Shown here one piece after another: positions 1 through 64,000 of a stretch of 64,000 bases of DNA. The notes under the pieces are model-generated. The model was not told where the DNA came from. It ran no database searches and worked only from the letters and a program-made list of their open reading frames with translations. The stretch is taken from contig JAFQBH010000024.1 of NCBI GenBank assembly GCA_017399765.1, forward strand, positions 1 to 64,000, given 5' to 3'. The stretch's first letter is position 1, and every line of letters begins with the position of its first letter. The position numbers and the translations under genes are program-made. This DNA comes from Oscillospiraceae bacterium (lineage in GTDB: Bacteria; Bacillota; Clostridia; Oscillospirales; Ruminococcaceae).

Positions 1-168
1 GAGCTTAAACAAATCAAAGTCTGTTTTCCTTAGCTTCAAGTCTCACTGACTTGCTATTACTTTTGGAATTTACTCAAATGAATACAAGGGTTTAATTCTT
101 TTCTTCCATTCTGTTGTTCAATTTTCAAGGTCCTTCGCTTTTTGCTAACCGCTCTCTCGCGGGTCAGC
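1..168 (-). other. rRNA operon leader (5' part, 16S lies beyond left edge)
   Basis: Read on the minus strand, this stretch starts at the predicted transcription start near 168. It contains a small GC stem (CCGC..GCGG, about 155-168) followed by the element ACCTTGAAAATTGAACAACA (about 113-132). That element is typical of the leader and spacer of clostridial rRNA operons. No protein with a credible ribosome site is present. The 16S gene itself should start to the left of position 1. The assignment rests on the leader motif and on the very strong promoter next to it; the rRNA is not visible. Confidence 0.65.
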
Positions 169-174
169 TTGATT

Positions 175-203
175 AGTATATCATTCCGAAACGGATATGT
201 CAA
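175..203 (-). promoter_or_regulatory. Strong sigma-A promoter of rRNA operon
   Basis: On the minus strand a perfect -35 box TTGACA (198-203) is followed by a 17-bp spacer and the -10 box TATACT (175-180). A and T tracts upstream (about 207-232) look like an UP element. This is the pattern expected of an rRNA promoter. Confidence 0.8.
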
Positions 204-337
204 CGGTTTTTTAAAACTTTTTTTGAAAAATGCATCGCCGCCGTGTGTTCTGTGAATAACATTCCACATTTGGTTGAAACATCCAATATTTGAACCTGTA
301 TTTTCGACAAAATGCCCTAATTTTCCACGATTTTTCA

Positions 338-390
338 ACAAAAAAGGCCTTTGGAACTCAAATAAACAATTTTTGCTCCAAAGGCTTTTT
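338..390 (-). terminator. Rho-independent terminator after pgsA
   Basis: On the minus strand a stem built on AGCCTTTGGA and TCCAAAGGC is followed by a run of T. It lies about 20 bases after the pgsA stop and closes the recA-recX-rimO-pgsA transcript. Confidence 0.75.
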
Positions 391-408
391 ATTAATATTT
401 TTCTATAA

Positions 409-957
409 TTATTCTTTTTCTCTAAAAATATCTTTATTTTTAATACAATAATTAATTGCCGAAGTTACGGTCAGAACTGTCATGATCCAGTTGCAGAAAT
501 AAGTTACGGTACCAACCAGACTTGCGTCCGGCGAACCCGTTGCGCTTTTAATAAGGATAAGAATAATAGCGATATCCTGAAAAACCGTTTTAAGTTTTCC
601 CCAGATATCCGCGGCAATAACTTTTCCCTTTGATGTTGCAAGCATTCTCACGCCTGTAACAAGGAATTCCCTCGACATAATGATAATGGTAACTGCCGGA
701 TGAAGAAGTCCCGCATAGGTAAAACAAACAAAAGCCGCCATTACCATAAGCTTATCCGCAAGGGGATCCATAAGCTTTCCGAAATCGGTAACAAGATTTT
801 GTTTTCTGGCAATATATCCGTCAAGGGCATCTGTTATTGCGGCAAGCGCGAACAGCGCAAGTGTTATCCAATCACTGATACCGCCAGTCAGAAAAGCTGC
901 AACAAAAAGCGGAATCATCACAACTCTTAAAAGAGTGAGTATGTTGGGAAGATTCAA
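409..957 (-). CDS. pgsA: CDP-diacylglycerol--glycerol-3-phosphate 3-phosphatidyltransferase
   Basis: PgsA makes phosphatidylglycerol phosphate from CDP-diacylglycerol and glycerol-3-phosphate at the cytoplasmic membrane, the committed step to phosphatidylglycerol. The protein has about 183 residues and several hydrophobic helices. It carries the CDP-alcohol phosphotransferase signature D-G-x2-A-R-x8-G-x3-D-x3-D in DALDGYIARK and DFGKLMDPLADK. The start chosen is TTG at 957, giving MNLPNILTLL, the usual PgsA N-terminus. AAAGGAGG lies 7 bases upstream; the longer reading from 975 would begin inside the ribosome site. It is the last gene of the recA-recX-rimO-pgsA operon, 23 bases after rimO. 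The rimO-pgsA-recA order is common in Firmicutes, but the usual cinA gene is missing here. Confidence 0.93.
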   Translation of the reverse strand: MNLPNILTLLRVVMIPLFVAAFLTGGISDWITLALFALAAITDALDGYIARKQNLVTDFGKLMDPLADKLMVMAAFVCFTYAGLLHPAVTIIIMSREFLVTGVRMLATSKGKVIAADIWGKLKTVFQDIAIILILIKSATGSPDASLVGTVTYFCNWIMTVLTVTSAINYCIKNKDIFREKE

Positions 958-980
958 CAAGCGCCCTCCTTTCAAAATTT

Positions 981-2333
981 TTATTCGGCCAATTCTCCGA
1001 GAAGGTCATATTCGGAGGATTTGATGATTTTAACTTTTACAAAATCTCCGATACAATGTTTTTCCGGGCTTGCAAAATAAACGATTCCGTCAATTTCCGG
1101 AGCATCCTGAGAACTTCTTCCACGGAAAACCTTGTTTTTGTTGTCATAGCCCTCTACAACAACTTCCATTACAGAACCGACTTTTTTCTTAAGAAGCGCA
1201 GCGGAAACAGCGGTCTGTATTTCCATTATAACTTCCGCTCTGCGCTGTTTGGTTTCTTCATCAAGCTGGTTCGGCATATCGTAAGATTTTGTGCCTTCCT
1301 CTCTTGAATATGCAAAACAGCCAAGGCGGTCGAACTTTGCCTGCTTTACAAATTTGCAAAGAGCCTCAAAATCACCGTCACTCTCGCCAGGGAAACCTGT
1401 GAGAAGAGTTGTGCGGAGAGTGATTCCCGGAACTTTTTCCCGGAGATGTTTTACCATTGCGATAAGTTCTGCCGGGGTGCTCTGTTTTCTGTGCATTGCT
1501 TTAAGAACTTTTTTACTGCAATGCTGGAGCGGAATGTCGAGATATTTTACAATTTTTTCTTCGGAAGCCATTACGTCAAGAAGCTCTTCGGTAACTCTTT
1601 CCGGATATGCATAAAGAATTCTGATCCATCTAATGCCGTCGATTTTGCAAATCTGGCGGAGAAGTTCCGGAAGCATTCTTTTTCCGTAAATATCTTCGCC
1701 GTATCTGGTGGTATCCTGGGCGATGATGATAAATTCCTCAACGCCTTTTGCGGCAAAAGCTTTGCATTCCTCAACAATGCTTTCCATAGGTCTGCTGCGG
1801 TAACGTCCGCGAATGGCCGGAATTGCGCAATAGGAACAGCGGTTATCACAGCCGTCGGCAATTCTGATATATGCATAATAGGGATAGTTAACAAGAATCC
1901 TCTTGCCTTCCATCTCAAGATTTTCCGGAGCATAGAATTTGCGGACCTTCTGTCCTTCAAGAGCCTGGCGGATGGAAGCGGCAATTTCATCGTTTGCGCC
2001 GATTCCGAGGATTACGTCCGCTTCGGGAATAAGTTCTGCCATTTCCTCGCGGTAACGTTCTGCAAGACAGCCGGTTACAACAACGAGTTTTACGTAACCC
2101 TGTTCTTTAAGCTGGCAGCACTGGAGAATATTTTCAATGGATTCGCGTTTCGCGCTTTCAATAAAACCGCAGGTATTGACGATAACAACGTCGCATTCGG
2201 CGGCGTTTTCGACAATTTCAAAACCCTCTTTTTCAAGTGCGCCGAGCATAAGCTCCGCATCCACCTGGTTTTTGTTACAGCCGAGGGCAATCATTCCGAT
2301 TTTTACGGTTTCATTCGTTTCCATACAGTTCAT
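981..2333 (-). CDS. rimO: Ribosomal protein S12 methylthiotransferase RimO
   Basis: RimO is a radical SAM enzyme that methylthiolates the conserved aspartate of ribosomal protein S12. About 450 residues is the usual length. The N-terminal MTTase domain holds three cluster cysteines, in ALGCNKNQVD (about residue 19), NTCGFI (55) and VTGCLAER (89). The radical SAM motif GCDNRCSYCAIP (about 162-173) binds the second 4Fe-4S cluster, and a C-terminal TRAM domain follows. The start chosen is ATG at 2333, 9 bases after AAGGAAG; another ATG lies at 2324. The 5' end overlaps recX by 23 bases, which implies translational coupling. The overlap and the LexA-box promoter place it under the same SOS-responsive transcript as recA. 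Confidence 0.93.
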   Translation of the reverse strand: MNCMETNETVKIGMIALGCNKNQVDAELMLGALEKEGFEIVENAAECDVVIVNTCGFIESAKRESIENILQCCQLKEQGYVKLVVVTGCLAERYREEMAELIPEADVILGIGANDEIAASIRQALEGQKVRKFYAPENLEMEGKRILVNYPYYAYIRIADGCDNRCSYCAIPAIRGRYRSRPMESIVEECKAFAAKGVEEFIIIAQDTTRYGEDIYGKRMLPELLRQICKIDGIRWIRILYAYPERVTEELLDVMASEEKIVKYLDIPLQHCSKKVLKAMHRKQSTPAELIAMVKHLREKVPGITLRTTLLTGFPGESDGDFEALCKFVKQAKFDRLGCFAYSREEGTKSYDMPNQLDEETKQRRAEVIMEIQTAVSAALLKKKVGSVMEVVVEGYDNKNKVFRGRSSQDAPEIDGIVYFASPEKHCIGDFVKVKIIKSSEYDLLGELAE

Positions 2334-2820
2334 CTGCAATTTCTTCCTTTACTTTATATATCGCATCTTTTATCATATCATATCCGTAGCCAAGACGGAA
2401 GAGCGAATTTATAACTTTTTTGGAATTTTTTTCGTCGGTAAGCTGATTTTTGTATCGGATTTCAATAATCCTCTCAAGTCTTTCCTCCGGAGAGCCGATT
2501 TCCTCCTCGGCGGCAAAAATCGCCTGTTCGGCAATTTCCTCTTCAATTCCTTTTCTTTTAAGTTCCATTTTAAGTCTCGAAGGTCCCAAAAGCTTCATTT
2601 CCATAAGGTCGTGGGCATATTGGAAAGCATAGGCTTCGTCATCAATAAGTCCGCCGTCTTCGAGCATATCAAGGACTTCGTTCACAGTATCGATGTTTGC
2701 AAAAACTTTGAGTTTATCAAAAAGCTCCAAACGCGAATGAGCCCTGTACTCTAACAAGTTCAGGGCTTTTTCTTTGGTCTGTTCGGTTGTAAGCTTTGTT
2801 TTCGGTTTATTCTTCGTCAT
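2311..2820 (-). CDS. recX: Regulatory protein RecX
   Basis: RecX binds the RecA filament and modulates its ATPase and coprotease activity. The product of about 169 residues is almost entirely alpha-helical and charged, with the repeated three-helix layout of the family: [19 protein letters not shown], then [15 protein letters not shown], then [15 protein letters not shown]. The start overlaps the recA stop. ATG at 2820 gives [10 protein letters not shown], and ATG at 2826 is equally possible; neither has a strong ribosome site, so translation is probably coupled to recA. Its 3' end overlaps rimO. The neighbour recA makes the identification firm although RecX sequences diverge quickly. Confidence 0.9.
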
Positions 2821-3883
2821 CCACATCTGCTTCAATATCAATGCCGGTGGGGGCAACGCTCAGAATTTTGGATTTTTTCGCAGGCTTTGAAAGATCGGAA
2901 AGTTTATCCATGTTCGCGCGGACTTTTGCTTCGATATCTTCACAAAGAGCGGTGTTTGCGCGAAGAAGTTCCTTAACGTTGTCGCGTCCCTGTCCAAGTC
3001 TTTCGCCGTTATAGGAGAACCATGCGCCGGATTTATCGACGATATCAAGTTTTACCGCAATATCGAGCAGTTCGCTTTCCTTGCTGATTCCCTGTCCGTA
3101 CATAATATCAAATTCCGCTTCACGGAAAGGCGGAGCAACTTTGTTCTTAACAACTTTAACTTTGGTGTGGTTTCCGATAACGTCGCCGCCCTGTTTTATC
3201 TGTTCCTGTTTGCGAACGTCAAGACGAACGGAAGAATAGAATTTAAGTGCGCGGCCGCCGGGAGTAACTTCCGGGTTTCCGTACATAACGCCGACCTTTT
3301 CACGAAGCTGGTTGATGAAAACAGCAACACAGTTGGTTTTGCTGATAACGCCGGTAAGTTTGCGGAGTGCCTGGGACATAAGTCTTGCCTGAAGTCCAAC
3401 GTGGGTATCGCCCATAAGACCTTCGATTTCCGCCTTCGGAACCATTGCCGCAACGGAGTCAACAACGATTACGTCGATTGCGCCGGAACGAACAAGCGCT
3501 TCGGTAATTTCAAGAGCCTGTTCGCCGGTATCCGGCTGGGAAACAAGAAGGGAATCGATATCAACGCCAAGAGCTTTTGCATAAACCGGGTCGAGAGCGT
3601 GCTCAACGTCGATAAATGCGGCTTCGCCGCCTGCTTTCTGCGCGGATGCTATGATATGGAGGGCTACGGTTGTTTTACCGGAACTTTCCGGTCCGTAAAT
3701 CTCAACAATTCTTCCTCTCGGAACACCGCCGATTCCAAGGGCGCTGTCAAGAGAGATGGAACCGGTGGAAATTGCTTCCACGTTAAGAGCCGGCGCCTGG
3801 CCGAGTTTCATAACGGTTCCTTTTCCGTATTGTTTTTCAAGCTGTTTGATTGCGGTTTCAAGTGCTTCTTTTCTGTCTGCCAT
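2807..3883 (-). CDS. recA: Recombinase RecA
   Basis: RecA coats single-stranded DNA, drives homologous strand exchange and triggers LexA self-cleavage. At 358 residues it is close to the family norm. The Walker A motif GPESSGKT is at about residues 64-71, the catalytic glutamate region is in [10 protein letters not shown], and the L2 loop and the [12 protein letters not shown] stretch are intact. The C-terminus is acidic (DVDDEE). The ATG at 3883 has GGAGG upstream. It is the first gene of recA-recX-rimO-pgsA. The promoter at 3939-3967 and the LexA box at 3987-4000 indicate SOS induction. Unlike many Firmicutes there is no cinA next to it. Confidence 0.98.
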
Positions 3884-3938
3884 AAAATCTCATTCCTCCA
3901 TTTTTCATAATATCCAATCGGCTTCATTTCTGCTTTAT

Positions 3939-3967
3939 AGTATAATATATAAATATTTTAAAATCAA
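3939..3967 (-). promoter_or_regulatory. recA promoter
   Basis: On the minus strand TTGATT (3962-3967), a 17-bp spacer and TATACT (3939-3944) precede recA. The distance to the recA start codon gives a leader of about 50 bases. Confidence 0.8.
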
Positions 3968-3986
3968 TAGCTTTGGAACAAAAAAT

Positions 3987-4000
3987 CGAACATTTGTTCT
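3987..4000. promoter_or_regulatory. LexA (SOS) box
   Basis: CGAACATTTGTTCT matches the Gram-positive LexA/DinR operator, whose core is GAAC-N4-GTTC, with a perfect inverted core at 3988-3999. It sits 20 bp upstream of the recA -35 box. That is the expected control of recA; any effect on the divergent small gene at 4147 is inference. Confidence 0.85.
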
Positions 4001-4045
4001 GAGTTTTTGTTTGTTGGTGCATTTTTGTCATCAAAACGCCTCCCT

Positions 4046-4104
4046 CGCGTAAAGAAATGTGGCAAAACCAAAGGTCCTGCCTGAATGGCGGATATTTCTT
4101 TGCG
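4046..4104 (-). other. Structured imperfect palindrome upstream of recA
   Basis: The outer arms AAAGAAAT and ATTTCTTT pair perfectly. Inside them lie smaller stems (GCC-N5-GGC, and GGCA with TGCC). On the minus strand the element is followed at once by GGGAGG, 7 bases and an ATG that opens a 35-codon frame ending at 3924. A possible minus-strand promoter, TTAAAC-N17-TATAAT, is at 4126-4154. The layout looks like a structured 5' leader, but no known riboswitch class was recognised. It could also be an operator or a chance palindrome. Confidence 0.4.
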
Positions 4105-4128
4105 GATGCTAAATAATATATATACATT
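4100..4128 (+). promoter_or_regulatory. Possible promoter of the 49-residue Cys-rich gene
   Basis: TTGCGG (4100-4105), 17 bp and TACATT (4123-4128) precede AAGGAG at 4133-4138. Both boxes deviate from consensus. The region is very AT-rich, so other -10 choices are possible. Confidence 0.4.
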
Positions 4129-4146
4129 ATATAAGGAGATGATTTT

Positions 4147-4296
4147 TTGTTTAAGCCCGGAAAACCCGCAGATCTCGACCGCGCCCAGCTTGATAAACTT
4201 AACGCCCTTCAGCACGAAATAACCGATACTTCCGGAAACGGCGTTATCCTCGTTGCCTATTGCAAAAACTGTTCCGGCTGCAGCGGCTGCAAATAA
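4147..4296 (+). CDS. Small Cys-rich protein (CxxCxxCxxC), 49 residues
   Basis: This gene is not recognised as a named family. A TTG start at 4147 lies 8 bases after AAGGAG and opens a 49-codon frame. The frame has a hydrophilic front half (starting MFKPGKPADLDRAQLDKL), a short hydrophobic strand GVILVAYC, and a tail with four cysteines spaced C-x2-C-x2-C-x2-C (residues 39, 42, 45 and 48). The stop codon abuts a strong terminator at 4295-4333. The cysteine spacing would suit a metal or iron-sulfur site; this is inference. It is divergent from recA and shares the intergenic region with the LexA box. Ribosome site, terminator and codon usage like the neighbours support a real gene. Confidence 0.65.
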   Translation: MFKPGKPADLDRAQLDKLNALQHEITDTSGNGVILVAYCKNCSGCSGCK

Positions 4297-4333
4297 AAAC
4301 TCCCGTGCTCAAATTTTGAGCACGGGAGTTTTT
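4295..4333. terminator. Bidirectional terminator, GTGCTC palindrome copy 1
   Basis: The arms AACTCCCGTGCTCAAA and TTTGAGCACGGGAGTT are complementary and flanked by A and T runs. It serves the small gene on the plus strand and the symporter gene on the minus strand. It belongs to a family of five related palindromes in this window. Confidence 0.9.
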
Positions 4334-4337
4334 CCGT

Positions 4338-5726
4338 TTAAACTTTCGTTTTCTTTTTAAATTTAAAAATCTGATCTCGGAAAAGAAGAATGTTCATCGC
4401 TATGAAGAAAACAAGAAGAATTCCAAGAGTAAGAAGCGGTTTTTTCGGCGCCAGCATTGCAAGAAGCATCATCGGGAAACCGAAAACGATTGCCGGGAAG
4501 TTCTGGTAAACCATGTTGTCCGCCGCCGGAGTTTCAAAATCCCCGTCCATTTCACGGAGAAGGATAGTTCCGGTGCTGGCTGTTCCGGTAAGCATACCGT
4601 ACATCATAAGGAACTGTTCTTCGGCATATTTCGGGAAAAGGGTTTTCGCAACATAACGGTTGTAAAAATAAGTGACGAAAAGACCGACAATTCCGAGAAT
4701 AAGCATAATTCCCCAGTATTTTTCAACAACGGAAAGGCGGATCGCCGCAATTCCGGAAACTACCATTATGTCAAAGAAAAAGTTGCTTGCCCGGGTAAGA
4801 AGAAAGTTGTTCGTATATTCCCTCTGAATAGCGTTTTTCTTTTTGAGAAATTTCATGGTTTCTTTAACAAGCGTTGCTGAAAGAACGCCAAGAAGGAAGT
4901 TGAAACCGAAGATGAGCGAAGTCATTCCGGGAATGAGTTTTGAAATTCCGTTCATAAGGAAATATGTAATCATATAGGTTACAATAATGAGCGCTATCTG
5001 AACGGTCATTTTATCGATGCTTTCCTGCATCGGAATTTCGTTTTCGCCCTCGATTTTTTCGTGGTTATGTCTGTCGCTTGCTTTTTTGGCAATAACGCCT
5101 TTTCTTTTAAGAAGGTTAAGATGAACAACGCCGCCGATGCTTGCGCTTAAAAATCCAAGAGCAGCAATTGTGAGTCCAAAGCTTTTTCCGCCGTCGAAGC
5201 CGAAATCGTTTTCATAAATTCCGCCGTAGTTCATGGCCTGGCCGGTTCCCTGTCCAAATCCGAAGGGAAGAAGAACGCCCGCCGCTTCGAAGAAATCCGG
5301 AATAAAAACTCTTGCGGCAACAATGGTGATTATCATTCCGCAAACACCCTGGAGAAGATAGGTGGAAACGGTGGTAACGCCGGTGTTGAAAACTTCGATT
5401 GCTCTTTCCTTGGTAATTTTTCCGTCGCCGGTTTTAAGGGTGGAGGCAATAAAGCCAAGGGCAAGACAGTGATAGGTGAACATTTCAAGGGTTTTCGTTC
5501 CCGAAGAACCGAAAAACGCGGTATCGAACATAATGTCGCCGGTTATAAGCTTATATACCCAGGCAACAAGAATAAGGATTCCGCCGCCGATTACCGAAAT
5601 CGGGATAAGCGAATCTTTAAGAAATCCGACAGATTTTTTAAGAATGTTGCCCACAAGAAGGCTTGCAAGAAGAACCGCAACAACGTTAAGAGTTCCCCAA
5701 ACACTATAATCCCAAAAATTTTCCAT
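4338..5726 (-). CDS. Sodium/glutamate symporter-like membrane protein (GltS/ESS family)
   Basis: This integral membrane protein of about 462 residues has 11-13 predicted hydrophobic helices. The glycine-rich re-entrant signature LPFGFGQGTGQAMNYGG matches the GltS (ESS) family of sodium-coupled glutamate carriers, and a comparable second half follows a charged cytoplasmic loop near RKGVIAKKASDRHNHEK. The substrate is inferred from the family, and divergent members may carry other dicarboxylates. The start chosen is ATG at 5726 with GAGGG 8 bases upstream; the ATG two codons earlier is too close to that site. The start overlaps the end of the acyltransferase gene by 23 bases, so the two are co-transcribed. 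A bidirectional terminator follows. Confidence 0.8.
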   Translation of the reverse strand: MENFWDYSVWGTLNVVAVLLASLLVGNILKKSVGFLKDSLIPISVIGGGILILVAWVYKLITGDIMFDTAFFGSSGTKTLEMFTYHCLALGFIASTLKTGDGKITKERAIEVFNTGVTTVSTYLLQGVCGMIITIVAARVFIPDFFEAAGVLLPFGFGQGTGQAMNYGGIYENDFGFDGGKSFGLTIAALGFLSASIGGVVHLNLLKRKGVIAKKASDRHNHEKIEGENEIPMQESIDKMTVQIALIIVTYMITYFLMNGISKLIPGMTSLIFGFNFLLGVLSATLVKETMKFLKKKNAIQREYTNNFLLTRASNFFFDIMVVSGIAAIRLSVVEKYWGIMLILGIVGLFVTYFYNRYVAKTLFPKYAEEQFLMMYGMLTGTASTGTILLREMDGDFETPAADNMVYQNFPAIVFGFPMMLLAMLAPKKPLLTLGILLVFFIAMNILLFRDQIFKFKKKTKV

Positions 5727-6915
5727 TTTCATTTCCCTCGCTGATATTTTTCCATCTGTACCAGATGTTTACGTACTTAAGAGCGTTGAACCTTTTGCTT
5801 CCGGAAAACTGATAAACCTTGTTTCCGTAATAAACGTTCAGCTTGTTCCTTCCGAGAACCGAAACCGCCGAAATTTCCGAAAAGGGAATTATCAGTTCCT
5901 TTTCCGTTCCTTCGTCAACGGAAATCCTGTTTCCGTAAAGGGCCGTTTTTGCGTTTTCTCTGAAAGGAATTTTGTTCTTCCGGATAATGACCTCTTTGAT
6001 TTTTACTTCATCACGGAAAAGAGGTTTTTCGGTATATTCGAGAACATTAAGGCTGTTTACAAAATCCTTCTGATAATCGTACCATTCCCCGAAAAATTCA
6101 AAAGGAAATTCAAAACCTTTTCCGCGGATTCTTTTATCTTCGCCGTATGTAACGGTTCTTCCGCAGGTTTTGCAAAAAGCTTCGTTCCCGTGGCTTTCGA
6201 ATTCCGAAAGTCCGCAGAAAGGACAGACATAAACCGCCCTTTCCATATATTCCGCCTTTACTTCGGATTCAAAAAATCCGTCCGCCTTTGCTTCATCAAC
6301 AAAAAGACCTTTGTTTATTCTTTCGCAAAGTTCCGAATCGGTCATGGCGGAAATTTCTTCCGGCATAATAACTTCCGAAACATAGGAACGCATTTTTCCT
6401 TTTCTTGTTTTATCGCTCCAGCGGGGCTGAATTCCGTATCCGCCTTCAATCCTGTAAAGCGCAACCGGAACTTTAAGTTTTCTTGCAAGAGGAGCAATTG
6501 CCGGATTGATATATTCCGTTCTTCCGCTGTAAGTTCTGTTTCCTTCCGGCGCAATACAAATTGTTCCGCCTTCTTTTGCAACGCGGAAACAATTCATAAC
6601 GGCGCCGACGTCGGTGGTCTGTTTCTTTATCGGAATCGGCGCAACAACAAAGCGCAGAAGAGAAGAAATCCAGCCCATTGAAAAAATATCTTCCGTTGCA
6701 ACGTAATAGATCGGTCCTTTAAAAGATATTCCCATAAAAAACTGGTCAAAAGCTGTCTGGTGATTATAAAGAATAAGGTATGGGCGGTTTTCCTGCTCCC
6801 TGAATTTTTCAACGGTTATTCCGTATTTCCAGCGGCAGACAGGCCAGAGTACATATTTTGCAATTGCCTGAATTATCCGGTGGCGCGGTTTTATCCAATT
6901 TTTTCTTTTAGCCAT
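5704..6915 (-). CDS. PlsC-type acyltransferase with zinc-ribbon and C-terminal PH-like region
   Basis: The protein has 403 residues, well above the 200-250 usual for lysophosphatidate acyltransferases. The N-terminal half has the acyltransferase motifs NHQTAFD (residues 51-57, H52 and D57 catalytic) and APEGNRTYSG (about 122-131). A four-cysteine zinc ribbon follows: CPFC at 231-234 and CKTC at 248-251. The last 120 residues are beta-rich and resemble a PH-like module. It probably transfers acyl groups to a phospholipid or related acceptor at the membrane; the acceptor is unknown. ATG at 6915 follows AAGGAG. It is the first gene of a pair with the symporter at 4338-5726. Confidence 0.8.
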   Translation of the reverse strand: MAKRKNWIKPRHRIIQAIAKYVLWPVCRWKYGITVEKFREQENRPYLILYNHQTAFDQFFMGISFKGPIYYVATEDIFSMGWISSLLRFVVAPIPIKKQTTDVGAVMNCFRVAKEGGTICIAPEGNRTYSGRTEYINPAIAPLARKLKVPVALYRIEGGYGIQPRWSDKTRKGKMRSYVSEVIMPEEISAMTDSELCERINKGLFVDEAKADGFFESEVKAEYMERAVYVCPFCGLSEFESHGNEAFCKTCGRTVTYGEDKRIRGKGFEFPFEFFGEWYDYQKDFVNSLNVLEYTEKPLFRDEVKIKEVIIRKNKIPFRENAKTALYGNRISVDEGTEKELIIPFSEISAVSVLGRNKLNVYYGNKVYQFSGSKRFNALKYVNIWYRWKNISEGNENGKFLGL

Positions 6916-7091
6916 AAAATCTCCTTTTTAAAAGAAGCTTTTTCATCACATTTTCTACATAATTCTATATTTTACTACTTTTTAAATAAAACTTAAACAA
7001 TTTTTAAGAATTTTTTTCGTTTTTCACCTTAAAATTATTAAAATCACCGAAAATGCGGTCTTTTTTGTAACAAAAAGGTATTATTTTTAAG

Positions 7092-7120
7092 TTGCTTTTA
7101 CCAAAGATTGGGTCTATAAT
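7092..7120 (+). promoter_or_regulatory. Promoter of flavoprotein-phosphoglucomutase genes
   Basis: TTGCTT (7092-7097), 17 bp and TATAAT (7115-7120) stand about 44 bases before the start codon at 7164. Confidence 0.75.
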
Positions 7121-7163
7121 TAATATGTATGATTATGTTTTAAAAAGGAGTGCCGATGCTTTT

Positions 7164-7787
7164 ATGAAAGTACTGCTTGTTAACGGAAGTCCCCATAAAA
7201 ACGGTTCAACCTATGCCGCTCTGCGCGAAGTTGAAACCGCTCTTAATAACGAAGGGATCGAAACTTCGATCGTATGGCTCGGAACGGAAGCAATTTCCGG
7301 CTGTCTTGCCTGCGGATATTGTTCAAGAAACGGAAAATGCGTTAAAAACGATATCGTAAACGAATTTGTTCAAAGGGCAAAAAACGCCGACGGCTTTGTT
7401 TTCGGAACTCCGGTTCATTATGCCGGCGCTTCCGGCGCAATAACTTCCTTCCTCGACAGGGTTTTCTATTCCTCTTCCGGCGAAACTTTCCGCCACAAAC
7501 CCGCCGCAGTTATAACGGTTGCAAGAAGGGGCGGAACAACCGCGGCTTATGACCAGCTTATAAAATATCCGGCCATCGCCGAAATGCCGATAATTTCTTC
7601 CCATTACTGGAACATGGTCCATGGCGCCGTTGCTTCCGACGTTGCGGAAGATAAGGAAGGAATCCAGTGCATGAGGATACTCGGAAAAAACATGGCATAT
7701 TTCCTCAAATGCATCGAAGCAGGAAAGAAAAACGGAGTCAAAGCTCCGGAACCCGAAAAACGCGACGTAACAAACTTCATCCGCTGA
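7164..7787 (+). CDS. NADPH-dependent FMN reductase / iron-sulfur flavoprotein family
   Basis: This flavodoxin-fold protein of 207 residues starts MKVLLVNGSPHKNGSTY, with the FMN phosphate-binding loop NGSPHKNGST. Three cysteines in CLACGYCSRNGKC follow; the spacing resembles the compact cluster motif of iron-sulfur flavoproteins. A flavin-contact segment FGTPVHYAGASGAI comes next. The family reduces quinones or other small acceptors; the substrate is unknown. ATG at 7164 is preferred to upstream starts because the sequence homology begins there, although AGGAG is 13 bases away, a long spacing. It is 21 bases upstream of the phosphoglucomutase gene and probably co-transcribed with it. Confidence 0.82.
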   Translation: MKVLLVNGSPHKNGSTYAALREVETALNNEGIETSIVWLGTEAISGCLACGYCSRNGKCVKNDIVNEFVQRAKNADGFVFGTPVHYAGASGAITSFLDRVFYSSSGETFRHKPAAVITVARRGGTTAAYDQLIKYPAIAEMPIISSHYWNMVHGAVASDVAEDKEGIQCMRILGKNMAYFLKCIEAGKKNGVKAPEPEKRDVTNFIR

Positions 7788-7808
7788 TTGTCTGGGAGGG
7801 CATACATA

Positions 7809-9470
7809 ATGACTGAAAACGAAAAATATCTTGAATGGAAAGAATTTGTCCGCGACGAAGAACTCGCCACCGACCTTGCAAAAGTTGAGGGCAACGAAGA
7901 AGAAATCTTCGACCGTTTCTACCGCAGTCTTGAATTCGGCACCGCCGGACTTCGCGGCGTTCTCGGCGCAGGAACAAACAGAATGAACATCTATACCGTC
8001 CGTCAGGCAACCCAGGGACTTGCGGAATATCTCAACGCTCATAAAGAAGGTGCTTCCGTCGCAATTGCTTATGACACCCGTCACAATTCCGAAAAATTTG
8101 CAAAGGAAGCCGCAGGCGTTCTTGTTGCAAACGGAATAAAAGTCTGGCTCTATGATGCTCCCGCACCCACCCCGATGCTTTCCTATGCTGTACGCGAAAG
8201 ATACTGCGATGCAGGTATCGTTGTTACCGCAAGCCATAACCCGGCAAAATATAACGGTTACAAAGTATATGGCTCCGACGGCTGCCAGATCTCTCCCGAA
8301 GTCGCCAAAGAAATCCTTTCCGTAATCGACAAAACCGACGTCCTCAAAGGCGCCGTTACTGCAGATTTTGAAACCGCCGTTGCGGAAAAGAAAATCATTC
8401 TTATTCCGGATTCTTTCTGGAGAAGATTTTACGCAAGAGTTCTTCAGGAAGGCGTTGACCGCGAAAACCACGCAAAAAACGACCTTACCGTTGTTTATAC
8501 TCCTCTTAACGGAACCGGCGCAATCCCGGTTGTAACCACCCTTTCCCTTGCCGGTTTCGGCAACATTGAAATGGTCCGCGAACAGGAAAAACCCGACGGC
8601 GATTTCCCCACCTGTCCTTTCCCGAACCCGGAACTTCGCGAAGCTCTTGCCCTTGCTCTTAAAAAAGCCGAAGAAACAAACGCAGACCTTGTTCTTGCAA
8701 CCGACCCGGACGCTGACCGAGTCGGAATCGCTTCCCGCGAAAAAGACGGTTTCCGCCTTTTCACCGGCAACGAAGTTGGCGCCCTTCTTCTTGATTTCAT
8801 CGCTTCCGCAAGGGAAGAAAACGGCACCATGCCCGAAAACCCCGTTGCGGTACGTTCCCTTGTTTCCACAAAACTTGCGGATGCGGTTGCCGCGGGCCAC
8901 GGAATCGAAATGAAAAGCGTTTTCACCGGTTTCCGCTTTATCGGAAAAGTTATTGCCGAACTTGAGGAAATCGAACAGCCCGAAAGATTCATCTTCGGTT
9001 TTGAAGAAAGCTGCGGCTATCTTTCCGGAACCTATGTCCGCGATAAAGACGCCGTCGATGCTTCCCTTCTCATCTGCGAAGCCGCAAACTTCTGGAAGCT
9101 CCGCGGAAAAACTCTTGGCGAAGCTCTTGCGGAAATCCAGGCAAAATACGGTTATTATCACGATTTTCAGGATAACTTCTATTGCGAAGGCGCCGACGGC
9201 GCAAAACGCATTGCGAAAATTATGAGCGATCTCCGCGAGGAAGCTCCGAAAACCGTTTGCGGAAAAGCCGTTGTTGCCGAAAAAGACTATAAACCGGACG
9301 CAAACATGATTGAATATACTCTTGAAGGCGGTTCAAGCTTCATCGTTCGTCCTTCCGGCACCGAACCCAAACTCAAGATCTATTATTCCGTAAAAGCTTC
9401 CGATTTTGAAGCCGCAAAAGCCGAAGGCGAAGCAATCAAGGCCGAAGTTACAAAACTTCTTGGTTTCTGA
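7809..9470 (+). CDS. pgcA: Phosphoglucomutase / phosphomannomutase (PgcA type)
   Basis: This alpha-D-phosphohexomutase of 553 residues interconverts hexose 1- and 6-phosphates, linking glycolysis to glycogen, cell-wall and lipid sugar synthesis. All four domains are visible. The phosphoserine loop TASHNPAKYNGYK has the catalytic serine at about residue 142. The metal loop is DPDADRVG, the sugar-binding loop is GFEESCGYLSG, and the phosphate-binding loop is RPSGTEPKLKIYY near the C-terminus. ATG at 7809 has GGGAGGG 8 bases upstream; the reading from 7788 would include that site. The size and motifs match the PgcA subgroup of Firmicutes rather than GlmM, which is separately present at 59945-61288. 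Confidence 0.92.
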   Translation: MTENEKYLEWKEFVRDEELATDLAKVEGNEEEIFDRFYRSLEFGTAGLRGVLGAGTNRMNIYTVRQATQGLAEYLNAHKEGASVAIAYDTRHNSEKFAKEAAGVLVANGIKVWLYDAPAPTPMLSYAVRERYCDAGIVVTASHNPAKYNGYKVYGSDGCQISPEVAKEILSVIDKTDVLKGAVTADFETAVAEKKIILIPDSFWRRFYARVLQEGVDRENHAKNDLTVVYTPLNGTGAIPVVTTLSLAGFGNIEMVREQEKPDGDFPTCPFPNPELREALALALKKAEETNADLVLATDPDADRVGIASREKDGFRLFTGNEVGALLLDFIASAREENGTMPENPVAVRSLVSTKLADAVAAGHGIEMKSVFTGFRFIGKVIAELEEIEQPERFIFGFEESCGYLSGTYVRDKDAVDASLLICEAANFWKLRGKTLGEALAEIQAKYGYYHDFQDNFYCEGADGAKRIAKIMSDLREEAPKTVCGKAVVAEKDYKPDANMIEYTLEGGSSFIVRPSGTEPKLKIYYSVKASDFEAAKAEGEAIKAEVTKLLGF

Positions 9471-9512
9471 TAAAAAAATTTCCGTTTGGAAGAAATTTTC
9501 CGAAAAAAATTG

Positions 9513-9541
9513 TTGCAATCCTTCCCGGATTGTGATATGAT
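9513..9541 (+). promoter_or_regulatory. rpmE promoter
   Basis: TTGCAA (9513-9518), a 17-bp spacer and TATGAT (9536-9541) precede rpmE with a leader of about 55 bases. Confidence 0.75.
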
Positions 9542-9603
9542 ATCAATACTGATGTAAAAAAAGGACTTGTAATATAAGCTCTGTAGAGAAAGAGGTGACA
9601 TAG

Positions 9604-9804
9604 ATGAAAGAAGGTCTTCATCCTAATTACAAACCCACCACCATTACCTGCGCTTGCGGCGCAATTTGGGAAACCGGTTCCACCAAAGAAGACATCCACG
9701 TAGAGGTTTGCTCCAAATGCCATCCTTTCTACACTGGTCGTCAGAAACTCGTTGATACCGGCGGTCGTGTTGACAGATTCAAAAAACGTTTCGGTATGGA
9801 ATAA
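9604..9804 (+). CDS. rpmE: 50S ribosomal protein L31
   Basis: This 66-residue protein belongs to the zinc-containing type of L31. Its metal cysteines are in TCACG (residues 16 and 18) and [11 protein letters not shown] (36 and 39), followed by the conserved tail [12 protein letters not shown]. It sits at the intersubunit bridge of the large ribosomal subunit. GAGGTG is 6 bases before the ATG. It has its own promoter and a strong terminator directly after, so it is a single-gene unit. The presence of the zinc form suggests that a zinc-free paralogue under Zur control may exist elsewhere, but none is seen here. Confidence 0.97.
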
Positions 9805-9815
9805 TTCCAAAACCA

Positions 9816-9846
9816 CAAAGCCCGGAATCATTCCGGGCTTTTTTTC
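9816..9846 (+). terminator. Terminator after rpmE
   Basis: The stem AAAGCCCGGAA / TTCCGGGCTTT has a 3-base loop and is followed by a run of T. Confidence 0.92.
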
Positions 9847-9878
9847 TATCCGTTTTTAAAGAAAGGAGCGGGAACTTT

Positions 9879-10499
9879 TTGGCCGAATATAAAACCATAA
9901 AAAAGCGGGCAAGCGACGAATTTGTTGAAAAAAAATCCCGCTTCATCGGATATATCGCTCCGGTTTCCACAGAAGAAGAAGCTATTGATTTCATAAACGA
10001 AATCCGAACGAAGCACCGGGACGCAACCCACAACGTCTATGCCTATTCTCTTCGGGCGGGACAGATAAAACGCGCTTCCGATGACGGTGAACCCCAGGGC
10101 ACCGGCGGAGTCCCCATGCTCAACGTTCTCAACGGAAACGAACTTGTGGACGTCTGCTGCGTTGTAACGCGCTATTTTGGCGGAACTTTGCTTGGCGTGG
10201 GCGGCCTCGTTCGGGCATATACCGAAGGCGCAAAAATTGCCGTTGCCGCCGGCGGAATAAAAACCGTTGCGGAAAGCGCGGATATAATGGTCACCTGCGA
10301 CTATAATCTTTACGGAAAAATCGAACATTTTATAAACGAACACCATATTTTTGTTGTCGAAAGCGAGTTTGGCGCAGATGTGAGCATCGTCGTCCGTCTT
10401 AAAACCGAAGACGTTTCCGGTTTTGAGCACGATATCACCGAGCTCACCTCCGCAAAAGCAAAAACTGAAATTATCGGCCGGGGCTGGAACGAAATGTGA
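9879..10499 (+). CDS. YigZ / IMPACT family protein
   Basis: This 206-residue protein of the UPF0029/IMPACT family has the N-terminal signature KKSRFIGYIAPVSTEEEA and the core ASDDGEPQGTGGVPML. The family-typical TRYFGGTLLGVGGLVRAY follows, and a C-terminal DUF1949-like domain comes last. The bacterial function is poorly defined; the fold resembles a ribosomal S5-like domain, and a translation-related role has been proposed for IMPACT relatives. The TTG start at 9879 follows GAAAGGAG by 10 bases. It lies between the rpmE terminator and the YfcE phosphodiesterase gene, 16 bases before the latter, so these two form an operon. Confidence 0.9.
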   Translation: MAEYKTIKKRASDEFVEKKSRFIGYIAPVSTEEEAIDFINEIRTKHRDATHNVYAYSLRAGQIKRASDDGEPQGTGGVPMLNVLNGNELVDVCCVVTRYFGGTLLGVGGLVRAYTEGAKIAVAAGGIKTVAESADIMVTCDYNLYGKIEHFINEHHIFVVESEFGADVSIVVRLKTEDVSGFEHDITELTSAKAKTEIIGRGWNEM

Positions 10500-10515
10500 G
10501 AAAGGGAGCATTTTT

Positions 10516-11049
10516 ATGAAACTTTTGATAGCGTCTGATATTCACGGAAGCGCATTTTACTGCAAACAGCTGCTCAGCGCATTTAAAAACGAGCACGCGG
10601 ATAAAATCCTTCTGCTCGGTGATATCCTCTATCACGGTCCCCGAAACGACCTTCCGAAGGATTACGCTCCGAAGGAAGTTATTTCCATGCTCAACGGTAT
10701 TAAGGAATATATAATCTGCGTCCGGGGAAACTGCGATACGGAAGTTGACCAGATGGTTCTGGAATTTCCGGTGCTCAGCGAGCAGGCTTATCTCTACATA
10801 GATGACATTGAAATGCTCGCCGTCCATGGCCATAAACCTTTCCCGCCGGTAAAAAGCGGAACTTTTATTCTTTACGGACACACCCATATTCCGAAACTTG
10901 AGGAAGCGAATGGAATAACCTATATGAATCCGGGTTCCGTTTCAATTCCAAAGGAAAACAGCTCTCACGGATATATGATTTTTGAAAACGGCGTTTTCTC
11001 CTGGAAAAACCTTGATGGCAAAACCGAAAAAACTTATATGATAAAATAA
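10516..11049 (+). CDS. YfcE/MJ0936 family metallophosphodiesterase
   Basis: This 177-residue calcineurin-like phosphoesterase has metal ligands in ASDIHG (residues 6-11), LLGDILYHGP, RGNCD, VHGHK and GHTHIP. These are the five blocks of the family. It should hydrolyse phosphodiester bonds with a di-metal centre, but the natural substrate is unknown. ATG at 10516 has AAAGGGAG upstream, and homology starts at MKLLIASDIHG. The length and lack of extra domains match the YfcE group. It is the second gene after yigZ and ends at a bidirectional hairpin. Confidence 0.9.
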   Translation: MKLLIASDIHGSAFYCKQLLSAFKNEHADKILLLGDILYHGPRNDLPKDYAPKEVISMLNGIKEYIICVRGNCDTEVDQMVLEFPVLSEQAYLYIDDIEMLAVHGHKPFPPVKSGTFILYGHTHIPKLEEANGITYMNPGSVSIPKENSSHGYMIFENGVFSWKNLDGKTEKTYMIK

Positions 11050-11077
11050 AAAAAGACGGGTAAAACCCGTCTTTTTT
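11050..11077. terminator. Bidirectional terminator
   Basis: The stem AAAGACGGG / CCCGTCTTT with loop TAAAA has A and T runs on both sides. It separates the convergent yfcE-like and serine dehydratase genes and is unrelated in sequence to the GTGCTC palindromes. Confidence 0.9.
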
Positions 11078-11083
11078 ATTTTA

Positions 11084-12295
11084 TCAGTCACAGCCGAAAT
11101 AATGCTTTGCCAAACCGCCTTCGGAAGTTTCGCGGTAATGGCTTTTTATATCTCTTCCGGTTTCATACATAGTTTTTACAACCGTATCGAAGGAAATTTT
11201 TCTCGTATGGGTAAGGAAATTTGCAAGCGAAAGGGCGTTTATGGAACGCATTGCCGCAACGGCGTTGCGCTCTATGCAGGGAATCTGAACAAGACCGTCA
11301 ATTGGGTCACAGGTCAGCCCAAGCATATGTTCCATGGAAACTTCCGCAGCATATTCTATCTGGTCAAGGCTCATTCCACAAATTTCCGCAAGGGCGGCGG
11401 AAGCCATGCAGCAGGCTGTTCCGATTTCCGCCTGGCAGCCGCATTCCGCACCGGAAATTGAAGCGTTTGTTTTGATAAGGTTGCCGATAATTCCGCCTGT
11501 TGCAAGAGCATGGAGGATATCGCTGTCGGAAACCTTGCGTTTTTTCTGCCAATAATAAAGAACGGCGGGCATAACTCCCGCTGCACCGCAAGTCGGCGCG
11601 GTAACAACGGTTCCATTGCTTGCGTTCTGTTCACCGACCGCATAAGCATAGGAACAAACAATTCTGTTTTCCTTGGTTTCGGGGCTTTCGTCCATGTGAT
11701 ACTGGTTATAAAGAAAAGCCGCTTTGCGCTGAACGCCCAATCCTCCGGCAAGAACTCCTTCGGATTTAAGTCCTTCCTTAATGGTGCGCTTCATCTGTGC
11801 CCAGACTTCTTCAAGATAATCCCAGATTCGCGGACCTTCCATTCTTTCAACGTATTCCCAAATCCGGATATCGTGTTCACGGCAATATTCCGCAATTTCG
11901 TCGAAGCTGTTTTCATAATAAACTTCCGGCGGAGCAACATAATCCGTTCCCTCAACGGCAATTTCGCCGCCGCCGATGGAATAAACGCGGATTTTATCAA
12001 CCTCTTCGCCGTTTTTGAAAGCATGCATATCCATTGCGTTCGGGTGATAAAAACTGCTTTCGTCCGTTTCAAAATCAAAAATGATTTCCGAAGGAATCGG
12101 AGCAAGGGTCTGGCGCAAAACCGCATCGGTCATATGCCCTTTTCCGGTTTTCGAAAGGGAACCATAGAGCGTTACGGAAAAACCATCCGCATCGGGATTT
12201 TTTTGTTTGAAATAAAGCGCCGCTCTTTCCGGTCCGATGGTATGGGAACTGGAAGGACCTCTTCCGATCCTGTAAAGATTGGTTAAACTTTTCAT
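11084..12295 (-). CDS. L-serine ammonia-lyase (iron-sulfur, single chain)
   Basis: This 403-residue enzyme deaminates L-serine to pyruvate and ammonia using an oxygen-labile 4Fe-4S cluster instead of PLP. The N-terminal beta domain carries GPSSSHTIGPERAA. The catalytic alpha domain carries TAPTCGAAGVMP, the cluster region GAECGCQAEIGTACCMA and LTCDPIDGLVQIPCIERNA with the remaining cysteine ligands. Both domains are in one chain as in SdaA of enteric bacteria, whereas many Firmicutes split them into two genes. It lies 18 bases after the DegV gene on the same strand and ends at a shared terminator with the convergent yfcE-like gene. Confidence 0.93.
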   Translation of the reverse strand: MKSLTNLYRIGRGPSSSHTIGPERAALYFKQKNPDADGFSVTLYGSLSKTGKGHMTDAVLRQTLAPIPSEIIFDFETDESSFYHPNAMDMHAFKNGEEVDKIRVYSIGGGEIAVEGTDYVAPPEVYYENSFDEIAEYCREHDIRIWEYVERMEGPRIWDYLEEVWAQMKRTIKEGLKSEGVLAGGLGVQRKAAFLYNQYHMDESPETKENRIVCSYAYAVGEQNASNGTVVTAPTCGAAGVMPAVLYYWQKKRKVSDSDILHALATGGIIGNLIKTNASISGAECGCQAEIGTACCMASAALAEICGMSLDQIEYAAEVSMEHMLGLTCDPIDGLVQIPCIERNAVAAMRSINALSLANFLTHTRKISFDTVVKTMYETGRDIKSHYRETSEGGLAKHYFGCD

Positions 12296-12313
12296 CCTAA
12301 CCCTTCTTTTGTT

Positions 12314-13168
12314 TTAAATATTCTCCTTGCGGAAATAAAGAATTCCGAATGTTCCGGGACCGCAATGTCCGGTAATGGTGCTTCCGGCTTCGTTTACGAT
12401 AATGGTGCGGAACTTATGATATTTTTTGATTTCCTTTTCAATTTCCTTGAGAAGTTTTGCATCAACGCCGGTCCAGGTGAGGAAGATGATATCGGTTTCG
12501 ATATTATCGTTTCCGTCAAGTCTGTCGCGAACATATTCGAGTGCGCATTTTTCATAAGCGCCGCGATATTTTTTGCCGACTTTCATTTTTCCGTCAACAA
12601 CTTCGATACAGGGTTTAAGCTTAAGAAGGTTTGCGCCGAGAGCCGCAACGCCGCTGCATCTTCCGCCTTTATGGAGGAATTCAAGCTGGTTGAGAATAAA
12701 GCTTGCGTCGACTCTGGTTTTTGCTTCGGCAATATGCTTTGCGATAACTTCCGCACTTTCGCCTTTTGCGGCAAGTTCCGCGGCAAGAACAACCTGAAGA
12801 CCGATTCCGGAAGAAAGGTTTGCGGAATCTATGGACCAGACATGGCCGGTTTCCACCGCGGCAATGCATGCGTTCTGATAGCAGGAAGACATGGTGGAGC
12901 TGATGGTGAAATGGATTACGTCATAACCTTTTTCGACCCAGGTGGTAAAAGCTTCGGTATATTCAAGAACGGAAACAGCGGAAGTTTTCGGAAGTCCCTT
13001 TGTTTCCTCATAGTATTTAAAAATATCCTGGGCTGAAATTTCAAGTCCGTCCTTATAAGAGTTTTCTCCAAGGGTTACGGAAAGGGGAAGCACTTCTATA
13101 TCATATTTTTCAATAAGTTCTTTCGGAAGATCTGCGGTGCTGTCACTGATGATTTTAATAGGTCTCAT
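12314..13168 (-). CDS. DegV family fatty-acid-binding protein
   Basis: This 284-residue DegV (FakB-like) protein opens with KIISDSTADLPKELI and has the lipid headgroup-binding segment HFTISSTMSSCYQNA, the GIGLQVVLAAELA helix and HKGGRCSGVAALG. Family members bind a single fatty acid and, as FakB, present it to the kinase FakA for phosphorylation. No fakA is in the window. The start chosen is ATG at 13168, MRPIKIISDS, with AAGGAGG upstream; the reading from 13192 would cross that site. It is the first gene of a pair with serine dehydratase. Confidence 0.9.
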   Translation of the reverse strand: MRPIKIISDSTADLPKELIEKYDIEVLPLSVTLGENSYKDGLEISAQDIFKYYEETKGLPKTSAVSVLEYTEAFTTWVEKGYDVIHFTISSTMSSCYQNACIAAVETGHVWSIDSANLSSGIGLQVVLAAELAAKGESAEVIAKHIAEAKTRVDASFILNQLEFLHKGGRCSGVAALGANLLKLKPCIEVVDGKMKVGKKYRGAYEKCALEYVRDRLDGNDNIETDIIFLTWTGVDAKLLKEIEKEIKKYHKFRTIIVNEAGSTITGHCGPGTFGILYFRKENI

Positions 13169-13215
13169 TTTAAAAATTATCCTCCTTTTCATTAAATCAA
13201 AACAATACAGAATAT

Positions 13216-13244
13216 ATTATACAACATTTTAATCAAACTGAAAA
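13216..13244 (-). promoter_or_regulatory. Promoter of degV-serine dehydratase pair
   Basis: On the minus strand TTTTCA (13239-13244), 17 bp and TATAAT (13216-13221) precede the DegV gene. The -35 box is weak. Confidence 0.5.
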
Positions 13245-13287
13245 GTCCCTAATATTTAATTTTACTGCAAAAGAAGTTCAATATTCC

Positions 13288-13317
13288 TTGAAAAACACCC
13301 TGTTTTTGGAATATAAT
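13288..13317 (+). promoter_or_regulatory. Promoter of greA-like gene
   Basis: TTGAAA (13288-13293), an 18-bp spacer and TATAAT (13312-13317) lie upstream of the GreA-like gene. Confidence 0.7.
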
Positions 13318-13352
13318 ATGCTTATTAAAAAGAAAGGCAGGATTTCACCTTT

Positions 13353-13856
13353 ATGCACGACGAACTCACCGCCAACGATATTAAAAAAATGGAAGAGGAA
13401 CTCGAATACCGAAAACTGGTTCTCCGTCCGCAGATTCTTGATGACGTAAAAACCGCAAGAGGCTTCGGCGATCTTTCCGAAAACTTTGAATATAAGGAAG
13501 CAAAAAGAGCCAAGGGCAGAAACGACAGCAGAATCCGCTATCTTGAAGCAATGATAAAAACCGCCGTTATAATCGACGGTCATGCTGAAGAAGGCGTTGT
13601 CGGCCTTTATGATAAAGTCACCGTATATATTCCGGATGACGATGAGGAAGAAGTTTATCAGATAGTGACCGACGTCCGCTACGATGTTTCCTCCGGCTTC
13701 ATAAGCAAGGAATCCCCTTTCGGAAAGGCAGTTTTCGGTAAAAAGCTGGGCGATACCTGCACCGTTCAGGTAAACCCGGATTACAGCTACGACGTTATAA
13801 TAAAATCCATCGAAAAAATGGAAGACGACGGCACCGCGCCTTTGGCCAGCTATTAA
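13353..13856 (+). CDS. greA: GreA-family transcription elongation factor
   Basis: This 167-residue protein has the N-terminal coiled-coil and its acidic tip, ARGFGDLSENFEYKEAK, at about residues 36-51. Aspartate and glutamates there (GDLSENFEY, 39-47) are the ones GreA inserts into the RNA polymerase secondary channel to stimulate transcript cleavage. A C-terminal FKBP-like domain begins near KVTVYI and ends ISKESPFGKAVFGKKLGD. It is slightly longer than the usual 158 residues because of an extended C-terminus. A genome often encodes more than one Gre-type protein, so this could be a second copy. It has its own promoter and a bidirectional terminator. Confidence 0.88.
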   Translation: MHDELTANDIKKMEEELEYRKLVLRPQILDDVKTARGFGDLSENFEYKEAKRAKGRNDSRIRYLEAMIKTAVIIDGHAEEGVVGLYDKVTVYIPDDDEEEVYQIVTDVRYDVSSGFISKESPFGKAVFGKKLGDTCTVQVNPDYSYDVIIKSIEKMEDDGTAPLASY

Positions 13857-13893
13857 AAAAATCCCGTGCTCGGATTTGAGCACGGGATTTTCT
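13856..13893. terminator. Bidirectional terminator, GTGCTC palindrome copy 2
   Basis: The arms AAATCCCGTGCTC and GAGCACGGGATTT are flanked by A and T runs, between the convergent greA-like and flavodoxin genes. Confidence 0.9.
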
Positions 13894-13896
13894 GTT

Positions 13897-14397
13897 TTAA
13901 ATTTCTTTGAGCACCTCTGCAAAATTGGTGATGCTTTCCGGAATAATTTTTTCAAAAATTTTAAAAGTCGGGTCGGTTTTCGCGATTTTTATAATAGAAT
14001 TTACTATAATTTTATCCATTCCCCTGATTTTGTCCGCCGGAAGCTCTCCGCCGAAAGAATCGATTATTGCGGCATGGTCCATAAATTCTTCGCTGAAGTT
14101 TTTTGTAATCGCGTCCGAAACCTTATCCGCAAGGCAGGAACAGATGAAAAGCCCGAATTTTGTTTCAAAAAGCTCTTCTTTATGTTTCTGAAGGAATCCG
14201 GATATTTTTTTATCAATAACGCCCATTCTGACATAGGAACCGATTACAACACACTCATAATCTGAAATATCCGGAATATTTTCGGATATTTCAAAAAGGT
14301 CGCAGCTGTCCGCACCGATATTCGCCGCAAGAAGCGCCGCACATCTTTTCGTTGTTCCGGTTTTTGAAGAATATATTATAAGCGTTTTCAAAATCAA
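13897..14397 (-). CDS. Flavodoxin domain protein
   Basis: This 166-residue protein starts with the FMN phosphate loop YSSKTGTTKRCA, followed by VVIGSYVRMG and FGLFICSCLADK. These are positions where flavodoxin and HemG-type proteins contact the flavin. It is probably an electron carrier or a menaquinone-dependent flavodoxin-like reductase; the partner is unknown. The TTG start at 14397 has GAAGGGCGG upstream. It is a single gene with its own promoter and shares its terminator with greA. Confidence 0.8.
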   Translation of the reverse strand: MILKTLIIYSSKTGTTKRCAALLAANIGADSCDLFEISENIPDISDYECVVIGSYVRMGVIDKKISGFLQKHKEELFETKFGLFICSCLADKVSDAITKNFSEEFMDHAAIIDSFGGELPADKIRGMDKIIVNSIIKIAKTDPTFKIFEKIIPESITNFAEVLKEI

Positions 14398-14425
14398 TGC
14401 CGCCCTTCAGAATCAATATAAAAAT

Positions 14426-14454
14426 ATAATATCACATAACCCGCTCCATTGCAA
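14426..14454 (-). promoter_or_regulatory. Promoter of flavodoxin-domain gene
   Basis: On the minus strand TTGCAA (14449-14454), a 17-bp spacer and TATTAT (14426-14431) precede the gene with a leader of about 25 bases. Confidence 0.75.
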
Positions 14455-14465
14455 AGATAAATATA

Positions 14466-14497
14466 AAAAAACGGAAGCATTTTCTGCTTCCGTTTTG
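14466..14497 (-). terminator. Terminator after sugar nucleotidyltransferase gene
   Basis: The stem AAAACGGAAGCA / TGCTTCCGTTTT has a short loop and T runs. Confidence 0.88.
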
Positions 14498-14502
14498 ACC
14501 CG

Positions 14503-15396
14503 TTATCCCCAGATGGGAGAAGGATACTTTCCTTCTTCGGTAAGTTTTTTAAGTGCTTCGACAAGGGCGGGGGTATCTTCCTTATATGTTACCCCGAACC
14601 ATTTGTCGGGACATTCCTGTACTTTTACGGTAACTTTGCCTTCTGCAAGGGCATTGCCAACAACGCTTGGAAGATAGCATTCCGCCTTAAGCGGATTTTC
14701 TTTAAGTTCGGTGTTTCTGAATTCTTCAAGCGCTTTGTCAAGATAATCGAATATATCCGGAGTGAATCCCCAGAAATTCATGGAAACAGGAGTTCCCGCC
14801 GGAAGCGGAACCCAGTTTTCACCGTCTTCGGTATATTCTGCACATTCTCCGCGTTTTTCAATATGGGTTCGCTCGTTTATTTCAACAAGCATTCCGTTTT
14901 CGGTTCTGCAAACGCCCCTTGCAACGTGGCCTTTGTCGGTAACGGTGTTTTCAATGTGGTAACCTATCATGCAGTATTCGCCTTCGCCTTCCATTTTTTC
15001 AAGAAGGGAACCGATAAGTCCAAAACAATGGATACCGTAATAATCGTCTGCATTAATTACAGCAAAAGGACCGTCAACATGTCCGCGGCAAAGCGCAATG
15101 GCCTCCGCCGTGCCAAATGGTTTTGTTCTTCCTTTTTCTGCATATTCCGGATCGATCTCCTGGAAAACATAATCAACTTCCATAAATTTCGAAACCGGGT
15201 TTCCGATAACTTCTCTGAAATCATCCTCAAGGCTTTTGCGAATTATGAAAACGATTTTCTCAAAACCTGCCTTATAGGCATCATACATTGAAAAATCGAT
15301 TATTCTTTCTCCGCAGGGACCAACAGGAGTTATCTGTTTTGCGCCGCCGTATCTGTTTCCTATTCCGGCCGCAAGAATAACAAGTGTTTTTTTCAT
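14503..15396 (-). CDS. Sugar-phosphate nucleotidyltransferase family protein
   Basis: This 297-residue protein begins MKKTLVILAAGIGNRYGG, the NTP-binding loop of nucleotidyltransferases. It has VINADDYYG, the metal and sugar-nucleotide site, and a substrate loop near MNFWGFTPDIFDYL. It probably forms an NDP-sugar from a sugar 1-phosphate; the sugar and nucleotide are not deducible. The ATG at 15396 is chosen because the Rossmann-like first strand begins there. The ribosome site is weak, and an upstream reading to 15477 would overlap the neighbouring gene. It follows the YgeW-like gene on the same strand and ends at its own terminator. Confidence 0.8.
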   Translation of the reverse strand: MKKTLVILAAGIGNRYGGAKQITPVGPCGERIIDFSMYDAYKAGFEKIVFIIRKSLEDDFREVIGNPVSKFMEVDYVFQEIDPEYAEKGRTKPFGTAEAIALCRGHVDGPFAVINADDYYGIHCFGLIGSLLEKMEGEGEYCMIGYHIENTVTDKGHVARGVCRTENGMLVEINERTHIEKRGECAEYTEDGENWVPLPAGTPVSMNFWGFTPDIFDYLDKALEEFRNTELKENPLKAECYLPSVVGNALAEGKVTVKVQECPDKWFGVTYKEDTPALVEALKKLTEEGKYPSPIWG

Positions 15397-15445
15397 TTTT
15401 AAAGAGTTCTTCTTTCGTTTTTTTCTGAAGTATATGCCGAAAAAA

Positions 15446-16621
15446 TCAGAAATATCTTTTTGTTGCTCTTTCGGCAATGGTTTTGAATGCTGCTTTTGGA
15501 TCTTCCGATTTGGAAAGAATGATCATTGCAGCAATTACATAAGGACGGTTTCCCGCTTCTTTAAGAAGGCTTTCAAGGTTTGCGTTATAAACCTGCGCGG
15601 TCATTTCGCCGCGGATGCAGCTTATATCCGTTACGTCTGCGGGAATATCATGCATAAGGAGTGCTTTTCCATCTTTTGTTTTTTCCATAAGTTCTTCGGT
15701 AACTTCCCAGTTGATGAACTCCTTATTGTTTTCGCGAAGTTCATGTTCAAGAAGGTCGATGTATGTACCGAGGTTTGCTGCAGAAAGTTCTGTACGTTTT
15801 TCAAGGAAAGTGAACGGAGCCCAGTTTATCGGGATTACAACATCTGCATCGGAAAATGCTTCTTCCATGGAATCGGTGCGCACAAAAGTTCCGCCGGAAC
15901 GTTCGGCATTTTTCTCTGCCCTTTCGTAAACATCGGGCATAAGGTCCATTCCCTCCGGTGCGGCAAGAACAACGTTCATTCCAAAACGGGTGAAAAGGGA
16001 AAGTATTCCCTGGGGAACAGCAAGGGAGCGGGTTCCGTTGGGGGAATAAGCCCATGTTACGGCAATTTTTTTGCCTTTAAGTTCTTCGATTCCTCCAAAA
16101 TGCTCCGCCATATACTGAAAATCCGCAATGCTCTGAACAGGGCTGTCCTCATCGCTTCCAAGGTTTATCACGCAGGGTTTTTGTGCAACAACACCGTTTT
16201 TCTGTGCTTCCTCAACAGAATCGGAGATTCTTTTTATATATCTTGAACTTTTTTCAATAAAATCGCTTTCGCAAACACCAAGAGCATCGGCCATATAAGA
16301 AGCCATTGTTGCGGTTTCTTTTATGTTGTTGTTTCCAAGTTTTCTGTCCATATCGATAATGGTGAGCCCAAGAAGGTCGCATCCGGAAGCAAAAGCAAGT
16401 TCCATTCCCATATCTTTTTTGCTGAACATCGAAACAGCAATTCCGGAATCAAAAATTTTCGGTGATACATTGTTATCACGAAGAGATTTAAGTGCACATG
16501 TTCCCCTTGCAATTGCTTTTATGTCATCATCGCTCATATCCCATGTACGGAGAAGGTTTTTTCCGTAAAGCCCGTTTTCTTCGCTGTCCGGAAGTTTGTT
16601 AATTGCATCGCAATATTCCAC
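15446..16621 (-). CDS. YgeW-like knotted carbamoyltransferase homologue with altered substrate loop
   Basis: This 391-residue protein is clearly related to the knotted carbamoyltransferase YgeW. It has TWAYSPNGTRSLAVPQGI, LFTRFGMNVVLAAPEGMDLM and SWAPF-type WAPFTFLEKRTEL. In carbamoyltransferases the carbamoyl-phosphate loop reads S-T-R-T-R. Here the aligned stretch (about residues 65-75) reads MFSKKDMGMEL, with neither the serine-threonine pair nor the arginines. The following loop is shortened (NNNIKETATM), and the usual H-C-L-P motif is HDIP. The fold is probably kept with a different or lost substrate. The GTG start at 16621 has GGAGG 8 bases upstream. Partner genes of ygeW operons (ygeX, ygeY, hydantoinase) are absent. 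Confidence 0.8.
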   Translation of the reverse strand: MEYCDAINKLPDSEENGLYGKNLLRTWDMSDDDIKAIARGTCALKSLRDNNVSPKIFDSGIAVSMFSKKDMGMELAFASGCDLLGLTIIDMDRKLGNNNIKETATMASYMADALGVCESDFIEKSSRYIKRISDSVEEAQKNGVVAQKPCVINLGSDEDSPVQSIADFQYMAEHFGGIEELKGKKIAVTWAYSPNGTRSLAVPQGILSLFTRFGMNVVLAAPEGMDLMPDVYERAEKNAERSGGTFVRTDSMEEAFSDADVVIPINWAPFTFLEKRTELSAANLGTYIDLLEHELRENNKEFINWEVTEELMEKTKDGKALLMHDIPADVTDISCIRGEMTAQVYNANLESLLKEAGNRPYVIAAMIILSKSEDPKAAFKTIAERATKRYF

Positions 16622-16665
16622 TTATATTACCTCCATTTAAGGTCAACTATGATGTTACTTTTATA

Positions 16666-16694
16666 ATAATAACAATCCTTTTGTTTTAAGTCAA
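16666..16694 (-). promoter_or_regulatory. Promoter of YgeW-like gene
   Basis: On the minus strand TTGACT (16689-16694), 17 bp and TATTAT (16666-16671) precede the gene. Confidence 0.75.
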
Positions 16695-16774
16695 CACAAG
16701 AATTGTTAATTTTAAGAACTGTTTTTGTGAATTATAGCCTTTTTTGTGTTAATAATTTCATATAACATTCCGAA

Positions 16775-16804
16775 TTGACACAAACTCATCACATAAGTTA
16801 CAAT
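16775..16804 (+). promoter_or_regulatory. Promoter of DUF1538-PII operon
   Basis: TTGACA (16775-16780), an 18-bp spacer and TACAAT (16799-16804) precede the DUF1538 gene. It is divergent from the YgeW-like promoter, with about 80 bp between the two -35 boxes. Confidence 0.75.
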
Positions 16805-16856
16805 AATGTTATACAAAACTAATTGTGAATCCAAATAGAAGGGCGGGGAACCCTCC

Positions 16857-18461
16857 TTGAACAAAGAACTTTTTTCAAAATTTAAAGAAACCGCTGTTGC
16901 CGTTCTTCCGGTTGCCGGCGTTGTTTTTATGCTTCATTTAACCATAGCACCAATGCCTTTCGGCGTTCTGGCGCTTTTTTTATCGGGAACGTTTTTGCTG
17001 ATAGTAGGAATGACCCTTTTCCAGCTTGGTTCCGAAGTCGGAATGACCCCCATTGGAAACCAGATCGGAAGCAAGCTTGTTGAACTTAAAAGTCTCAAAA
17101 TATTTCTTATAACCGCTTTTCTTCTCGGTTTTCTTGTAACAATTGCCGAGCCTGACCTCCAGGTTCTCGGAAAACAGATGCCCGAACAGACCATGTTCAG
17201 TCTTTTCAATATGGATATTTCCGTCGGTCAGACCCTTATTTATATGGTCGCCATCGGCGTTGCAATTTTCCTGACCATTGCGGTAATAAGAGTTATTTTC
17301 GGTTTTGATCTTTCAAAACTGTTTTTCATTCTCTATCTTGCTGTTTTTGCTCTTGCATATTTTACAAAACCCGAATATCTTGCGGTTTCTTTCGATTCCG
17401 GCGGCGTTACAACCGGACCGATAACCGTTCCTTTCATTCTTGCCCTCGGCGTCGGAATCGCTTCGGTTAAAAAAGGCGCCGACAGCGAAACCGACAGCTT
17501 TGGTTTCGTCGGTCTTTGTTCCGTCGGTCCTATCATAGCGGTTGCCATAATGGGAATGCTTGCAAAAGGCGACGCTTCCTATGACCCGACCGTTATTCCC
17601 GAAATTGAAACCATCGGCGACGTTTTCATGGTCTATCTCAAGGCCTTCCCTACTTTCTTCGAGGAAGTTGCCCTTGCCCTTTCGCCGATAATCGCTGTCT
17701 ATATTTTCTTCCAGATAGTTTATCTTAAGCTCCCGAAAATTTCCCTTGCAAAAACCCTTATCGGTGTGTTATATACTTATATTGGTCTTGTAATTTTCCT
17801 CACCGCCGCAAACGTGGGTTTTATGCCTGCGGGAAGCTATATGGGCGGAACCCTTGCGGTTCTTCCTTATAACTGGATAATAATTCCCATAGGAATGCTC
17901 GTCGGTTTCTTTATCCTTATGGCGGAACCCGCTGTTTACGTTCTCACAGTTCAGGTTGAAGACGTTACAAACGGCGCAATTACAAGAAAAATGATGATGA
18001 CCGCCCTTATGATCGGAATGAGCATTTCCGTCGGAATGGCAATGCTCCGCGTTATAACCGGAATTTCCATCTGGTATCTTCTCATTCCCGGCTATGCGAT
18101 AGCTCTTGGCCTTCTTTTCTTTGTTCCAAAAGTATTTACCGCAATCGCGTTCGATTCCGGCGGCGTTGCTTCCGGCCCGATGACCGCAACTTTCCTTCTT
18201 CCTTTTGCAACCGGCGCCTGCACCGCCATTGGCGGAAACGTTCTTATGGACGGCTTCGGCGTTGTTGCAATGGTCGCCATGACTCCCCTTGTTGCAATCC
18301 AGATTCTCGGCGCCGTTTATGCAATTAAAGCAAAACGTGCGGAAGAAGAAGAAGCGGAGGAACTTGCCGAAATCGTTGAGGAAATCGAAGAGGAAGTTGA
18401 AGAATATCAGCTTGACCTTGAATATTCTATCATCGAGCTGAACTGTTATGATTATGAATGA
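16857..18461 (+). CDS. DUF1538 integral membrane protein (putative permease)
   Basis: This 534-residue protein has about 12-14 hydrophobic segments and an acidic C-terminal tail (EEEEAEELAEIVEEIEEE). A duplicated signature is visible: FDSGGVTTGPITVPF near residue 178 and FDSGGVASGPMTATF near residue 431. This indicates an internal repeat of two homologous halves, a common carrier architecture, and matches the DUF1538 family. The substrate is unknown. The start is TTG at 16857, where the site GGGCGGGG is only moderate. Two PII-like genes follow within 18 and 3 bases, so transport is probably gated by PII-type signal proteins, as AmtB is by GlnK. Confidence 0.82.
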   Translation: MNKELFSKFKETAVAVLPVAGVVFMLHLTIAPMPFGVLALFLSGTFLLIVGMTLFQLGSEVGMTPIGNQIGSKLVELKSLKIFLITAFLLGFLVTIAEPDLQVLGKQMPEQTMFSLFNMDISVGQTLIYMVAIGVAIFLTIAVIRVIFGFDLSKLFFILYLAVFALAYFTKPEYLAVSFDSGGVTTGPITVPFILALGVGIASVKKGADSETDSFGFVGLCSVGPIIAVAIMGMLAKGDASYDPTVIPEIETIGDVFMVYLKAFPTFFEEVALALSPIIAVYIFFQIVYLKLPKISLAKTLIGVLYTYIGLVIFLTAANVGFMPAGSYMGGTLAVLPYNWIIIPIGMLVGFFILMAEPAVYVLTVQVEDVTNGAITRKMMMTALMIGMSISVGMAMLRVITGISIWYLLIPGYAIALGLLFFVPKVFTAIAFDSGGVASGPMTATFLLPFATGACTAIGGNVLMDGFGVVAMVAMTPLVAIQILGAVYAIKAKRAEEEEAEELAEIVEEIEEEVEEYQLDLEYSIIELNCYDYE

Positions 18462-18478
18462 CCAAGGAGGTGTTCCCT

Positions 18479-18856
18479 TTGATTCAAAACGAAAAAATCG
18501 ATACCGTTTGCAGCACCCAGCGAATCGACCTTGTTTTTACAATAGTTTCAAGAGGAAAAGGCGAAACAGTCCTTGACGTTCTTCGTGAAAACAAAATTCT
18601 TCAAAACACTGTTTGCCACGGAAGGGGCACCGCACCCTCAAGTATTCTTGAAATGCTCGGACTTGGCGCAACGGAAAAAGACATCGTTCTGAGCTTTGTA
18701 AAAAACGAAAAAAGCGAGGAAATAATCCGCAAAATTTCCGAAAAACTTGCTTTTTCAAAACCCGGAAACGGAATTTCTTTCACAGTTCCGCTCCAGAGCG
18801 TTGCCGGAATTGCCGCTTTCAAATTTATAACCGCTGACCTTACGGAGGAGTTTTGA
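18479..18856 (+). CDS. PII-like nitrogen regulatory family protein (first copy)
   Basis: This 125-residue protein has the ferredoxin-like PII fold pattern: VFTIVSRGKGETVLDVL, then HGRGTAPSSILEMLGL in the position of the T-loop, then IVLSFVKNEKSEEII and the C-terminal NGISFTVPLQSVAG. The T-loop is shorter than in GlnB and has no tyrosine equivalent to the uridylylated residue. The TTG at 18479 is chosen because AAGGAGGTG lies directly upstream; the ATG at 18458 would place that site inside the gene. It stands between the DUF1538 gene and a second PII-like gene and probably regulates that membrane protein. Confidence 0.8.
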   Translation: MIQNEKIDTVCSTQRIDLVFTIVSRGKGETVLDVLRENKILQNTVCHGRGTAPSSILEMLGLGATEKDIVLSFVKNEKSEEIIRKISEKLAFSKPGNGISFTVPLQSVAGIAAFKFITADLTEEF

Positions 18857-18859
18857 TTT

Positions 18860-19201
18860 ATGGAAAACAAAGTTTTATATTCTCTTATAATCAGCATTGT
18901 CAACCGCGGATTTTCCGATGACGTTATGGACGCCGCAAGAGAAGCAGGCGCAAAAGGCGGAACCATTCTTTATGGTCATGGCGCCGGACTTCGCGAAGCG
19001 GAAACCTTCTTCGGAATTTCGATTCATCCGGAAAAGGAACTTGTTATAATCCTTGCCTCCGGCGAAACAAAATCTGCCATAATGCAGGCCATTGTAAAAC
19101 GTGTCGGAATGGATTCCGAAGGCGCCGGAATAACCTTTGCCCTTCCGGTAACGAATGTTGAAGGAATTGCCCGCCTTACCAACCTCGAATCCGAAAATTA
19201 A
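18860..19201 (+). CDS. PII-like nitrogen regulatory family protein (second copy)
   Basis: This 113-residue PII-like protein has SLIISIVNRGFSDDVMDAA, GAKGGTILYGHGAG (the glycine-rich T-loop base region), LVIILASGETKSAIM and GITFALPVTNVEGIARL. It is a paralogue of the preceding gene; both end in the same F-x-L/V-P-V-x-x-V-x-G pattern, which is visible by direct comparison. It starts 3 bases after the first copy's stop, with GGAGG in the 3' end of that gene. Two different PII-like subunits could form homo- or heterotrimers. It ends at a bidirectional terminator. Confidence 0.85.
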   Translation: MENKVLYSLIISIVNRGFSDDVMDAAREAGAKGGTILYGHGAGLREAETFFGISIHPEKELVIILASGETKSAIMQAIVKRVGMDSEGAGITFALPVTNVEGIARLTNLESEN

Positions 19202-19209
19202 AAACGCAT

Positions 19210-19244
19210 CAAAAAACCCGTGCTCATTTTGAGCACGGGTTTTC
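19210..19244. terminator. Bidirectional terminator, GTGCTC palindrome copy 3
   Basis: The arms AAAACCCGTGCTC and GAGCACGGGTTTT lie between the convergent second PII-like gene and exonuclease III. Confidence 0.9.
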
Positions 19245-19251
19245 TTTTTTA

Positions 19252-20007
19252 TCAGTCTTTTGTAATAATTGCAACCGGACAATGGTCGCTTCCGTAATAT
19301 TGGGGATAGATAAGGCTGTCTTCGAGTTTTTCCGTGAAACGTTCGGAACAGATGAAATAATCGATTCTCCAGCCCGCGTTCTTTTCCCTTGCGTGGAACA
19401 TATAGCTCCACCAGGAATAGGAATCGCCTTTTTCCGGATAGAGGAAGCGGAAAGTATCCGCAAAACCCGCTCCGAGAAGTTCGGTCATTTTCGAGCGTTC
19501 CTCGTCGGTAAAACCTGCGTTGCCTCTGTTTGTTTTATAGTTCTTGAGGTCGATTTCCTCATGGGCAACGTTCATATCGCCGCAGATAATAACGGGTTTG
19601 TGTTTATCGAGAGAACTTACGTATTCCCGGAAGCAGTCTTCCCAATCCATTCTGTAATCAAGGCGCTCAAGGTCGCGTCTTGCGTTCGGAACATAAACGT
19701 CAACAAGATAAAAATCCGGATATTCAAGGGTGATTACCCTTCCCTCGTGGTCGTGACGTTCAACATCGATTCCGTAATTTACGGAAAGAGGCTCGTGCTT
19801 TGTAAAAATTGCCGTTCCGGAATATCCCTTTTTCTCCGCGCTGTTCCAGAACTGATAATATCCGGGAAGCTCAAGGGAAATCTGGTCCGGCTGAAGCTTT
19901 GTTTCCTGAAGGCAGAAAAAATCCGCATCCATCTCATTGAAAGAATCCATAAATCCTTTGCCCATGCAGGCGCGAAGTCCGTTTACGTTCCAGGATACAA
20001 ATTTCAT
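19252..20007 (-). CDS. xth: Exodeoxyribonuclease III / AP endonuclease
   Basis: This 251-residue enzyme of the ExoIII/APE family nicks DNA at abasic sites in base-excision repair. Catalytic blocks are SWNVNGLRA, CLQETKL (metal glutamate), VYVPNARR, GDMNVAHEEID and the C-terminal GSDHCPVA with the active-site histidine. ATG at 20007 follows AGGAGG by 7 bases. It is the second gene after DUF1846 on the minus strand, with a 12-base gap. Confidence 0.95.
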   Translation of the reverse strand: MKFVSWNVNGLRACMGKGFMDSFNEMDADFFCLQETKLQPDQISLELPGYYQFWNSAEKKGYSGTAIFTKHEPLSVNYGIDVERHDHEGRVITLEYPDFYLVDVYVPNARRDLERLDYRMDWEDCFREYVSSLDKHKPVIICGDMNVAHEEIDLKNYKTNRGNAGFTDEERSKMTELLGAGFADTFRFLYPEKGDSYSWWSYMFHAREKNAGWRIDYFICSERFTEKLEDSLIYPQYYGSDHCPVAIITKD

Positions 20008-20019
20008 CAAAAAACCTCC

Positions 20020-21504
20020 TTAGGCATGATAAAGTTTTTTGTTGCGGTATTTCGGTTCACAGGTAAGATTAAGACCAAGCTTTTTGAAGGTCTGGGTATC
20101 GACCTGGGAAAGAATTACGGTGGAGTGTACTTCACACCCGCGGAGTTCCTCAAGGCAGGCAAGTGCTTTTGCCGCATCGGGGTTTTTGGGCGCGCTTACC
20201 GCAAGGGCAAGAAGAGTTTCGTCAAGGTGAAGTCTTGCGTTGTTATGTCCGAGATGCTTTTTCTTAAGTTCTTCAACCGGGTTCATAACAAGCGGGTCGA
20301 TTATATCAATGGAATCGTCGATTCCTGCAATTTCTTTAAGTGCATTGAGAAGCATAGCCGCGGAAGAACCGAGAAGAGAGCTGGTTTTTCCAACTATTAT
20401 TTTTCCGTTTTTAAGTTCAATGGCCGTTGCCGGAAGCTCCGTTTCTTCTTCTTTCAAAAGCGCAGCATTTACGACAGGTCTGTCCTCAACTCCGATTCCG
20501 AGCCTTTCCATAAGAAGTTCGATTTTAAGCATCGGGTTTTCGTCGCATTTTCCCTGGCGGTATTCGCATGCTGCTTCATAAAAACGGCGGATGATTTCCT
20601 GTTTTGCAGCTTCACAAACCGCTTCATCATCGCAAATGCAGTTTCCGACCATGTTTACTCCCATATCCGTCGGGGATTTATATGGGCTTTCGCCGAGTAT
20701 CGTTTCAAAAATTCTGTTGAGAACTGGGAAAACTTCGATATCGCGGTTATAGTTAACGGTCATTTCGCCGTAGGCTTCAAGATGATAGTGGTCTATCATA
20801 TTTACGTCATCAAGGTCGGCGGTTGCAGCTTCATAAGCAAGGTTTACCGGATGGGCAAGAGGAAGGTTCCAAATCGGGAAAGTTTCAAATTTTGCATAGC
20901 CCGCTTTTACCCCGCGTTTGTTTTCATGGAAAAGCTGAGAAAGGCAGGTTGCCATTTTTCCGCTTCCGGGACCGGGAGCAGTTACAACAACAAGGGGTCT
21001 TGTTGTTTCAACGTATTCGTTTTTGCCGAAACCCTCATCGCTTACAACAAAGTTTACGTCCATGGGATATCCTTCAATCGGATAATGGATATAGCTTTTT
21101 ATTCCAAGGGAATTGAGCTTTGCGCGGAAAGCGTCTGCGGCTCTCTGGCCGGAATATTGGGCAATTATAACGCTTCCGACGTAAAGTCCAAGGGAAGAAA
21201 AAGCGTCGATAAGGCGCATTACCTCAAGGTCATAAGTGATTCCAAGGTCGCCGCGAACTTTATTTTTCTCAATATCGGTGGCGTTGATAACTATGATGAT
21301 TTCCGCCTGGTCTTTCATTTCGCAAAGAAGTTTTACCTTTGAATCATAAGCAAAACCCGGAAGCACTCTTGATGCGTGGAAATCGTCAAAAAGTTTTCCC
21401 CCGAATTCAAGATAAAGCTTTCCTCCGAATTCATCAATGCGTTCCTTAATTTTTTCGGACTGCATTTTGAAATATTTTGCGCTGTCAAAACCGATTTTCT
21501 GCAT
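20020..21504 (-). CDS. DUF1846 domain protein
   Basis: This 494-residue protein is full length for the DUF1846 family. It begins MQKIGFDSAKYFKMQSEKI and contains a P-loop-like APGPGSGK at residues 176-183, followed by CLSQLFHENKRG. It also has long conserved stretches such as FPIWNLPLAHPVNLAYEAAT and SPTDMGVNMVGNCI. The function is not established; the family is widespread in anaerobic Firmicutes and looks like a soluble nucleotide-dependent enzyme. No signal peptide or membrane segment is seen. It is the first gene of a pair with exonuclease III and is divergent from the lipoprotein gene at 21710. Confidence 0.88.
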   Translation of the reverse strand: MQKIGFDSAKYFKMQSEKIKERIDEFGGKLYLEFGGKLFDDFHASRVLPGFAYDSKVKLLCEMKDQAEIIIVINATDIEKNKVRGDLGITYDLEVMRLIDAFSSLGLYVGSVIIAQYSGQRAADAFRAKLNSLGIKSYIHYPIEGYPMDVNFVVSDEGFGKNEYVETTRPLVVVTAPGPGSGKMATCLSQLFHENKRGVKAGYAKFETFPIWNLPLAHPVNLAYEAATADLDDVNMIDHYHLEAYGEMTVNYNRDIEVFPVLNRIFETILGESPYKSPTDMGVNMVGNCICDDEAVCEAAKQEIIRRFYEAACEYRQGKCDENPMLKIELLMERLGIGVEDRPVVNAALLKEEETELPATAIELKNGKIIVGKTSSLLGSSAAMLLNALKEIAGIDDSIDIIDPLVMNPVEELKKKHLGHNNARLHLDETLLALAVSAPKNPDAAKALACLEELRGCEVHSTVILSQVDTQTFKKLGLNLTCEPKYRNKKLYHA

Positions 21505-21565
21505 ATTTCCCCCTGATTGTCCAAATTATATTTTTAAAAAGAATATTAAGTTTATGTAAAAAGTG

Positions 21566-21594
21566 GTGACAAAAGAAAAGAAATCCGCTATAAT
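21566..21594 (+). promoter_or_regulatory. Promoter of lipoprotein gene
   Basis: GTGACA (21566-21571), 17 bp and TATAAT (21589-21594) leave a leader of about 110 bases before the ATG. Confidence 0.65.
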
Positions 21595-21709
21595 TACTCT
21601 TGTAATCTTTTTTACAAAACACTACCTTATAAATATAAACCTATTTGCTTTTTCAGTCAACCGAAAGCAAAAAGAAAAACAACAAATTTTTATTTTCTGG
21701 AGGGTAACA

Positions 21710-22447
21710 ATGGCAAAAAGAATTCTTGCCGCTTTACTCTGCGCCGCAATGCTTATTTCATTTTCCGGCTGTTCTCCTGCCGAAAAAATAAGCGGATGGC
21801 TCGAAGACGCAAGCGCGCTTATTCCCAACGACATTGAACTTATCATTGCTCAGATTACGGGAATGGAAACCGAAACCGAAGACCACGAAATATTTTTTTC
21901 CGAAGGTTACGTAAATATGCTTAAAAACGGAACTTTCTATATGTCCTATGTTCTTTCCGACGGAACAGAAGTTATGTACGGAACCAATGGGGTCCGCACC
22001 GGAACAAGCTATCCGGAACCTGCCGAACTTGAAGGTGTGGAACCTCAGTATGACGAAAACGGAAACGAGATCGAACCGGAAATTCCCCACGAACATATTG
22101 TTCTTTACGAAGGGGTCTATTATTACATCGACGATGACCAGGCAAAAATGTTCACCGTAAATCCGGAAAACTATAAAGCCGTTCCTTTCGAAATTTCCGT
22201 GGATAATATAAAACTTGTTGCCGCCGGAAACGAATCTTTCGGAAACAAAAACTGCCGTTTTGAACGTTACACCACAAACGAAGGTGACATCACTTTCTAT
22301 TTTGACAACACCGTTCTGTGCGGAATAAAAATAAGCCAAAACGGAACCAACATAACCATTGAAAACATCACCGCTTTCAACAAATATCTTAACCCTTCCC
22401 TTGTGGCAATGCCCGATTCCTACACAATTGTCCAATATTGGCCTTAA
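21710..22447 (+). CDS. Putative lipoprotein of unknown function
   Basis: This 245-residue protein starts with a lipoprotein signal: KR, then a hydrophobic stretch, then the lipobox FSGC with the lipidated cysteine at residue 19. The mature part is acidic and beta-rich, with segments GTFYMSYVLSDGTEVMYG and GVYYYIDDDQAKMFTV. It ends at a YTIVQYWP tail. Beta-rich lipoproteins of this size often act as cell-surface binding proteins, but no named family is recognised. ATG at 21710 has GGAGGG upstream. It has its own promoter and a terminator, so it is monocistronic. Confidence 0.72.
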   Translation: MAKRILAALLCAAMLISFSGCSPAEKISGWLEDASALIPNDIELIIAQITGMETETEDHEIFFSEGYVNMLKNGTFYMSYVLSDGTEVMYGTNGVRTGTSYPEPAELEGVEPQYDENGNEIEPEIPHEHIVLYEGVYYYIDDDQAKMFTVNPENYKAVPFEISVDNIKLVAAGNESFGNKNCRFERYTTNEGDITFYFDNTVLCGIKISQNGTNITIENITAFNKYLNPSLVAMPDSYTIVQYWP

Positions 22448-22459
22448 ATTAAAAAAGAC

Positions 22460-22490
22460 AAAAAGCCCGCTCTGCGGGCTTTTTCTTTTT
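22460..22490 (+). terminator. Terminator after lipoprotein gene
   Basis: The stem AAAAGCCCGC / GCGGGCTTTT with loop TCT is followed by a T-rich run. Confidence 0.92.
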
Positions 22491-22557
22491 ACCTGTGGAA
22501 TTTTTTTCTTTTGTTTTGCATAGGCTTGTACAAAAAAGAAAGGAAAGTGTAAACCAG

Positions 22558-23562
22558 ATGTCAAAATTCCGCACAGCAGTAATCGCAGTAACCCTTGCGG
22601 CAATATTTTTTATACCGATTTCCGCAATTCCCGAAACACCCAATGCAAACGCAGAAAAGGAACCTTCCGTTTCCGAAAACTTTGTTTCCGTTCCGGAAGA
22701 AGAATTTTCCGAAGAACCTGTTTTTCCGGAAGGCACCTTTCGGATTTTTGATCTTGAAACAGAAACTGTTTCCGAAGTTTCTTTTTCAGATTATGTGAAA
22801 GGCGCAATTGCTTCCGAAATGGGCGCGGATTTTGAATTTGAAGCACTTGTTGCCCAAGGGGTCGCGGCTTTCAGCTGCGGACTTTATCAGCAAAGGATAC
22901 ATTTTGCCGCGGATTATGATTTTTCTGCCGCTCCGGATAAAAAACTCGGATATATGACCGAAGAAAAAGCAAAGGAAATTTACGGAGATAAATTCAGTGA
23001 AAAATGGTCGGTAATTTCCTCAGCCGCGGAAAAAGCGATGAATTATGTCCTCACCTATGAAGGCGAACCCGCTCTTTCGGTTTATCACGCAATTTCAAAC
23101 GGCACTACTGAAAGCAGTGAAAACGCCTGGGGCGGCGCCGTTCCATATCTTGTTTCCGTAAAAAGTCCCGGCGACGTTTTATCGCCGGATTATGAAACCA
23201 CCCTTTCGGTAAGCAAAAAGGACGCTCTTGAAATTCTTAACAAAAACGGAGCGGGGCTTAACGGTTCCTATCCGGAAGAATGGTTCGAAGGAGCAGAGCG
23301 CACCGAAGCCGGTTACGTTGATAAAATCATAATCGGCGCCGCAACCTTTTCCGGAGAAAAACTCCGGAGCATTTTTAACCTTCGGTCAACAGATTTTGAC
23401 ATCAGTTATAAAGATGATGAATTCATTTTCACCGTCCGAGGCTATGGCCACGGAGTAGGTCTTTCCCAGGTCGGCGCAAATCATATGGCAAAAGAAGGGG
23501 CGGATTTTCGGGAAATTCTCTCGCACTATTATCCGGGAACGGAATTAAAGGAATATTCTTAA
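22558..23562 (+). CDS. SpoIID/LytB domain protein (secreted lytic transglycosylase-like)
   Basis: This 334-residue protein has an N-terminal hydrophobic segment (about residues 6-24) that anchors or exports it. An acidic spacer follows, then a SpoIID domain from about residue 72. The catalytic-type glutamate is in GAIASEMGAD (E87), close to E88 of Bacillus SpoIID. The C-terminal signature RGYGHGVGLSQVGANHMA is intact. SpoIID cleaves glycan strands denuded of peptide stems during engulfment in sporulation; a vegetative role is possible for paralogues. ATG at 22558 follows AAAGGAAAG. Its stop overlaps the stop of the convergent MFS gene by 4 bases, with no terminator between them. Confidence 0.88.
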   Translation: MSKFRTAVIAVTLAAIFFIPISAIPETPNANAEKEPSVSENFVSVPEEEFSEEPVFPEGTFRIFDLETETVSEVSFSDYVKGAIASEMGADFEFEALVAQGVAAFSCGLYQQRIHFAADYDFSAAPDKKLGYMTEEKAKEIYGDKFSEKWSVISSAAEKAMNYVLTYEGEPALSVYHAISNGTTESSENAWGGAVPYLVSVKSPGDVLSPDYETTLSVSKKDALEILNKNGAGLNGSYPEEWFEGAERTEAGYVDKIIIGAATFSGEKLRSIFNLRSTDFDISYKDDEFIFTVRGYGHGVGLSQVGANHMAKEGADFREILSHYYPGTELKEYS

Positions 23563-24791
23563 TTCTCCCCTTCTTTTGTGTAAATTAAAGCGACTTCGCC
23601 GCGGTTTTTCCAGATTGTTAGCCAACAGAAAACCATTGTCGAAGCACCGCAAAGAGTTATGCAGATTCTGTAATCAAGAATTTCGCCAAGAGCGCCAACA
23701 ATAAGTCCCAGCAAAGCGGAAACAGCAAAATAGAGCATATCTTCGAAAGCGTTTAATCTTGCTCTAAGTTCGTCCGGAATATATGTCTGAACAGCCGCTT
23801 CGCGCATTGTTGCGCTGTTTATTCCAAGGAATCCGCAGATTCCTCTGTTGATGAGCATAAGCGGATATGGAATCCAAAGCAAAACCATATCCATTGTTTC
23901 ATAAATCATATAAACCATAAAGGCAAAGGAAAAACGCTTTTCCGATTTTATTTTAACTTTATATGCAAAAGTTCCGCCTATACTTCTTCCAATAAATTCC
24001 GCCGCGGAAAAAAGCGAATACATGGCCGCGGTCATTCCTGCCGCAGTGCTGAAAAACGCAACCAAAAGTGGATTATATCCGTTTCCAACACCATTGGTGA
24101 AAGCCATATAGGAATAGATACTCCGCAGACCTTTTTCTTTTTTAAGATATTCCGCCGCTTCTGCAATATCGTTTTTCCACATTGAAAAAGTATAAATTTC
24201 GTCCTGAAGGCGGTTTTTCTCGTTTATTTTTATTCCGCTTTCAATAATTGCCGCAAGAACCGAAAGAAAGCCTTGCAGTATGAGCATCATTCCGACGCCT
24301 ATCGTTCCATAAAGAAACGCCGCAACGGGCATCATCAGTACCCTGAGCACCGGATATAACATTCCGAGCACGGAATATCCCTTTTGCTCCAATCCTTCCG
24401 GAATAAGGTTCGGATATATGCTGTTATAGGCAAGTTCATCAAATGTCTGAAGACTTGATACAAGAAGCGAGAAGCCGAGATATCCCACATAGCTGAATTC
24501 AAAATTAAGCAGATAAAAACCAGCCGCCGAATAACAGATTCCGTTGAGCAAATCTCCGCCCACCAGAAAAGGTTTTCTCGGAAGTCTGTCCATCCAGGGT
24601 GCCGCAAAAAACGGGATAACAAATGCGGGAACAAAAGCCAAAGCCGCAGTAAGAGCCGCCGCAAAAGTGCTCTTCGTTTCCTCAAAAACAAGAAACGAAA
24701 GAGCAAAATTTCCTGCAACTCCGCCCATTGCTCCAAAAGTCGTTGCGACGATTATCAAAGTGAAATTTTTTGTCCAAAGTTTTTTTGCCAT
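23559..24791 (-). CDS. MFS transporter
   Basis: This 410-residue major facilitator protein has about 12 hydrophobic helices, the loop motif DRLPRKPFLVGGD between helices 2 and 3, and a central cytoplasmic loop rich in charged residues (KNDIAEAAEYLKKEKGLR). The family exports or imports small molecules by proton coupling; efflux is likely but unproven. The start is ATG at 24791 with GGAGGTG upstream. It lies about 110 bases downstream of an XRE/TPR regulator on the same strand, separated by a hairpin, so the regulator may control it. It ends tail to tail with the SpoIID gene. Confidence 0.85.
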   Translation of the reverse strand: MAKKLWTKNFTLIIVATTFGAMGGVAGNFALSFLVFEETKSTFAAALTAALAFVPAFVIPFFAAPWMDRLPRKPFLVGGDLLNGICYSAAGFYLLNFEFSYVGYLGFSLLVSSLQTFDELAYNSIYPNLIPEGLEQKGYSVLGMLYPVLRVLMMPVAAFLYGTIGVGMMLILQGFLSVLAAIIESGIKINEKNRLQDEIYTFSMWKNDIAEAAEYLKKEKGLRSIYSYMAFTNGVGNGYNPLLVAFFSTAAGMTAAMYSLFSAAEFIGRSIGGTFAYKVKIKSEKRFSFAFMVYMIYETMDMVLLWIPYPLMLINRGICGFLGINSATMREAAVQTYIPDELRARLNAFEDMLYFAVSALLGLIVGALGEILDYRICITLCGASTMVFCWLTIWKNRGEVALIYTKEGEN

Positions 24792-24840
24792 TTTCTTCAC
24801 CTCCATGATAAAATCATATCATGAATTTTAAACAAAATAA

Positions 24841-24881
24841 ATCCGGTTGTTTTGGGAAAATCCTTCTCAAAACAACCGGAT
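24841..24881 (-). terminator. Hairpin between XRE/TPR regulator and MFS gene
   Basis: The arms ATCCGGTTGTTTTG and CAAAACAACCGGAT pair perfectly around a 13-base loop. The T-rich tract after it on the minus strand is interrupted, so termination may be partial and allow some read-through into the MFS gene. Confidence 0.7.
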
Positions 24882-24902
24882 AAACGTCTTTTATTTAAAA
24901 CT

Positions 24903-26039
24903 TTAAGGAAAATCGCAAACAAGACGGAACGCCTTGCCATATTCTCTGTTGGCTTTATACCATTCAAGCACCCACGGAAGATGGAATTTCGCGTAGCCTA
25001 TTGGCATTTCCTTTCTGCATTTTTCAAAATGCCCAAGAAGCAATTTTCCGTAATCCGCGTTTGAAAGATAATCTTCATTCTCAAGGCGGAATTTTATTAT
25101 TTCGCAGGCTTCATCCGCAATTTTTTTAAGTTCCTCCGTTTCCGCTTTCGCGTCTTTTTCCTTTTCAATTGCCAAAAGAGCTTCTTCCCTTCTTCCAAGT
25201 TTTTCACAGCAAACTGCAAGCTTATGAAGGCTTGGGGCAGAAGGCTCAGAAAGATTGGAAAAATAATCATAAGCGCCGGAAAAATCTCCCGCTTCAATTT
25301 TTGTTGCGGCAAAATTATAATCCACCGTTGAAATCAAATCCGGTTCCGAAAGTTCCGCGGCAATTCTTTTCGCTATTTTACCATGCCGCTTCATTGATTC
25401 GATATCGCAGATGTTGCTGTAGCAATTTGTAATATAAAGCTTTGAAAAAAGCATCACCCTTGTTCTTCCTTCTTCGGAAGCAAGGCTGTAAGCTCTTTGG
25501 AGATTTTCAAGCGCCTTTGCGTTATCGCCTTTCACATAGTCAGAAACTCCCGCCCTGAAAAACATATATGAGCAGGGAAAAAGCTTTGTTGCTTCTTCGA
25601 AATTTCCTCCATAAAGCCTTTGAAGCGAAAGCCCTCGCTGATCCATAAAAATCTCAAATTTTTCATCAACCGGCTTTGTTTCCTCTTCGCCGAAAATTTT
25701 GAGAAGCATAATGTCAACCCCGAAAGGGCTGTTTTCCAGAAAGGAATAGTTTCTTTTAAAAATCGAAAGGAAATTAAAACATCTGTCCCAATCGGCAGAA
25801 AAAACCGCTTCATACCAATCTTCAACAAATTTCTTTCCTTCCAAAAGGAGTTTTTCATCAGTCACCCAATCTATTCCAAGCCTTTCAAAAAGCGCGGAAA
25901 TAATTTCTTCGGAAGCTTCCGCCTTTCCCTGTTCTATTTTTGAAAGATAGGAAACGGCACAAATTCCTTTACAAAGCCCTTCCTGGCTCCAGTTTTTCAA
26001 AAGGCGTTCCCTTTTAATCAAAAAACCCGGATAGTTCAT
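24903..26039 (-). CDS. XRE-family regulator with C-terminal TPR-like repeats
   Basis: This protein of about 378 residues has an N-terminal helix-turn-helix (RERLLKNWSQEGLCKGICAV, then SYLSKIEQGKAEAS, about residues 10-45). A long helical C-terminal region follows, with paired-helix patterns such as GDNAKALENLQRAYSLA and GDFSGAYDYFSNL that look like tetratricopeptide repeats. This is the architecture of RRNPP-type peptide-sensing regulators (PlcR, Rgg and Rap relatives) and of other XRE-TPR proteins. No signal peptide gene is visible next to it. The start at 26039 gives MNYPGFLIKRERLL; the upstream AAAGGCGG is modest. The MFS gene downstream is its most likely target. Confidence 0.75.
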   Translation of the reverse strand: MNYPGFLIKRERLLKNWSQEGLCKGICAVSYLSKIEQGKAEASEEIISALFERLGIDWVTDEKLLLEGKKFVEDWYEAVFSADWDRCFNFLSIFKRNYSFLENSPFGVDIMLLKIFGEEETKPVDEKFEIFMDQRGLSLQRLYGGNFEEATKLFPCSYMFFRAGVSDYVKGDNAKALENLQRAYSLASEEGRTRVMLFSKLYITNCYSNICDIESMKRHGKIAKRIAAELSEPDLISTVDYNFAATKIEAGDFSGAYDYFSNLSEPSAPSLHKLAVCCEKLGRREEALLAIEKEKDAKAETEELKKIADEACEIIKFRLENEDYLSNADYGKLLLGHFEKCRKEMPIGYAKFHLPWVLEWYKANREYGKAFRLVCDFP

Positions 26040-26098
26040 TTTTCCAAACCACCGCCTTTCCCTAAAAAAGAATATCATCTTTTCCTTTCAAAGTAAAG

Positions 26099-26126
26099 AA
26101 AAAAGGCGGCCTTTCGGCCGCCTTTT
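26099..26126 (-). terminator. Terminator after ECF S-component gene
   Basis: The stem AAAAGGCGGCC / GGCCGCCTTTT is followed by T6 on the minus strand. Confidence 0.92.
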
Positions 26127-26144
26127 ATTTACAGTTTGTATAAT

Positions 26145-26711
26145 TTATCTTCCTCTATACGCTCTGTCGAGAGCTTTTTTGCAAACCGGAGCAAGAATTA
26201 CCGAAACAACAACCGCAAAAACCGCATTTATTCCGGAAGTAATGAACTTTGTTCCGCAGGCAACCAAAGCCGCATGAACTTCGCTTCCCTCAAGAAGAAG
26301 GGTAACAAAGGATTTTCCGAGATGGAGAACAAGATATGTTCCCGCGCCGCAAATTGCCGCAACAATATTCTGCTTCGTTTTTGTTCCGTCGTTTCCGCCG
26401 ATTTTTGAAACCCAGCCGCAAACGAAGGACATAAGGAAAAAGTTTATGAAAGTAGTCGGGGCGCTTGCAACAAAAGCAGGGTTAGTGAGATCGAACATTG
26501 CGGAACCGATTCCGGAAGCAAGACCGCCTTTTAATTTTCCGAAAAGCAGTGCGCCCAAAAGGCAGACCGCATTTCCCATTTTGAACTGGGTGGGACCTGC
26601 GGGAGTCGGGATCGGACCGATTTTAAGAAAATATGACGCAACAAAAACCAAAGCCGCAAGAACGCCGATTTCCGCAAGATCTCTTACGGTAAATTTTTTC
26701 TGATTTATCAA
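26145..26711 (-). CDS. ECF transporter S component (substrate unknown)
   Basis: This small membrane protein of 188 residues has six hydrophobic helices. The pattern RDLAEIGVLAALVFVASYFL, then GNAVCLLGALLFGKLKGGLASGIG, then FINFFLMSFVCGWV fits the substrate-binding subunits of energy-coupling factor transporters. It would pair with EcfA1-EcfA2-EcfT encoded at 55768-58316 (group II, shared module). No riboswitch is seen upstream, so the vitamin or other ligand cannot be assigned. The TTG start at 26711 follows GGAGG. It has its own promoter and terminator. Confidence 0.85.
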   Translation of the reverse strand: MINQKKFTVRDLAEIGVLAALVFVASYFLKIGPIPTPAGPTQFKMGNAVCLLGALLFGKLKGGLASGIGSAMFDLTNPAFVASAPTTFINFFLMSFVCGWVSKIGGNDGTKTKQNIVAAICGAGTYLVLHLGKSFVTLLLEGSEVHAALVACGTKFITSGINAVFAVVVSVILAPVCKKALDRAYRGR

Positions 26712-26745
26712 TGTTTCCGCCTCCGATGTTTTAAAATCTGTACAA

Positions 26746-26774
26746 ATTATATTCCGTTTTTTCGGTTTTCACAA
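26746..26774 (-). promoter_or_regulatory. Promoter of ECF S-component gene
   Basis: On the minus strand TTGTGA (26769-26774), 17 bp and TATAAT (26746-26751) leave a leader of only about 30 bases, too short for a known riboswitch. Confidence 0.7.
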
Positions 26775-26779
26775 ATTTC

Positions 26780-27090
26780 CGGTTTTTCTGTTTTGCTCTT
26801 TATGTTTTGTATAAAATATCCACCGAAAGATATTTTTTCCGCCGCCTCTTTGTGGTTTTGAACAAAGCTTTTCCGGTGGTTTTCCGGGAAGAAATCCGCC
26901 TTTTGGCAAAAGCAACAAACAAAGGCTGAAGATAAGCTTTTCGGGTAGTCAAATTGTAAAAACTTTAAAGCAAAAGGTAATTTTGCACAACTGCGGCTTT
27001 TTCAAAATGCAATCATTATTATAAAAATTTAACATTAATTTATCCAAAAAAATCCGCCTTTGAACAAACTGACGAAGTCGCCCTTTTTTT
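26780..27090. other. 310-base intergenic stretch with predicted pairing, no gene
   Basis: No frame with a ribosome site is seen here. CCACCG (from 26820) can pair with CGGTGG (to about 26882), enclosing a smaller stem CTTTGT / ACAAAG. A second GC-rich part with GCCTTTTGGC follows. The rest is AT-rich and leads to the pgk promoter. A small RNA on either strand is possible, but no class was recognised. Confidence 0.35.
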
Positions 27091-27091
27091 C

Positions 27092-27120
27092 TTGAAAAAT
27101 ATATGATTTTATTATATATT
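27092..27120 (+). promoter_or_regulatory. Promoter of pgk-tpiA-gpmI
   Basis: TTGAAA (27092-27097), 17 bp and TATATT (27115-27120) give a leader of about 60 bases before pgk. Confidence 0.65.
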
Positions 27121-27189
27121 TAATATGAAGTAATTTGGCTTCAGTTTTAACGTTTTTAATTAAATTTTCCATAGAAAGGATGCTTTTCC

Positions 27190-28380
27190 ATGAACACCGC
27201 AAACAAAATGTCCGTAAAAGACATCGACGTAGCCGGCAAAAAAGTTCTTGTCCGCTGCGATTTCAACGTACCGCTTAAAGAAGGCGTTATCACCAACGAC
27301 AAAAGAATCGTTGCCGCCCTTCCCACTATCAAATATCTTAAAGAAAACGGCGCAAAAGTAATTCTCTGCTCCCATCTCGGCCGTCCGAAAGGCGAATGGC
27401 TTCCGGAATTTTCTCTTGCTCCCGTTGCAAAAAGACTTTCCGAACTTCTTGAATGCGAAGTAAGAATGAGCAAAGACGTTATCGGTGAAGACGCAAAAAA
27501 TATCTCCGCAACCATTAAAGAAGGCGAAGTCGCCCTTCTCGAAAACGTTCGTTATTATAAAGAAGAAACCAAAAACGTTCCCGAATTCGCAAAAGAACTT
27601 GCTTCCCTTGCAGAAATTTTCGTAAACGACGCTTTCGGCACCGCTCACAGAGCACACGCTTCCACCACCGGCGTTGCAGATTACATCCCCGCAGTCTGCG
27701 GTTTCCTTATCCAGAAAGAAATCGACGTTATGGGCAAGGCTCTTGATAACCCCGTTCGTCCTTTTGTTGCGGTTCTCGGCGGCGCAAAAGTTTCCGACAA
27801 AATCGGCGTAATCACCAACCTTCTTGAAAAAGTTGATACCCTTATCGTCGGCGGCGCAATGGCTTATACTTTCCTCAAAGCTGAAGGCCACAACGTCGGC
27901 ATTTCCCTTTGCGAAGAAGACAAACTCGAACTCGCTTGTGAACTTCTTGCAAAAGCAAAAGAAAAAGGCGTTTCTCTCCTTCTTCCCGTTGACCACATTG
28001 CAGCAGACAAATTTGATGAAAACGCAGAGCCCGTTGCTGTTGAAGGCAAAGACATTCCCGATGGTCTTATGGGTATGGACATTGGTCCCAAATCCGTGGA
28101 ACTCTTCAAAGAAGCTGTTAAAAACGCAAAAACCGTTATCTGGAACGGACCTATGGGCGTTTTTGAATTCAAAAACTTCGCCGGCGGCACTTTTGCTGTT
28201 GCGGAAGCAATTGCAGAAACCGACTGCATCTCCATCATCGGCGGCGGCGACTCTGTTGCAGCAGTAACCAAACTCGGCTTTGCTGACAAGATGACTCACA
28301 TTTCCACCGGCGGCGGCGCTTCCCTCGAATTCCTCGAAGGCCTTGAGCTCCCCGGCATTGCAGCTCTTAACGAGAAATAA
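27190..28380 (+). CDS. pgk: Phosphoglycerate kinase
   Basis: This 396-residue glycolytic enzyme transfers phosphate from 1,3-bisphosphoglycerate to ADP in the cytoplasm. Family signatures are [13 protein letters not shown] near the N-terminus, [39 protein letters not shown] and the nucleotide loop [11 protein letters not shown], ending in [13 protein letters not shown]. It is full length, with a few extra N-terminal residues. ATG at 27190 has AGAAAGGA upstream. It is first in the operon pgk-tpiA-gpmI. A pair of REP-like palindromes separates it from tpiA and could affect relative expression. Confidence 0.98.
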
Positions 28381-28385
28381 TAATT

Positions 28386-28498
28386 GCCTCCCTTGCCTAA
28401 AGGGAGGGGGACCGTTGCCGTATGGCACGGTGGAGGGATTATTTTATGATGAATCCCCTCGCCACAATGTGGCCCTCTCCCCTTTAACAAGGGGCGCT
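28386..28498. repeat. Pair of REP-like palindromic units in inverted orientation
   Basis: Unit one (28386-28440) reads CTCCCTTGCCTAAAGGGAG, a GC hairpin, then GGAGGGATT. Unit two (28451-28498) has the reverse order, AATCCCCTC, a hairpin, then CTCCCCTTT..AAGGGG. The two are related as inverted copies of one pattern, and a relative occurs at 44690-44735. This is the layout of interspersed extragenic palindromes. It lies inside the pgk-tpiA operon and has no coding content. Confidence 0.75.
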
Positions 28499-28517
28499 TA
28501 TTGAAAGGACGATATCT

Positions 28518-29285
28518 ATGAACAAATCCAAACGCGCCGCTGTTATTGCCGGCAACTGGAAAATGAACAAAACCCGCGCGGAAGCAAAAGCTCTTATCGA
28601 AGAACTCCTTCCCCTTGTTAAAGAAGCAGACTGCAAAGTTGTTGTCTGCACTCCCTTCCTCGATCTTGAAACCGCAGTTAACGCAACCTCCGGTTCCAAC
28701 GTAAAAGTCGGCGCACAGAACTGCCATTGGGCACCTTCCGGCGCTTTCACCGGCGAAATCCCCGCTTCCATGATCAAAGAAGTCGGCGCCGATTACGTTA
28801 TCATCGGCCACAGCGAAAGAAGACAGTATTTCGGCGAAACCGACGAAACCGTTAACGAAAGAACCCGCGCCGCTCTTGATGAAGGCCTTACCGTAATCCT
28901 TTGCTGCGGCGAACTTCTTAACGAACGCGAACAGGGAATTATGGAAGAAGTTGTCGGAAAACAGCTTAAAGTTGCCCTCGGCGGCGTTTCCGAAGACGAA
29001 CTTAAAAATATCATCATCGCTTACGAACCCGTCTGGGCAATCGGAACCGGCGTTACCGCAACCGCAGACCAGGCAGAAGAAGCCTGCGCATTCATCCGCA
29101 GACTTATCGCAAAACTCTATTCCGAAGAAGCAGCTGAAGCTATCACCATTCAGTACGGCGGAAGCATGAACGCAAAGAACGCCGCTGAACTTCTTTCCAA
29201 AGAGGATGTTGACGGCGGACTTATCGGCGGCGCATCTCTTAAAGCTCCGGATTTTGCGGCAATCGTTGCGGCTGCTTCCGTATAA
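28518..29285 (+). CDS. tpiA: Triosephosphate isomerase
   Basis: This 255-residue TIM barrel interconverts dihydroxyacetone phosphate and glyceraldehyde-3-phosphate. Active-site residues are in IAGNWKMNK (lysine), IIGHSERRQYFGE (histidine) and AYEPVWAIGTG (general-base glutamate). The phosphate-gripping segment is IQYGGSMNAKNA. All key residues are present. ATG at 28518 follows GAAAGGA. It is the second gene of the glycolytic operon and lies 9 bases before gpmI. Confidence 0.98.
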   Translation: MNKSKRAAVIAGNWKMNKTRAEAKALIEELLPLVKEADCKVVVCTPFLDLETAVNATSGSNVKVGAQNCHWAPSGAFTGEIPASMIKEVGADYVIIGHSERRQYFGETDETVNERTRAALDEGLTVILCCGELLNEREQGIMEEVVGKQLKVALGGVSEDELKNIIIAYEPVWAIGTGVTATADQAEEACAFIRRLIAKLYSEEAAEAITIQYGGSMNAKNAAELLSKEDVDGGLIGGASLKAPDFAAIVAAASV

Positions 29286-29294
29286 GGAGATTTT

Positions 29295-30800
29295 ATGAAA
29301 CCACTTGTTTTAATGATACTCGACGGTTTCGGCTATAACGAAAGCGATTACGGAAACGCGATCCGCGCCGCAAAAATGCCGAACCTTGATAAAATTAAAG
29401 AAACCTGCCCAAAAACCATAATCGGTGCTTCCGGTCTTGATGTCGGTCTTCCGGACGGACAGATGGGCAACTCCGAAGTCGGTCACACCAACATCGGCGC
29501 AGGCAGAATTGTTTACCAGCCCCTTATGAGAATCACCAATGCGGTTCGCGACGGCAGCTTTTATAAAAACGAATCCCTTTGCTCCGCAATGGAAAACTGC
29601 AAAAATAATGATTCCGCCCTCCATATCCTCGGACTTCTTTCCGACGGCGGCGTTCACAGCCACCTTGAACACATCTTCGGACTTATCGATATGGCAAAGG
29701 AAAACGGTCTTTCAAAAGTTTATCTCCATTGCTTCATGGACGGAAGGGACGTTCCTCCCTCCTCCGGAAAAAGCTATGTTGAAAAACTCGAAGCAAAACT
29801 TTCCGAAACCGGCATCGGTAAAATCGCTTCCGTAGGCGGCCGTTATTATGGCATGGACCGCGACAAGCGCTGGGACCGCGTTGAGCGCCATTATAAAGCT
29901 CTTGTCCTCGGTGATGCTCCTTTTGAAGAAAACGCCGCAGAAGCCGTTCAGCGCAGTTATGATGAAGGAATCACCGATGAATTCATCGTTCCTTTCATCT
30001 GCGAAAAAGACGCCGGAATCAAAGACGGCGACTCCGTTATTTTTGCAAACTTCCGCCCGGACAGAGCAAGAGAAATGACCCGCGCTATCGTTGACGAGGA
30101 ATTTTCCGGTTTCGAAAGAACCGCAAAAAAAGTCTGCTACGTCTGCATGGCGCAGTATGACGAAACCCTCGAAAATGTAAAAGTTGCGTTCCCGCCCCTT
30201 GTTCTTGAAGATACCTTCGGCGAATACATTGCAAAAAAAGGTCTTAAACAGCTCCGCATTGCGGAAACCGAAAAATATGCCCACGTAACTTTCTTCTTCA
30301 ACGGCGGCGTTGAAGCTTGCTATGAAAACGAGGACCGCGACCTTATCGCTTCCCCGAACGTTGCAACTTATGACCTTCAGCCGGAAATGAGCGCATATCT
30401 CGTTACCGAAAAGCTTCTTGAAGAACTCGACAAAAACGAGCACGATGTAATCATTCTCAACTATGCAAACACCGATATGGTCGGCCACACCGGCGTTTTC
30501 TCCGCCGCTGTTGCCGCCTGTGAAGCAGTTGACGAATGCCTCGGCAAAGTTTGCGAAAAGGTAAAGGAACTTGGCGGAACGGTTCTTATAACCGCCGACC
30601 ACGGCAACGCAGACGTTATGCTTGCAAAGGACGGAACTCCTTTCACCGCCCACAGCACCAACCCCGTTCCTTTTATCGTTTTCAACCACGAATGTGAACT
30701 TCGTGAGCACGGCGTGCTCGCAGACATTGCTCCCACCATGCTCAAACTTCTCGGACTTCCCCAGCCCGAAAGCATGACCGGAAAAAGCATTATTCTCTAA
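29295..30800 (+). CDS. gpmI: 2,3-bisphosphoglycerate-independent phosphoglycerate mutase
   Basis: This 501-residue di-manganese enzyme of the alkaline phosphatase superfamily converts 3- to 2-phosphoglycerate. The metal-binding start MILDGFGYNESDYGNA and the serine nucleophile in QMGNSEVGHTNIGAGR are present. So are MDGRDVPPSSG, RDKRWDR, FRPDRAREMTR, and the second metal cluster NYANTDMVGHTG and TADHGNADVM. Length and motifs match GpmI. A GAGCACGGCGTGCTC palindrome occurs inside its coding region at about 30705-30719. It is the last gene of pgk-tpiA-gpmI, followed by two consecutive hairpins. Confidence 0.98.
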   Translation: MKPLVLMILDGFGYNESDYGNAIRAAKMPNLDKIKETCPKTIIGASGLDVGLPDGQMGNSEVGHTNIGAGRIVYQPLMRITNAVRDGSFYKNESLCSAMENCKNNDSALHILGLLSDGGVHSHLEHIFGLIDMAKENGLSKVYLHCFMDGRDVPPSSGKSYVEKLEAKLSETGIGKIASVGGRYYGMDRDKRWDRVERHYKALVLGDAPFEENAAEAVQRSYDEGITDEFIVPFICEKDAGIKDGDSVIFANFRPDRAREMTRAIVDEEFSGFERTAKKVCYVCMAQYDETLENVKVAFPPLVLEDTFGEYIAKKGLKQLRIAETEKYAHVTFFFNGGVEACYENEDRDLIASPNVATYDLQPEMSAYLVTEKLLEELDKNEHDVIILNYANTDMVGHTGVFSAAVAACEAVDECLGKVCEKVKELGGTVLITADHGNADVMLAKDGTPFTAHSTNPVPFIVFNHECELREHGVLADIAPTMLKLLGLPQPESMTGKSIIL

Positions 30801-30810
30801 AAAAACAAAA

Positions 30811-30842
30811 TTGCACCTGCCCTTTTGGGCAGGTGCTTTTGT
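30811..30842 (+). terminator. Terminator after gpmI
   Basis: The stem GCACCTGCCC / GGGCAGGTGC with a 4-base loop is followed by TTTTGTTT. Confidence 0.92.
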
Positions 30843-30846
30843 TTAT

Positions 30847-30884
30847 AAAAAACTCCCGTGCTCAAATGAGCACGGGAGTTTTGT
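30847..30884. terminator. Bidirectional terminator, GTGCTC palindrome copy 4
   Basis: The arms AAACTCCCGTGCTCA and TGAGCACGGGAGTTT lie directly behind the first gpmI terminator and serve the convergent CinA-sortase-SpoIID gene. Confidence 0.9.
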
Positions 30885-30886
30885 TT

Positions 30887-33800
30887 TTAAGGTTCTTTAT
30901 AACCTATGTAGCAGTTGGAATAATATTTGAGAAGAATTTCGTCCCATTCATAGCCTTTTTTTGCATAAGCAATGGAACCGATGGCGCTCATTCCAACGCC
31001 GTGGCCATAACCGCGCATTGTAAAGACAAACTGGTCCTTTGCAGAATCATATTCCACGTCAAATGCGGTGGAGCGAAGGCTTGAACCGCCGAGAACGGTT
31101 TCGCGAAGCTTTCTTGCGCTGTATTTTGTTCCGCAAATTTTCACCTGGTTTACGTAATCCGTGTCGTCCCAATAACTGTAAATTTCTATCCAGTCTTCAG
31201 GATCTCCCGAAACGGTTATGTTGGTTTTGCTTTCAATTTTGTCTTTAAAGCTGGAAGAAGAAATTTTATAGGTTTTGGAGCTTTTTCCGTCAACAGGAGA
31301 GGAAACGGAAAGAAGGTTTCTGTTCGGATAACCCCAAACCCATTCCGCATCGGCGGTTTCTCCGCAGCTTTCGGAAAAATATGTTGCAAGAATAAAATCG
31401 TCGCTTCTGTCATCAAGAACCGCATAGCCTATTACTTCCGCAACGCATTTTTCAATCTGGCTGTCAAGCTTTTTGGTGCTTGTGCCGGCGCTGATTTTTC
31501 CGCCGTTATTCATAAGATAAGTATAAGATGCAACGGCCTGGGCTTTAACGTGTTCGTCCGGCTGACCCTGACCTGCTTCATAAGCAACGATCTGGCAAAC
31601 AGCGTCATAAACGCTCATGCTTGTTCCGTTGACTTTGACCTTATCTTTTTTGGACTGTTCGTAATATTTGCTTGTTTTTCCTTTTGTACTGCTCAGGTTT
31701 TCAACCGTAGCTGCACTTTCGCTTTCGGAAGCACTTTCGTTTTCAGAAGGACTTTCCGGAGGAATAGAACTTTCGGGAACGCTGGAAGGCGGTACACTTT
31801 CCGGAACGCTGGAAGGCGGAACACTTTCCGGAGCACTGGAAGGATCGGAACTTTCCGGAGCGGAAGATGTCTGGGCAGGATTTACGGTTACTTTAAATAC
31901 CGCAGAATAATTCTGGTACGTTACTTTTATGTTCTGCGTTCCGACTGTATTGAGAACCGTAACATTCGTAGTAAATCCGATTGAAATATCTTCGGTGGTG
32001 TTGTCGGATTTTTTCACTCTTATAACAAGACCAGAAGTATCAAGGCTTTCGCCAACGGTATAAACCGTTTTGTCCGGGCCGCTTACAATTTCAATTCCGG
32101 TTACGGTGGCTTCAACCGCTTTTACTTCAACAGTTGTTTTTGCTGTAAGTTCATTATAGCTTACGGTAAAAGTTGCGTTTCCTGCTTTGCTTGTATCACC
32201 GGAAACAGTAAACCCACTGGTAATATCCTCTGTGGTACCGTCGTTCTTATAAACTCTTACAACAAAATCAGAAGCTTTCGGCACATCGCCCACGTTGTAA
32301 AAATCAGGCGCACCGATAATTTCAATTGAGTTCGCAATTGCTTCGGCGTTTTCGTCTTCTACAACAATTATATAGCTGAAAGTGAATCCGGCATATTCAA
32401 TAATGATCTCATATTCTCCGGCTTCATCAAAAGGACCTTCCGGATAAACGGTAAATCCTTCGGAAATTTCTTCGTATTCTCCTTCGGTTTTATAAACCGC
32501 AAGAATGGTCCCGGATGTATCAATGCTTTCTCCGACTTTATAAACGCGTTTGTCGGGGTAACTGATTATATCGACTTCTTCAACGCCCTCAACTCCGCCG
32601 ATTTCTTCAGCTTCACCGAAAGATGCGTCAGATTCGGACTGCTGCGCTTCGGAAATTGCCTGGTACCATTTGTCCGGCATAAGCGGATTGGAGTTGTAGT
32701 AAGCTTTGCTTGTATCAAGAGCGCTGATGTCTTCGCCCTCTCTTACCTGTCTTGCAATAATTACTACACGCGCATCGGTAAAGTCATAACTGCAGGTGGA
32801 AAGGGTAAGGAAATGGTCGCTTGTGTTATATTCGACACCGGTTACTATCATTGTGCGCTTTGCAACCTGGTTAAGGAATTCTTTTGTTTCCGTTTCGTCG
32901 CCGTTTATAAAGTTGTTATAATCCCATACCGGGCCGTCTTTTTCATAAGCATTGGTAAGAATTACGCCGACAACAAGCCAGTCAAAATCGCCGTAAAGGG
33001 TGTCAAAATGAACAACCGGGTGTTCTTTATAAAAACTGAGCTTTCTGTATTTAAGAAGGTCGCTGAACATCTGTCCGTCATTGTAAACGTTGTGACCGTA
33101 AACAATAATATTCGTGCTCTGTTCTTCCGGTTTCGTTTCACAGCGGTAATCAATAAACGGTGTTCCGTACATGGAATAATTTCCGTAAAAATCCTTGCGG
33201 AGATAATACTGTCCGCGCTGTCCTTTTTCATTGGCAACGGGTGTCTGTACAACCGGGAAATCAACATTTGTGTCATCAAGTTTGATGTAACCCGCTGTAT
33301 CCGGATTTTCTTTGAAAAGACCGTAAAGTTTGGCGTTGTAACCCCATTCTCTTACTTCTTCTTCATCATATACCTGGTTCTGAACAAGGTTCTGAAGATT
33401 TGCCGCAAGGTCGCGGTGTTTAACACTGTCAAAAAGCTTTGTGCTGAGATATCCCATTGAACCGAGGAAAACAAGCACGCAAAGAATGAAAATAGATTTT
33501 CTGATAAGTTCGTTTTTGCTGTCGCCTTTCATCGGAACAAATCTTGCGTACCATTTCTGTTCGCCTTTTGATTCGGAAGTTTTGAATTTTGATTTTCCGG
33601 AAACCGCATTTATCAGAGAAACGGAATTTTCATAAAGTTTCGGATATGCGGAAACAACGTTTCTTGCAAGGTGAACAGCTCTTGCGCCGGCAACAGCGAT
33701 AAGTTCTTCCCTGTTTTCTGCGGTAACGTGTTCAGTCCAGACATTGTCGCCCATGCAAACCGCAATGTTTGCCCCATCGTTATTTTTAAGCGGATCGGTG

Positions 33801-34744
33801 GTAACAGCAATACCGATATTTGAACCGTAAGTTTTGCAGACCTCTCCCGCAAGAACCGCCGCAGTCCATGTGCTGTTTGCGCCGTGGCGTTTAAGAAGCT
33901 TTTCCGGAATATCATATTTTGAAACCCCTTGAGAAGTTCCAAGATAGTTACCGACATATTCTTCAGCAAAAACCGCTCCGGTTATTTCATTTCTCTGAAT
34001 TCCTTCCGCTGCAACCGCAACGTTAAGATCCTTTTTGGAAAGTTCCTGGGCAAATGCCTGGCCGACGTTTTCCGCACCGACCGCATAAACCGCAGAACCC
34101 ATGGCGGAAATCACGTTTTTAAGCGCGGAATTTACTGCCGCGGAAACTTCTTTCTTGTCGGTTCCTTTCCCATAAAACTGAACCACAATTTCTTTTCCGT
34201 CTTCAAAAACTCTTACCGCTGTGCCGGCAGTTTCCGCCGCGGAAACTGCGTCCTCTGCCTCCGCTTTTAAAATTCCTTCGGCGCGCAAAGTTTTAATGGA
34301 ATAAATTCCGCCCACAAAGTCGGCAAGATATTGTGAAACGCGGTAGCAAAGCATGAACTGAAGCGTTTCTTTGTCTCCGGGAAGCATGATTATACATTGA
34401 TTTCCCTGGGAAATCGCACATCCGCTGGGTTTTCCGGTTTTATTGCGGAAAATTTCCGCCCCTTCCGGAAAAACTTCTTCATCTTTAAGAACCGTGGGGA
34501 ATCCGATTGCGGAAGAAACCGCAGAAACGGTCATGTTTCCGTTTTCTTCACCGATTCCTCCTATAATCATAATTACATTATAATCTGAAAGGGATTCCGC
34601 AACGGTCTTGTGAATTGCGGCGCGTTCTGCGTCAATGCGCTTTCCTTTGATATTGGTGATCCCGAGCATTTCAAATTCTTTCTGAACAAGCTGGGCAACG
34701 TTATCCTGTTTTACGTTGCTTAAAAGAATTACCTGTGACTGCAA
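30887..34744 (-). CDS. Multidomain protein: CinA-like, membrane helix, class B sortase, three Ig-like, SpoIID
   Basis: A single 1285-residue frame. Residues 1-165 resemble the CinA N-terminal domain but are degenerate (GGIGEENGN where GGLGPTxDD is usual). Residues 200-365 resemble the CinA amidase domain. One membrane helix (about 414-433) follows. A class B sortase domain spans about 480-670, with H551 in VYGHN, C651 in LSTCSYDF and R659 in DARVVIIAR. Three Big_3-like Ig domains (about 724-955) carry the motif KVGESIDTSG. A proline/serine/glutamate linker spans 957-1015. A SpoIID domain ends the protein (E1056 in AYEAG, then RGYGHGVGMSAIG). The predicted topology is CinA inside, the rest outside. 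The TTG start at 34744 follows AAAGGAG. It is the third gene after cysteine desulfurase and thiI. A role in anchoring and remodelling the wall is inferred. Confidence 0.85.
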   Translation of the reverse strand: MQSQVILLSNVKQDNVAQLVQKEFEMLGITNIKGKRIDAERAAIHKTVAESLSDYNVIMIIGGIGEENGNMTVSAVSSAIGFPTVLKDEEVFPEGAEIFRNKTGKPSGCAISQGNQCIIMLPGDKETLQFMLCYRVSQYLADFVGGIYSIKTLRAEGILKAEAEDAVSAAETAGTAVRVFEDGKEIVVQFYGKGTDKKEVSAAVNSALKNVISAMGSAVYAVGAENVGQAFAQELSKKDLNVAVAAEGIQRNEITGAVFAEEYVGNYLGTSQGVSKYDIPEKLLKRHGANSTWTAAVLAGEVCKTYGSNIGIAVTTDPLKNNDGANIAVCMGDNVWTEHVTAENREELIAVAGARAVHLARNVVSAYPKLYENSVSLINAVSGKSKFKTSESKGEQKWYARFVPMKGDSKNELIRKSIFILCVLVFLGSMGYLSTKLFDSVKHRDLAANLQNLVQNQVYDEEEVREWGYNAKLYGLFKENPDTAGYIKLDDTNVDFPVVQTPVANEKGQRGQYYLRKDFYGNYSMYGTPFIDYRCETKPEEQSTNIIVYGHNVYNDGQMFSDLLKYRKLSFYKEHPVVHFDTLYGDFDWLVVGVILTNAYEKDGPVWDYNNFINGDETETKEFLNQVAKRTMIVTGVEYNTSDHFLTLSTCSYDFTDARVVIIARQVREGEDISALDTSKAYYNSNPLMPDKWYQAISEAQQSESDASFGEAEEIGGVEGVEEVDIISYPDKRVYKVGESIDTSGTILAVYKTEGEYEEISEGFTVYPEGPFDEAGEYEIIIEYAGFTFSYIIVVEDENAEAIANSIEIIGAPDFYNVGDVPKASDFVVRVYKNDGTTEDITSGFTVSGDTSKAGNATFTVSYNELTAKTTVEVKAVEATVTGIEIVSGPDKTVYTVGESLDTSGLVIRVKKSDNTTEDISIGFTTNVTVLNTVGTQNIKVTYQNYSAVFKVTVNPAQTSSAPESSDPSSAPESVPPSSVPESVPPSSVPESSIPPESPSENESASESESAATVENLSSTKGKTSKYYEQSKKDKVKVNGTSMSVYDAVCQIVAYEAGQGQPDEHVKAQAVASYTYLMNNGGKISAGTSTKKLDSQIEKCVAEVIGYAVLDDRSDDFILATYFSESCGETADAEWVWGYPNRNLLSVSSPVDGKSSKTYKISSSSFKDKIESKTNITVSGDPEDWIEIYSYWDDTDYVNQVKICGTKYSARKLRETVLGGSSLRSTAFDVEYDSAKDQFVFTMRGYGHGVGMSAIGSIAYAKKGYEWDEILLKYYSNCYIGYKEP

Positions 34745-34787
34745 GAAACCACTCCTTTCAAAAGTTTTTTGTTAATCATATAAAATC

Positions 34788-35966
34788 TCATTTCTTCGGA
34801 AAAAGTCTTAAGCGCTGGTGTTTAATCTCGCATCTTGCAACAAGCTCCTCAATATCAAGAGCCTTTTCCGCTTCCTCGATCATTTCAAGGGTGGGGCGGG
34901 TTTTCGGATGTTTGGGTGTAAACACGGTGCAGCAATCCTCGTAAGGAAGGATAGATGTTTCAAAAGTTCCGATCTTTTCGGAAATTTCAACGATCTCCTG
35001 TTTATCCATACCGATAAGCGGGCGGAAAACCGGAAGAGTTGAAACCGCATCAGTGCAGCCGATTGCAGGCATGGTCTGGCTTGCAACCTGGGCAAGGCTT
35101 TCGCCGGTGATAATTGCGCCGCATTCTTCTTTTTCAGCAAGACGGAGCGCAACCCTCATCATAAAACGGCGCATGATAACGGTAAAAAGTTCTTCGGGAC
35201 ATTTATTTTTGATTTCTTCCTGGATTTCGGTGAATCCGGCGGAGAAAAGATCAACTATTCCGCAATAGTCACAAAGTTTCTGCGCAAGGGACTGAACTTT
35301 GAGCCATGCTCTTTCGCCGGTATATGGCGGCGACTGGAAATGGAGAGCGCAGATTTCAACTCCGCGCTTCGCAAGCATATAACCCGCAACCGGGCTGTCG
35401 ATTCCGCCGGAGAGAAGAAGAAGTCCTCTTCCGCTGGTTCCGATGGGCATTCCGCCCGCTCCGGGAAGCTGTTTTCCGTGGATGTAAGCATATTTTTCAC
35501 GAATCTCGACCATTACGACGATATCCGGGTTTGTTACGTTAACGCGAAGATGGTGGAATTTGGAAAGAAGCACCGCGCCCATTTCCCTTGCAATTTCCGG
35601 GGACTGCATCGGAAAACTTTTGTCGCTGCGTTTTGCTTCAACTTTGAATGTTTTAAGATAAGGAAGGGTATCCGCAAGATAGACCTTCGCTTTTTCAACA
35701 ATATCTTCCCAGTTTTTTTCAGCAACGCAGGCTCTTGTAAGCGCAACTATTCCGAAAACTTTCTGAAGTCTTTCAACCGCTTCATCAAGGTCGATATCCT
35801 CGTCCTGGGGCTCGATATAAATTGTGGACTGGGCTTTCCAGCATTTGAATTTCCCAAGGTCTTCAAGACGGCGCTTGCAGTTTTTAACAAGTCTGTCCTC
35901 AAAACCGGAGCGGTTAAGCCCTTTAAGGGCAATTTCACCGCATTTTATAAGTATGATTTCTTTCAT
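34788..35966 (-). CDS. thiI: tRNA 4-thiouridine synthase ThiI
   Basis: ThiI has 392 residues, adenylates U8 of tRNA and transfers sulfur to form 4-thiouridine; in many bacteria it also serves thiamine thiazole synthesis. The N-terminal ferredoxin-like and THUMP domains are followed by the PP-loop LLLLSGGIDSPVAG (about residues 182-195). A catalytic cysteine pair is in YEDCCTVFTP. The C-terminal rhodanese domain found in E. coli is absent, as is usual in Firmicutes, so sulfur probably comes from the adjacent cysteine desulfurase (12 bases upstream). ATG at 35966 follows GAGGTTC. It is the middle gene of three. Confidence 0.95.
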   Translation of the reverse strand: MKEIILIKCGEIALKGLNRSGFEDRLVKNCKRRLEDLGKFKCWKAQSTIYIEPQDEDIDLDEAVERLQKVFGIVALTRACVAEKNWEDIVEKAKVYLADTLPYLKTFKVEAKRSDKSFPMQSPEIAREMGAVLLSKFHHLRVNVTNPDIVVMVEIREKYAYIHGKQLPGAGGMPIGTSGRGLLLLSGGIDSPVAGYMLAKRGVEICALHFQSPPYTGERAWLKVQSLAQKLCDYCGIVDLFSAGFTEIQEEIKNKCPEELFTVIMRRFMMRVALRLAEKEECGAIITGESLAQVASQTMPAIGCTDAVSTLPVFRPLIGMDKQEIVEISEKIGTFETSILPYEDCCTVFTPKHPKTRPTLEMIEEAEKALDIEELVARCEIKHQRLRLFPKK

Positions 35967-35978
35967 TTATGAACCTCT

Positions 35979-37112
35979 TTATCTGCAAAGTGTGCTCATC
36001 GCGCCCTTAAGGGCATCAACAAGTTCATCAATGTCTTCTTTTTCGGTGTCGCGTCCGAAGCTGATTCGAATTGCGCTGTCTATCCTTGCATTATCATAAC
36101 CCATCGCCGCAAGAACGTGGCTTTTTGCGCCAAGGGCGCATGCGGAACCGCTTGAAACGTAGATTCCTCTGTTTTCAAGGAAATGGAGCATGATTTCGCT
36201 CCGGATGCCCGGAACGGAAATGTTCACGATGTTCGGAATCGCCCCTTCCTTTGAATTAAGGAAGATACCTTCGATTCCGGCAATAGATTCCTTGAAATAC
36301 TTTTCAAGTCTTTCCATTCTTTCCTTTCGCGGAACAGCGGAAACTGTTTCCATAAAAACTGCTTTTCCGAAAGCAGCAATAAGGGGCATTGCCTGGGTTC
36401 CCGGGCGAAGCTGTTTTTCCTGTTCACCGCCGAAATGCTGGGGCAAAACTCTTGTGCCTTTTTTTATCCAAAGAGCGCCTATCCCTTTCGGACCGCCGAT
36501 TTTATGGGCGGTCACCGTTACAAGGTCAACGCCGGATTTTTCCGCTTTGAACGGAACCTTGCAAAAACCCTGGACTGCGTCGGTATGGAAAACGACTTCG
36601 GGATTTTTGCGTTTTGCTGCGGCGCAGATTTCCTTTATCGGGTTTATGGCGCCGATTTCATTGTTGACGAGCATTACCGAAACGAGAACGGTTTTTTCAT
36701 CCACCGCTTCGAAAACCGAAGCAGGGGTTATTATTCCTTTTTCGTCCGGCATTACCCAAGTCACGGTAAAACCCATGGTTTCAAGCTGTTTTGCGCTTTT
36801 TATAACCGAATCGTGCTCATAGGCGGAAACAACGATTTTGTTGCCCTTTCTTTTCTTTGCAAGGGCTCCGCCGATAACCGCAAGGTTGTTTGCTTCGGTT
36901 CCGCCGGAAGTGAAATAAAGTCCTTCCGGATTTGCGCCGAGAGCATCGGCAATATCCCGTCTTGCTTCTTCAAGAACTTTTTCGGCTTCAACGCCTTTCA
37001 TATGAAGCGAAGAAGGATTCCCGTAAATTTCCGTCATAACTTTGAAGGCGGCTTCTGCGGCCTGGGAATAAACCCTTGTTGTCGCGCTGTTATCAAGATA
37101 TATCTCTTTCAC
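35979..37112 (-). CDS. Cysteine desulfurase (NifS/IscS family)
   Basis: This PLP enzyme of 377 residues takes sulfur from cysteine as a persulfide. It has LDNSATTRVY, the PLP lysine in TAHKIGGPKG (about K204), and the persulfide cysteine in SSGSACALGAKSH (about C325) on a short loop. The group resembles the dedicated NifS-like partners of ThiI rather than general IscS; the neighbouring thiI gene supports that. The GTG start at 37112 (VKEIYLDNSA) follows GGAGGCGG; the reading from 37133 would cross that site. It is the first gene of the operon with ThiI and the CinA-sortase-SpoIID protein. Confidence 0.93.
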   Translation of the reverse strand: MKEIYLDNSATTRVYSQAAEAAFKVMTEIYGNPSSLHMKGVEAEKVLEEARRDIADALGANPEGLYFTSGGTEANNLAVIGGALAKKRKGNKIVVSAYEHDSVIKSAKQLETMGFTVTWVMPDEKGIITPASVFEAVDEKTVLVSVMLVNNEIGAINPIKEICAAAKRKNPEVVFHTDAVQGFCKVPFKAEKSGVDLVTVTAHKIGGPKGIGALWIKKGTRVLPQHFGGEQEKQLRPGTQAMPLIAAFGKAVFMETVSAVPRKERMERLEKYFKESIAGIEGIFLNSKEGAIPNIVNISVPGIRSEIMLHFLENRGIYVSSGSACALGAKSHVLAAMGYDNARIDSAIRISFGRDTEKEDIDELVDALKGAMSTLCR

Positions 37113-37154
37113 AAATCCGCCTCCGATGAACATAATTCTCCATTATTCAGAGTT

Positions 37155-37183
37155 ATTATACACTAAAATATATTAGTTTTCAA
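37155..37183 (-). promoter_or_regulatory. Promoter of cysteine desulfurase-thiI operon
   Basis: On the minus strand TTGAAA (37178-37183), 17 bp and TATAAT (37155-37160) precede the gene by about 40 bases. Confidence 0.75.
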
Positions 37184-37254
37184 CATTTCAACATTATTTT
37201 TAATACTTTATTTATAATTAAATAGTGACTTTTTTACGCCGATTTGCTGCACAA

Positions 37255-37290
37255 AACAAAAATTGGCAGGAATTTCTTCCTGCCAAACGA
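37255..37290 (-). terminator. Terminator after YczE-like gene
   Basis: The stem TTGGCAGGAA / TTCCTGCCAA is followed by TTTTTG on the minus strand. Confidence 0.88.
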
Positions 37291-37977
37291 TTATTCTTTG
37301 TTCGTAAATATAACTTTTGCCGTTGTGAGAATATCTTCGTGATTAACATTTCTGGGCTCGAATTTACAGAACTTAAAAGTCCAATCCATCACCATTCCAA
37401 GTCCGAAAACGGAAAGCACCGTTCCGATCCCGATTGTTGCACCCATTGCCCAGGAAATCGCAAGAACGACCGCGCTTATGATATTGTTGACCGTTCCTAT
37501 GGAAATTTTCTTGCAGCGCTTTCCGATCGCTACCGTAAAAGCGTCGCGCGGTCCGCAGCTGAGCCCGGTTATCATATACATATACTGTCCGTAGCTGAGG
37601 ATAAAAAGGCTTATGATGAAAACGATTATTTTTATAAAAAGCGATTCCATTTCCGGAACCGGATCGAGCCAGCTGAAAAAATCACAGCCAAGACCGACGC
37701 AAACCGCATCGATAAGGGTTCCCATTCCGATAGGTTCCTTTAAAAGAAGATCGATAACAACAATCGAAAGCCCGATAGTTATACTTGCGGTTCCGTAAGT
37801 TATGGGGAAAACTATTGAAAAACCCTGATTAAGGGCATTCCAGGAAGGAAAACCGATATCTGCTTCAATCTGAAGATATATTCCGAACCCGATAAAAAAC
37901 ATTGTAAAAGCCGACCAGACCATTTTTACAAGGCGGTTATATCTTGGCGGAAGATTTTTCCAAAGTTTTTCGAACAC
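37291..37977 (-). CDS. YczE/YyaS/YitT family membrane protein
   Basis: This 228-residue protein has five to six hydrophobic helices. The signature GLSCGPRDAFTVAIGKR between helices matches the YczE/YyaS/YitT group of uncharacterised membrane proteins. The function is unknown. The GTG start at 37977 (VFEKLWKNLPP) follows AGAGGT by 8 bases; the upstream reading from 38004 is less likely. It is divergent from an XRE-membrane regulator at 38153 with only 175 bases between them, so that regulator may control it. It ends at its own terminator. Confidence 0.8.
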   Translation of the reverse strand: MFEKLWKNLPPRYNRLVKMVWSAFTMFFIGFGIYLQIEADIGFPSWNALNQGFSIVFPITYGTASITIGLSIVVIDLLLKEPIGMGTLIDAVCVGLGCDFFSWLDPVPEMESLFIKIIVFIISLFILSYGQYMYMITGLSCGPRDAFTVAIGKRCKKISIGTVNNIISAVVLAISWAMGATIGIGTVLSVFGLGMVMDWTFKFCKFEPRNVNHEDILTTAKVIFTNKE

Positions 37978-38062
37978 GTTTATTACCTCTTTTTTAAAAA
38001 ACAATAGAAAAATAATACCACTTTTGCCCCACTATGTAAAGTTTTTTATTATTTCAATCTTC

Positions 38063-38109
38063 GCAACGCAAAGTTGCGCTTCGGTTGCGCGATAATTGAT
38101 GGCGCAACC
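38063..38109. promoter_or_regulatory. Two inverted repeats, possible operator
   Basis: GCAAC-N5-GTTGC (38063-38077) and GGTTGCGC-N11-GCGCAACC (38083-38109) lie between the divergent YczE-like and XRE genes. They end 13 bases before the extended -10 TGCTATAAT (38120-38128) of the XRE gene. The position fits an operator for autoregulation; direct evidence is lacking. Confidence 0.45.
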
Positions 38110-38152
38110 GCACAAAAAATGCTATAATATCCGCATGAAAGGAGAGATTTTT

Positions 38153-38527
38153 ATGAGCGTTGTCAGTTCAAGATTATTCATTTTCTTCGGCCTTGGGCTT
38201 TTGCTTTCCCTTGCCGTCGTCGCTGCCATTATAATTATTGTTGTTTATTACGCAAACAAAAGAAAACCTTTGGAACAAGGTTATGTTCCGCAGGAACCCG
38301 TTTCTCCCCGTCAGGAGGAAATCCGCAAAACTCTTGGAGAAACCCTTAAGGAGCTCCGGACCGAAAGGAACATGACCCAGGAATTTGTTGCGGAAAGCCT
38401 TGGGATTTCGCGCCAGGCGGTTTCAAAATGGGAAAACGGAACTTCCGAACCAAGCACAACAAACCTTATCGCCATCGGAAAGCTTTATGAAATTCCCCCG
38501 GAAGAACTTCTTAAAAAACTCGTTTAA
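38153..38527 (+). CDS. Membrane-anchored XRE-family regulator
   Basis: This 124-residue protein has one N-terminal membrane helix (about residues 7-32). A short linker follows, then a helix-turn-helix of the XRE type at the C-terminus: ETLKELRTERNMTQEFVAES, then GISRQAVSKWENGTSEP. The order, membrane segment before the DNA-binding domain, is the reverse of the regulator at 43761. ATG at 38153 has GGAGAG upstream. An extended -10 promoter and two inverted repeats lie upstream. It is followed by a strong terminator, so it is monocistronic. Confidence 0.82.
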   Translation: MSVVSSRLFIFFGLGLLLSLAVVAAIIIIVVYYANKRKPLEQGYVPQEPVSPRQEEIRKTLGETLKELRTERNMTQEFVAESLGISRQAVSKWENGTSEPSTTNLIAIGKLYEIPPEELLKKLV

Positions 38528-38557
38528 AAAAGCGGAACGTTCTGTTCCGCTTTTTTT
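38525..38557 (+). terminator. Terminator after membrane-anchored XRE gene
   Basis: The stem AAAGCGGAAC / GTTCCGCTTT with a 5-base loop is followed by T runs. Confidence 0.92.
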
Positions 38558-38636
38558 GTGATATAAACACAAAAAATAAGACTTCAAAAAACAAAAAATT
38601 TTATAAAACTCCACACCTAAAATTATAAAAAACATC

Positions 38637-38665
38637 TTGCGGAAAAGAATATAATTATGTATAAT
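38637..38665 (+). promoter_or_regulatory. Promoter of CofE-like gene
   Basis: TTGCGG (38637-38642), 17 bp and TATAAT (38660-38665) start a leader of about 95 bases. The leader contains two inverted repeats, CTTTTTCG/CGAAAAAG (about 38683-38709) and GACTTTTTT/AAAAAAGTC (about 38714-38741). These could affect expression. Confidence 0.65.
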
Positions 38666-38767
38666 ATTCTGTTGTAGATATTGCTTTTTCGCCTTGAAAA
38701 AGGACGAAAAAGGGACTTTTTTACAATAGTTAAAAAAAGTCTTTATATAGAAAGGATCTGTAATTTT

Positions 38768-39961
38768 ATGGCAAACACCAGAAAAGTTGGTACCGTATCC
38801 CGCGGCATTCGCTGCCCCATTTTCCGTCAGGGAGATAACCTTGGCGAAATGGTAACCGCAAGCGTTCTTGAAGCAGCAGAATCCGAAGGTTTTGAAATCC
38901 GTGACCGCGACGTTATCGCAATCACCGAATCCGTTGTTGCAAGAGCACAGGGCAACTATGCAACCGTTGACGACATTGCCGCCGACGTTAAAGCAAAATT
39001 CGGCGGAGAAACCGTTGGCGTAATCTTCCCGATCCTTTCCAGAAACCGCTTTGCAATCTGCCTTCGCGGAATTGCAAGAGGCTGCAAAAAGGTTGTTCTT
39101 ATGCTTTCCTATCCTTCCGACGAAGTCGGCAACGAACTTGTAAGCCTCGATAAACTCGACGACGCAGGCGTTGACCCTTATACCGATGTTCTTTCTCTTG
39201 AAAAATACCGCGAACTTTTCGGCGAAAACAAACACCCCTTCACCGGCGTTGACTACGTCGATTATTACTGCGGTCTTGTAAAAGAAGAAGGCGCAGAGGT
39301 TGAAATCATCTTTGCAAACCAGCCCAAAGCAATCCTTGATTATACCGATTGCGTTCTCAACTGCGATATCCACACCCGCGCAAGAACCAAACGCCTTCTC
39401 AAAAAAGCAGGCGCAAAAATTGTTCTCGGCCTTGACGATATCCTCACTTCTCCCATCAGCGGCGGTTACAACGAAAAATACGGCCTTCTCGGTTCCAACA
39501 AAGCAACCGAAAGCACCGTAAAACTCTTCCCCCGCGACAGCCAGGATCTTGTTCTCGATATCCAGAAACGTGTTCTTGAAGCCACCGGCAAACACGTTGA
39601 AGTTATGGTATATGGCGACGGCGCATTCAAAGATCCTCAGGGCAAAATCTGGGAACTTGCAGACCCGGTTGTTTCTCCTTTCTATACCGACGGTCTTATC
39701 GGCACCCCCAACGAGCTCAAACTCAAATATCTTGCCGATAACGATTTCAGCAACCTTTCCGGCGAAGAGCTTAAAAATGCAATTTCCGAAAGCATTAAAG
39801 CAAAAGACGCAAACCTTGTCGGCAACATGGCTTCCGAAGGAACCACTCCCCGCCAGCTTACCGACCTTATCGGTTCCCTTTGCGACCTCACTTCCGGTTC
39901 CGGCGACAAAGGTACTCCGGTTATCCTTGTTCAGGGTTATTTCGATAACTACACCATGTAA
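38768..39961 (+). CDS. CofE-like protein (coenzyme F420:L-glutamate ligase family)
   Basis: This 397-residue protein matches the F420 gamma-glutamyl ligase (CofE) domain family. The N-terminus is VGTVSRGIRCPIFRQGDNLG, then DVIAITESVVARAQGNY, FPILSRNRFAICLRGIARG, and the C-terminal MVYGDGAFKDPQGKIWELADP and SGSGDKGTPVIL. True CofE is about 250 residues, and this longer version has an insert in the middle. F420 is not expected in gut Clostridia and no other F420 gene is in the window, so another gamma-glutamyl or amide ligation is likely; this is inference. ATG at 38768 follows GAAAGGATC. It has its own promoter, a structured leader and a terminator. Confidence 0.8.
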   Translation: MANTRKVGTVSRGIRCPIFRQGDNLGEMVTASVLEAAESEGFEIRDRDVIAITESVVARAQGNYATVDDIAADVKAKFGGETVGVIFPILSRNRFAICLRGIARGCKKVVLMLSYPSDEVGNELVSLDKLDDAGVDPYTDVLSLEKYRELFGENKHPFTGVDYVDYYCGLVKEEGAEVEIIFANQPKAILDYTDCVLNCDIHTRARTKRLLKKAGAKIVLGLDDILTSPISGGYNEKYGLLGSNKATESTVKLFPRDSQDLVLDIQKRVLEATGKHVEVMVYGDGAFKDPQGKIWELADPVVSPFYTDGLIGTPNELKLKYLADNDFSNLSGEELKNAISESIKAKDANLVGNMASEGTTPRQLTDLIGSLCDLTSGSGDKGTPVILVQGYFDNYTM

Positions 39962-39978
39962 TTTGAAAAATTGTATAA

Positions 39979-40011
39979 CAAAAAGGCGCTTCCTGCGGAA
40001 GCGCCTTTTTT
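39979..40011 (+). terminator. Terminator after CofE-like gene
   Basis: The perfect stem AAGGCGCTTCC / GGAAGCGCCTT with loop TGC is followed by a T run. Confidence 0.92.
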
Positions 40012-40028
40012 ATTATAATAATCAATCC

Positions 40029-40056
40029 AAAAACTCCGATTTCAACGGAGTTTTTT
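40029..40056 (-). terminator. Hairpin at the 3' end of the NUDIX gene
   Basis: The arms AAAAACTCCG and CGGAGTTTTT flank a 7-base loop; the NUDIX stop codon lies in the loop. The T run on the minus side supports termination. Confidence 0.7.
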
Positions 40057-40602
40057 TGTTTTTTCTATAAGTTTTGAATAAATTCTTTCAACAAACCATT
40101 TTTCACTGCTTTTGTTTTTTATCTCATCAAAGGGTATCCACATAACGCCGCTGTTTTCGTCCGGTTTTATAAAAAGCTTCTGCTCTTCCGGCGCTTCAAA
40201 AAGATAGGTAACGTTAAGATGTAAATGGGAAGGAACGTATTTTCCTTTTTTCTCGTGGCCGCTTACCGGAAGAATTTCAATGGAAGCGATTTCTTCCGAA
40301 ATTGCTTTGATATCGGTTATTCCGCTTTCTTCCCTTGCTTCCCTTTTTGCAACCGCAAGAAGATCTTCTTCGCCGTCAGCATGACCGCCTATCCACGCCC
40401 AGGAATCATAGATGTTATGATAAATCATAAGCACCTTCGTTCTTTCCGGATTAACAACCCAGGCGGAAGCGGTGAAATGAGCCCTCTCGTTTTTTCTTTC
40501 AAAAACGTCCGGTTCACAAAGCCATTCCAAAAGCAGTTTTTTATCTCTTTCTTCCTGTTCATTAAAAGGAACGTAATTCAAAATTTGTTCTTTAATATCC
40601 AT
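40042..40602 (-). CDS. NUDIX hydrolase
   Basis: This 186-residue protein contains the complete NUDIX box in GGHADGEEDLLAVAKREA followed by REESGI (G-x5-E-x7-R-E-U-x-E-E-x-G-U), preceded by the beta-strand VLMIYHNIYDSWAWIGG. NUDIX enzymes cleave nucleoside diphosphates linked to another group, using magnesium; the substrate is unknown. The N-terminal extension LLLEWLCEPDVFERKNE is typical of a clostridial subgroup. ATG at 40602 follows AGGAG. It is convergent with the CofE-like gene, and its stop lies inside a terminator hairpin. Confidence 0.88.
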   Translation of the reverse strand: MDIKEQILNYVPFNEQEERDKKLLLEWLCEPDVFERKNERAHFTASAWVVNPERTKVLMIYHNIYDSWAWIGGHADGEEDLLAVAKREAREESGITDIKAISEEIASIEILPVSGHEKKGKYVPSHLHLNVTYLFEAPEEQKLFIKPDENSGVMWIPFDEIKNKSSEKWFVERIYSKLIEKTKKLR

Positions 40603-40618
40603 TATGTGCTCCTAAAAA

Positions 40619-40647
40619 TCAAGGCGGAAGAAAACTTCCGCCTTTTT
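40619..40647. terminator. Hairpin between DHHW lipoprotein and NUDIX genes
   Basis: The stem AAGGCGGAAG / CTTCCGCCTT with loop AAAA has T runs on both strands. It terminates the DHHW lipoprotein gene on the minus strand. Confidence 0.8.
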
Positions 40648-40655
40648 TTATTCAA

Positions 40656-41990
40656 TCAGGAAAGGGCTTTTGTTCTTAAAATTTCATCAAAAGAAATTGC
40701 CGCCTGGCAGTTGTTGATGAAAAGAACGTCAGTTACGCCATACTGTTCAATAAGCGCGCCGGTGCCTTTTGTTTCTTCGCGGATATCAACAACAACAATC
40801 TGTTCAAAATAATCGATCATATATGGAACATAAGCGTTGCCGTAGGATTCCTTGAAAATCATAAGGGTCTTTCCGTTTTTGTTTTCGGTTGTGATAACTG
40901 TAAGGGGATTATCTCCGCTTATGAACATTCCGGCATAGTTGTTGTAATTATGGTTAAAAGCGGAAGTATTGTACCAATTTCCGCTGTTTCCGGCAACCAT
41001 GGAATAACCGACATGGGGATAATGCGCAACGGTATAGTCCGGATTTTCTTTAAGGCAGGCAGGTTTTCCGGACCAGCTGTAAAGGGTTCCGAGGAAATCG
41101 GTTTTTACAACGGTTTCGTAAGTATCGAGTTCATAAGGAATAATATCGTTTGCGTTACAGAAAGCAACAGAAGCATAATAAGCTCCAAGGCTTGTCCAAT
41201 GGTGGTCGGTGCGATAGAACATATATTCATCACGATGCTCGCTCATAACTCCGAAAGCATCCGCGGCTTTTATTCCTTCGCTGAGCATTCCGTATGTTGC
41301 TTCAATATGCGCTTTTGTTCTGTCGTAAGGGTCGGTGTACCCCGCGGGCGGATTGAACGCACAGTTTTTCGGAACAAGAAGGGCGTTTACGCTGATATCG
41401 GGATATTTTTCCGCAAATTTATTGATGGTGGTTGCCCAGCCGGCGTTTCCGTTTTCAGAAGGAAGGAAATATTCCATTGCGTAATCTCCGCAGACAAGAA
41501 CAGCACCTTCATAATAAGCATCAATGCTGTTGTTATAATGCCCGCCTTCGGTTTCCGGAATAATATTATCAAGATTATCGGAAAGGGCGCCGTTTCTTCC
41601 GGGTTTAATATATTTCTGTCCCGCCGGAACAATCTGAAGCCCACAGGTTTCACAGGCGTTTTCGCTGTTCATGCTGTGGCCAAGCCTTGGGGCAAGTTCA
41701 GTTCCGCAAGCAGAACAAAGCTGTCCTTCGGTGCAGGTTGCTTCCGCACCGGGGGTATGTTCAAGCTGCGGAGCAAGTTCGATATTGCAGTTTTCACAAA
41801 CCTGCGGTCCAAGACAGGTTGCTTCCGGGCCGGGGCGATGACCGGTTGCCTCAACAAGAATTTCTTCGCATTCGGTGCATATCTGGGGTTCAGTGCAAGT
41901 TGCGGAAGGTCCGGGAACGTGTTCGTGGCCGCATCCGGCGAAAGCCAGCACCAAAACAGCGGCAATAAAAATAAGGGCAGTTTTTTTCAT
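40656..41990 (-). CDS. DHHW-family lipoprotein with Cys-rich repeats
   Basis: This 444-residue protein starts with a lipoprotein signal ending in the lipobox FAGC (cysteine about residue 20). Three to four tandem repeats of about 30 residues follow, with the pattern H-x-PGP-x-ATC-x-x-P/G-x-x-C-x-x-C (about residues 23-120). These could bind metal. The C-terminal domain has YRTDHHWTSLGAYYA, the signature of the DHHW/AlgX-like family of SGNH-type proteins, and FKESYGNAYVPYMI, a catalytic block of that fold. In other bacteria such proteins work with an MBOAT acyltransferase to O-acetylate polysaccharide; no MBOAT gene is next to it. ATG at 41990 has GGAGGAC upstream. Confidence 0.8.
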   Translation of the reverse strand: MKKTALIFIAAVLVLAFAGCGHEHVPGPSATCTEPQICTECEEILVEATGHRPGPEATCLGPQVCENCNIELAPQLEHTPGAEATCTEGQLCSACGTELAPRLGHSMNSENACETCGLQIVPAGQKYIKPGRNGALSDNLDNIIPETEGGHYNNSIDAYYEGAVLVCGDYAMEYFLPSENGNAGWATTINKFAEKYPDISVNALLVPKNCAFNPPAGYTDPYDRTKAHIEATYGMLSEGIKAADAFGVMSEHRDEYMFYRTDHHWTSLGAYYASVAFCNANDIIPYELDTYETVVKTDFLGTLYSWSGKPACLKENPDYTVAHYPHVGYSMVAGNSGNWYNTSAFNHNYNNYAGMFISGDNPLTVITTENKNGKTLMIFKESYGNAYVPYMIDYFEQIVVVDIREETKGTGALIEQYGVTDVLFINNCQAAISFDEILRTKALS

Positions 41991-42037
41991 AATGTCCTCC
42001 GTTTTTAATATTTTCAAAAGCAAAATCTCCGAAGAAA

Positions 42038-42066
42038 ATTATACCGCCATTTTTATATAATTTCAA
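42038..42066 (-). promoter_or_regulatory. Promoter of DHHW lipoprotein gene
   Basis: On the minus strand TTGAAA (42061-42066), 17 bp and TATAAT (42038-42043) precede the gene with a leader of about 40 bases. Confidence 0.75.
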
Positions 42067-42107
42067 TAACAAAAAGCTGCCAAGCCTAAAAACAGCAAGA
42101 AAAAGAA

Positions 42108-43535
42108 TTAAAAATATCGGTCAATTTTTTCAAAAAAAGCTTTTTTCATTTTTCTTCCTTTTGTCTTTGCGGCATTTTTTATTTTTATTCTTCTTTTGTT
42201 AAAACTCTTTGCCGCTTTCAGGGAATTGTCATATACTGTTTTCCCGTAAATTTCCACTTCGCTTTTTAAATTTTTTCCTTTGGCTTTCGCTTTGCAGATG
42301 ATATCAAGAATTTCCCCTTCTGCCGAAAGCCATTCGTCCGCAAAAGTCTGTTTCCTTTCGTATTTTCCCCCACGGTAATTTTCAAGAACAATTTTATATC
42401 TTTCCACTGCATTTTTAACGGAATCTTCCCATGAAATATAAATTTTATCCATTGCGTTTTCGCCTACCGTTTTCATTTTTTCCGGTTCTTCACAAAGATT
42501 TATGATTTTTTTCGAAAATGAAGCGGAATTTTTTTCACAAAGGAAACCCGTTTCTCCGTCACAAATTCCTTCCGCGGCGCAGCTGCCTTTTATCAGAACG
42601 CTTGCCAGACCGCATGCCGCGGCCTCGCGAACAACAAGCCCATTGGTATCATAAACCGAAGGAAAAAGCAAAAGATCCGCTCTGCTGTACCATGCGCGGA
42701 TAGCGTTTCGGTCATGGATAGGTCCTGTGAAAATGCAGTTTTCCGAAAGTCCCAGTTCTTCGGAATATTTTTCCACCTCTTCCCTATCCATTCCGCCGCC
42801 GATAAAAACCATTCTGAAATCCTTTCCGGATTCTTTAACTTTAACGAGGGATTCGAGAATTATATCAAGTCCTTTATACCAGGCCATTCTTCCCACAAAA
42901 AGGAAAACCGGAATGTTTTCCGGAAGATTATAACCGGCCGTGGCCTTTTCAATTTCCTCCGGCGAAACTTTTCCTTTTGGAATATCAACCCCGTTCGGCA
43001 TAACAACATAATCGCCTTTATAACCAAGGCTCCGGAGGTTTTCGCCGGCTCCTTCGCTTACAACCCAAACTTCATCGCAGGCTTCGATGTTTTTAACAAC
43101 TTCTTTTATAACTTTTTCCTTTAAATAACCGTTGCCGACCGCTCTTGCGATATCAACGTCAAATTTTGTATGGTAGGTAAAAACAACAGGCGCATCAAGG
43201 GGTTCGCGCAAAGTTCTTGCAAGAAAAGTCGAAGCAAAAGGACAATGGGTGTGGATTATGTTCACATTATCCTCTTTTACCTTTTCAAGGGTTTCATAGG
43301 AAAAAGGATAGCCTGCTCTATAATCAATAAAGTTTCCTGCGTTTATGCTCGGGTAGCGGATAACTTTGTAGGGAAAAGCGTCATCATCTGTGTTCGGATA
43401 ATACGGAACGGCAACCACAGCTTTCCCGTGGTTTTCGTTTATAACTTTTGCATAGTTCATAACGGTGTTTGCAACGCCGTCGATAAGCGGAGGAAAACTG
43501 TCGTTTATGAGGCATACGCTGAGCTTTTCTTCCAA
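42108..43535 (-). CDS. Glycosyltransferase family 4 protein
   Basis: This protein of about 475 residues has the two Rossmann domains of GT-B glycosyltransferases. Visible motifs are NDSFPPLIDGVANTV near the N-terminus, HTHCPFASTFLA, MPNGVDIPKG, the donor-site FVGRMAWYKGLDIIL and the E-x7-E region near YDTNGLVVREAAACG. The group resembles diacylglycerol glucosyltransferases that make membrane glycolipids, but the acceptor is not certain. A C-terminal extension of about 90 residues is strongly basic (KSFNKRRIKIKNAAKTKGRK) and may bind acidic membranes. TTG at 43535 is preferred because AAAGGCGG lies 8 bases upstream; GTG at 43544 is possible. Confidence 0.85.
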   Translation of the reverse strand: MEEKLSVCLINDSFPPLIDGVANTVMNYAKVINENHGKAVVAVPYYPNTDDDAFPYKVIRYPSINAGNFIDYRAGYPFSYETLEKVKEDNVNIIHTHCPFASTFLARTLREPLDAPVVFTYHTKFDVDIARAVGNGYLKEKVIKEVVKNIEACDEVWVVSEGAGENLRSLGYKGDYVVMPNGVDIPKGKVSPEEIEKATAGYNLPENIPVFLFVGRMAWYKGLDIILESLVKVKESGKDFRMVFIGGGMDREEVEKYSEELGLSENCIFTGPIHDRNAIRAWYSRADLLLFPSVYDTNGLVVREAAACGLASVLIKGSCAAEGICDGETGFLCEKNSASFSKKIINLCEEPEKMKTVGENAMDKIYISWEDSVKNAVERYKIVLENYRGGKYERKQTFADEWLSAEGEILDIICKAKAKGKNLKSEVEIYGKTVYDNSLKAAKSFNKRRIKIKNAAKTKGRKMKKAFFEKIDRYF

Positions 43536-43760
43536 ATTTTTCACCGCCTTTCGGTAAAATTTTCTGACGAAATAATACCAGCAAAATGTTAACTTTTTGT
43601 TTCCGCAATTTTAACTTTAGTTTAATCTCCTCGACAAAAATCTGTAATTTTTGTTGAAAAACAAAGGTGCAACCGCCGGTTGCTAAAGTTTTAAACCGAT
43701 GTTGATAGACATTTACATTCAAAAATGATAGAATTTTATCATAAAAGGAGGCGATTTTTA

Positions 43761-44624
43761 ATGACAATCGGCGAAAAAATCTATAAACTTCGCACCGAAA
43801 AAAATCTTTCCCAGGGCGAACTTTCGGAACTTCTCGAAGTTTCGCGCCAAAGCGTTTCAAAATGGGAAAACGGCGCCGCGACGCCGGACCTTGATAAAAT
43901 CATAAAACTTTCCGAGGTTTTCGGAATAACCATTGACGAACTTGTTAAAAGCGAAGAAGTTTTTTCTCCGCCGGAAGAAAAAGCACGGGAAATTATTATA
44001 AAAAAAGAAAGCAGTTTTCCGCCACGGAAAATTATCGGAACTGTTCTGCTTTCTCTTTCGCTTATTGTAACCGTTGTTCTTCTTGCCGCAGGCGGAGGAA
44101 TAATCGGACTTGTTCTTTCCACCCCGCTTATCTTTTGCGGAACGATCTGCTTTATTTTTAAGAAAAATATCGGTCTTTGGTGTGCCTGGGCGGTATTTTT
44201 TGCAATCGATATGTATCTTCGGATTGCAACCGGAATAAGCTCCGCGGTTATTCTTAATTTCCAGACCCTTTTATTTATGATTCGCGGCGGCGATTTTATA
44301 AGGCTTCTGCTGGCTTTTGCCCAGCTTGCGGCAATCGCTTCGCTTATTTTTATAACGGTTTTCCGCTTTATGAAAATTCCCCTTGAAAGCAAAAAGCTTC
44401 CGATAATTTTCTGGGGAATTTACGGAGCGATGAAAATTCTTCTTGCTGTTTTTTCTTTAAGCCACCTTTACAAACAGATAATGAACTACGTTCTTTCCAC
44501 AATGAACACCGTATTTTATGTGCTTTCCCACTCGCTTTATGTATGGATATATACCGGATTTTTCATTGCGGCAGTGGTTCTGACTGTAAGATATTTTTAT
44601 ACAAGGAAGCGGAAATCTGTATAA
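43761..44624 (+). CDS. XRE-family regulator with C-terminal membrane domain
   Basis: This 287-residue protein has a helix-turn-helix at residues 2-60: IGEKIYKLRTEKNLSQGELS, then EVSRQSVSKWENGAATPDLD. A short linker follows, then six to seven hydrophobic helices (from about residue 92). Such one-component membrane-bound regulators are common in Clostridia and may sense membrane or envelope signals; the target is unknown. ATG at 43761 follows AAAGGAGG by 9 bases. It is convergent with pyrB. The 170-base gap behind it contains interspersed palindromes and a terminator. Confidence 0.82.
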   Translation: MTIGEKIYKLRTEKNLSQGELSELLEVSRQSVSKWENGAATPDLDKIIKLSEVFGITIDELVKSEEVFSPPEEKAREIIIKKESSFPPRKIIGTVLLSLSLIVTVVLLAAGGGIIGLVLSTPLIFCGTICFIFKKNIGLWCAWAVFFAIDMYLRIATGISSAVILNFQTLLFMIRGGDFIRLLLAFAQLAAIASLIFITVFRFMKIPLESKKLPIIFWGIYGAMKILLAVFSLSHLYKQIMNYVLSTMNTVFYVLSHSLYVWIYTGFFIAAVVLTVRYFYTRKRKSV

Positions 44625-44642
44625 ATTTCTTCCGTTTTTTAC

Positions 44643-44667
44643 TGTAGGGGCGGATATCATCCGCCCG
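44643..44667. repeat. Interspersed palindrome GGGCGGATAT/ATCCGCCC
   Basis: GTAGGGGCGGATATC followed by ATCCGCCC is nearly identical to the reverse complement of 63001-63023, which differs at only a few positions. It is an extragenic palindromic repeat of unknown role. Confidence 0.7.
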
Positions 44668-44689
44668 ATCAATATGTGTAGGGATTACA

Positions 44690-44735
44690 ACCCCTCAGTC
44701 ACCTTCGGTGACAGCTCCCCTTGCACAGGGGAGCC
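44690..44735. repeat. REP-like palindromic unit
   Basis: CCCCTC, the hairpin AGTCACC-TTC-GGTGACA, then CTCCCCTT and AGGGGAG follow the same order as the second unit at 28451-28498. The final stem may also act as a weak terminator because T5 follows. Confidence 0.7.
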
Positions 44736-44742
44736 TTTTTAA

Positions 44743-44780
44743 CAAGAAACCCCGTGCTCAATGAGCACGGGGTTTCTTTT
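44743..44780. terminator. Bidirectional terminator, GTGCTC palindrome copy 5
   Basis: The arms AAACCCCGTGCTCA and TGAGCACGGGGTTT form a near-perfect palindrome between the convergent XRE-membrane gene and pyrB. A partial third arm, GAGCACGGGA, follows at 44783-44792 and could compete for pairing. Confidence 0.9.
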
Positions 44781-44794
44781 TTGAGCACGGGACT

Positions 44795-45889
44795 TTAAAT
44801 CTTTTTCTGTGCTTCGCAATAAGCGCAGCGGCAGATTCCGTTTTCTTTATCGGTGTAATGGAAAATATGGTCAATTTCCTGCTCAACGGAAGTTATACAG
44901 CGGGGGTTTTCGCAGAAAACTTTGTTGACGAGCATTTCTTCCTGCTCGGTTTCCGAAGCTTCGGAAAGAAGCATCGGAGTTTCCGCAAGAAGCTTGAGGA
45001 TAAGCGCCATTCTGATATATTTTCCGCAAAGAGCCTGGTCAAAATAGCAGGCTCTGGGGTCATTATCGACCTTGGTGGAAATTTCGTTGACTCTGGGGAG
45101 CGGATGCATTATGCAGAGGTCGGTTTTTGCATTTTCGAGTTTCGGAAGATCGAGCACGAAGGAATTTTTAAGTCTTTCATATTCTGCTGGATCCGCAAAA
45201 CGTTCTCTCTGGATTCTGGTCATATAGAGGATATCCAGTTCCGGCATTGCTTCTTCAAGGGTACGGACTTCCTTATAAGGGATTCCTTTTTTATCAAGAG
45301 TTTCGGTCTTTACATATTCCGGAACGCAAAGTTCTTCCGGAGAGATGAGCACGAATTTTATTCCGGTATATCTTGCGAAAGCGGCGATAAGGGAATGAAC
45401 GGTTCTTCCGAATTTAAGGTCGCCGCAGATACCTATGGTAAGGTCGTTAAGTCTGCCTTTATGGCGGCTGATGGTCAGAAGGTCGGTAAGAGTCTGGGTG
45501 GGGTGGAAATGTCCGCCGTCGCCTGCGTTGATAATCGGAATACGGGAAGCTTTTGCCGCAACAACGGGTGCTCCTTCTTTCGGATGACGCATCGCGATTA
45601 TATCCGCATAGCAGTTGACGGTGCGGATAGTATCTGCGCAGCTTTCGCCCTTTGCGGTGGAAGAACTTCCGGCTTCGGAAAAGCCGAGAACGGATCCGCC
45701 AAGGCTGAGCATTGCAGATTCAAAACTCAGGCGGGTTCTGGTGGAAGGTTCGAAGAAAAGGGTCGCAAGGATTTTTCCTTCGCAGGCTTTTGCATATTTT
45801 CCGGGGTTTTCGATGATATCGTTTGCAACAGAGATAAGACCGTCGATTTCTTCCACGGAAAGATCAAGAATATCAATAAGATTGCTCAT
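44795..45889 (-). CDS. pyrB: Aspartate carbamoyltransferase with fused PyrI-type zinc ribbon
   Basis: The enzyme has 364 residues, about 55 more than a plain catalytic chain, and joins carbamoyl phosphate to aspartate. The catalytic part is complete: [16 protein letters not shown], the second loop [27 protein letters not shown] and [11 protein letters not shown]. The C-terminus adds four cysteines at 326, 331, 355 and 358. The spacing 5, 24 and 3 is identical to C109, C114, C138 and C141 of the E. coli regulatory chain PyrI. The allosteric nucleotide-binding domain of PyrI is absent. The zinc ribbon may stabilise the trimer. It starts one base after pyrE ends and is the last gene of the pyr operon. 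Confidence 0.94.
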
Positions 45890-46543
45890 TTATTTTGCTC
45901 CGTTAATTGCAAGATAGTTTTTGATTCTGGTTACGTTTTCTTCGTTTGCCGGGTCTTCTTCAAGGAATTCGATGATATCGTAAACGTCAACAACGGAATA
46001 TACCGGGAAACCGAACTGTTCGGAAATTTCTTCCATTGCGCCTTTTTCGGTCTGACCTTTTTCCTTGCGGTTTACCATAATGAAGGTTGCGATAACTTTG
46101 GTATCTTCGAGCCGGCTGAGGATTTCCATGGATTCGCGGATTGCGGTTCCTGCGGTGATTACGTCCTCGATGATAACGATTTCCTGGCCGGGCTGAGGAA
46201 TATAGCCAACAAAAGTGCCGCCTTCGCCGTGGTCTTTTGCTTCTTTTCTGTTGAAGAAGAAGGGAACGTCAAGTCCGTTTTTGGAAAGAGCAACCGCAGC
46301 GGAAATGGAAAGCGGAATACCTTTATAGGCAGGGCCATAGAGAACTGCTTCTTTTTTGCCGAGTTTGTCAAAATATGCTTTTGCATAGAATTCGCCGAGT
46401 TTGGAAATCTGGTCGCCGGTTTTGATCATACCTGCGTTTACGAAATAGGGGATTTTTCTGCCGGATTTTGCGGTGAAATCACCGAATTTGAGAACTCCTG
46501 CGCTCTGGAGGAATTCGATAAATTCTCTTTTATAAGCTTCCAT
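45890..46543 (-). CDS. pyrE: Orotate phosphoribosyltransferase
   Basis: This 217-residue enzyme joins orotate and PRPP to give OMP. The PRPP-binding motif is EIVIIEDVITAGTAIRES, and the catalytic loop includes FFFNRKEAKDHGEGG. KSGRKIPYFVNAG at the N-terminus is the orotate-site start. ATG at 46543 follows AAGGAG. It lies between pyrF (29 bases upstream) and pyrB (contiguous). All residues expected of the family are present. Confidence 0.96.
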   Translation of the reverse strand: MEAYKREFIEFLQSAGVLKFGDFTAKSGRKIPYFVNAGMIKTGDQISKLGEFYAKAYFDKLGKKEAVLYGPAYKGIPLSISAAVALSKNGLDVPFFFNRKEAKDHGEGGTFVGYIPQPGQEIVIIEDVITAGTAIRESMEILSRLEDTKVIATFIMVNRKEKGQTEKGAMEEISEQFGFPVYSVVDVYDIIEFLEEDPANEENVTRIKNYLAINGAK

Positions 46544-46572
46544 TTTTCTATCTCCTTTTTATGTATCTGTTA

Positions 46573-47271
46573 TCAGTCAACAAATTCTGCTACGCAGCGT
46601 TCATAAGCCGCAACCGGGTCTTCCGCGGCGGTGATGGGTCTTCCGACTACGATATAATCGGAACCGATTGCTTTTGCGTCAGCAGGGGTCATAACACGTT
46701 TCTGGTCGCCTTTGTCGCCGTCAGCAAAGCGAACACCGGGAGTTACGGTAACGAATTCAGCGCCGCAGGAATCGTGAACTTTTTTGGATTCAAGCGGAGA
46801 GCAGACAACGCCGTCAAGACCTGCTTTTTTAGCGTTCTGTGCGTAATGCATAACAACTTCCGGAAGGGGTTCTTTGATGAGAAGGTCGTTTTCCATTGCT
46901 TCCTGGTCGGTGGAAGTAAGCTGGGTTACCGCGATGAGAAGAGGGCGGGTGCCGTCGGGTCTGGTAAGGCCTTCGATTGCGGCTTCCATCATTCTGCAGG
47001 TACCTGCCGCATGAAGGTTGGTCATATCAACGTCAAGACCGGAAAGAACGGACATTGCTTTTTTAACGGTGTTGGGGATATCGTGGAGTTTGAGGTCGAG
47101 GAAAATTTTGTGGCCTCTTGCTTTGATTTCACGGACGATGGAAGGACCTTCCGCATAGAAGAGCTCCATTCCGATTTTTACGAAAGGTTTTTTGCCCTCG
47201 AATTTATCGAGGAACTCGAAAGTTTTTTCTGCGGAAGAAAAATCGCAGGCAATAATAACGTCTTTTCCCAT
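46573..47271 (-). CDS. pyrF: Orotidine 5'-phosphate decarboxylase
   Basis: This 232-residue TIM barrel decarboxylates OMP to UMP. The catalytic tetrad is in [14 protein letters not shown] (D-x-K-x-x-D), with VIIACDFSS at the N-terminus, VKIGMELFY for substrate binding, and the phosphate-binding [13 protein letters not shown] at the C-terminus. It starts one base after pyrD ends. There is no fusion with pyrE, unlike some lineages. Confidence 0.96.
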
Positions 47272-47272
47272 T

Positions 47273-48184
47273 TTATTTAACTCCTCCTATAATTTCACTG
47301 AGATTATTTATTCCGTATTTATCCATGACTTTCGGAAGGTCATTGATTATATCTCTGCAGATATAAGGATCAACAAGGTTTGCGGCGCCGACCTGAACGG
47401 CGGTTGCTCCGGCAAGCATAAGTTCGATTACGTCTTCTGCGCAGGAAACGCCGCCCATTCCGACGATCGGGATTTTAACCGCCTGGGCAACCTGGTAAAC
47501 CATTCTTACCGCAACCGGGAAAATTGCGGGGCCGGAAAAGCCTCCCATTTTGTTCGCGATAACGGGCTTTTTGGTCTTGAGGTCGATTCTCATTCCCATA
47601 AGGGTGTTGATAAGGGAAAGACCGTCCGCGCCGGCTTCTTCACAGGCTTTTGCTATTGCAACGATATCGGTTACGTTCGGTGAAAGTTTTACGATAACAG
47701 GTTTTGTGGTAACGGCTTTTACCGCTTTAACAATGGTTGCGGCGGCTTCGGGCGAAGTTCCGAAGCTCATTCCGCCGCCGTGAACATTGGGGCAGCTGAT
47801 GTTTACTTCAAGCCAGCCGACCTGGTCGCATTTATCGAGTTTTTCACAGGTATAGGCATAATCTTCAACGGAAAAACCGGAAACGTTTGCCATAACTTTT
47901 TTATTGAAGCATTTTGCAAGTTTCGGAAGTTCTTCGCCGATAACTTTTTCAACGCCCGGATTCTGAAGACCGACGGCGTTTATCATTCCGGCGGTACATT
48001 CCGCAATTCGCGGAGTGGGGTTTCCGAATCTCGGGTCTTTTGTGGTTCCTTTGAAGGATAAAGTTCCGAGCATATTGATATCATAAAGATCGGCAAATTC
48101 ATATCCATAGCCGAAAGTTCCGGAAGCGGGGATAATGGGGTTATCCATTTCGATTCCGCAAAGATTTACTTTTAATCTTTCCAT
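47273..48184 (-). CDS. pyrD: Dihydroorotate dehydrogenase, class 1B catalytic subunit
   Basis: This 303-residue FMN enzyme oxidises dihydroorotate to orotate and passes electrons to PyrK. The class 1 catalytic cysteine is in [14 protein letters not shown]-binding segments are [37 protein letters not shown] and [11 protein letters not shown]. Pairing with pyrK identifies class 1B, which uses NAD. Its 5' end overlaps pyrK by 13 bases, so translation is coupled. ATG at 48184 lies in the pyrK 3' end after GGAGG. Confidence 0.96.
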
Positions 48185-48906
48185 AAAATCTCCTCCTTCA
48201 TCATGATAGGTCCGTCCTTGCAGATTCGTTTGAAACCGGTGAGGGTCTTGCAGGAGCAGCCCATGCAGGCTCCGAAACCGCAGCCCATTCTTTCTTCAAA
48301 GCTGAGCTGACCGGAAGTTTTTGAAGCGTTCCATACCGCTTTGAGCATGGGTTCCGGTCCGCAGGTGAAGAAATGGGTGTAATCGATTTCCTTCATGGCT
48401 TCGGTTACAAAACCTTTGATTCCGTAAGAACCGTCAACGGTGGTTACGTAAACTTCACAGCCGAGAGCCTTGAATTCTTCTTCATAGAAAATTTCGTCCT
48501 TTGTGTTGAAGCCGAGAATTACGGAAACTTCTTTGCCCTCTTTGCGAAGTTCTTTTGCAAGCATATAGAGAGGAGGAACACCGACGCCGCCGCCGATAAG
48601 AAGCGGTTTTTCGCCGGAAATGGAAGTGTCGTATCCGTTTCCGAGGGAGGAAAGGATATCAAGAGTTCCTTCGGTCATATCTCTCATCTGTTCGGTGCCT
48701 TTTCCGACAACCTTATAGATAAGGGTGAGTTTTCCCTCTTCCGAATCACAGACGGAAATGGGGCGGCGGAGATAAAGTCCGTCGAGTTTGATATTTACGA
48801 ACTGACCCGGACGGGTGATATCGGAAGTATCACCCGCAAGGACCATTTCCATAATGTCCTTTGTAAGGGGTCTGTTTTCTTTGATTTCAAAAAGCAGCTG
48901 TCTCAT
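48172..48906 (-). CDS. pyrK: Dihydroorotate dehydrogenase electron transfer subunit
   Basis: This 244-residue FAD and 2Fe-2S protein moves electrons from PyrD to NAD. FAD-binding residues are in LYLRRPISVC and TRPGQFVN, and the nucleotide loop is LLIGGGVGVPPLY. The 2Fe-2S ligands C209, C214, C217 and C229 are in ERMGCGFGACMGCSCKT and RICKDG. It lies 9 bases downstream of carB and overlaps pyrD. Its size and motifs are typical. Confidence 0.96.
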   Translation of the reverse strand: MRQLLFEIKENRPLTKDIMEMVLAGDTSDITRPGQFVNIKLDGLYLRRPISVCDSEEGKLTLIYKVVGKGTEQMRDMTEGTLDILSSLGNGYDTSISGEKPLLIGGGVGVPPLYMLAKELRKEGKEVSVILGFNTKDEIFYEEEFKALGCEVYVTTVDGSYGIKGFVTEAMKEIDYTHFFTCGPEPMLKAVWNASKTSGQLSFEERMGCGFGACMGCSCKTLTGFKRICKDGPIMMKEEILWKD

Positions 48907-48915
48907 ATTTCCTCC

Positions 48916-51900
48916 TTAAGCGTCGATGGTGGAGATGCAGAGGGTCGTTTCTTCAAGAACATCGAGAAGAACTTTTACGGTATCGAGAGCGGTGAAAACG
49001 GAAACGTTGTTTTCGATAGCGTAGTTGCGGATAAGCTGACCGTCGTTTTCCTGACCGACGGAACCGATATCGCGGGTGTTGATAACGTAGGCGATATGTC
49101 CCTGGCGGAGAGAATCGCGGATTTCTTCGCTTCCGTCGCTGATTTTCTTGAGAACGTGAGTGCGGATTCCGTTTTCTTTAAGGAATTTTGCGGTACCGCC
49201 GGTTGCCTCAATGTTGAAGCCGAGGTCATAGAAACGGCGGATAAGGGGAAGTGCTTCTTCCTTATCTTTATCGGCGATGGTAGCAAAAATCGTACCATAG
49301 TTCTGGAGATGCATTCCGGAAGCCTGGAGTGCTTTATAAAGTGCACGGTTAAGTTTATCGTCATAACCGATTGCTTCGCCGGTGGATTTCATTTCGGGAG
49401 AAAGGTAAGCGTCAAGTCCGTGGATCTTGTTGAAGGAGAATACCGGAACTTTTACGTACCATCTCTTCTTTTCGTCCGGATAGATTCCGAAGATTCCCTG
49501 TTCTTTAAGGCTCTTGCCAAGGATTACTTCCGTTGCGATATCCGCAAGGCTGTAACCGGTTGCTTTGGAAAGGAACGGAACAGTTCTGGAAGAACGGGGG
49601 TTAACTTCGATGATATAAACGTCATCGTGTTCGTCAACAATAAACTGGATGTTATAAAGACCGATTATTCCGATTCCGAGACCAAGTTTTTTCGCATACT
49701 GGAGAATGGTGCCTTTAACTTTGTCAGAGATGCTGAAGGTGGGATATACGCTTATGGAGTCGCCGGAGTGGATACCGGTTCTTTCAACAAGTTCCATGAT
49801 TCCGGGTACGAAAACGTCGATTCCGTCGCAGATTGCATCGACTTCAACTTCTTTTCCGAAGATATATTTATCAACAAGAACCGGTTTGTCTTCGCCAAGT
49901 TCAACCGCGGTTTTAAGGTACTGGCGAAGCTGCGCTTCGGTTGCAACGATCTGCATTGCTCTTCCGCCGAGTACGAAGGAAGGTCTTACGAGAACGGGAT
50001 AGCCGACTTCCGCCGCGGCTTTGCAGCCGTCTTCGATGTTGGTAACGGCTTTGCCTTTCGGCTGAGGAATATTGAGTTCCTCAAGAATTTTTTCAAAGCT
50101 GTCGCGGTTTTCCGCTCTTTCGATAGCGTCGCAATCGGTGCCGATGATTTTGACGCCTCTGTCACGGAGAGGCTCTGCAAGGTTGATTGCGGTCTGGCCG
50201 CCGAGAGAAGCGATTACGCCTTCGGGTTTTTCAAGCTCGATGATGTTCATAACATCTTCGGGAGTAAGAGGTTCGAAATAGAGCTTATCGCTGGTGGTAT
50301 AGTCGGTGGAAACGGTTTCGGGGTTGTTGTTGATGATAATTGCCTCATAACCGGATTTTTTAATGGTGGTTACCGCATGAACGGTGGAATAGTCGAATTC
50401 AACGCCCTGGCCGATTCTGATGGGGCCTGCGCCGAGAACGATAATTTTCTTTTTATCGGTTACTACGGAAGCGTTTTCGCCGGTATAGGAAGAATAGAAA
50501 TAAGGGATATATGCTCCGCAATGGAAGGTATCGACCATTCTGTAAACCGGGAACATATTCTTTTCCTTGCGGAAGTTGAAAACTTCGATTTCCGGGCAGT
50601 TCCAGAGTTTTGCGACAAATTCATCGCCGAAGCCCATTTTCTTTGCTTCGAGGAGAACTTCTTCGTTTTTAACGTTCTCTTTGACTTTAACTTCCATCTT
50701 TACGATGTTTTCAACGGCTTTGAGGAAGAATTCGGTAATTTTGGTGACTTCGTGGAGCTTTGCGGTAGTTTCGCCGCGGCGAAGAAGTTCGGCAATTCCG
50801 AAGATGTTGTCGTCGCGGAACTGTTCGATATATTTATAGATTTCTTCGGTGCTCATGCCGTCGAATTTTTTGAGATAAAGGTGGCAGACTCCGGTTTCAA
50901 GAGAGCGGACGCCTTTGAGGAGGCATTCCTCAAGGTTGGAACCGATTCCCATGATTTCGCCGGTTGCTTTCATCTGGGTTCCGAGGGTGTTGGGTGCGGA
51001 AGCAAATTTATCGAAGGGGAAGCGCGGAAGTTTTGCAATTACGTAATCGAGAGAAGGCTCGGTTTTTGCGGTGGTTCCGGCAAGTTCGATTTCGTCAAGA
51101 GTCATGCCGACTGCGATTTTTGCGGTAACTTTTGCAATGGGGAATCCGCTTGCTTTGGAAGCAAGAGCGGAAGAGCGGGAAACACGGGGGTTAACTTCGA
51201 TAAGGTAATATTCGCTGGAATCGGGGTTGAGAGCAAACTGGACGTTGCAGCCGCCTTCGATTTTAAGTTCGCGGATAAGTTTGATAGCGGAATCGTTGAG
51301 CATTTTCATATCATGGTCGGAAAGGGTCATGATAGGAGCAACAACGATGGAGTCGCCGGTATGAACGCCGACGGGGTCAACGTTTTCCATTCCGCAGATG
51401 GTGATTGCGTTGTCTTCGGAATCGCGCATTACCTCGAATTCGATTTCTTTATAACCTTTAACGCTCTTTTCGATAAGAACCTGGTGAACGGGGGAAAGTT
51501 TGAAAGCGTTTCTTCCGATTTCAACAAGTTCTTCTTCGTTGTTTGCAAAACCGCCGCCGGTTCCGCCAAGGGTGAAAGCAGGGCGAAGAACGATAGGATA
51601 TCCGATGCGTTCTGCTGCTGCTTTTGCTTCGTCAAGATTATAGGTGATTTCGGAAGGAATTACCGGTTCGCCGATGGACTGGCAAAGTTCTTTGAAAAGT
51701 TCGCGGTCTTCCGCTCTTTCAATACTTTCGCTGCTGGTTCCGAGAAGTTTTACACGGCATTCTTTAAGGATACCTTTTTTCTCAAGCTGCATTGCAAGGT
51801 TAAGACCGGTCTGGCCGCCGATTCCGGGAACGATTGCATCGGGTCTTTCGTGGCGGATGATCTTTGCGATGTATTCAAGAGTAAGGGGCTCCATATAGAC

Positions 51901-52089
51901 CTTATCGGCGATTAGGGTATCGGTCATAATGGTTGCGGGGTTGCTGTTGCAAAGAACAACCTCATAGCCTTCTTCTTTAAGCGCAAGGCATGCCTGGGTT
52001 CCCGCATAGTCAAATTCCGCAGCCTGGCCGATTACGATAGGGCCGGAGCCGATGATGAGGATTTTTTTGATGTCCGTTCTTTTTGCCAT
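48916..52089 (-). CDS. carB: Carbamoyl-phosphate synthase large subunit
   Basis: The protein has 1057 residues with two homologous ATP-grasp halves. The first starts [21 protein letters not shown]; the second (about residue 550) starts [19 protein letters not shown]. Both carry the metal-binding glutamate and asparagine motifs ([20 protein letters not shown] and [20 protein letters not shown]). An MGS-like allosteric domain ends the protein. It makes carbamoyl phosphate from bicarbonate, ATP and ammonia channelled from CarA. The small subunit carA is not in this operon, so it must be elsewhere or ammonia is used directly. It lies 35 bases after pyrC. Confidence 0.97.
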
Positions 52090-52124
52090 TCGTTTTCGCT
52101 CTCCTTCGTTTTTATATCTGAAAA

Positions 52125-53333
52125 TTATTTATAAACAATCTGTCCGTCTTTGACGGTGAGCAAGCATTTTCCGAAAAGTTCCCAACCTTCAAAAGGCGTT
52201 GCTTTTCCCATAGAAATAAATTTTTCCGGTTCGACTTTTTCAAGGGTTTCAAGATCCCAGACTGTAAAATCGTTTCCGAGCTTTATTCCGAAGCGCTTTC
52301 TCGGATTTATTGCAAGAAGCTCGATTGCCTTTTCAAGGGTGATTATTCCGGTTTTGACAAGTTTTGTATAAACCACCGGGAAACAGGTTTCGATTCCGGT
52401 TATTCCGAAAGGCGATTTTTCAAGACCTCTGGATTTTTCCTCCGCGGAATGGGGCGCATGGTCGGTGGCTATCATATCAATGGTGCCGTCCTTTATTCCT
52501 TCGATAAGGGCTTCCCTGTCCGCTTTGCTCCGAAGAGGAGGATTCATTTTGAATCTTCCCTCTTCCTGCAAGTCGGAATCGTCCATAACAAGATAATGTG
52601 GTCCGGTTTCGCAGGTTACGTTTACTCCTTCGGCTTTTGCCTTTCGGATTATGTCAACGCTTTCCTTGGTGGAAATGTGGCAGACGTGGTAAGCGCATCC
52701 GGTTTCTTTCGCAAGGCGAAGGTCTCTTTCAATCTGTTTCCATTCGCTTTCGCTGCAGATTCCCCTGTGACCGTGTTCTTTTGCGTAATCACCGTCATGG
52801 ATATATCCGCCGCGAAGAAGTTCGTTGACTTCGCAATGGGCAACTATCATCTTTCCGAGAGCTTTTGCACGAAGCATTGCTTCACGCATCATTTCTTCGC
52901 TCTGAACTCCCCTTCCGTCATCGGAAAAAGCAATTACCTTTTCCGCAAGGGATTCCATATCAACAAGTTCTTCGCCCTTTTCGCCGACGGTAATTGCGGC
53001 ATAAGGCAAAACTTCGATAACCGCATCCCGCTCGATTATATCGGTCTGTTCTTTAAGATGTTCAAGGGAATCCGGAACGGGGTTAAGGTTCGGCATTGTG
53101 CAAACGGAAGTGTAACCTCCTTTTGCAGCAGCCTTTGAACCGGTTTTTATGGTTTCTTTATAAGAAAACCCCGGTTCACGAAAATGCACATGCACATCGC
53201 AAAAACCGGGGAAAACGGCATCTTTTGAAAAATCGCGAACAATGCCCTCTTCCGCAGGAGAAACTTCTGCGAAGAAAGCGTTTTCACAAAATTTGGATTT
53301 GAATTCAACTTTTTTGGTTTTGTAAGCACTCAT
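52125..53333 (-). CDS. pyrC: Dihydroorotase
   Basis: This 402-residue amidohydrolase closes carbamoyl-aspartate to dihydroorotate. Zinc ligands are in [15 protein letters not shown] (H-x-H), [10 protein letters not shown] and [11 protein letters not shown]. The catalytic aspartate is in [14 protein letters not shown]. The length and motif order match the type I (long) dihydroorotases. ATG at 53333 follows AAAGGA. It is the first gene of the pyr operon, directly behind an attenuator at 53340-53527. All active-site histidines are present. Confidence 0.95.
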
Positions 53334-53349
53334 TATTGAAAAATCCTTT

Positions 53350-53390
53350 CAAAACAAAAAATCCGCAGGCGAACAGAATTCGCCGGCGGA
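53350..53390 (-). terminator. Attenuator terminator before pyrC
   Basis: On the minus strand TCCGCCGGCGAA pairs with TTCGCCTGCGGA and is followed by TTTTTTGTTTT. It ends about 17 bases before the pyrC start codon, where it can only serve premature termination. Confidence 0.85.
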
Positions 53391-53454
53391 ATGCATACAA
53401 AAATTACGGCACCGCAATTAACTATGCAAAGCGCCAGAATAACATATATACAAT

Positions 53455-53480
53455 CTTGCCGATCTCTCTGTATCGTCTTT
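53455..53480 (-). promoter_or_regulatory. PyrR-binding loop
   Basis: On the minus strand the transcript reads CGATACAGAGAGATCG. The loop CAGAGAG (53464-53470) is flanked by a short complementary stem GAT/ATC. This is the core of the PyrR anti-antiterminator motif. Together with the terminator at 53350-53390 it forms a UMP-responsive attenuator. The pyrR gene is not in the window. Confidence 0.75.
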
Positions 53481-53498
53481 TAAAGATTTATTTTTTAT

Positions 53499-53527
53499 AT
53501 AATATCATAATATAAATTGTGTGTCAA
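53499..53527 (-). promoter_or_regulatory. Promoter of the pyr operon
   Basis: On the minus strand a perfect TTGACA (53522-53527), 17 bp and TATTAT (53499-53504) give a leader of about 160 bases before pyrC. Confidence 0.85.
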
Positions 53528-53557
53528 GGGAACAGAGCCGGCAAAAAAGTTCTTTTT

Positions 53558-54052
53558 TCAATCTTTTTCGCCAAGGATAACTCCAAGAACTTCCGCCGCT
53601 TTTTCCGCTTCGCCTTTCGGAATAACGATTCTTCTTTTTTCGCCTTCGATTATAATCGAAAACCAGCCGCAGCGGTCAAAATAGCCGGCTTTTATCCTGC
53701 TTTTTTCAAATTCTTCCGTAAGCGGTCTTACGTTTTTATAATAAAGAACGCCGATTTTTTCTTCGCCGAAAAAGAATTTTGCGTCCCGGTCGGAATCTCC
53801 CCGGAGATATCCGGCCGCGGAATAGATATAAGGAAAATCTATGAGATGTTCGTCCCGCTCAAATTTTCCGGAATTCTTCTTCCTGTCCGAAACGGATTTA
53901 TACCAGACCACGCCGCCCATAAAAACCGCCACAACAAAGGAAAGATACCATCTTTCCGGTGCGATAAACAGAAGTCCGATAAGGCAGATCGCTCCGCAGA
54001 GAATTCCGGCAAAAACCGCCGCGGGAAATTCGTTTTTCCAGTTTTCTTTCAA
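53558..54052 (-). CDS. Hypothetical membrane protein, about 164 residues
   Basis: This gene is not recognised. Two hydrophobic helices lie near the N-terminus (FPAAVFAGILCGAICLIGLL, then WYLSFVVAVFMGGVVWY). A soluble beta-rich region follows that resembles a PH-like or YcxB-like domain (GWFSIIIEGEKRRIVIPKGE). The protein is likely in the cytoplasmic membrane with its C-terminal part inside. The TTG at 54052 is chosen because AAAGGCGGG lies just upstream; the reading from 54073 includes that site. It is the last gene of the long ruvC-ribF operon, 17 bases after ribF. No clear terminator follows it, so some read-through toward the pyr promoter is possible. Confidence 0.65.
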   Translation of the reverse strand: MKENWKNEFPAAVFAGILCGAICLIGLLFIAPERWYLSFVVAVFMGGVVWYKSVSDRKKNSGKFERDEHLIDFPYIYSAAGYLRGDSDRDAKFFFGEEKIGVLYYKNVRPLTEEFEKSRIKAGYFDRCGWFSIIIEGEKRRIVIPKGEAEKAAEVLGVILGEKD

Positions 54053-54069
54053 AAAAAGCCCGCCTTTCT

Positions 54070-55014
54070 TCAAATTCCCAAAAGATTTTTTGTTTCTTCG
54101 CCTTTTGTACGAATCCAGCGGAGCGCAAGCCTTTCGGCGTTGCTTCGGTCAAGGGCAATTCTTGCAAAAAGTTCTTCACGGTTTTTAAAAACCATCTCCT
54201 CACGTACAAAATCAATAAGGAAAACCGGAACCTTTTTTCCGTAAAGTTCGCCGTTCCAGCCGATTATATGTGTTTCCGCCGCGGGAATGTTTGCGTCGGA
54301 AACGGTGGGCTTAACGCCGACGTTGGTTACCGCCGGATAGAATTTCCCGTCAATATAGGCGGCGGAAACATAAACGCCGTATTTCGGGATTATGTAGTTT
54401 TCGGCAATGGGCTGGTTAATGGTCGGAAGACCGAATTCTCTTCCAAGCTTGTTTCCGGAAACGATTTCCGTTTCAACGCAGAAAGGATATCCCGCAAGAA
54501 GTTCCACTTCTGCCATATTTCCGTTTTCGGCTGCGGCGCGGATTCTTGTGGAACTTATCGCCTCGCCTTTATCATAAATTTTTTCGACGAAACAATATTC
54601 CATTCCGAATTTTTCACAGAATTCCGCCATTTCCTTTGTTCCGCAGGAAGCCTTGAATCCAAAACGGTAATCCGTTCCGCAAACAACTTTTTTGCAGCGG
54701 AGTTTTCCAAAAAGTATATCCCGGACAAATTCTTCGCCGGAAAGTCCCTTAACGTCGCCGAAATCCGGTGCAAAAACATGGCGGATTCCGCAGGCTTTCA
54801 TAATGCTGAATTTTATTTCAGGAGGTTCAAGGCGCTTTGCGCCGGCTTTTCCGGTGGGAAGGCTTTTTTCGGAAAAAGTGAAAACCCAGGGTTCAAGTCC
54901 CTCGGAAATAACCGCTCTGCGCAGAACTTCCCGGTGGCCTTTATGGACTCCGTCAAAAACTCCGAGAGCAACAACGGTATCGTTTTTCGGAAATTCGGTT
55001 GTAATAAATTCCAT
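54070..55014 (-). CDS. ribF: Bifunctional riboflavin kinase / FAD synthetase
   Basis: This 314-residue enzyme makes FMN and then FAD. The N-terminal nucleotidyltransferase has ALGVFDGVHKGHREVL (the HxGH-like motif is GVHKGH), followed by TDYRFGFKASCGTKEMAEFC. ISSTRIRAAAENGNMAE is the conserved ISSTxIR motif. The C-terminal kinase domain has GREFGLPTINQ and NVGVKPTV. The start chosen is ATG at 55014 (MEFITTEF), just behind the truA stop, with GAGGAAG 12 bases before it. It is co-transcribed with truA and the ecf genes. Confidence 0.93.
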   Translation of the reverse strand: MEFITTEFPKNDTVVALGVFDGVHKGHREVLRRAVISEGLEPWVFTFSEKSLPTGKAGAKRLEPPEIKFSIMKACGIRHVFAPDFGDVKGLSGEEFVRDILFGKLRCKKVVCGTDYRFGFKASCGTKEMAEFCEKFGMEYCFVEKIYDKGEAISSTRIRAAAENGNMAEVELLAGYPFCVETEIVSGNKLGREFGLPTINQPIAENYIIPKYGVYVSAAYIDGKFYPAVTNVGVKPTVSDANIPAAETHIIGWNGELYGKKVPVFLIDFVREEMVFKNREELFARIALDRSNAERLALRWIRTKGEETKNLLGI

Positions 55015-55018
55015 GCTG

Positions 55019-55771
55019 TCAGTCATCTTCCTCATCATAAAGTACGTAATCGAGATAAAGTCCCTCGGCTTTTGCTGTTCTTCCCGCTCTGGTGCGGTCT
55101 TTGGATTCGATTGTATCAAGAATTTCGTCCGGTTCGATTTTTCCTTCATTAACTTCAAGAAGGGTTCCGACCATTATGCGGACCATGTTATAAAGGAATC
55201 CGTCGCCGGTCACGGAAAAGGTAACAAGTTCCCCTTCCCTTTCAACCTGGCAATCGAAAATCGTTCTGGTGAAATCCTCCTGGTCGCCGTTCGAACCGCA
55301 GAAAGCGGAAAAATCATAGGTTCCGATAAAATCGGTGCAGACCGCATCGAGAAAGTTTTCATCAATGGGTTTCGGATAATGGAGCGCAAGTCCCTGCCAG
55401 AAAGGGCTCATATAGGGTGCGTTCCAGATTTTATAAACATAGCGTTTTCCTTTGCAGGAATATCTTGCGTGGAAGTTTTCGGAAACTTCCTCACAGTCCA
55501 CCGCGGCAATATCATCCGGAAGAAGCGCATCAAGGCTTCTTCGGATATGGTCGCAGTCGAAATCGCTTTCGGTTTTAAAACTTACGCAGAACATGTTGGC
55601 ATGAACGCCGGCATCGGTTCTGGAACAGCCTTTGATGTCCGGTCTTTCGCCTTTAAAAAGCACCTGCATTGCGTCCTGAAGAGTTTCCGCAACGGTAACT
55701 GCGTTTTTCTGAACCTGGAAACCATGGTAATTGGTGCCCTTATAAGAAATGGTCAGCAGAAGATTCCTCAA
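55019..55771 (-). CDS. truA: tRNA pseudouridine synthase A
   Basis: This 250-residue enzyme isomerises uridines 38-40 of the tRNA anticodon arm. The catalytic aspartate is in CSRTDAGVHANMF. ISYKGTNYHGFQVQ is the conserved N-terminus and GDGFLYNMVRIMVG the C-terminal signature. The TTG start at 55771 follows GGAGGTG by 8 bases, and its first bases overlap the ecfT stop by 4. The truA gene behind ecfT is a common Firmicutes arrangement. Confidence 0.96.
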   Translation of the reverse strand: MRNLLLTISYKGTNYHGFQVQKNAVTVAETLQDAMQVLFKGERPDIKGCSRTDAGVHANMFCVSFKTESDFDCDHIRRSLDALLPDDIAAVDCEEVSENFHARYSCKGKRYVYKIWNAPYMSPFWQGLALHYPKPIDENFLDAVCTDFIGTYDFSAFCGSNGDQEDFTRTIFDCQVEREGELVTFSVTGDGFLYNMVRIMVGTLLEVNEGKIEPDEILDTIESKDRTRAGRTAKAEGLYLDYVLYDEEDD

Positions 55772-56586
55772 AGTCTGAACACCTCCGGACCGAACATATT
55801 CATAAGGATAATTGCGGCAAAACCGAGGACAACAAAAAGAGCCGCGCCGAAATCTTTTCCGGAAAGTTTAAGCTGCTTCATTCTTGTTCTGCCTTCGCCG
55901 CCGTGATAACAACGGCATTCCATTGCAAGTGCAAGCTCGTCCGCTCTTCTGAATGCGGAAACAAAAAGCGGGATAAGGATCGGGATAAGCGCCTTTGCTT
56001 TTTCGATAACGTTGCCGCTTTCCATGTCCGCGCCCCTTGCTTTCTGCGCCGCCATTATCTTCTGGGTTTCATCAATAAGGGTCGGGATAAAACGCAGAGC
56101 AATGGTCATCATCATGGAAAGTTCATGTACGGGAACTTTTATCTTCTGGAGCGGTTTCATAAGTCTTTCAAGACCGTCGGTAAGCGCAATAGGGGTCGTG
56201 GTATAGGTCAGAAGGCTGCTTCCGGCAATAAGGCAGATTATGCGGATACACATAAGCACCGCGGTGAGCACGCCTTTTTCGGAAATCGAAATAAATTTCC
56301 ATTCAAAAAGCGGTTCGCCTTCAACAAAGAAAACGTTGAGCACGGCGGTAAAGATTATAATGGGCATAATGGGCTTTATGCATTTTATTACAAGCTTCCA
56401 GGGAAGTTTTGAGAGTGCATAGAAGATAACTCCCATTCCCGCGCCGATAAGAAGCGAGAACAAACCGTCCGCAACAAAAAGCAGAACGATATATGCAACG
56501 ATAAGAATGAGCTTCATTCTCGGGTCAAGGCGGTGGATTATTGAATCCCCCGGAAAATACTGACCGAAAGTTATATCTTTAAGCAT
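55768..56586 (-). CDS. ecfT: Energy-coupling factor transporter transmembrane protein EcfT
   Basis: This 272-residue membrane protein couples the two ATPases to exchangeable S components. It has five to six hydrophobic helices and two coupling motifs with A-R-G: KIMAAQKARGADMESG and MECRCYHGGEGRTRMK. ATG at 56586 overlaps the ecfA2 end by 8 bases and follows GGAGG; the upstream frame has no ribosome site. With ecfA1 and ecfA2 it forms the shared vitamin and metal uptake module that the S component at 26145-26711 could use. Confidence 0.94.
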   Translation of the reverse strand: MLKDITFGQYFPGDSIIHRLDPRMKLILIVAYIVLLFVADGLFSLLIGAGMGVIFYALSKLPWKLVIKCIKPIMPIIIFTAVLNVFFVEGEPLFEWKFISISEKGVLTAVLMCIRIICLIAGSSLLTYTTTPIALTDGLERLMKPLQKIKVPVHELSMMMTIALRFIPTLIDETQKIMAAQKARGADMESGNVIEKAKALIPILIPLFVSAFRRADELALAMECRCYHGGEGRTRMKQLKLSGKDFGAALFVVLGFAAIILMNMFGPEVFRL

Positions 56587-57454
56587 CTGCTTCGCCTCCT
56601 TTTTTAAGGAGATCGAGCACCGCTTCTTTTGCTTCGGAAACGGTGAGCACGCTTTCGGGAACGTTGTATCCCTTTTCGCGAAGTTTTGCAAAAACGCGGC
56701 TTATCTGGGGAACTTCGAGCCCGATTTCACAAAGTTCATTGACCCTTTTGAAGATATCGCGGGTCTTTCCGTACATTGCAACTTTGGAATGGTTCATTAT
56801 GAGCACGTGGCTTGCAAAACGTGCAACGTCCTCCATGCTGTGGGAAACAAGAATAACGGTTGCGCCGGTGCTTTCGTGGTAAGCCTTGATTTCCGAAAGA
56901 ATGAATTCTCTGCCTTTCGGGTCAAGACCTGCGGTGGGTTCATCAAGAATGAGCACCTCGGGTTTCATTGCGAGCACGCCCGCGATTGCAACTCTTCTTT
57001 TTTCGCCGCCGGAAAGTTCAAAGGGCGATTTTTCAAGGTAATCCGCGGTCAAACCGGTGTGTTTTGCGGCTTCAAGGACCCTTTCTTCAACTTCCGCATC
57101 GGAAAGTCCCATGTTTTTCGGTCCGAAAGCAATATCCTTGCGGACGGTTTCCTCAAAAAGCTGGTGCTCCGGATACTGGAAAACAAGACCGACTTTGAAG
57201 CGGAATTTTCTGATTTCCTTCGGTTTTTCCCAGATATCCTCGCCATCTACGAAAACTTTTCCGGAAGTCGGTTTTATAAGTCCGTTAAGATGCTGAATCA
57301 GGGTGGATTTTCCGGAACCGGTATGGCCGATAAGCCCGACGAAAGAGCCTTTTTCAATTTCAATATTTACGTTATCTATCGCGCGGTGTTCATAAGGAGT
57401 TCCTTCCGAATAGACGTAGCTTAAATTTTCGGTTCTGATGATTGCATCAGCCAT
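56579..57454 (-). CDS. ecfA2: Energy-coupling factor transporter ATPase EcfA2
   Basis: This 291-residue ABC ATPase has Walker [10 protein letters not shown], the Q-loop [14 protein letters not shown], the signature ELSGGEKRR, Walker [14 protein letters not shown] and a switch histidine in VSHSMED. The N-terminal segment [18 protein letters not shown] is the longer form that distinguishes EcfA2 from EcfA1. ATG at 57454 ([11 protein letters not shown]) has AAAGGCGG upstream. It overlaps ecfA1 by 8 bases and ecfT by 8 bases. Confidence 0.94.
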
Positions 57455-58316
57455 TCTGAGCACCGCCTTTCAGAAGTTTTTCAAGAGCTTCGACACATTC
57501 CTCTTCCGTGAGCACACAGCAGGGAACATCAAATCCTTCCTTGCTGAGTTCATGGCAAAGTTCGGTCACCTGGGGAACGTCAAGACCGCGTTCCTTTATT
57601 TTTTCAACGCTTCCGAAAACTTCTCTCGGGTTCGAATCCATAATAATTTTTCCGTCATCGACCACAACAACCCGGTCGCACATTGCGGCTTCGTCCATAT
57701 AATGGGTGATTATAACAACGGTGATTCCAAGTTCCTTGTTGAGCTGTTTAATGGTTTCCATAACCTCTCTGCGGCCTTTTGGATCGAGCATTGCGGTGGG
57801 TTCATCAAGAACAACGCATTTCGGGCGCATTGCGATAATTCCGGCAATTGCGATTCTCTGCTTCTGACCGCCGGAAAGCTGGTTCGGCGCATGAAGGCGA
57901 TAGTCATACATGTCAACTTTTTTGAGAGCATCGTCAACCCTTTCCCGGATTTCCTTTGGAGGAACTCCGAGGTTTTCCAGCGCAAAAGCAACGTCTTCCT
58001 CGATTATGGTCGCAACGATCTGGTTATCCGGGTTCTGGAAAACCATTCCCACTTCCTGGCGGATTTCGAAAAGCTTTGTTTCCTCCTCGGTTGAAATTCC
58101 GCTTACGGAAACGCTTCCCTCCGTCGGAACAAGAATTGCGTTGAAATGTTTCGCAAGGGTTGATTTTCCGCTTCCGTTATGACCGAGAACCGCAACAAAT
58201 TCGCCCTCTCCGATGGAAACATCCACCCCATCGAGAACAAGAGAGGGAATTTCTCCTTCATAGCTCGGATAGCTGAAGCTTATTCTGTTTGCTTCGATGA
58301 AACTTTTTTTAGACAT
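57447..58316 (-). CDS. ecfA1: Energy-coupling factor transporter ATPase EcfA1
   Basis: This 289-residue ABC ATPase has Walker [10 protein letters not shown], the Q-loop [17 protein letters not shown], the signature QLSGGQKQR, Walker [14 protein letters not shown] and a switch histidine in ITHYMDEA. It pairs as a heterodimer with EcfA2. It lies 47 bases after the GNAT gene on the same strand and overlaps ecfA2. ATG at 58316 ([11 protein letters not shown]) has AAGGAT upstream. Confidence 0.94.
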
Positions 58317-58363
58317 TTTTGATCCTTTTTATCCTCATAAGTTTTTTTGAAACTTTTTTTATT

Positions 58364-59062
58364 TTATTTAAAGACCCATGTTACGATATTATCGGAAAAT
58401 TCCATCCCGATTTTTCGCTGGAGTCCCATTGATTTTTCGTTTCCGACAACAACATGTCCGAAAGGAATTCTTCCTTCGGAAAGGCGGCGGTTAAGGTTTT
58501 TTGCTTCAATGGCAATTCCTATACCTTTTCGGCGGTATTCCGGAAGAACCGTTAAAAGACCCATTGAACCTTCGCCATGGAAACCGACGAATCCGGCGCA
58601 GTTTCCGTTTTCGTCAAAAGCGCCGAGCATTCCGTATTCGATCCGGCTTTTCATATATTCTTCGTCGTCATCATAATTTTCGCATACAAAAGAAAGATTT
58701 TCCATTGTAAGCGGTCTTATTTCAATTCCCGGAACCTCATATTCCGGAACCGGTTCCTTACCGGGATATGCCGCCTGGTAACAGGGCATTGTTTCGGCGT
58801 TTCCTTTTACCGCAAAAAATTCCGGAAGAAATTTAAGCGGGCGGATAACCGCCATATAGCGTTCCTTTTCGATAAGCGAAGCCATTTTTGTCATTGCTTC
58901 GGCGGTTTTTGCGGAAATTGCGAAAGGACCTTTTCCGCCGATGCGAAGCATAACTCCGTCCTCTTCGGAATAAAGCACCTTTGTTTTTTCATCAAGAAGG
59001 GCATCGAGCATATCCGCATGATATGCAAAATCTTTTTCAAGATAGGGTTTCGGGTCAATCAT
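58364..59062 (-). CDS. GNAT family N-acetyltransferase
   Basis: This 232-residue protein has a C-terminal GNAT domain. The acetyl-CoA motif is LLTVLPEYRRKGIGIAIEA (Q/R-x-x-G-x-G/A type), followed by PFGHVVVGNEKSMGLQRKIG, a typical last strand and helix. The N-terminal half is a divergent domain without obvious motif, giving a two-domain acetyltransferase. The substrate is unknown. It lies one base after the methyltransferase stop and belongs to the ruvC-ribF operon. Confidence 0.82.
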   Translation of the reverse strand: MIDPKPYLEKDFAYHADMLDALLDEKTKVLYSEEDGVMLRIGGKGPFAISAKTAEAMTKMASLIEKERYMAVIRPLKFLPEFFAVKGNAETMPCYQAAYPGKEPVPEYEVPGIEIRPLTMENLSFVCENYDDDEEYMKSRIEYGMLGAFDENGNCAGFVGFHGEGSMGLLTVLPEYRRKGIGIAIEAKNLNRRLSEGRIPFGHVVVGNEKSMGLQRKIGMEFSDNIVTWVFK

Positions 59063-59063
59063 T

Positions 59064-59936
59064 TTATTCTTTGCTCCAGATTGCGGAAGAACCGCAGGGA
59101 AGAGCCATTCCGCTCTGGGTTACCGGAAGGCCGATTTCTTCCGCGGAAACTTTTCCGCCGAATTTTTTCATTGCAGAGCCAAGAACATATGCCATGGTGG
59201 AAGCGGAAAGACCGGTGGTATAGGAATTAAGAAGAACGAAAAGCGGTTCTTCCGTAAGAACTTCCGCAACAAGGCTTACGAGTTCATAAACATGTTCCTC
59301 AAGTTTCCAGACTTCGCCGCCGGGACCTCTTCCGTAGGAAGGAGGATCGAGGATAACCGCATCATATTTGCTTCCGCGGCGGATCTCTCTTTCAACGAAT
59401 TTTTTGCAGTCATCGACTATCCAGCGGACGGGTTTTTCGTTAAGTCCGGAAAGTTCGGCGTTTTCTCTTGCCCAATGGACCATTCCTTTTGCCGCGTCAA
59501 CGTGGCAGACGGAAGCTCCTGCGGAAGCCGCAGCAACGGTTGCGCCGCCGGTATATGCAAAGAGGTTGAGAACGCGAACTTCTTTTCCCTCTGCTCTTGC
59601 TGCTTTGATTTTCTCACGCATCATATCCCAGTTAACGGCCTGTTCCGGAAAAAGTCCGGTATGTTTAAAACCGGTGGGACTGATTTTAAAAGTAAGGTCT
59701 TTATAATTAATTTTCCAGAATTCCGGAAGTTCGCGGCGATATTCCCAATGTCCGCCGCCCTGGGAAGAACGGACATATCTTGCATCCGCATGTTTCCACA
59801 TAGGATGTTCCTTCGGGGTGTTCCAGATTATCTGCGGGTCCGGTCTTATAAGGATGACTTTTCCCCAGCGCTCAAGTCTTTCGCCTTCGGAACAATCCAG
59901 AAGTTCATAGTCTTTCCAGTCTTTTGTATATCTCAT
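59064..59936 (-). CDS. Class I SAM-dependent methyltransferase (RlmI-like, rRNA type)
   Basis: The methyltransferase domain of this 290-residue protein has motif I VLNLFAYTGGATVAAASAGA, then CHVDAAKGMVHWARENAE and motif IV LDPPSYGRG. This set is shared with the RlmI/RlmK group, which methylates 23S rRNA. The PUA domain of RlmI is missing; a shorter N-terminal region replaces it. The target could be rRNA or another nucleic acid. ATG at 59936 follows AGGTGG. It lies between glmM and the GNAT gene. Confidence 0.85.
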   Translation of the reverse strand: MRYTKDWKDYELLDCSEGERLERWGKVILIRPDPQIIWNTPKEHPMWKHADARYVRSSQGGGHWEYRRELPEFWKINYKDLTFKISPTGFKHTGLFPEQAVNWDMMREKIKAARAEGKEVRVLNLFAYTGGATVAAASAGASVCHVDAAKGMVHWARENAELSGLNEKPVRWIVDDCKKFVEREIRRGSKYDAVILDPPSYGRGPGGEVWKLEEHVYELVSLVAEVLTEEPLFVLLNSYTTGLSASTMAYVLGSAMKKFGGKVSAEEIGLPVTQSGMALPCGSSAIWSKE

Positions 59937-59944
59937 TTTCCACC

Positions 59945-61288
59945 TCAGCTGATAAGATTCTTAAGCGTTTCGGCACATTCGAGAACAAGCGCGTCGATTT
60001 TTGCCTTGTCTTTTCCTTCGATCATGATTCGGATAAGCGGTTCCGTTCCGGAAGGACGAACAAGAATTCTTCCGTCGCCTTCAAGACGGGCGCTTTCGAT
60101 ATCAAGATAGCTTTTTACTTCCGGATCATCAAGTTTCGCCTTCATTTCCGGGGTTGCTTCAATATTCACCATAACCTGAGGATATACGGTCATTATTTTT
60201 TTGAGTTCGGAAGCTTTTTTCCCTTCAAGCTTCATGGTTTCGATTATCATAAGTGCGGAAAGTTCGCCATCGCCGGTGGTCATATATTCCGGAATAATGA
60301 TATGTCCGCTCTGTTCGCCGCCAAGGGAAGCTCCGAGCTTCAAAAGGGATTCGAGAACATATCTGTCGCCGACTTTTGTGGGATAGCAATTCATACTATG
60401 TTCTTCGGCAAATTTGAAAAGTCCCATATTGCTCATAATGGTGGGAATGAAGATGTTTTTGTTAAGTCTTCCTTCGGAAGCGAATCTCTTCGCAAGAATT
60501 GCCATGAACATATCGCCGTCGATAAGTTCGCCGTTTTCGTCAACTGCAAGACAGCGGTCAGCGTCGCCGTCAAAAGCAACGCCTATATCAAAGCCGTTTT
60601 CTTTAACGTATTTTCCAAGACCGTCAAGATGAAGAGAACCGCAGTCGCGGTTTACATTTATTCCGTCCGGTTCGCAATTGAGGAAGGTTGCGTTTGCATT
60701 CACCTTTGCAAAAATTCTTTTTGCAGTGGAATAGGAAGCTCCGTTGGCGCAATCTACCGCAATCTTAATTCCGGAAAGATCTCCGACGGTTGAAGCGATA
60801 TGTTCGACATAAAGTTCGGCCGCTTCGGTATTGTGAGAAATTTTTCCGATTTCTTCGGTGGGGGCTAATTCAATGGGTTCGCTTCCGTCAAGAACAATTC
60901 CCTCAATTCGGTTTTCCTGTTCATCGGTAAGCTTAAAACCGGTGGAACCGAAATATTTTATTCCGTTATACTGAAAAGGGTTGTGGCTTGCGGTTATCAT
61001 AACGCCGCCGGAAACACCGAGTTTTGTAACAAGATAGGCAACAGCCGGGGTCGGAACAACTCCGAGAAGTTCAACATCGCAGCCAACGGAAGAAAGTCCG
61101 GCGGCAACGGCAGCTTCCAGCATTGTTCCGGAAAGGCGGGTATCCCTTCCGACAATTACCCTCGGTTTTCCGGTCGTTTCATTTTTTATTATCATTCCCG
61201 CCGCGCGGGAAATTGCAAGGGCAAGTTCCACGTCAAGTTTTTTGTTCGCAATTCCGCGAACACCATCTGTTCCGAAAATTCTTCCCAT
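59945..61288 (-). CDS. glmM: Phosphoglucosamine mutase
   Basis: GlmM has 447 residues and makes glucosamine-1-phosphate for peptidoglycan. It starts MGRIFGTDGVRGIAN, the family hallmark. The phosphoserine loop ITASHNPFQYNGIK has its serine at about residue 101. The metal loop is AFDGDADRC, the sugar loop GGEQSGHII, and the phosphate-binding C-terminus LVRPSGTEPLIRIM. ATG at 61288 follows GGAGAG by 7 bases. It starts 4 bases after the ruvB stop and is in the same operon. Confidence 0.97.
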   Translation of the reverse strand: MGRIFGTDGVRGIANKKLDVELALAISRAAGMIIKNETTGKPRVIVGRDTRLSGTMLEAAVAAGLSSVGCDVELLGVVPTPAVAYLVTKLGVSGGVMITASHNPFQYNGIKYFGSTGFKLTDEQENRIEGIVLDGSEPIELAPTEEIGKISHNTEAAELYVEHIASTVGDLSGIKIAVDCANGASYSTAKRIFAKVNANATFLNCEPDGINVNRDCGSLHLDGLGKYVKENGFDIGVAFDGDADRCLAVDENGELIDGDMFMAILAKRFASEGRLNKNIFIPTIMSNMGLFKFAEEHSMNCYPTKVGDRYVLESLLKLGASLGGEQSGHIIIPEYMTTGDGELSALMIIETMKLEGKKASELKKIMTVYPQVMVNIEATPEMKAKLDDPEVKSYLDIESARLEGDGRILVRPSGTEPLIRIMIEGKDKAKIDALVLECAETLKNLIS

Positions 61289-61292
61289 TGAA

Positions 61293-62351
61293 TCACTCTC
61301 CAATTCTCATTTGTTCGCATTCGCCGCAGGGCTGTTCCGGCATCATCATTCCGAGATGCTCATAAGCCAACGCCGTTGCACAGCGTCCCCTGGGCGTTCT
61401 GGTAAGGAAACCTATCTGCATAAGATAGGGTTCATAAACGTCTTCGATCGTAACGGATTCTTCGCCGGTTGCGGCCGCAAGAGTTTCGAGTCCGACGGGG
61501 CCTCCGTTATAATTTTTTATCATCATCATAAGAATTCTGCGGTCGATTGCATCAAGGCCGAGTTCATCGACTTCAAGCCTTGAAAGGGCTTCCGCCGCAA
61601 TTTCCTTTGTTACGATTCCGTTTCCGATAACCTGGGCAAAGTCACGGATACGCTTAAGGAATCTGTTTGCAATTCGCGGAGTTCCGCGGCTTCTTCTTGC
61701 AAGTTCCATGGCGCCTTCGTGCTCAATTTCAATATTGAGTATTCCGGCGCTTCGCTCAACGATTCTGCAAAGTTCCGCAGGGGAATAAAGTTCCAGCCTT
61801 TCAACAACGCCGAAACGGTCGCGAAGCGGTGCGGAAAGCTGTCCCGCTCTTGTTGTTGCTCCAACAAGAGTAAAATGCGGAAGATCAACACGGATGCTTC
61901 TTGCGGAAGGTCCTTTGCCGACGATTATATCAAGAGCGTAGTCCTCCATTGCGGGGTAAAGAACTTCCTCAACGCTTCTGTTCATTCTATGAATTTCATC
62001 GATGAAAAGTATATCGTTTTCGTTAAGGTTTGTTAAAAGAGCCGCAAGGTCGCCGGGTCTTTCGATTGCCGGGCCGCTTGTTATTCGGAAACCAACGCCC
62101 ATTTCGTTCGCTATGATTTCCGAAAGGGTGGTTTTTCCAAGTCCGGGAGGGCCATAGAGAAGAACGTGGTCCAATGCTTCGCCGCGGCGTTTTGCAGCTT
62201 CGATATAAACCGCCATGTTTTCCTTCGCTTTGGTTTGGCCAATATATTCATCAAGAGTTCGGGGGCGGAGAGAAAGTTCGTTTTCCCTGTCCGTTTCCTC
62301 ATATTCCGGAGCGACTATTCTGTTTTCAAAATCCATCTGGTTGGAAAGCAT
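61293..62351 (-). CDS. ruvB: Holliday junction branch migration helicase RuvB
   Basis: This 352-residue AAA+ ATPase drives branch migration with RuvA. Walker A is [12 protein letters not shown], Walker [12 protein letters not shown], sensor [20 protein letters not shown], and the C-terminal winged helix contains [16 protein letters not shown]. Its start region [13 protein letters not shown] is typical. ATG at 62351 has GGAGTG upstream. It lies 14 bases after ruvA. Confidence 0.97.
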
Positions 62352-62365
62352 TTAAAAATCACTCC

Positions 62366-62974
62366 TTATCTTTTCATTGCAATGGCTTTGAGAGCCGCTT
62401 TTATCATTTCATCAATGGGAAGGCTCTGGTCAAGTTTTCCGATGACCGCGGCTGCTTCGGAATTTGTGTAACCAAGGCTTACCATTGCGGCAATGGCTTC
62501 GCCGGCGTTTCCGCCGATTCTTCCGACAGAAACCGCCGGAGCGGAAGAAAAACCTTTTGAAACGGAATCGTTCGAAATTTTATCGCGGAGCTCAAGAATA
62601 ATTCTCTGGGCGGCTTTCGGGCCGATTCCTTTTGCCCTCGTTATGGCTTTTGCGTCACCGGAAGCAACCGCAAGCGCAAAGGAATCCGGGGTGAATTCCG
62701 AAAGAACCGCAAGGGCGGCTTTCGGGCCGATTCCGGAAATTGAAGTGAGCATTCTGAAGCAATCCTGCTCCGCTCTGTCATAAAATCCGTAAAGATCGGA
62801 ACCGGTTTCCTGGTTATAGGTCATTGTTGTATAAACAAAAACATCGCTGTCTTTCGGCGGAAGGCAGGAAAGAGTTGTTGCGGAAGCTTTGCAAAGATAG
62901 CCGACTCCGGCACATTCCACAACAAAAAAGCCTTCCTCAATATGTAAAAGTTTTCCGTTAAGGCTGTATATCAT
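62366..62974 (-). CDS. ruvA: Holliday junction branch migration protein RuvA
   Basis: RuvA has 202 residues and binds the four-way junction. It has the OB-fold start MIYSLNGKLLHIEEGFFVVE and two helix-hairpin-helix motifs, LTSISGIGPKAALAVL and ITRAKGIGPKAAQRIILEL. A flexible linker and a C-terminal domain that touches RuvB (EAIAAMVSLGYTNSEA) complete the protein. A repeat sits in the 63-base gap to ruvC. It is co-transcribed with ruvB. Confidence 0.97.
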   Translation of the reverse strand: MIYSLNGKLLHIEEGFFVVECAGVGYLCKASATTLSCLPPKDSDVFVYTTMTYNQETGSDLYGFYDRAEQDCFRMLTSISGIGPKAALAVLSEFTPDSFALAVASGDAKAITRAKGIGPKAAQRIILELRDKISNDSVSKGFSSAPAVSVGRIGGNAGEAIAAMVSLGYTNSEAAAVIGKLDQSLPIDEMIKAALKAIAMKR

Positions 62975-63000
62975 ATCTTTTACCTCAAAAATATTTTTTC

Positions 63001-63023
63001 GGGCGGATTATATCCGCCCCTAC
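63001..63023. repeat. Interspersed palindrome GGGCGGATTA/TATCCGCCC
   Basis: This is an extragenic palindrome between ruvC and ruvA. It is a near-identical, inverted copy of 44643-44667, with a conserved GTAGGGGCGGAT core. Confidence 0.7.
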
Positions 63024-63037
63024 GGTAAATCGTATTG

Positions 63038-63538
63038 TTATAACTCTTTAATCGCTTTGGAAAGGCGCGAACCGTTGCTGTAACCGTGGCAAATCGCCGC
63101 CGCAAGAGCATCGGCAGTATCGTCCGGTTTCGGAACGGCTTCGAGCCTTAAAGTATCGCGGACCATTATCTGGACCTGGTGTTTTTCCGCTCTTCCGTAA
63201 CCGACCAAAGACTGTTTTATCTGGAGCGGGGTGTATTCAAAAATCGGGATTCCCGCCTGGATCGCGGCAAGAAGGATAACTCCCCTTGCTTCCGCAACGT
63301 CGATGGCGGTTTTCTGGTTGCTGTTGAAATAAAGTCTTTCAATGCTCATACATTCGGGCTTTGTTTCTTCAATAACCTCTTTTACGGTATCGTAAATTAT
63401 CCGGAGCCTTTCTTCAAAAGGCGTTCCGGCGGGGGTATCCACCGCACCGAATTTTACCGGATAGAATTTGTTTTTTACGTAATCCACAACGCCCACTCCG
63501 ACTATTGCATAGCCCGGGTCGATTCCGATTATCCGCAA
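63038..63538 (-). CDS. ruvC: Crossover junction endodeoxyribonuclease RuvC
   Basis: RuvC has 166 residues and cuts Holliday junctions. The four acidic active-site residues are in IIGIDPGYAIVGVG, CMSIERLYF, and the C-terminal DDTADALAAAICH. The conserved middle segment YTPLQIKQSLVGYGRAEKHQ is present. The TTG start at 63538 follows GAAGGTG. It is the first gene of the ruvC-ruvA-ruvB-glmM operon, with a strong promoter upstream. Confidence 0.96.
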   Translation of the reverse strand: MRIIGIDPGYAIVGVGVVDYVKNKFYPVKFGAVDTPAGTPFEERLRIIYDTVKEVIEETKPECMSIERLYFNSNQKTAIDVAEARGVILLAAIQAGIPIFEYTPLQIKQSLVGYGRAEKHQVQIMVRDTLRLEAVPKPDDTADALAAAICHGYSNGSRLSKAIKEL

Positions 63539-63580
63539 GCGGTTTCACCTTCTTTACATAGTTACCCATTTTGACATTTT

Positions 63581-63609
63581 ATTATACCATACATATATAT
63601 TTAAGGCAA
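63581..63609 (-). promoter_or_regulatory. Promoter of the ruvC-ribF operon
   Basis: On the minus strand TTGCCT (63604-63609), 17 bp and TATAAT (63581-63586) precede ruvC. No LexA box was seen near it. Confidence 0.75.
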
Positions 63610-63645
63610 TTAATTTTTTGTGAATTTAACAGCAAAAAATCGCGC

Positions 63646-63674
63646 TGGACAAAAAGATTTATTTGTTGTAAAAT
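63646..63674 (+). promoter_or_regulatory. Promoter of DUF2284 gene
   Basis: TGGACA (63646-63651), 17 bp and TAAAAT (63669-63674) precede the gene by about 35 bases. Confidence 0.6.
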
Positions 63675-63709
63675 CAAACCGTATTTCATATAAAAGGAGA
63701 TTTTTTGAT

Positions 63710-64000
63710 ATGACCGACGAAATGCTTGTTTCCCTTGCAAAAGAGGAAGGTTTCACCAGTGCCGCTGTGGTCGATACCGCGGATATCGTTTTTGACGAAG
63801 CTTTCCGCCCCTATTGCGCGGAAAATCTTTGCGGAAAATTTGCCGTTAACTATTCCTGTCCGCCGGATTGCGGAACTCCCGAAGAAATGAAAAACCGCGT
63901 TCTTTTCCACAAACACGCAATCGTTCTCCAAAGCATCTGGCCCATTTCCGATTATAAAGACGGAGAAGCAATCAAAAAAGCGAAGGGACAGCATAATGCC
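63710..64000 (+). CDS. DUF2284 metal-binding protein (partial, 3' end beyond window)
   Basis: The frame from ATG at 63710 stays open for 97 codons to the right edge. AAAGGAG lies 9 bases upstream. It contains FRPYCAENLCGKFAVNYS followed by CPPDCGTPEEM, the conserved cysteine-rich segment of DUF2284, a family annotated as predicted metal-binding. Cysteines at about residues 38, 43, 52 and 56 fit an iron-sulfur or zinc site. The full length would be near 180 residues. The function is unknown. Confidence 0.85.
   Translation, partial: MTDEMLVSLAKEEGFTSAAVVDTADIVFDEAFRPYCAENLCGKFAVNYSCPPDCGTPEEMKNRVLFHKHAIVLQSIWPISDYKDGEAIKKAKGQHNA

Follow-up and report, generated by a model that had tools for sequence, protein, structure and literature searches.

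A single chain joining a degenerate CinA, a class B sortase and a SpoIID-type domain in a Ruminococcaceae bacterium

In a 64,000-nucleotide stretch of DNA from an Oscillospiraceae bacterium (hereafter, the window), one gene of 1285 codons on the minus strand (30887..34744, TTG start at 34744) encodes, from N- to C-terminus, a degenerate CinA, a single membrane helix, a class B sortase, three Big_3 domains, a P/S/E-rich linker and a SpoIID-type domain. The single frame recurs in orthologues. Profile searches, hydropathy and the sequence itself confirmed the architecture and topology proposed in an earlier sequence-only reading, and the catalytic residues of both wall enzymes are present (H551, C651 and R659 of the sortase; E1056 of the SpoIID-type domain). 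The explanation we prefer, to which we give about an even chance, is a vegetative wall machine that combines protein anchoring with glycan cutting, with the pseudo-CinA as a SteA-like cytoplasmic platform. The fused protein would be an enzyme that spans the membrane once and serves the vegetative cell wall; its sortase would attach surface proteins, probably NPxTGA-tailed, outside the membrane. The SpoIID-type lytic transglycosylase, placed farther out on an Ig or Ser-rich spacer, would cut glycan near the anchoring site. The single chain would have arisen by stop-codon losses in an old operon iscS-thiI-cinA-srtB-spoIID, and the CinA of this genus would be a pseudoenzyme under selection, offering a platform for dimerisation, docking or regulation.

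All features described here lie on the minus strand. The membrane helix (residues 417-435, 33440..33496) was recognized by hydropathy and is conserved in the genus. The three Big_3 Ig-like domains, a spacer (residues 721-955, 31880..32584), were assigned from profile matches and a structure model, and are followed by the P/S/E-rich linker (residues 956-1029, 31658..31879), recognized from its sequence. None of the Big_3 domains was seen by eye in the orthologue G012. In the structure model of the N-terminal part, the pLDDT per block is 57-85 up to residue 220. The model of the outer part (residues 441-1285) has a mean pLDDT of 52.3 and a pTM of 0.25: the Ig domains are good (72-90 per block), the SpoIID domain is partial and the sortase is poor (mostly below 40). 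Because of this low quality, we make no claim about the arrangement of the outer domains.

The sequence-only reading had named two findings that would speak against a single protein, namely a fusion created by sequencing or assembly and homologues encoded by separate genes in every case. The window genome is indeed incomplete (44 contigs, 88% complete). However, the same one-frame fusion is present in 11 further full-length members of the genus, and fusions also occur in other genera, which leaves an assembly artefact with a practically negligible probability; we rejected it. Genome bins carrying the genus fusion are titled water deer, goat, sheep, roe deer and water buffalo, and one has no host in its title. 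A search for the same domain order in relatives, as that reading had suggested, revealed homologues that are fused in some genera and separate in others. Among 56 loci, picked by similarity and mostly from the same order as the window organism, so that the counts are not frequencies, 12 carry the full one-frame CinA-SrtB-SpoIID fusion in the genus of the window, and two more are cut by contig ends. Outside the genus we found nine CinA-SrtB-SpoIID fusions (the N-terminus being weakly recognized as CinA in two of them). The set further comprises 13 CinA-SrtB and two CinA-SpoIID fusions, 14 loci with separate genes, and four with no neighbouring cinA on the same strand. A draw of 396 genomes yielded stop-free CinA-sortase frames in 8 genera of 5 families.

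thiI and CinA are at most 2.5 kb apart in 47 of the 56 loci, and SrtB shares a frame with SpoIID, or lies no farther than 2.5 kb from it, in 35. The loci show an old iscS-thiI-cinA-srtB-spoIID array in many states of fusion. Since its gene order equals the membrane order (inside, membrane, outside), read-through fusions keep the topology. In the window, the fused gene is preceded by thiI (34788..35966), a probable operon partner, and by a gene for an IscS-type cysteine desulfurase (35979..37133), the first gene of the probable operon; both were assigned from their open reading frames and from synteny in relatives. A ribosome-binding-site-like AAAGGAG (34752..34758) lies 7 bases 5' of the TTG. 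A consensus scan placed a promoter-like TTGAAA-17-TATAAT upstream of iscS (37155..37183), a weak indication with 15 sites found against 11.4 expected, and a terminator-like hairpin 3' of the fused gene (30813..30836; 27 found, 11.4 expected).

Residues 7-369 of the protein align with residues 14-415 of CinA (hhalign, 99.7%), with all three CinA parts in order. The homology to CinA/PncC (NMN deamidase, ADP-ribose pyrophosphatase), and to T. thermophilus CinA (4uux) in particular, extends across all three parts according to both hhalign and VIA-align of the model. In contrast to CinA/PncC, the CinA of the window protein has lost its catalytic residues, lacks about 23 residues of the COG1058 part and is fused to a membrane helix, and its PRK00549 (NCBIfam CinA) score of 75.1 bits is below the cut-off of 379. 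The COG1058/MoCF part (residues 1-144, 34313..34744) reads GGIGEENGN in place of the GGLGPTxDD motif, the KH-like part (residues 145-222, 34079..34312) has a Lys instead of the conserved Glu (GIGES), and the NMN-deamidase part (residues 223-369, 33638..34078) has lost the SCT of its ESCTGG loop as well as the catalytic Lys. Relative to the T. thermophilus enzyme, Asp76 is replaced by N70, Glu156 by T127 and Glu187 by K160, and Lys301 has no aligned Lys. Both the deamidase and the pyrophosphatase residues are gone, and the Mg-binding Asp, the ribose-binding Glu and the catalytic Lys are lost throughout the genus. In relatives with separate genes, the cinA behind thiI is intact.

In the 13 genera tested, the deamidase residues of the fused CinA were lost in all six that have another CinA/PncC copy and intact in all seven in which no other copy was found (Fisher p 0.0006), the absence of another copy resting on incomplete bins (G015, 84% complete). 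A broader reading would make the locus an order-wide machine in which the cytoplasmic CinA fold, taken from NAD metabolism, gates anchoring and glycan cutting across the membrane, an independent SteA-like switch built by repeated stop-codon loss, whose enzyme retired to a sensor or clamp where the other CinA copy took over. We consider this quite unlikely.

The sequence-only reading had also suggested that the chain couples an internal signal to the wall, a coupling that was itself inferred. In its specific form, the CinA part would sense a nucleotide or NAD metabolite and switch the wall enzymes via the helix. SteA offers a precedent of an enzyme-like cytoplasmic domain controlling RipA (PMC12977500), CinA is a dimer with moving domains (PMC4246079), and 13 of 14 genus rows retain T315 and R345, which align with the ligand-site residues T340 and R377 of the T. 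thermophilus protein. However, both residues are lost in the divergent genus member G011, and the enzymatic residues are missing throughout the genus. Furthermore, no CinA sub-domain is common to all fused relatives, the deamidase part being absent in G018 and the COG1058 part in G034_941, G050 and G058, which speaks against a single ligand pocket shared by all of them. A common pocket is not supported, and we regard the sensor as very unlikely.

Two of the three pseudo-CinA parts are conserved on a par with the wall enzymes. The mean pairwise identity among the 12 genus proteins is 79.9% for COG1058, 81.6% for the deamidase part, 82.6% for the sortase and 79.9% for SpoIID, as compared to 29.5% for the Big_3 domains and 24.1% for the P/S/E linker. 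The corresponding dN/dS values between the window and G013 are 0.06, 0.04, 0.02 and 0.09, and those of the same four parts do not exceed 0.18 in the four pairs computed. The pseudo-CinA is under purifying selection, which could reflect folding alone. These data bear on the possibility that gene fusion left CinA behind as a passive relic, kept for start signals and folding, so that only the sortase and SpoIID work. Consistent with a relic, cinA is the gene preceding srtB where the genes are separate, as in the relatives G027, G044 and G554, different CinA parts are absent in different genera, SrtB-SpoIID pairs occur without CinA and away from iscS-thiI-cinA in G016 and G024, and the KH-like part drifts more (56.9% mean identity, dN/dS 0.14-0.37). 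Against it, two of the CinA parts, the linker from CinA to the membrane (79.1%) and the helix (81.1%) match the catalytic modules in conservation while the spacer drifts freely, and stop-free CinA-sortase frames recur in the genera and families mentioned above. A relic is, in our judgement, somewhat improbable.

The sortase domain (residues 471-672, 32729..33334) contains the complete class B triad H551 (33092-33094), C651 (32792-32794) and R659 (32768-32770), which is kept in 66 of 72 domains and in all 14 uncut rows of the genus. With 148.8 bits over positions 2-235 of 235, it scores just below the NCBIfam cut-off of TIGR03064 (153.75); the separate srtB of the equivalent locus in G027 reaches 176.6 bits. 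Like the SrtB proteins of S. aureus, B. anthracis and C. difficile, it combines the H, C, R triad with an N-terminal helix, but it has a cytoplasmic CinA ahead, SpoIID after and no adjoining substrate gene. In the sortase-domain tree it groups with domains of G002, G011, G012, G015, G018, G027, G036 (two) and G058, with a support of only 92/81 (not starred). The genome encodes three further class B-like sortases, C33 (above the cut-off) and the weak C10 and C19, all outside this group.

NPxTG-type motifs are typical of class B sortases (PMC11987632). Searching for sorting motifs, as the sequence-only reading had advised, did reveal an NPxTGA set, with 10 hits in the window genome against none in a reversed control; seven have a full sorting tail, a feature examined in this genome only. 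The pattern occurs 7-18 times per genome in nine other genomes of the genus as compared to 0-8 times in 25 other genomes. The NPxTGA proteins are probable substrates of the fused sortase; since three other class B-like sortases are present, they may belong to one of those. No Pfam family scored above its cut-off in the seven proteins (parts of 517-532 residues), and none of three TIGR03063 (srtB_target) matches in the genome exceeded the cut-off. Only one of these matches lies in a sorting-type tail, that of a PPDTG protein in the neighbourhood of the C33 sortase.

The SpoIID-type domain (residues 1030-1285, 30890..31657) shares the catalytic Glu and the GYGHGVGMS block with SpoIID/LytB lytic transglycosylases. 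E1056 (31577-31579) aligns with E101 of C. difficile SpoIID, and this Glu is kept in all 38 SpoIID domains scoring above 60 bits. The domain passes Pfam SpoIID (23.5 bits, cut-off 23) and fails TIGR02669 SpoIID_LytB (77.9, cut-off 83.3). An identity with sporulation SpoIID was rejected, as TIGR02870 gave 100.3 bits against an equivalog cut-off of 234.75 and the tree places the domain in the clade of the locus. This clade (24 rows, support 99/99) stands apart from canonical SpoIID, in a tree that omitted nine near-identical genus rows and from which a length and score filter had removed short, permuted and low-scoring domains, among them those of G015, G019 and G771. The window genome encodes its own canonical SpoIID as well (258.4 bits). 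The SpoIID proteins of the locus are paralogues of sporulation SpoIID. G031 retains the fusion, and spoIVA and SpoIIP were not found in that genome. The earlier statement on glycan cleavage by SpoIID has to be qualified: C. difficile SpoIID alone shows no activity on peptidoglycan and requires prior amidase action (PMC6221140). The zinc site of the C. difficile protein is described there as exclusive to it. No amidase partner was seen among the neighbouring genes of the fused gene.

The invariant Glu would also suit a scheme in which SpoIID provides the essential activity, and CinA and the sortase are exchangeable mounts in cytoplasm and membrane, free to lose their own chemistry. Deamidase and sortase residues are both kept in none of 10 triple fusions (one per genus), whereas 6 of the 11 doubles, CinA-SrtB chains that lack SpoIID, keep both (one-sided p 0.0085); this test was chosen post hoc on related rows, the doubles G560a and G757a come from one genus, the doubles G019, G050 and G058 have no COG1058 part, and G036a and G632, whose N-termini are weakly CinA (27% and 88% probability), were scored dead without alignment. 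Sortase residues are altered in G028, G031 and G771, which have an intact CinA, and in G034 and G614, where CinA is degenerate too. In the genus of the window, however, the triad is retained in every uncut row, and the sortase has the lowest dN/dS of the modules between the window and G013. We consider exchangeable mounts unlikely.

Sortases and lytic transglycosylases are usually regarded as separate enzymes. In a literature search with little coverage of subscription journals, a fusion of sortase and SpoIID was not found in titles or abstract openings, nothing relevant by title appeared for CinA with sortase, and nothing was found for CinA with SpoIID as whole words. The putative wall machine thus seems undescribed in the literature searched. 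The locus keeps SrtB and SpoIID together in many genera of an order and has repeatedly fused them, which suggests that proteins are anchored and glycan is cut at one place. The loci range naturally from separate genes to a single fused chain, and one or the other module is dead in some, so that each part can be tested by comparison.

The closest analogue of the proposed platform is SteAB-RipA of Mycobacteriales, in which SteA combines a dimeric cytoplasmic thiamine pyrophosphokinase-like domain with one helix and governs RipA, a hydrolase of the wall; GDP or UDP stabilises the homologue from C. glutamicum (PMC12977500). Both systems tie an enzyme-like cytoplasmic domain and a helix to a wall hydrolase, but the folds seem unrelated, the core of the window protein being CinA-like (hhalign, VIA-align), and RipA is recruited whereas SpoIID is fused; we liken them as analogues only. 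A selected CinA pseudoenzyme beside a membrane helix would be a second system, unrelated to SteAB, for cytoplasmic steering of wall enzymes. MoeA has the MoCF fold. Its relative Glp/GlpR was likewise re-used as a scaffold, of the divisome, but is unfused and binds FtsZ (PMC10522489). The VIA-align list for the model of the CinA part also contains gephyrin E domains, farther down.

The sequence-only reading had described the 1285-codon gene at 30887..34744 (minus strand) as a single frame joining a degenerate CinA, a class B sortase and a SpoIID domain. The genome scan yielded 13 loci, each in a bin with an Oscillospiraceae title, and the full three-module frame was present in 12 genomes of the genus, including that of the window. 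This rules out an assembly artefact and bears out the single-frame fusion. The fused genes of G008 and G009 were cut by contig ends. In G011, a divergent genus member, adjoining separate genes encode a CinA-sortase protein of 883 aa and a SpoIID protein of 429 aa that has a hydrophobic helix of its own. Comparison of this two-gene state with the 12 full frames reveals the last fusion step within the genus.

The functional residues of CinA were placed by alignment with the T. thermophilus protein (accessible part of PMC4246079), with residue numbers counted by hand. In the fused protein, N70 stands in place of the Mg-binding Asp, T127 in place of the ribose-binding Glu and K160 in place of the KH Glu. 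The ESCTGG loop has lost its SCT and there is no catalytic Lys, in agreement with the degeneracy proposed earlier. T315 and R345, which align with the ligand-site residues T340 and R377 of T. thermophilus CinA, are retained in 13 of 14 genus rows, the exception being G011. H551, C651 and R659 of the sortase, previously read as an intact triad, are all present. The SpoIID domain retains E1056, the aligned counterpart of E101 in C. difficile SpoIID, a residue whose mutation abolished the activity of that protein (accessible text of PMC6221140). Judged by residues, the CinA module is dead and both wall enzymes are intact.

We read 56 loci, picked by a match to the fused protein or to a CinA-sortase profile. 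The recurring gene order was iscS-thiI-cinA (or a short pncC)-srtB-spoIID, with thiI at most 2.5 kb from the CinA-type gene in 47 loci and sortase and SpoIID in one frame or at most 2.5 kb apart in 35. Separate genes were found at 14 loci (for instance all three in G027 and G554, two in G044, pncC with two or three sortases in G029, G550, G620 and G797), a CinA-SrtB fusion at 13, and a CinA-SpoIID fusion with no recognised sortase at two (G020, G025). A CinA-like or weakly recognised N-terminus was joined to SrtB and SpoIID at 21 loci, 12 in the window's genus and nine outside it; a search for this domain order in other Clostridia had been suggested earlier. Two loci were cut and four were without a neighbouring same-strand cinA. 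Fused and separate states both occur; the sequence-only reading had named exclusively separate homologues as a finding that would refute it, and this is not the case. Of 396 genomes drawn evenly from the order, 26 matched at E 1e-95 or better, and a stop-free frame across CinA and sortase was present in 11 (eight genera, five families). A draw of 393 class genomes, in which neighbours in different frames cannot appear as one match, gave a spanning match in at least four, and among the matches listed all came from the window's order.

Contig C43 of G036 carries two distinct members (L057, L058): the thiI locus holds a CinA-sortase, and away from it lies a sortase-SpoIID with a shorter N-terminus. 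In G771 (L165:2857 onwards), a separate sortase gene with an intact triad lies between iscS and thiI, and the fused sortase of the locus is altered. In many Firmicutes, cinA is a usual neighbour of recA; at 409-3883 of the window, pgsA-, rimO-, recX- and recA-like genes (named from sequence reading) lie together with no cinA.

All 16 standalone cinA/pncC genes of these loci retain the deamidase residues. Among the fused CinA copies, 11 were intact and 24 degenerate. An intact fused CinA was the sole CinA/PncC match of its genome in all seven genera (G015, G019, G028, G031, G039, G050, G058). Where it was degenerate, the genome had another copy in six of six genera (the window's genus, G018, G020, G025, G034, G036), including all 15 genomes of the window's genus (in two pieces in G009). 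This association across genera (p 0.0006) was computed by genus on the first 61 genomes, with fused genomes found later lying outside it, and the bins are incomplete (G015, 84%), making an unseen CinA copy possible. The pattern fits retirement of the enzyme after its chemistry is covered elsewhere. Even so, within the window's genus the COG1058 and deamidase parts (79.9% and 81.6%) match the working modules (82.6% and 79.9%) in conservation, with the KH-like part lower (56.9%). The main rival to a present role is that the pseudo-CinA is a relic.

Among 72 sortase domains, 66 were intact, one was cut and five were altered (G028, G031, G034, G614, G771), these five all in fused proteins; the SpoIID Glu was intact in 38 of 38 domains above 60 bits. 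CinA and sortase chemistry were both retained in none of 10 triple fusions versus six of 11 double fusions (p 0.0085), a difference we regard as a lead, the test having been devised after seeing the data, on related rows, with the weakly recognised N-termini of G036a and G632 counted as dead. The 891-aa CinA-sortase of G614 (L170:4672 onwards) has lost catalytic residues from both modules. In G028 (L056:5985-8999) and G031 (L061:5057-8212), the CinA residues are intact and the fused sortase lacks His and Cys.

Besides spoIVA and SpoIIP, the window genome carries a canonical SpoIID (22495-23562; 258.4 bits, above cut-off). In a 35-row tree, locus SpoIIDs, fused or not, formed one clade (24 rows, support 99/99), and ten canonical SpoIIDs grouped on the opposite side (88/84, not starred); the G050 locus SpoIID was a long branch beside the latter. 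A search of G031 for spoIVA and SpoIIP found neither, although this genome carries a fusion. By score and tree, the locus SpoIID is not the sporulation SpoIID; the separate clade, the canonical copy and the G031 case together indicate a second, probably vegetative paralogue. The SpoIID domains of G015 (L053:9241-10761) and G019 (L069:6031-7248) appear circularly permuted, with the GYGHGVGMSQ...YY block preceding the half with the catalytic Glu.

Class B sortases are anchored by an N-terminal helix, with the N-terminus inside and the body outside; the separate G027 sortase has a hydrophobic helix at 34-52. Because of this orientation, a cytoplasmic protein fused in front and an outer enzyme fused behind would each retain their side, which may be why fused chains still work. 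Within the genus, the sortase-SpoIID spacer is 177 to 420 residues long and, judged by eye, is a Ser-rich stretch with no Ig domain in G012; its role is therefore probably reach. Set beside the observed composition, synteny, fusion series, residue losses and constraint, the sortase would anchor proteins with NPxTGA signals, nearby glycan would be cut by the SpoIID domain at the spacer end, and the pseudo-CinA would hold or steer the pair from inside, much as SteA holds or steers RipA (accessible part of PMC12977500). A separate reading, the boldest and of low probability, is signal sensing by the pseudo-CinA. Each single module is already known; the literature searched, with most subscription journals outside it, contained no description of the fused chain, the locus or the decay pattern.

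NPxTG is a class B sortase motif (accessible part of PMC11987632). The genes next to the fused sortase included none for a sorting-signal protein. The window genome has 10 NPxTGA-coding sites and none for the reversed pattern; at seven of them a hydrophobic stretch and a basic tail complete the signal after the motif, and three lack such an ending. The pattern was also counted in 34 of 60 relatives, with tails inspected in the window genome alone: nine other genus members had 7 to 18 sites (control 0, except 2 in G011) and 25 genomes outside the genus 0 to 8 (control 0 to 4). The sorting-motif search proposed by the sequence-only reading yielded a candidate substrate set, for which other sortases are possible partners too: a class B sortase on contig C33, near a PPDTG protein, and the two distant class B-like sortases of C10 and C19. 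In the parts read, the seven full-signal proteins, encoded on C13, C18, C24, C29 and C44, matched no Pfam family above cut-off; the C24 pair has convergent genes and identical tails. Pilus-type sortases of the window genome adjoin LPxTG proteins, and near-alike pilus-like gene sets with LPxTG proteins lie on C41 and C43 (L072, L073); the one C41 sortase tested was class C.
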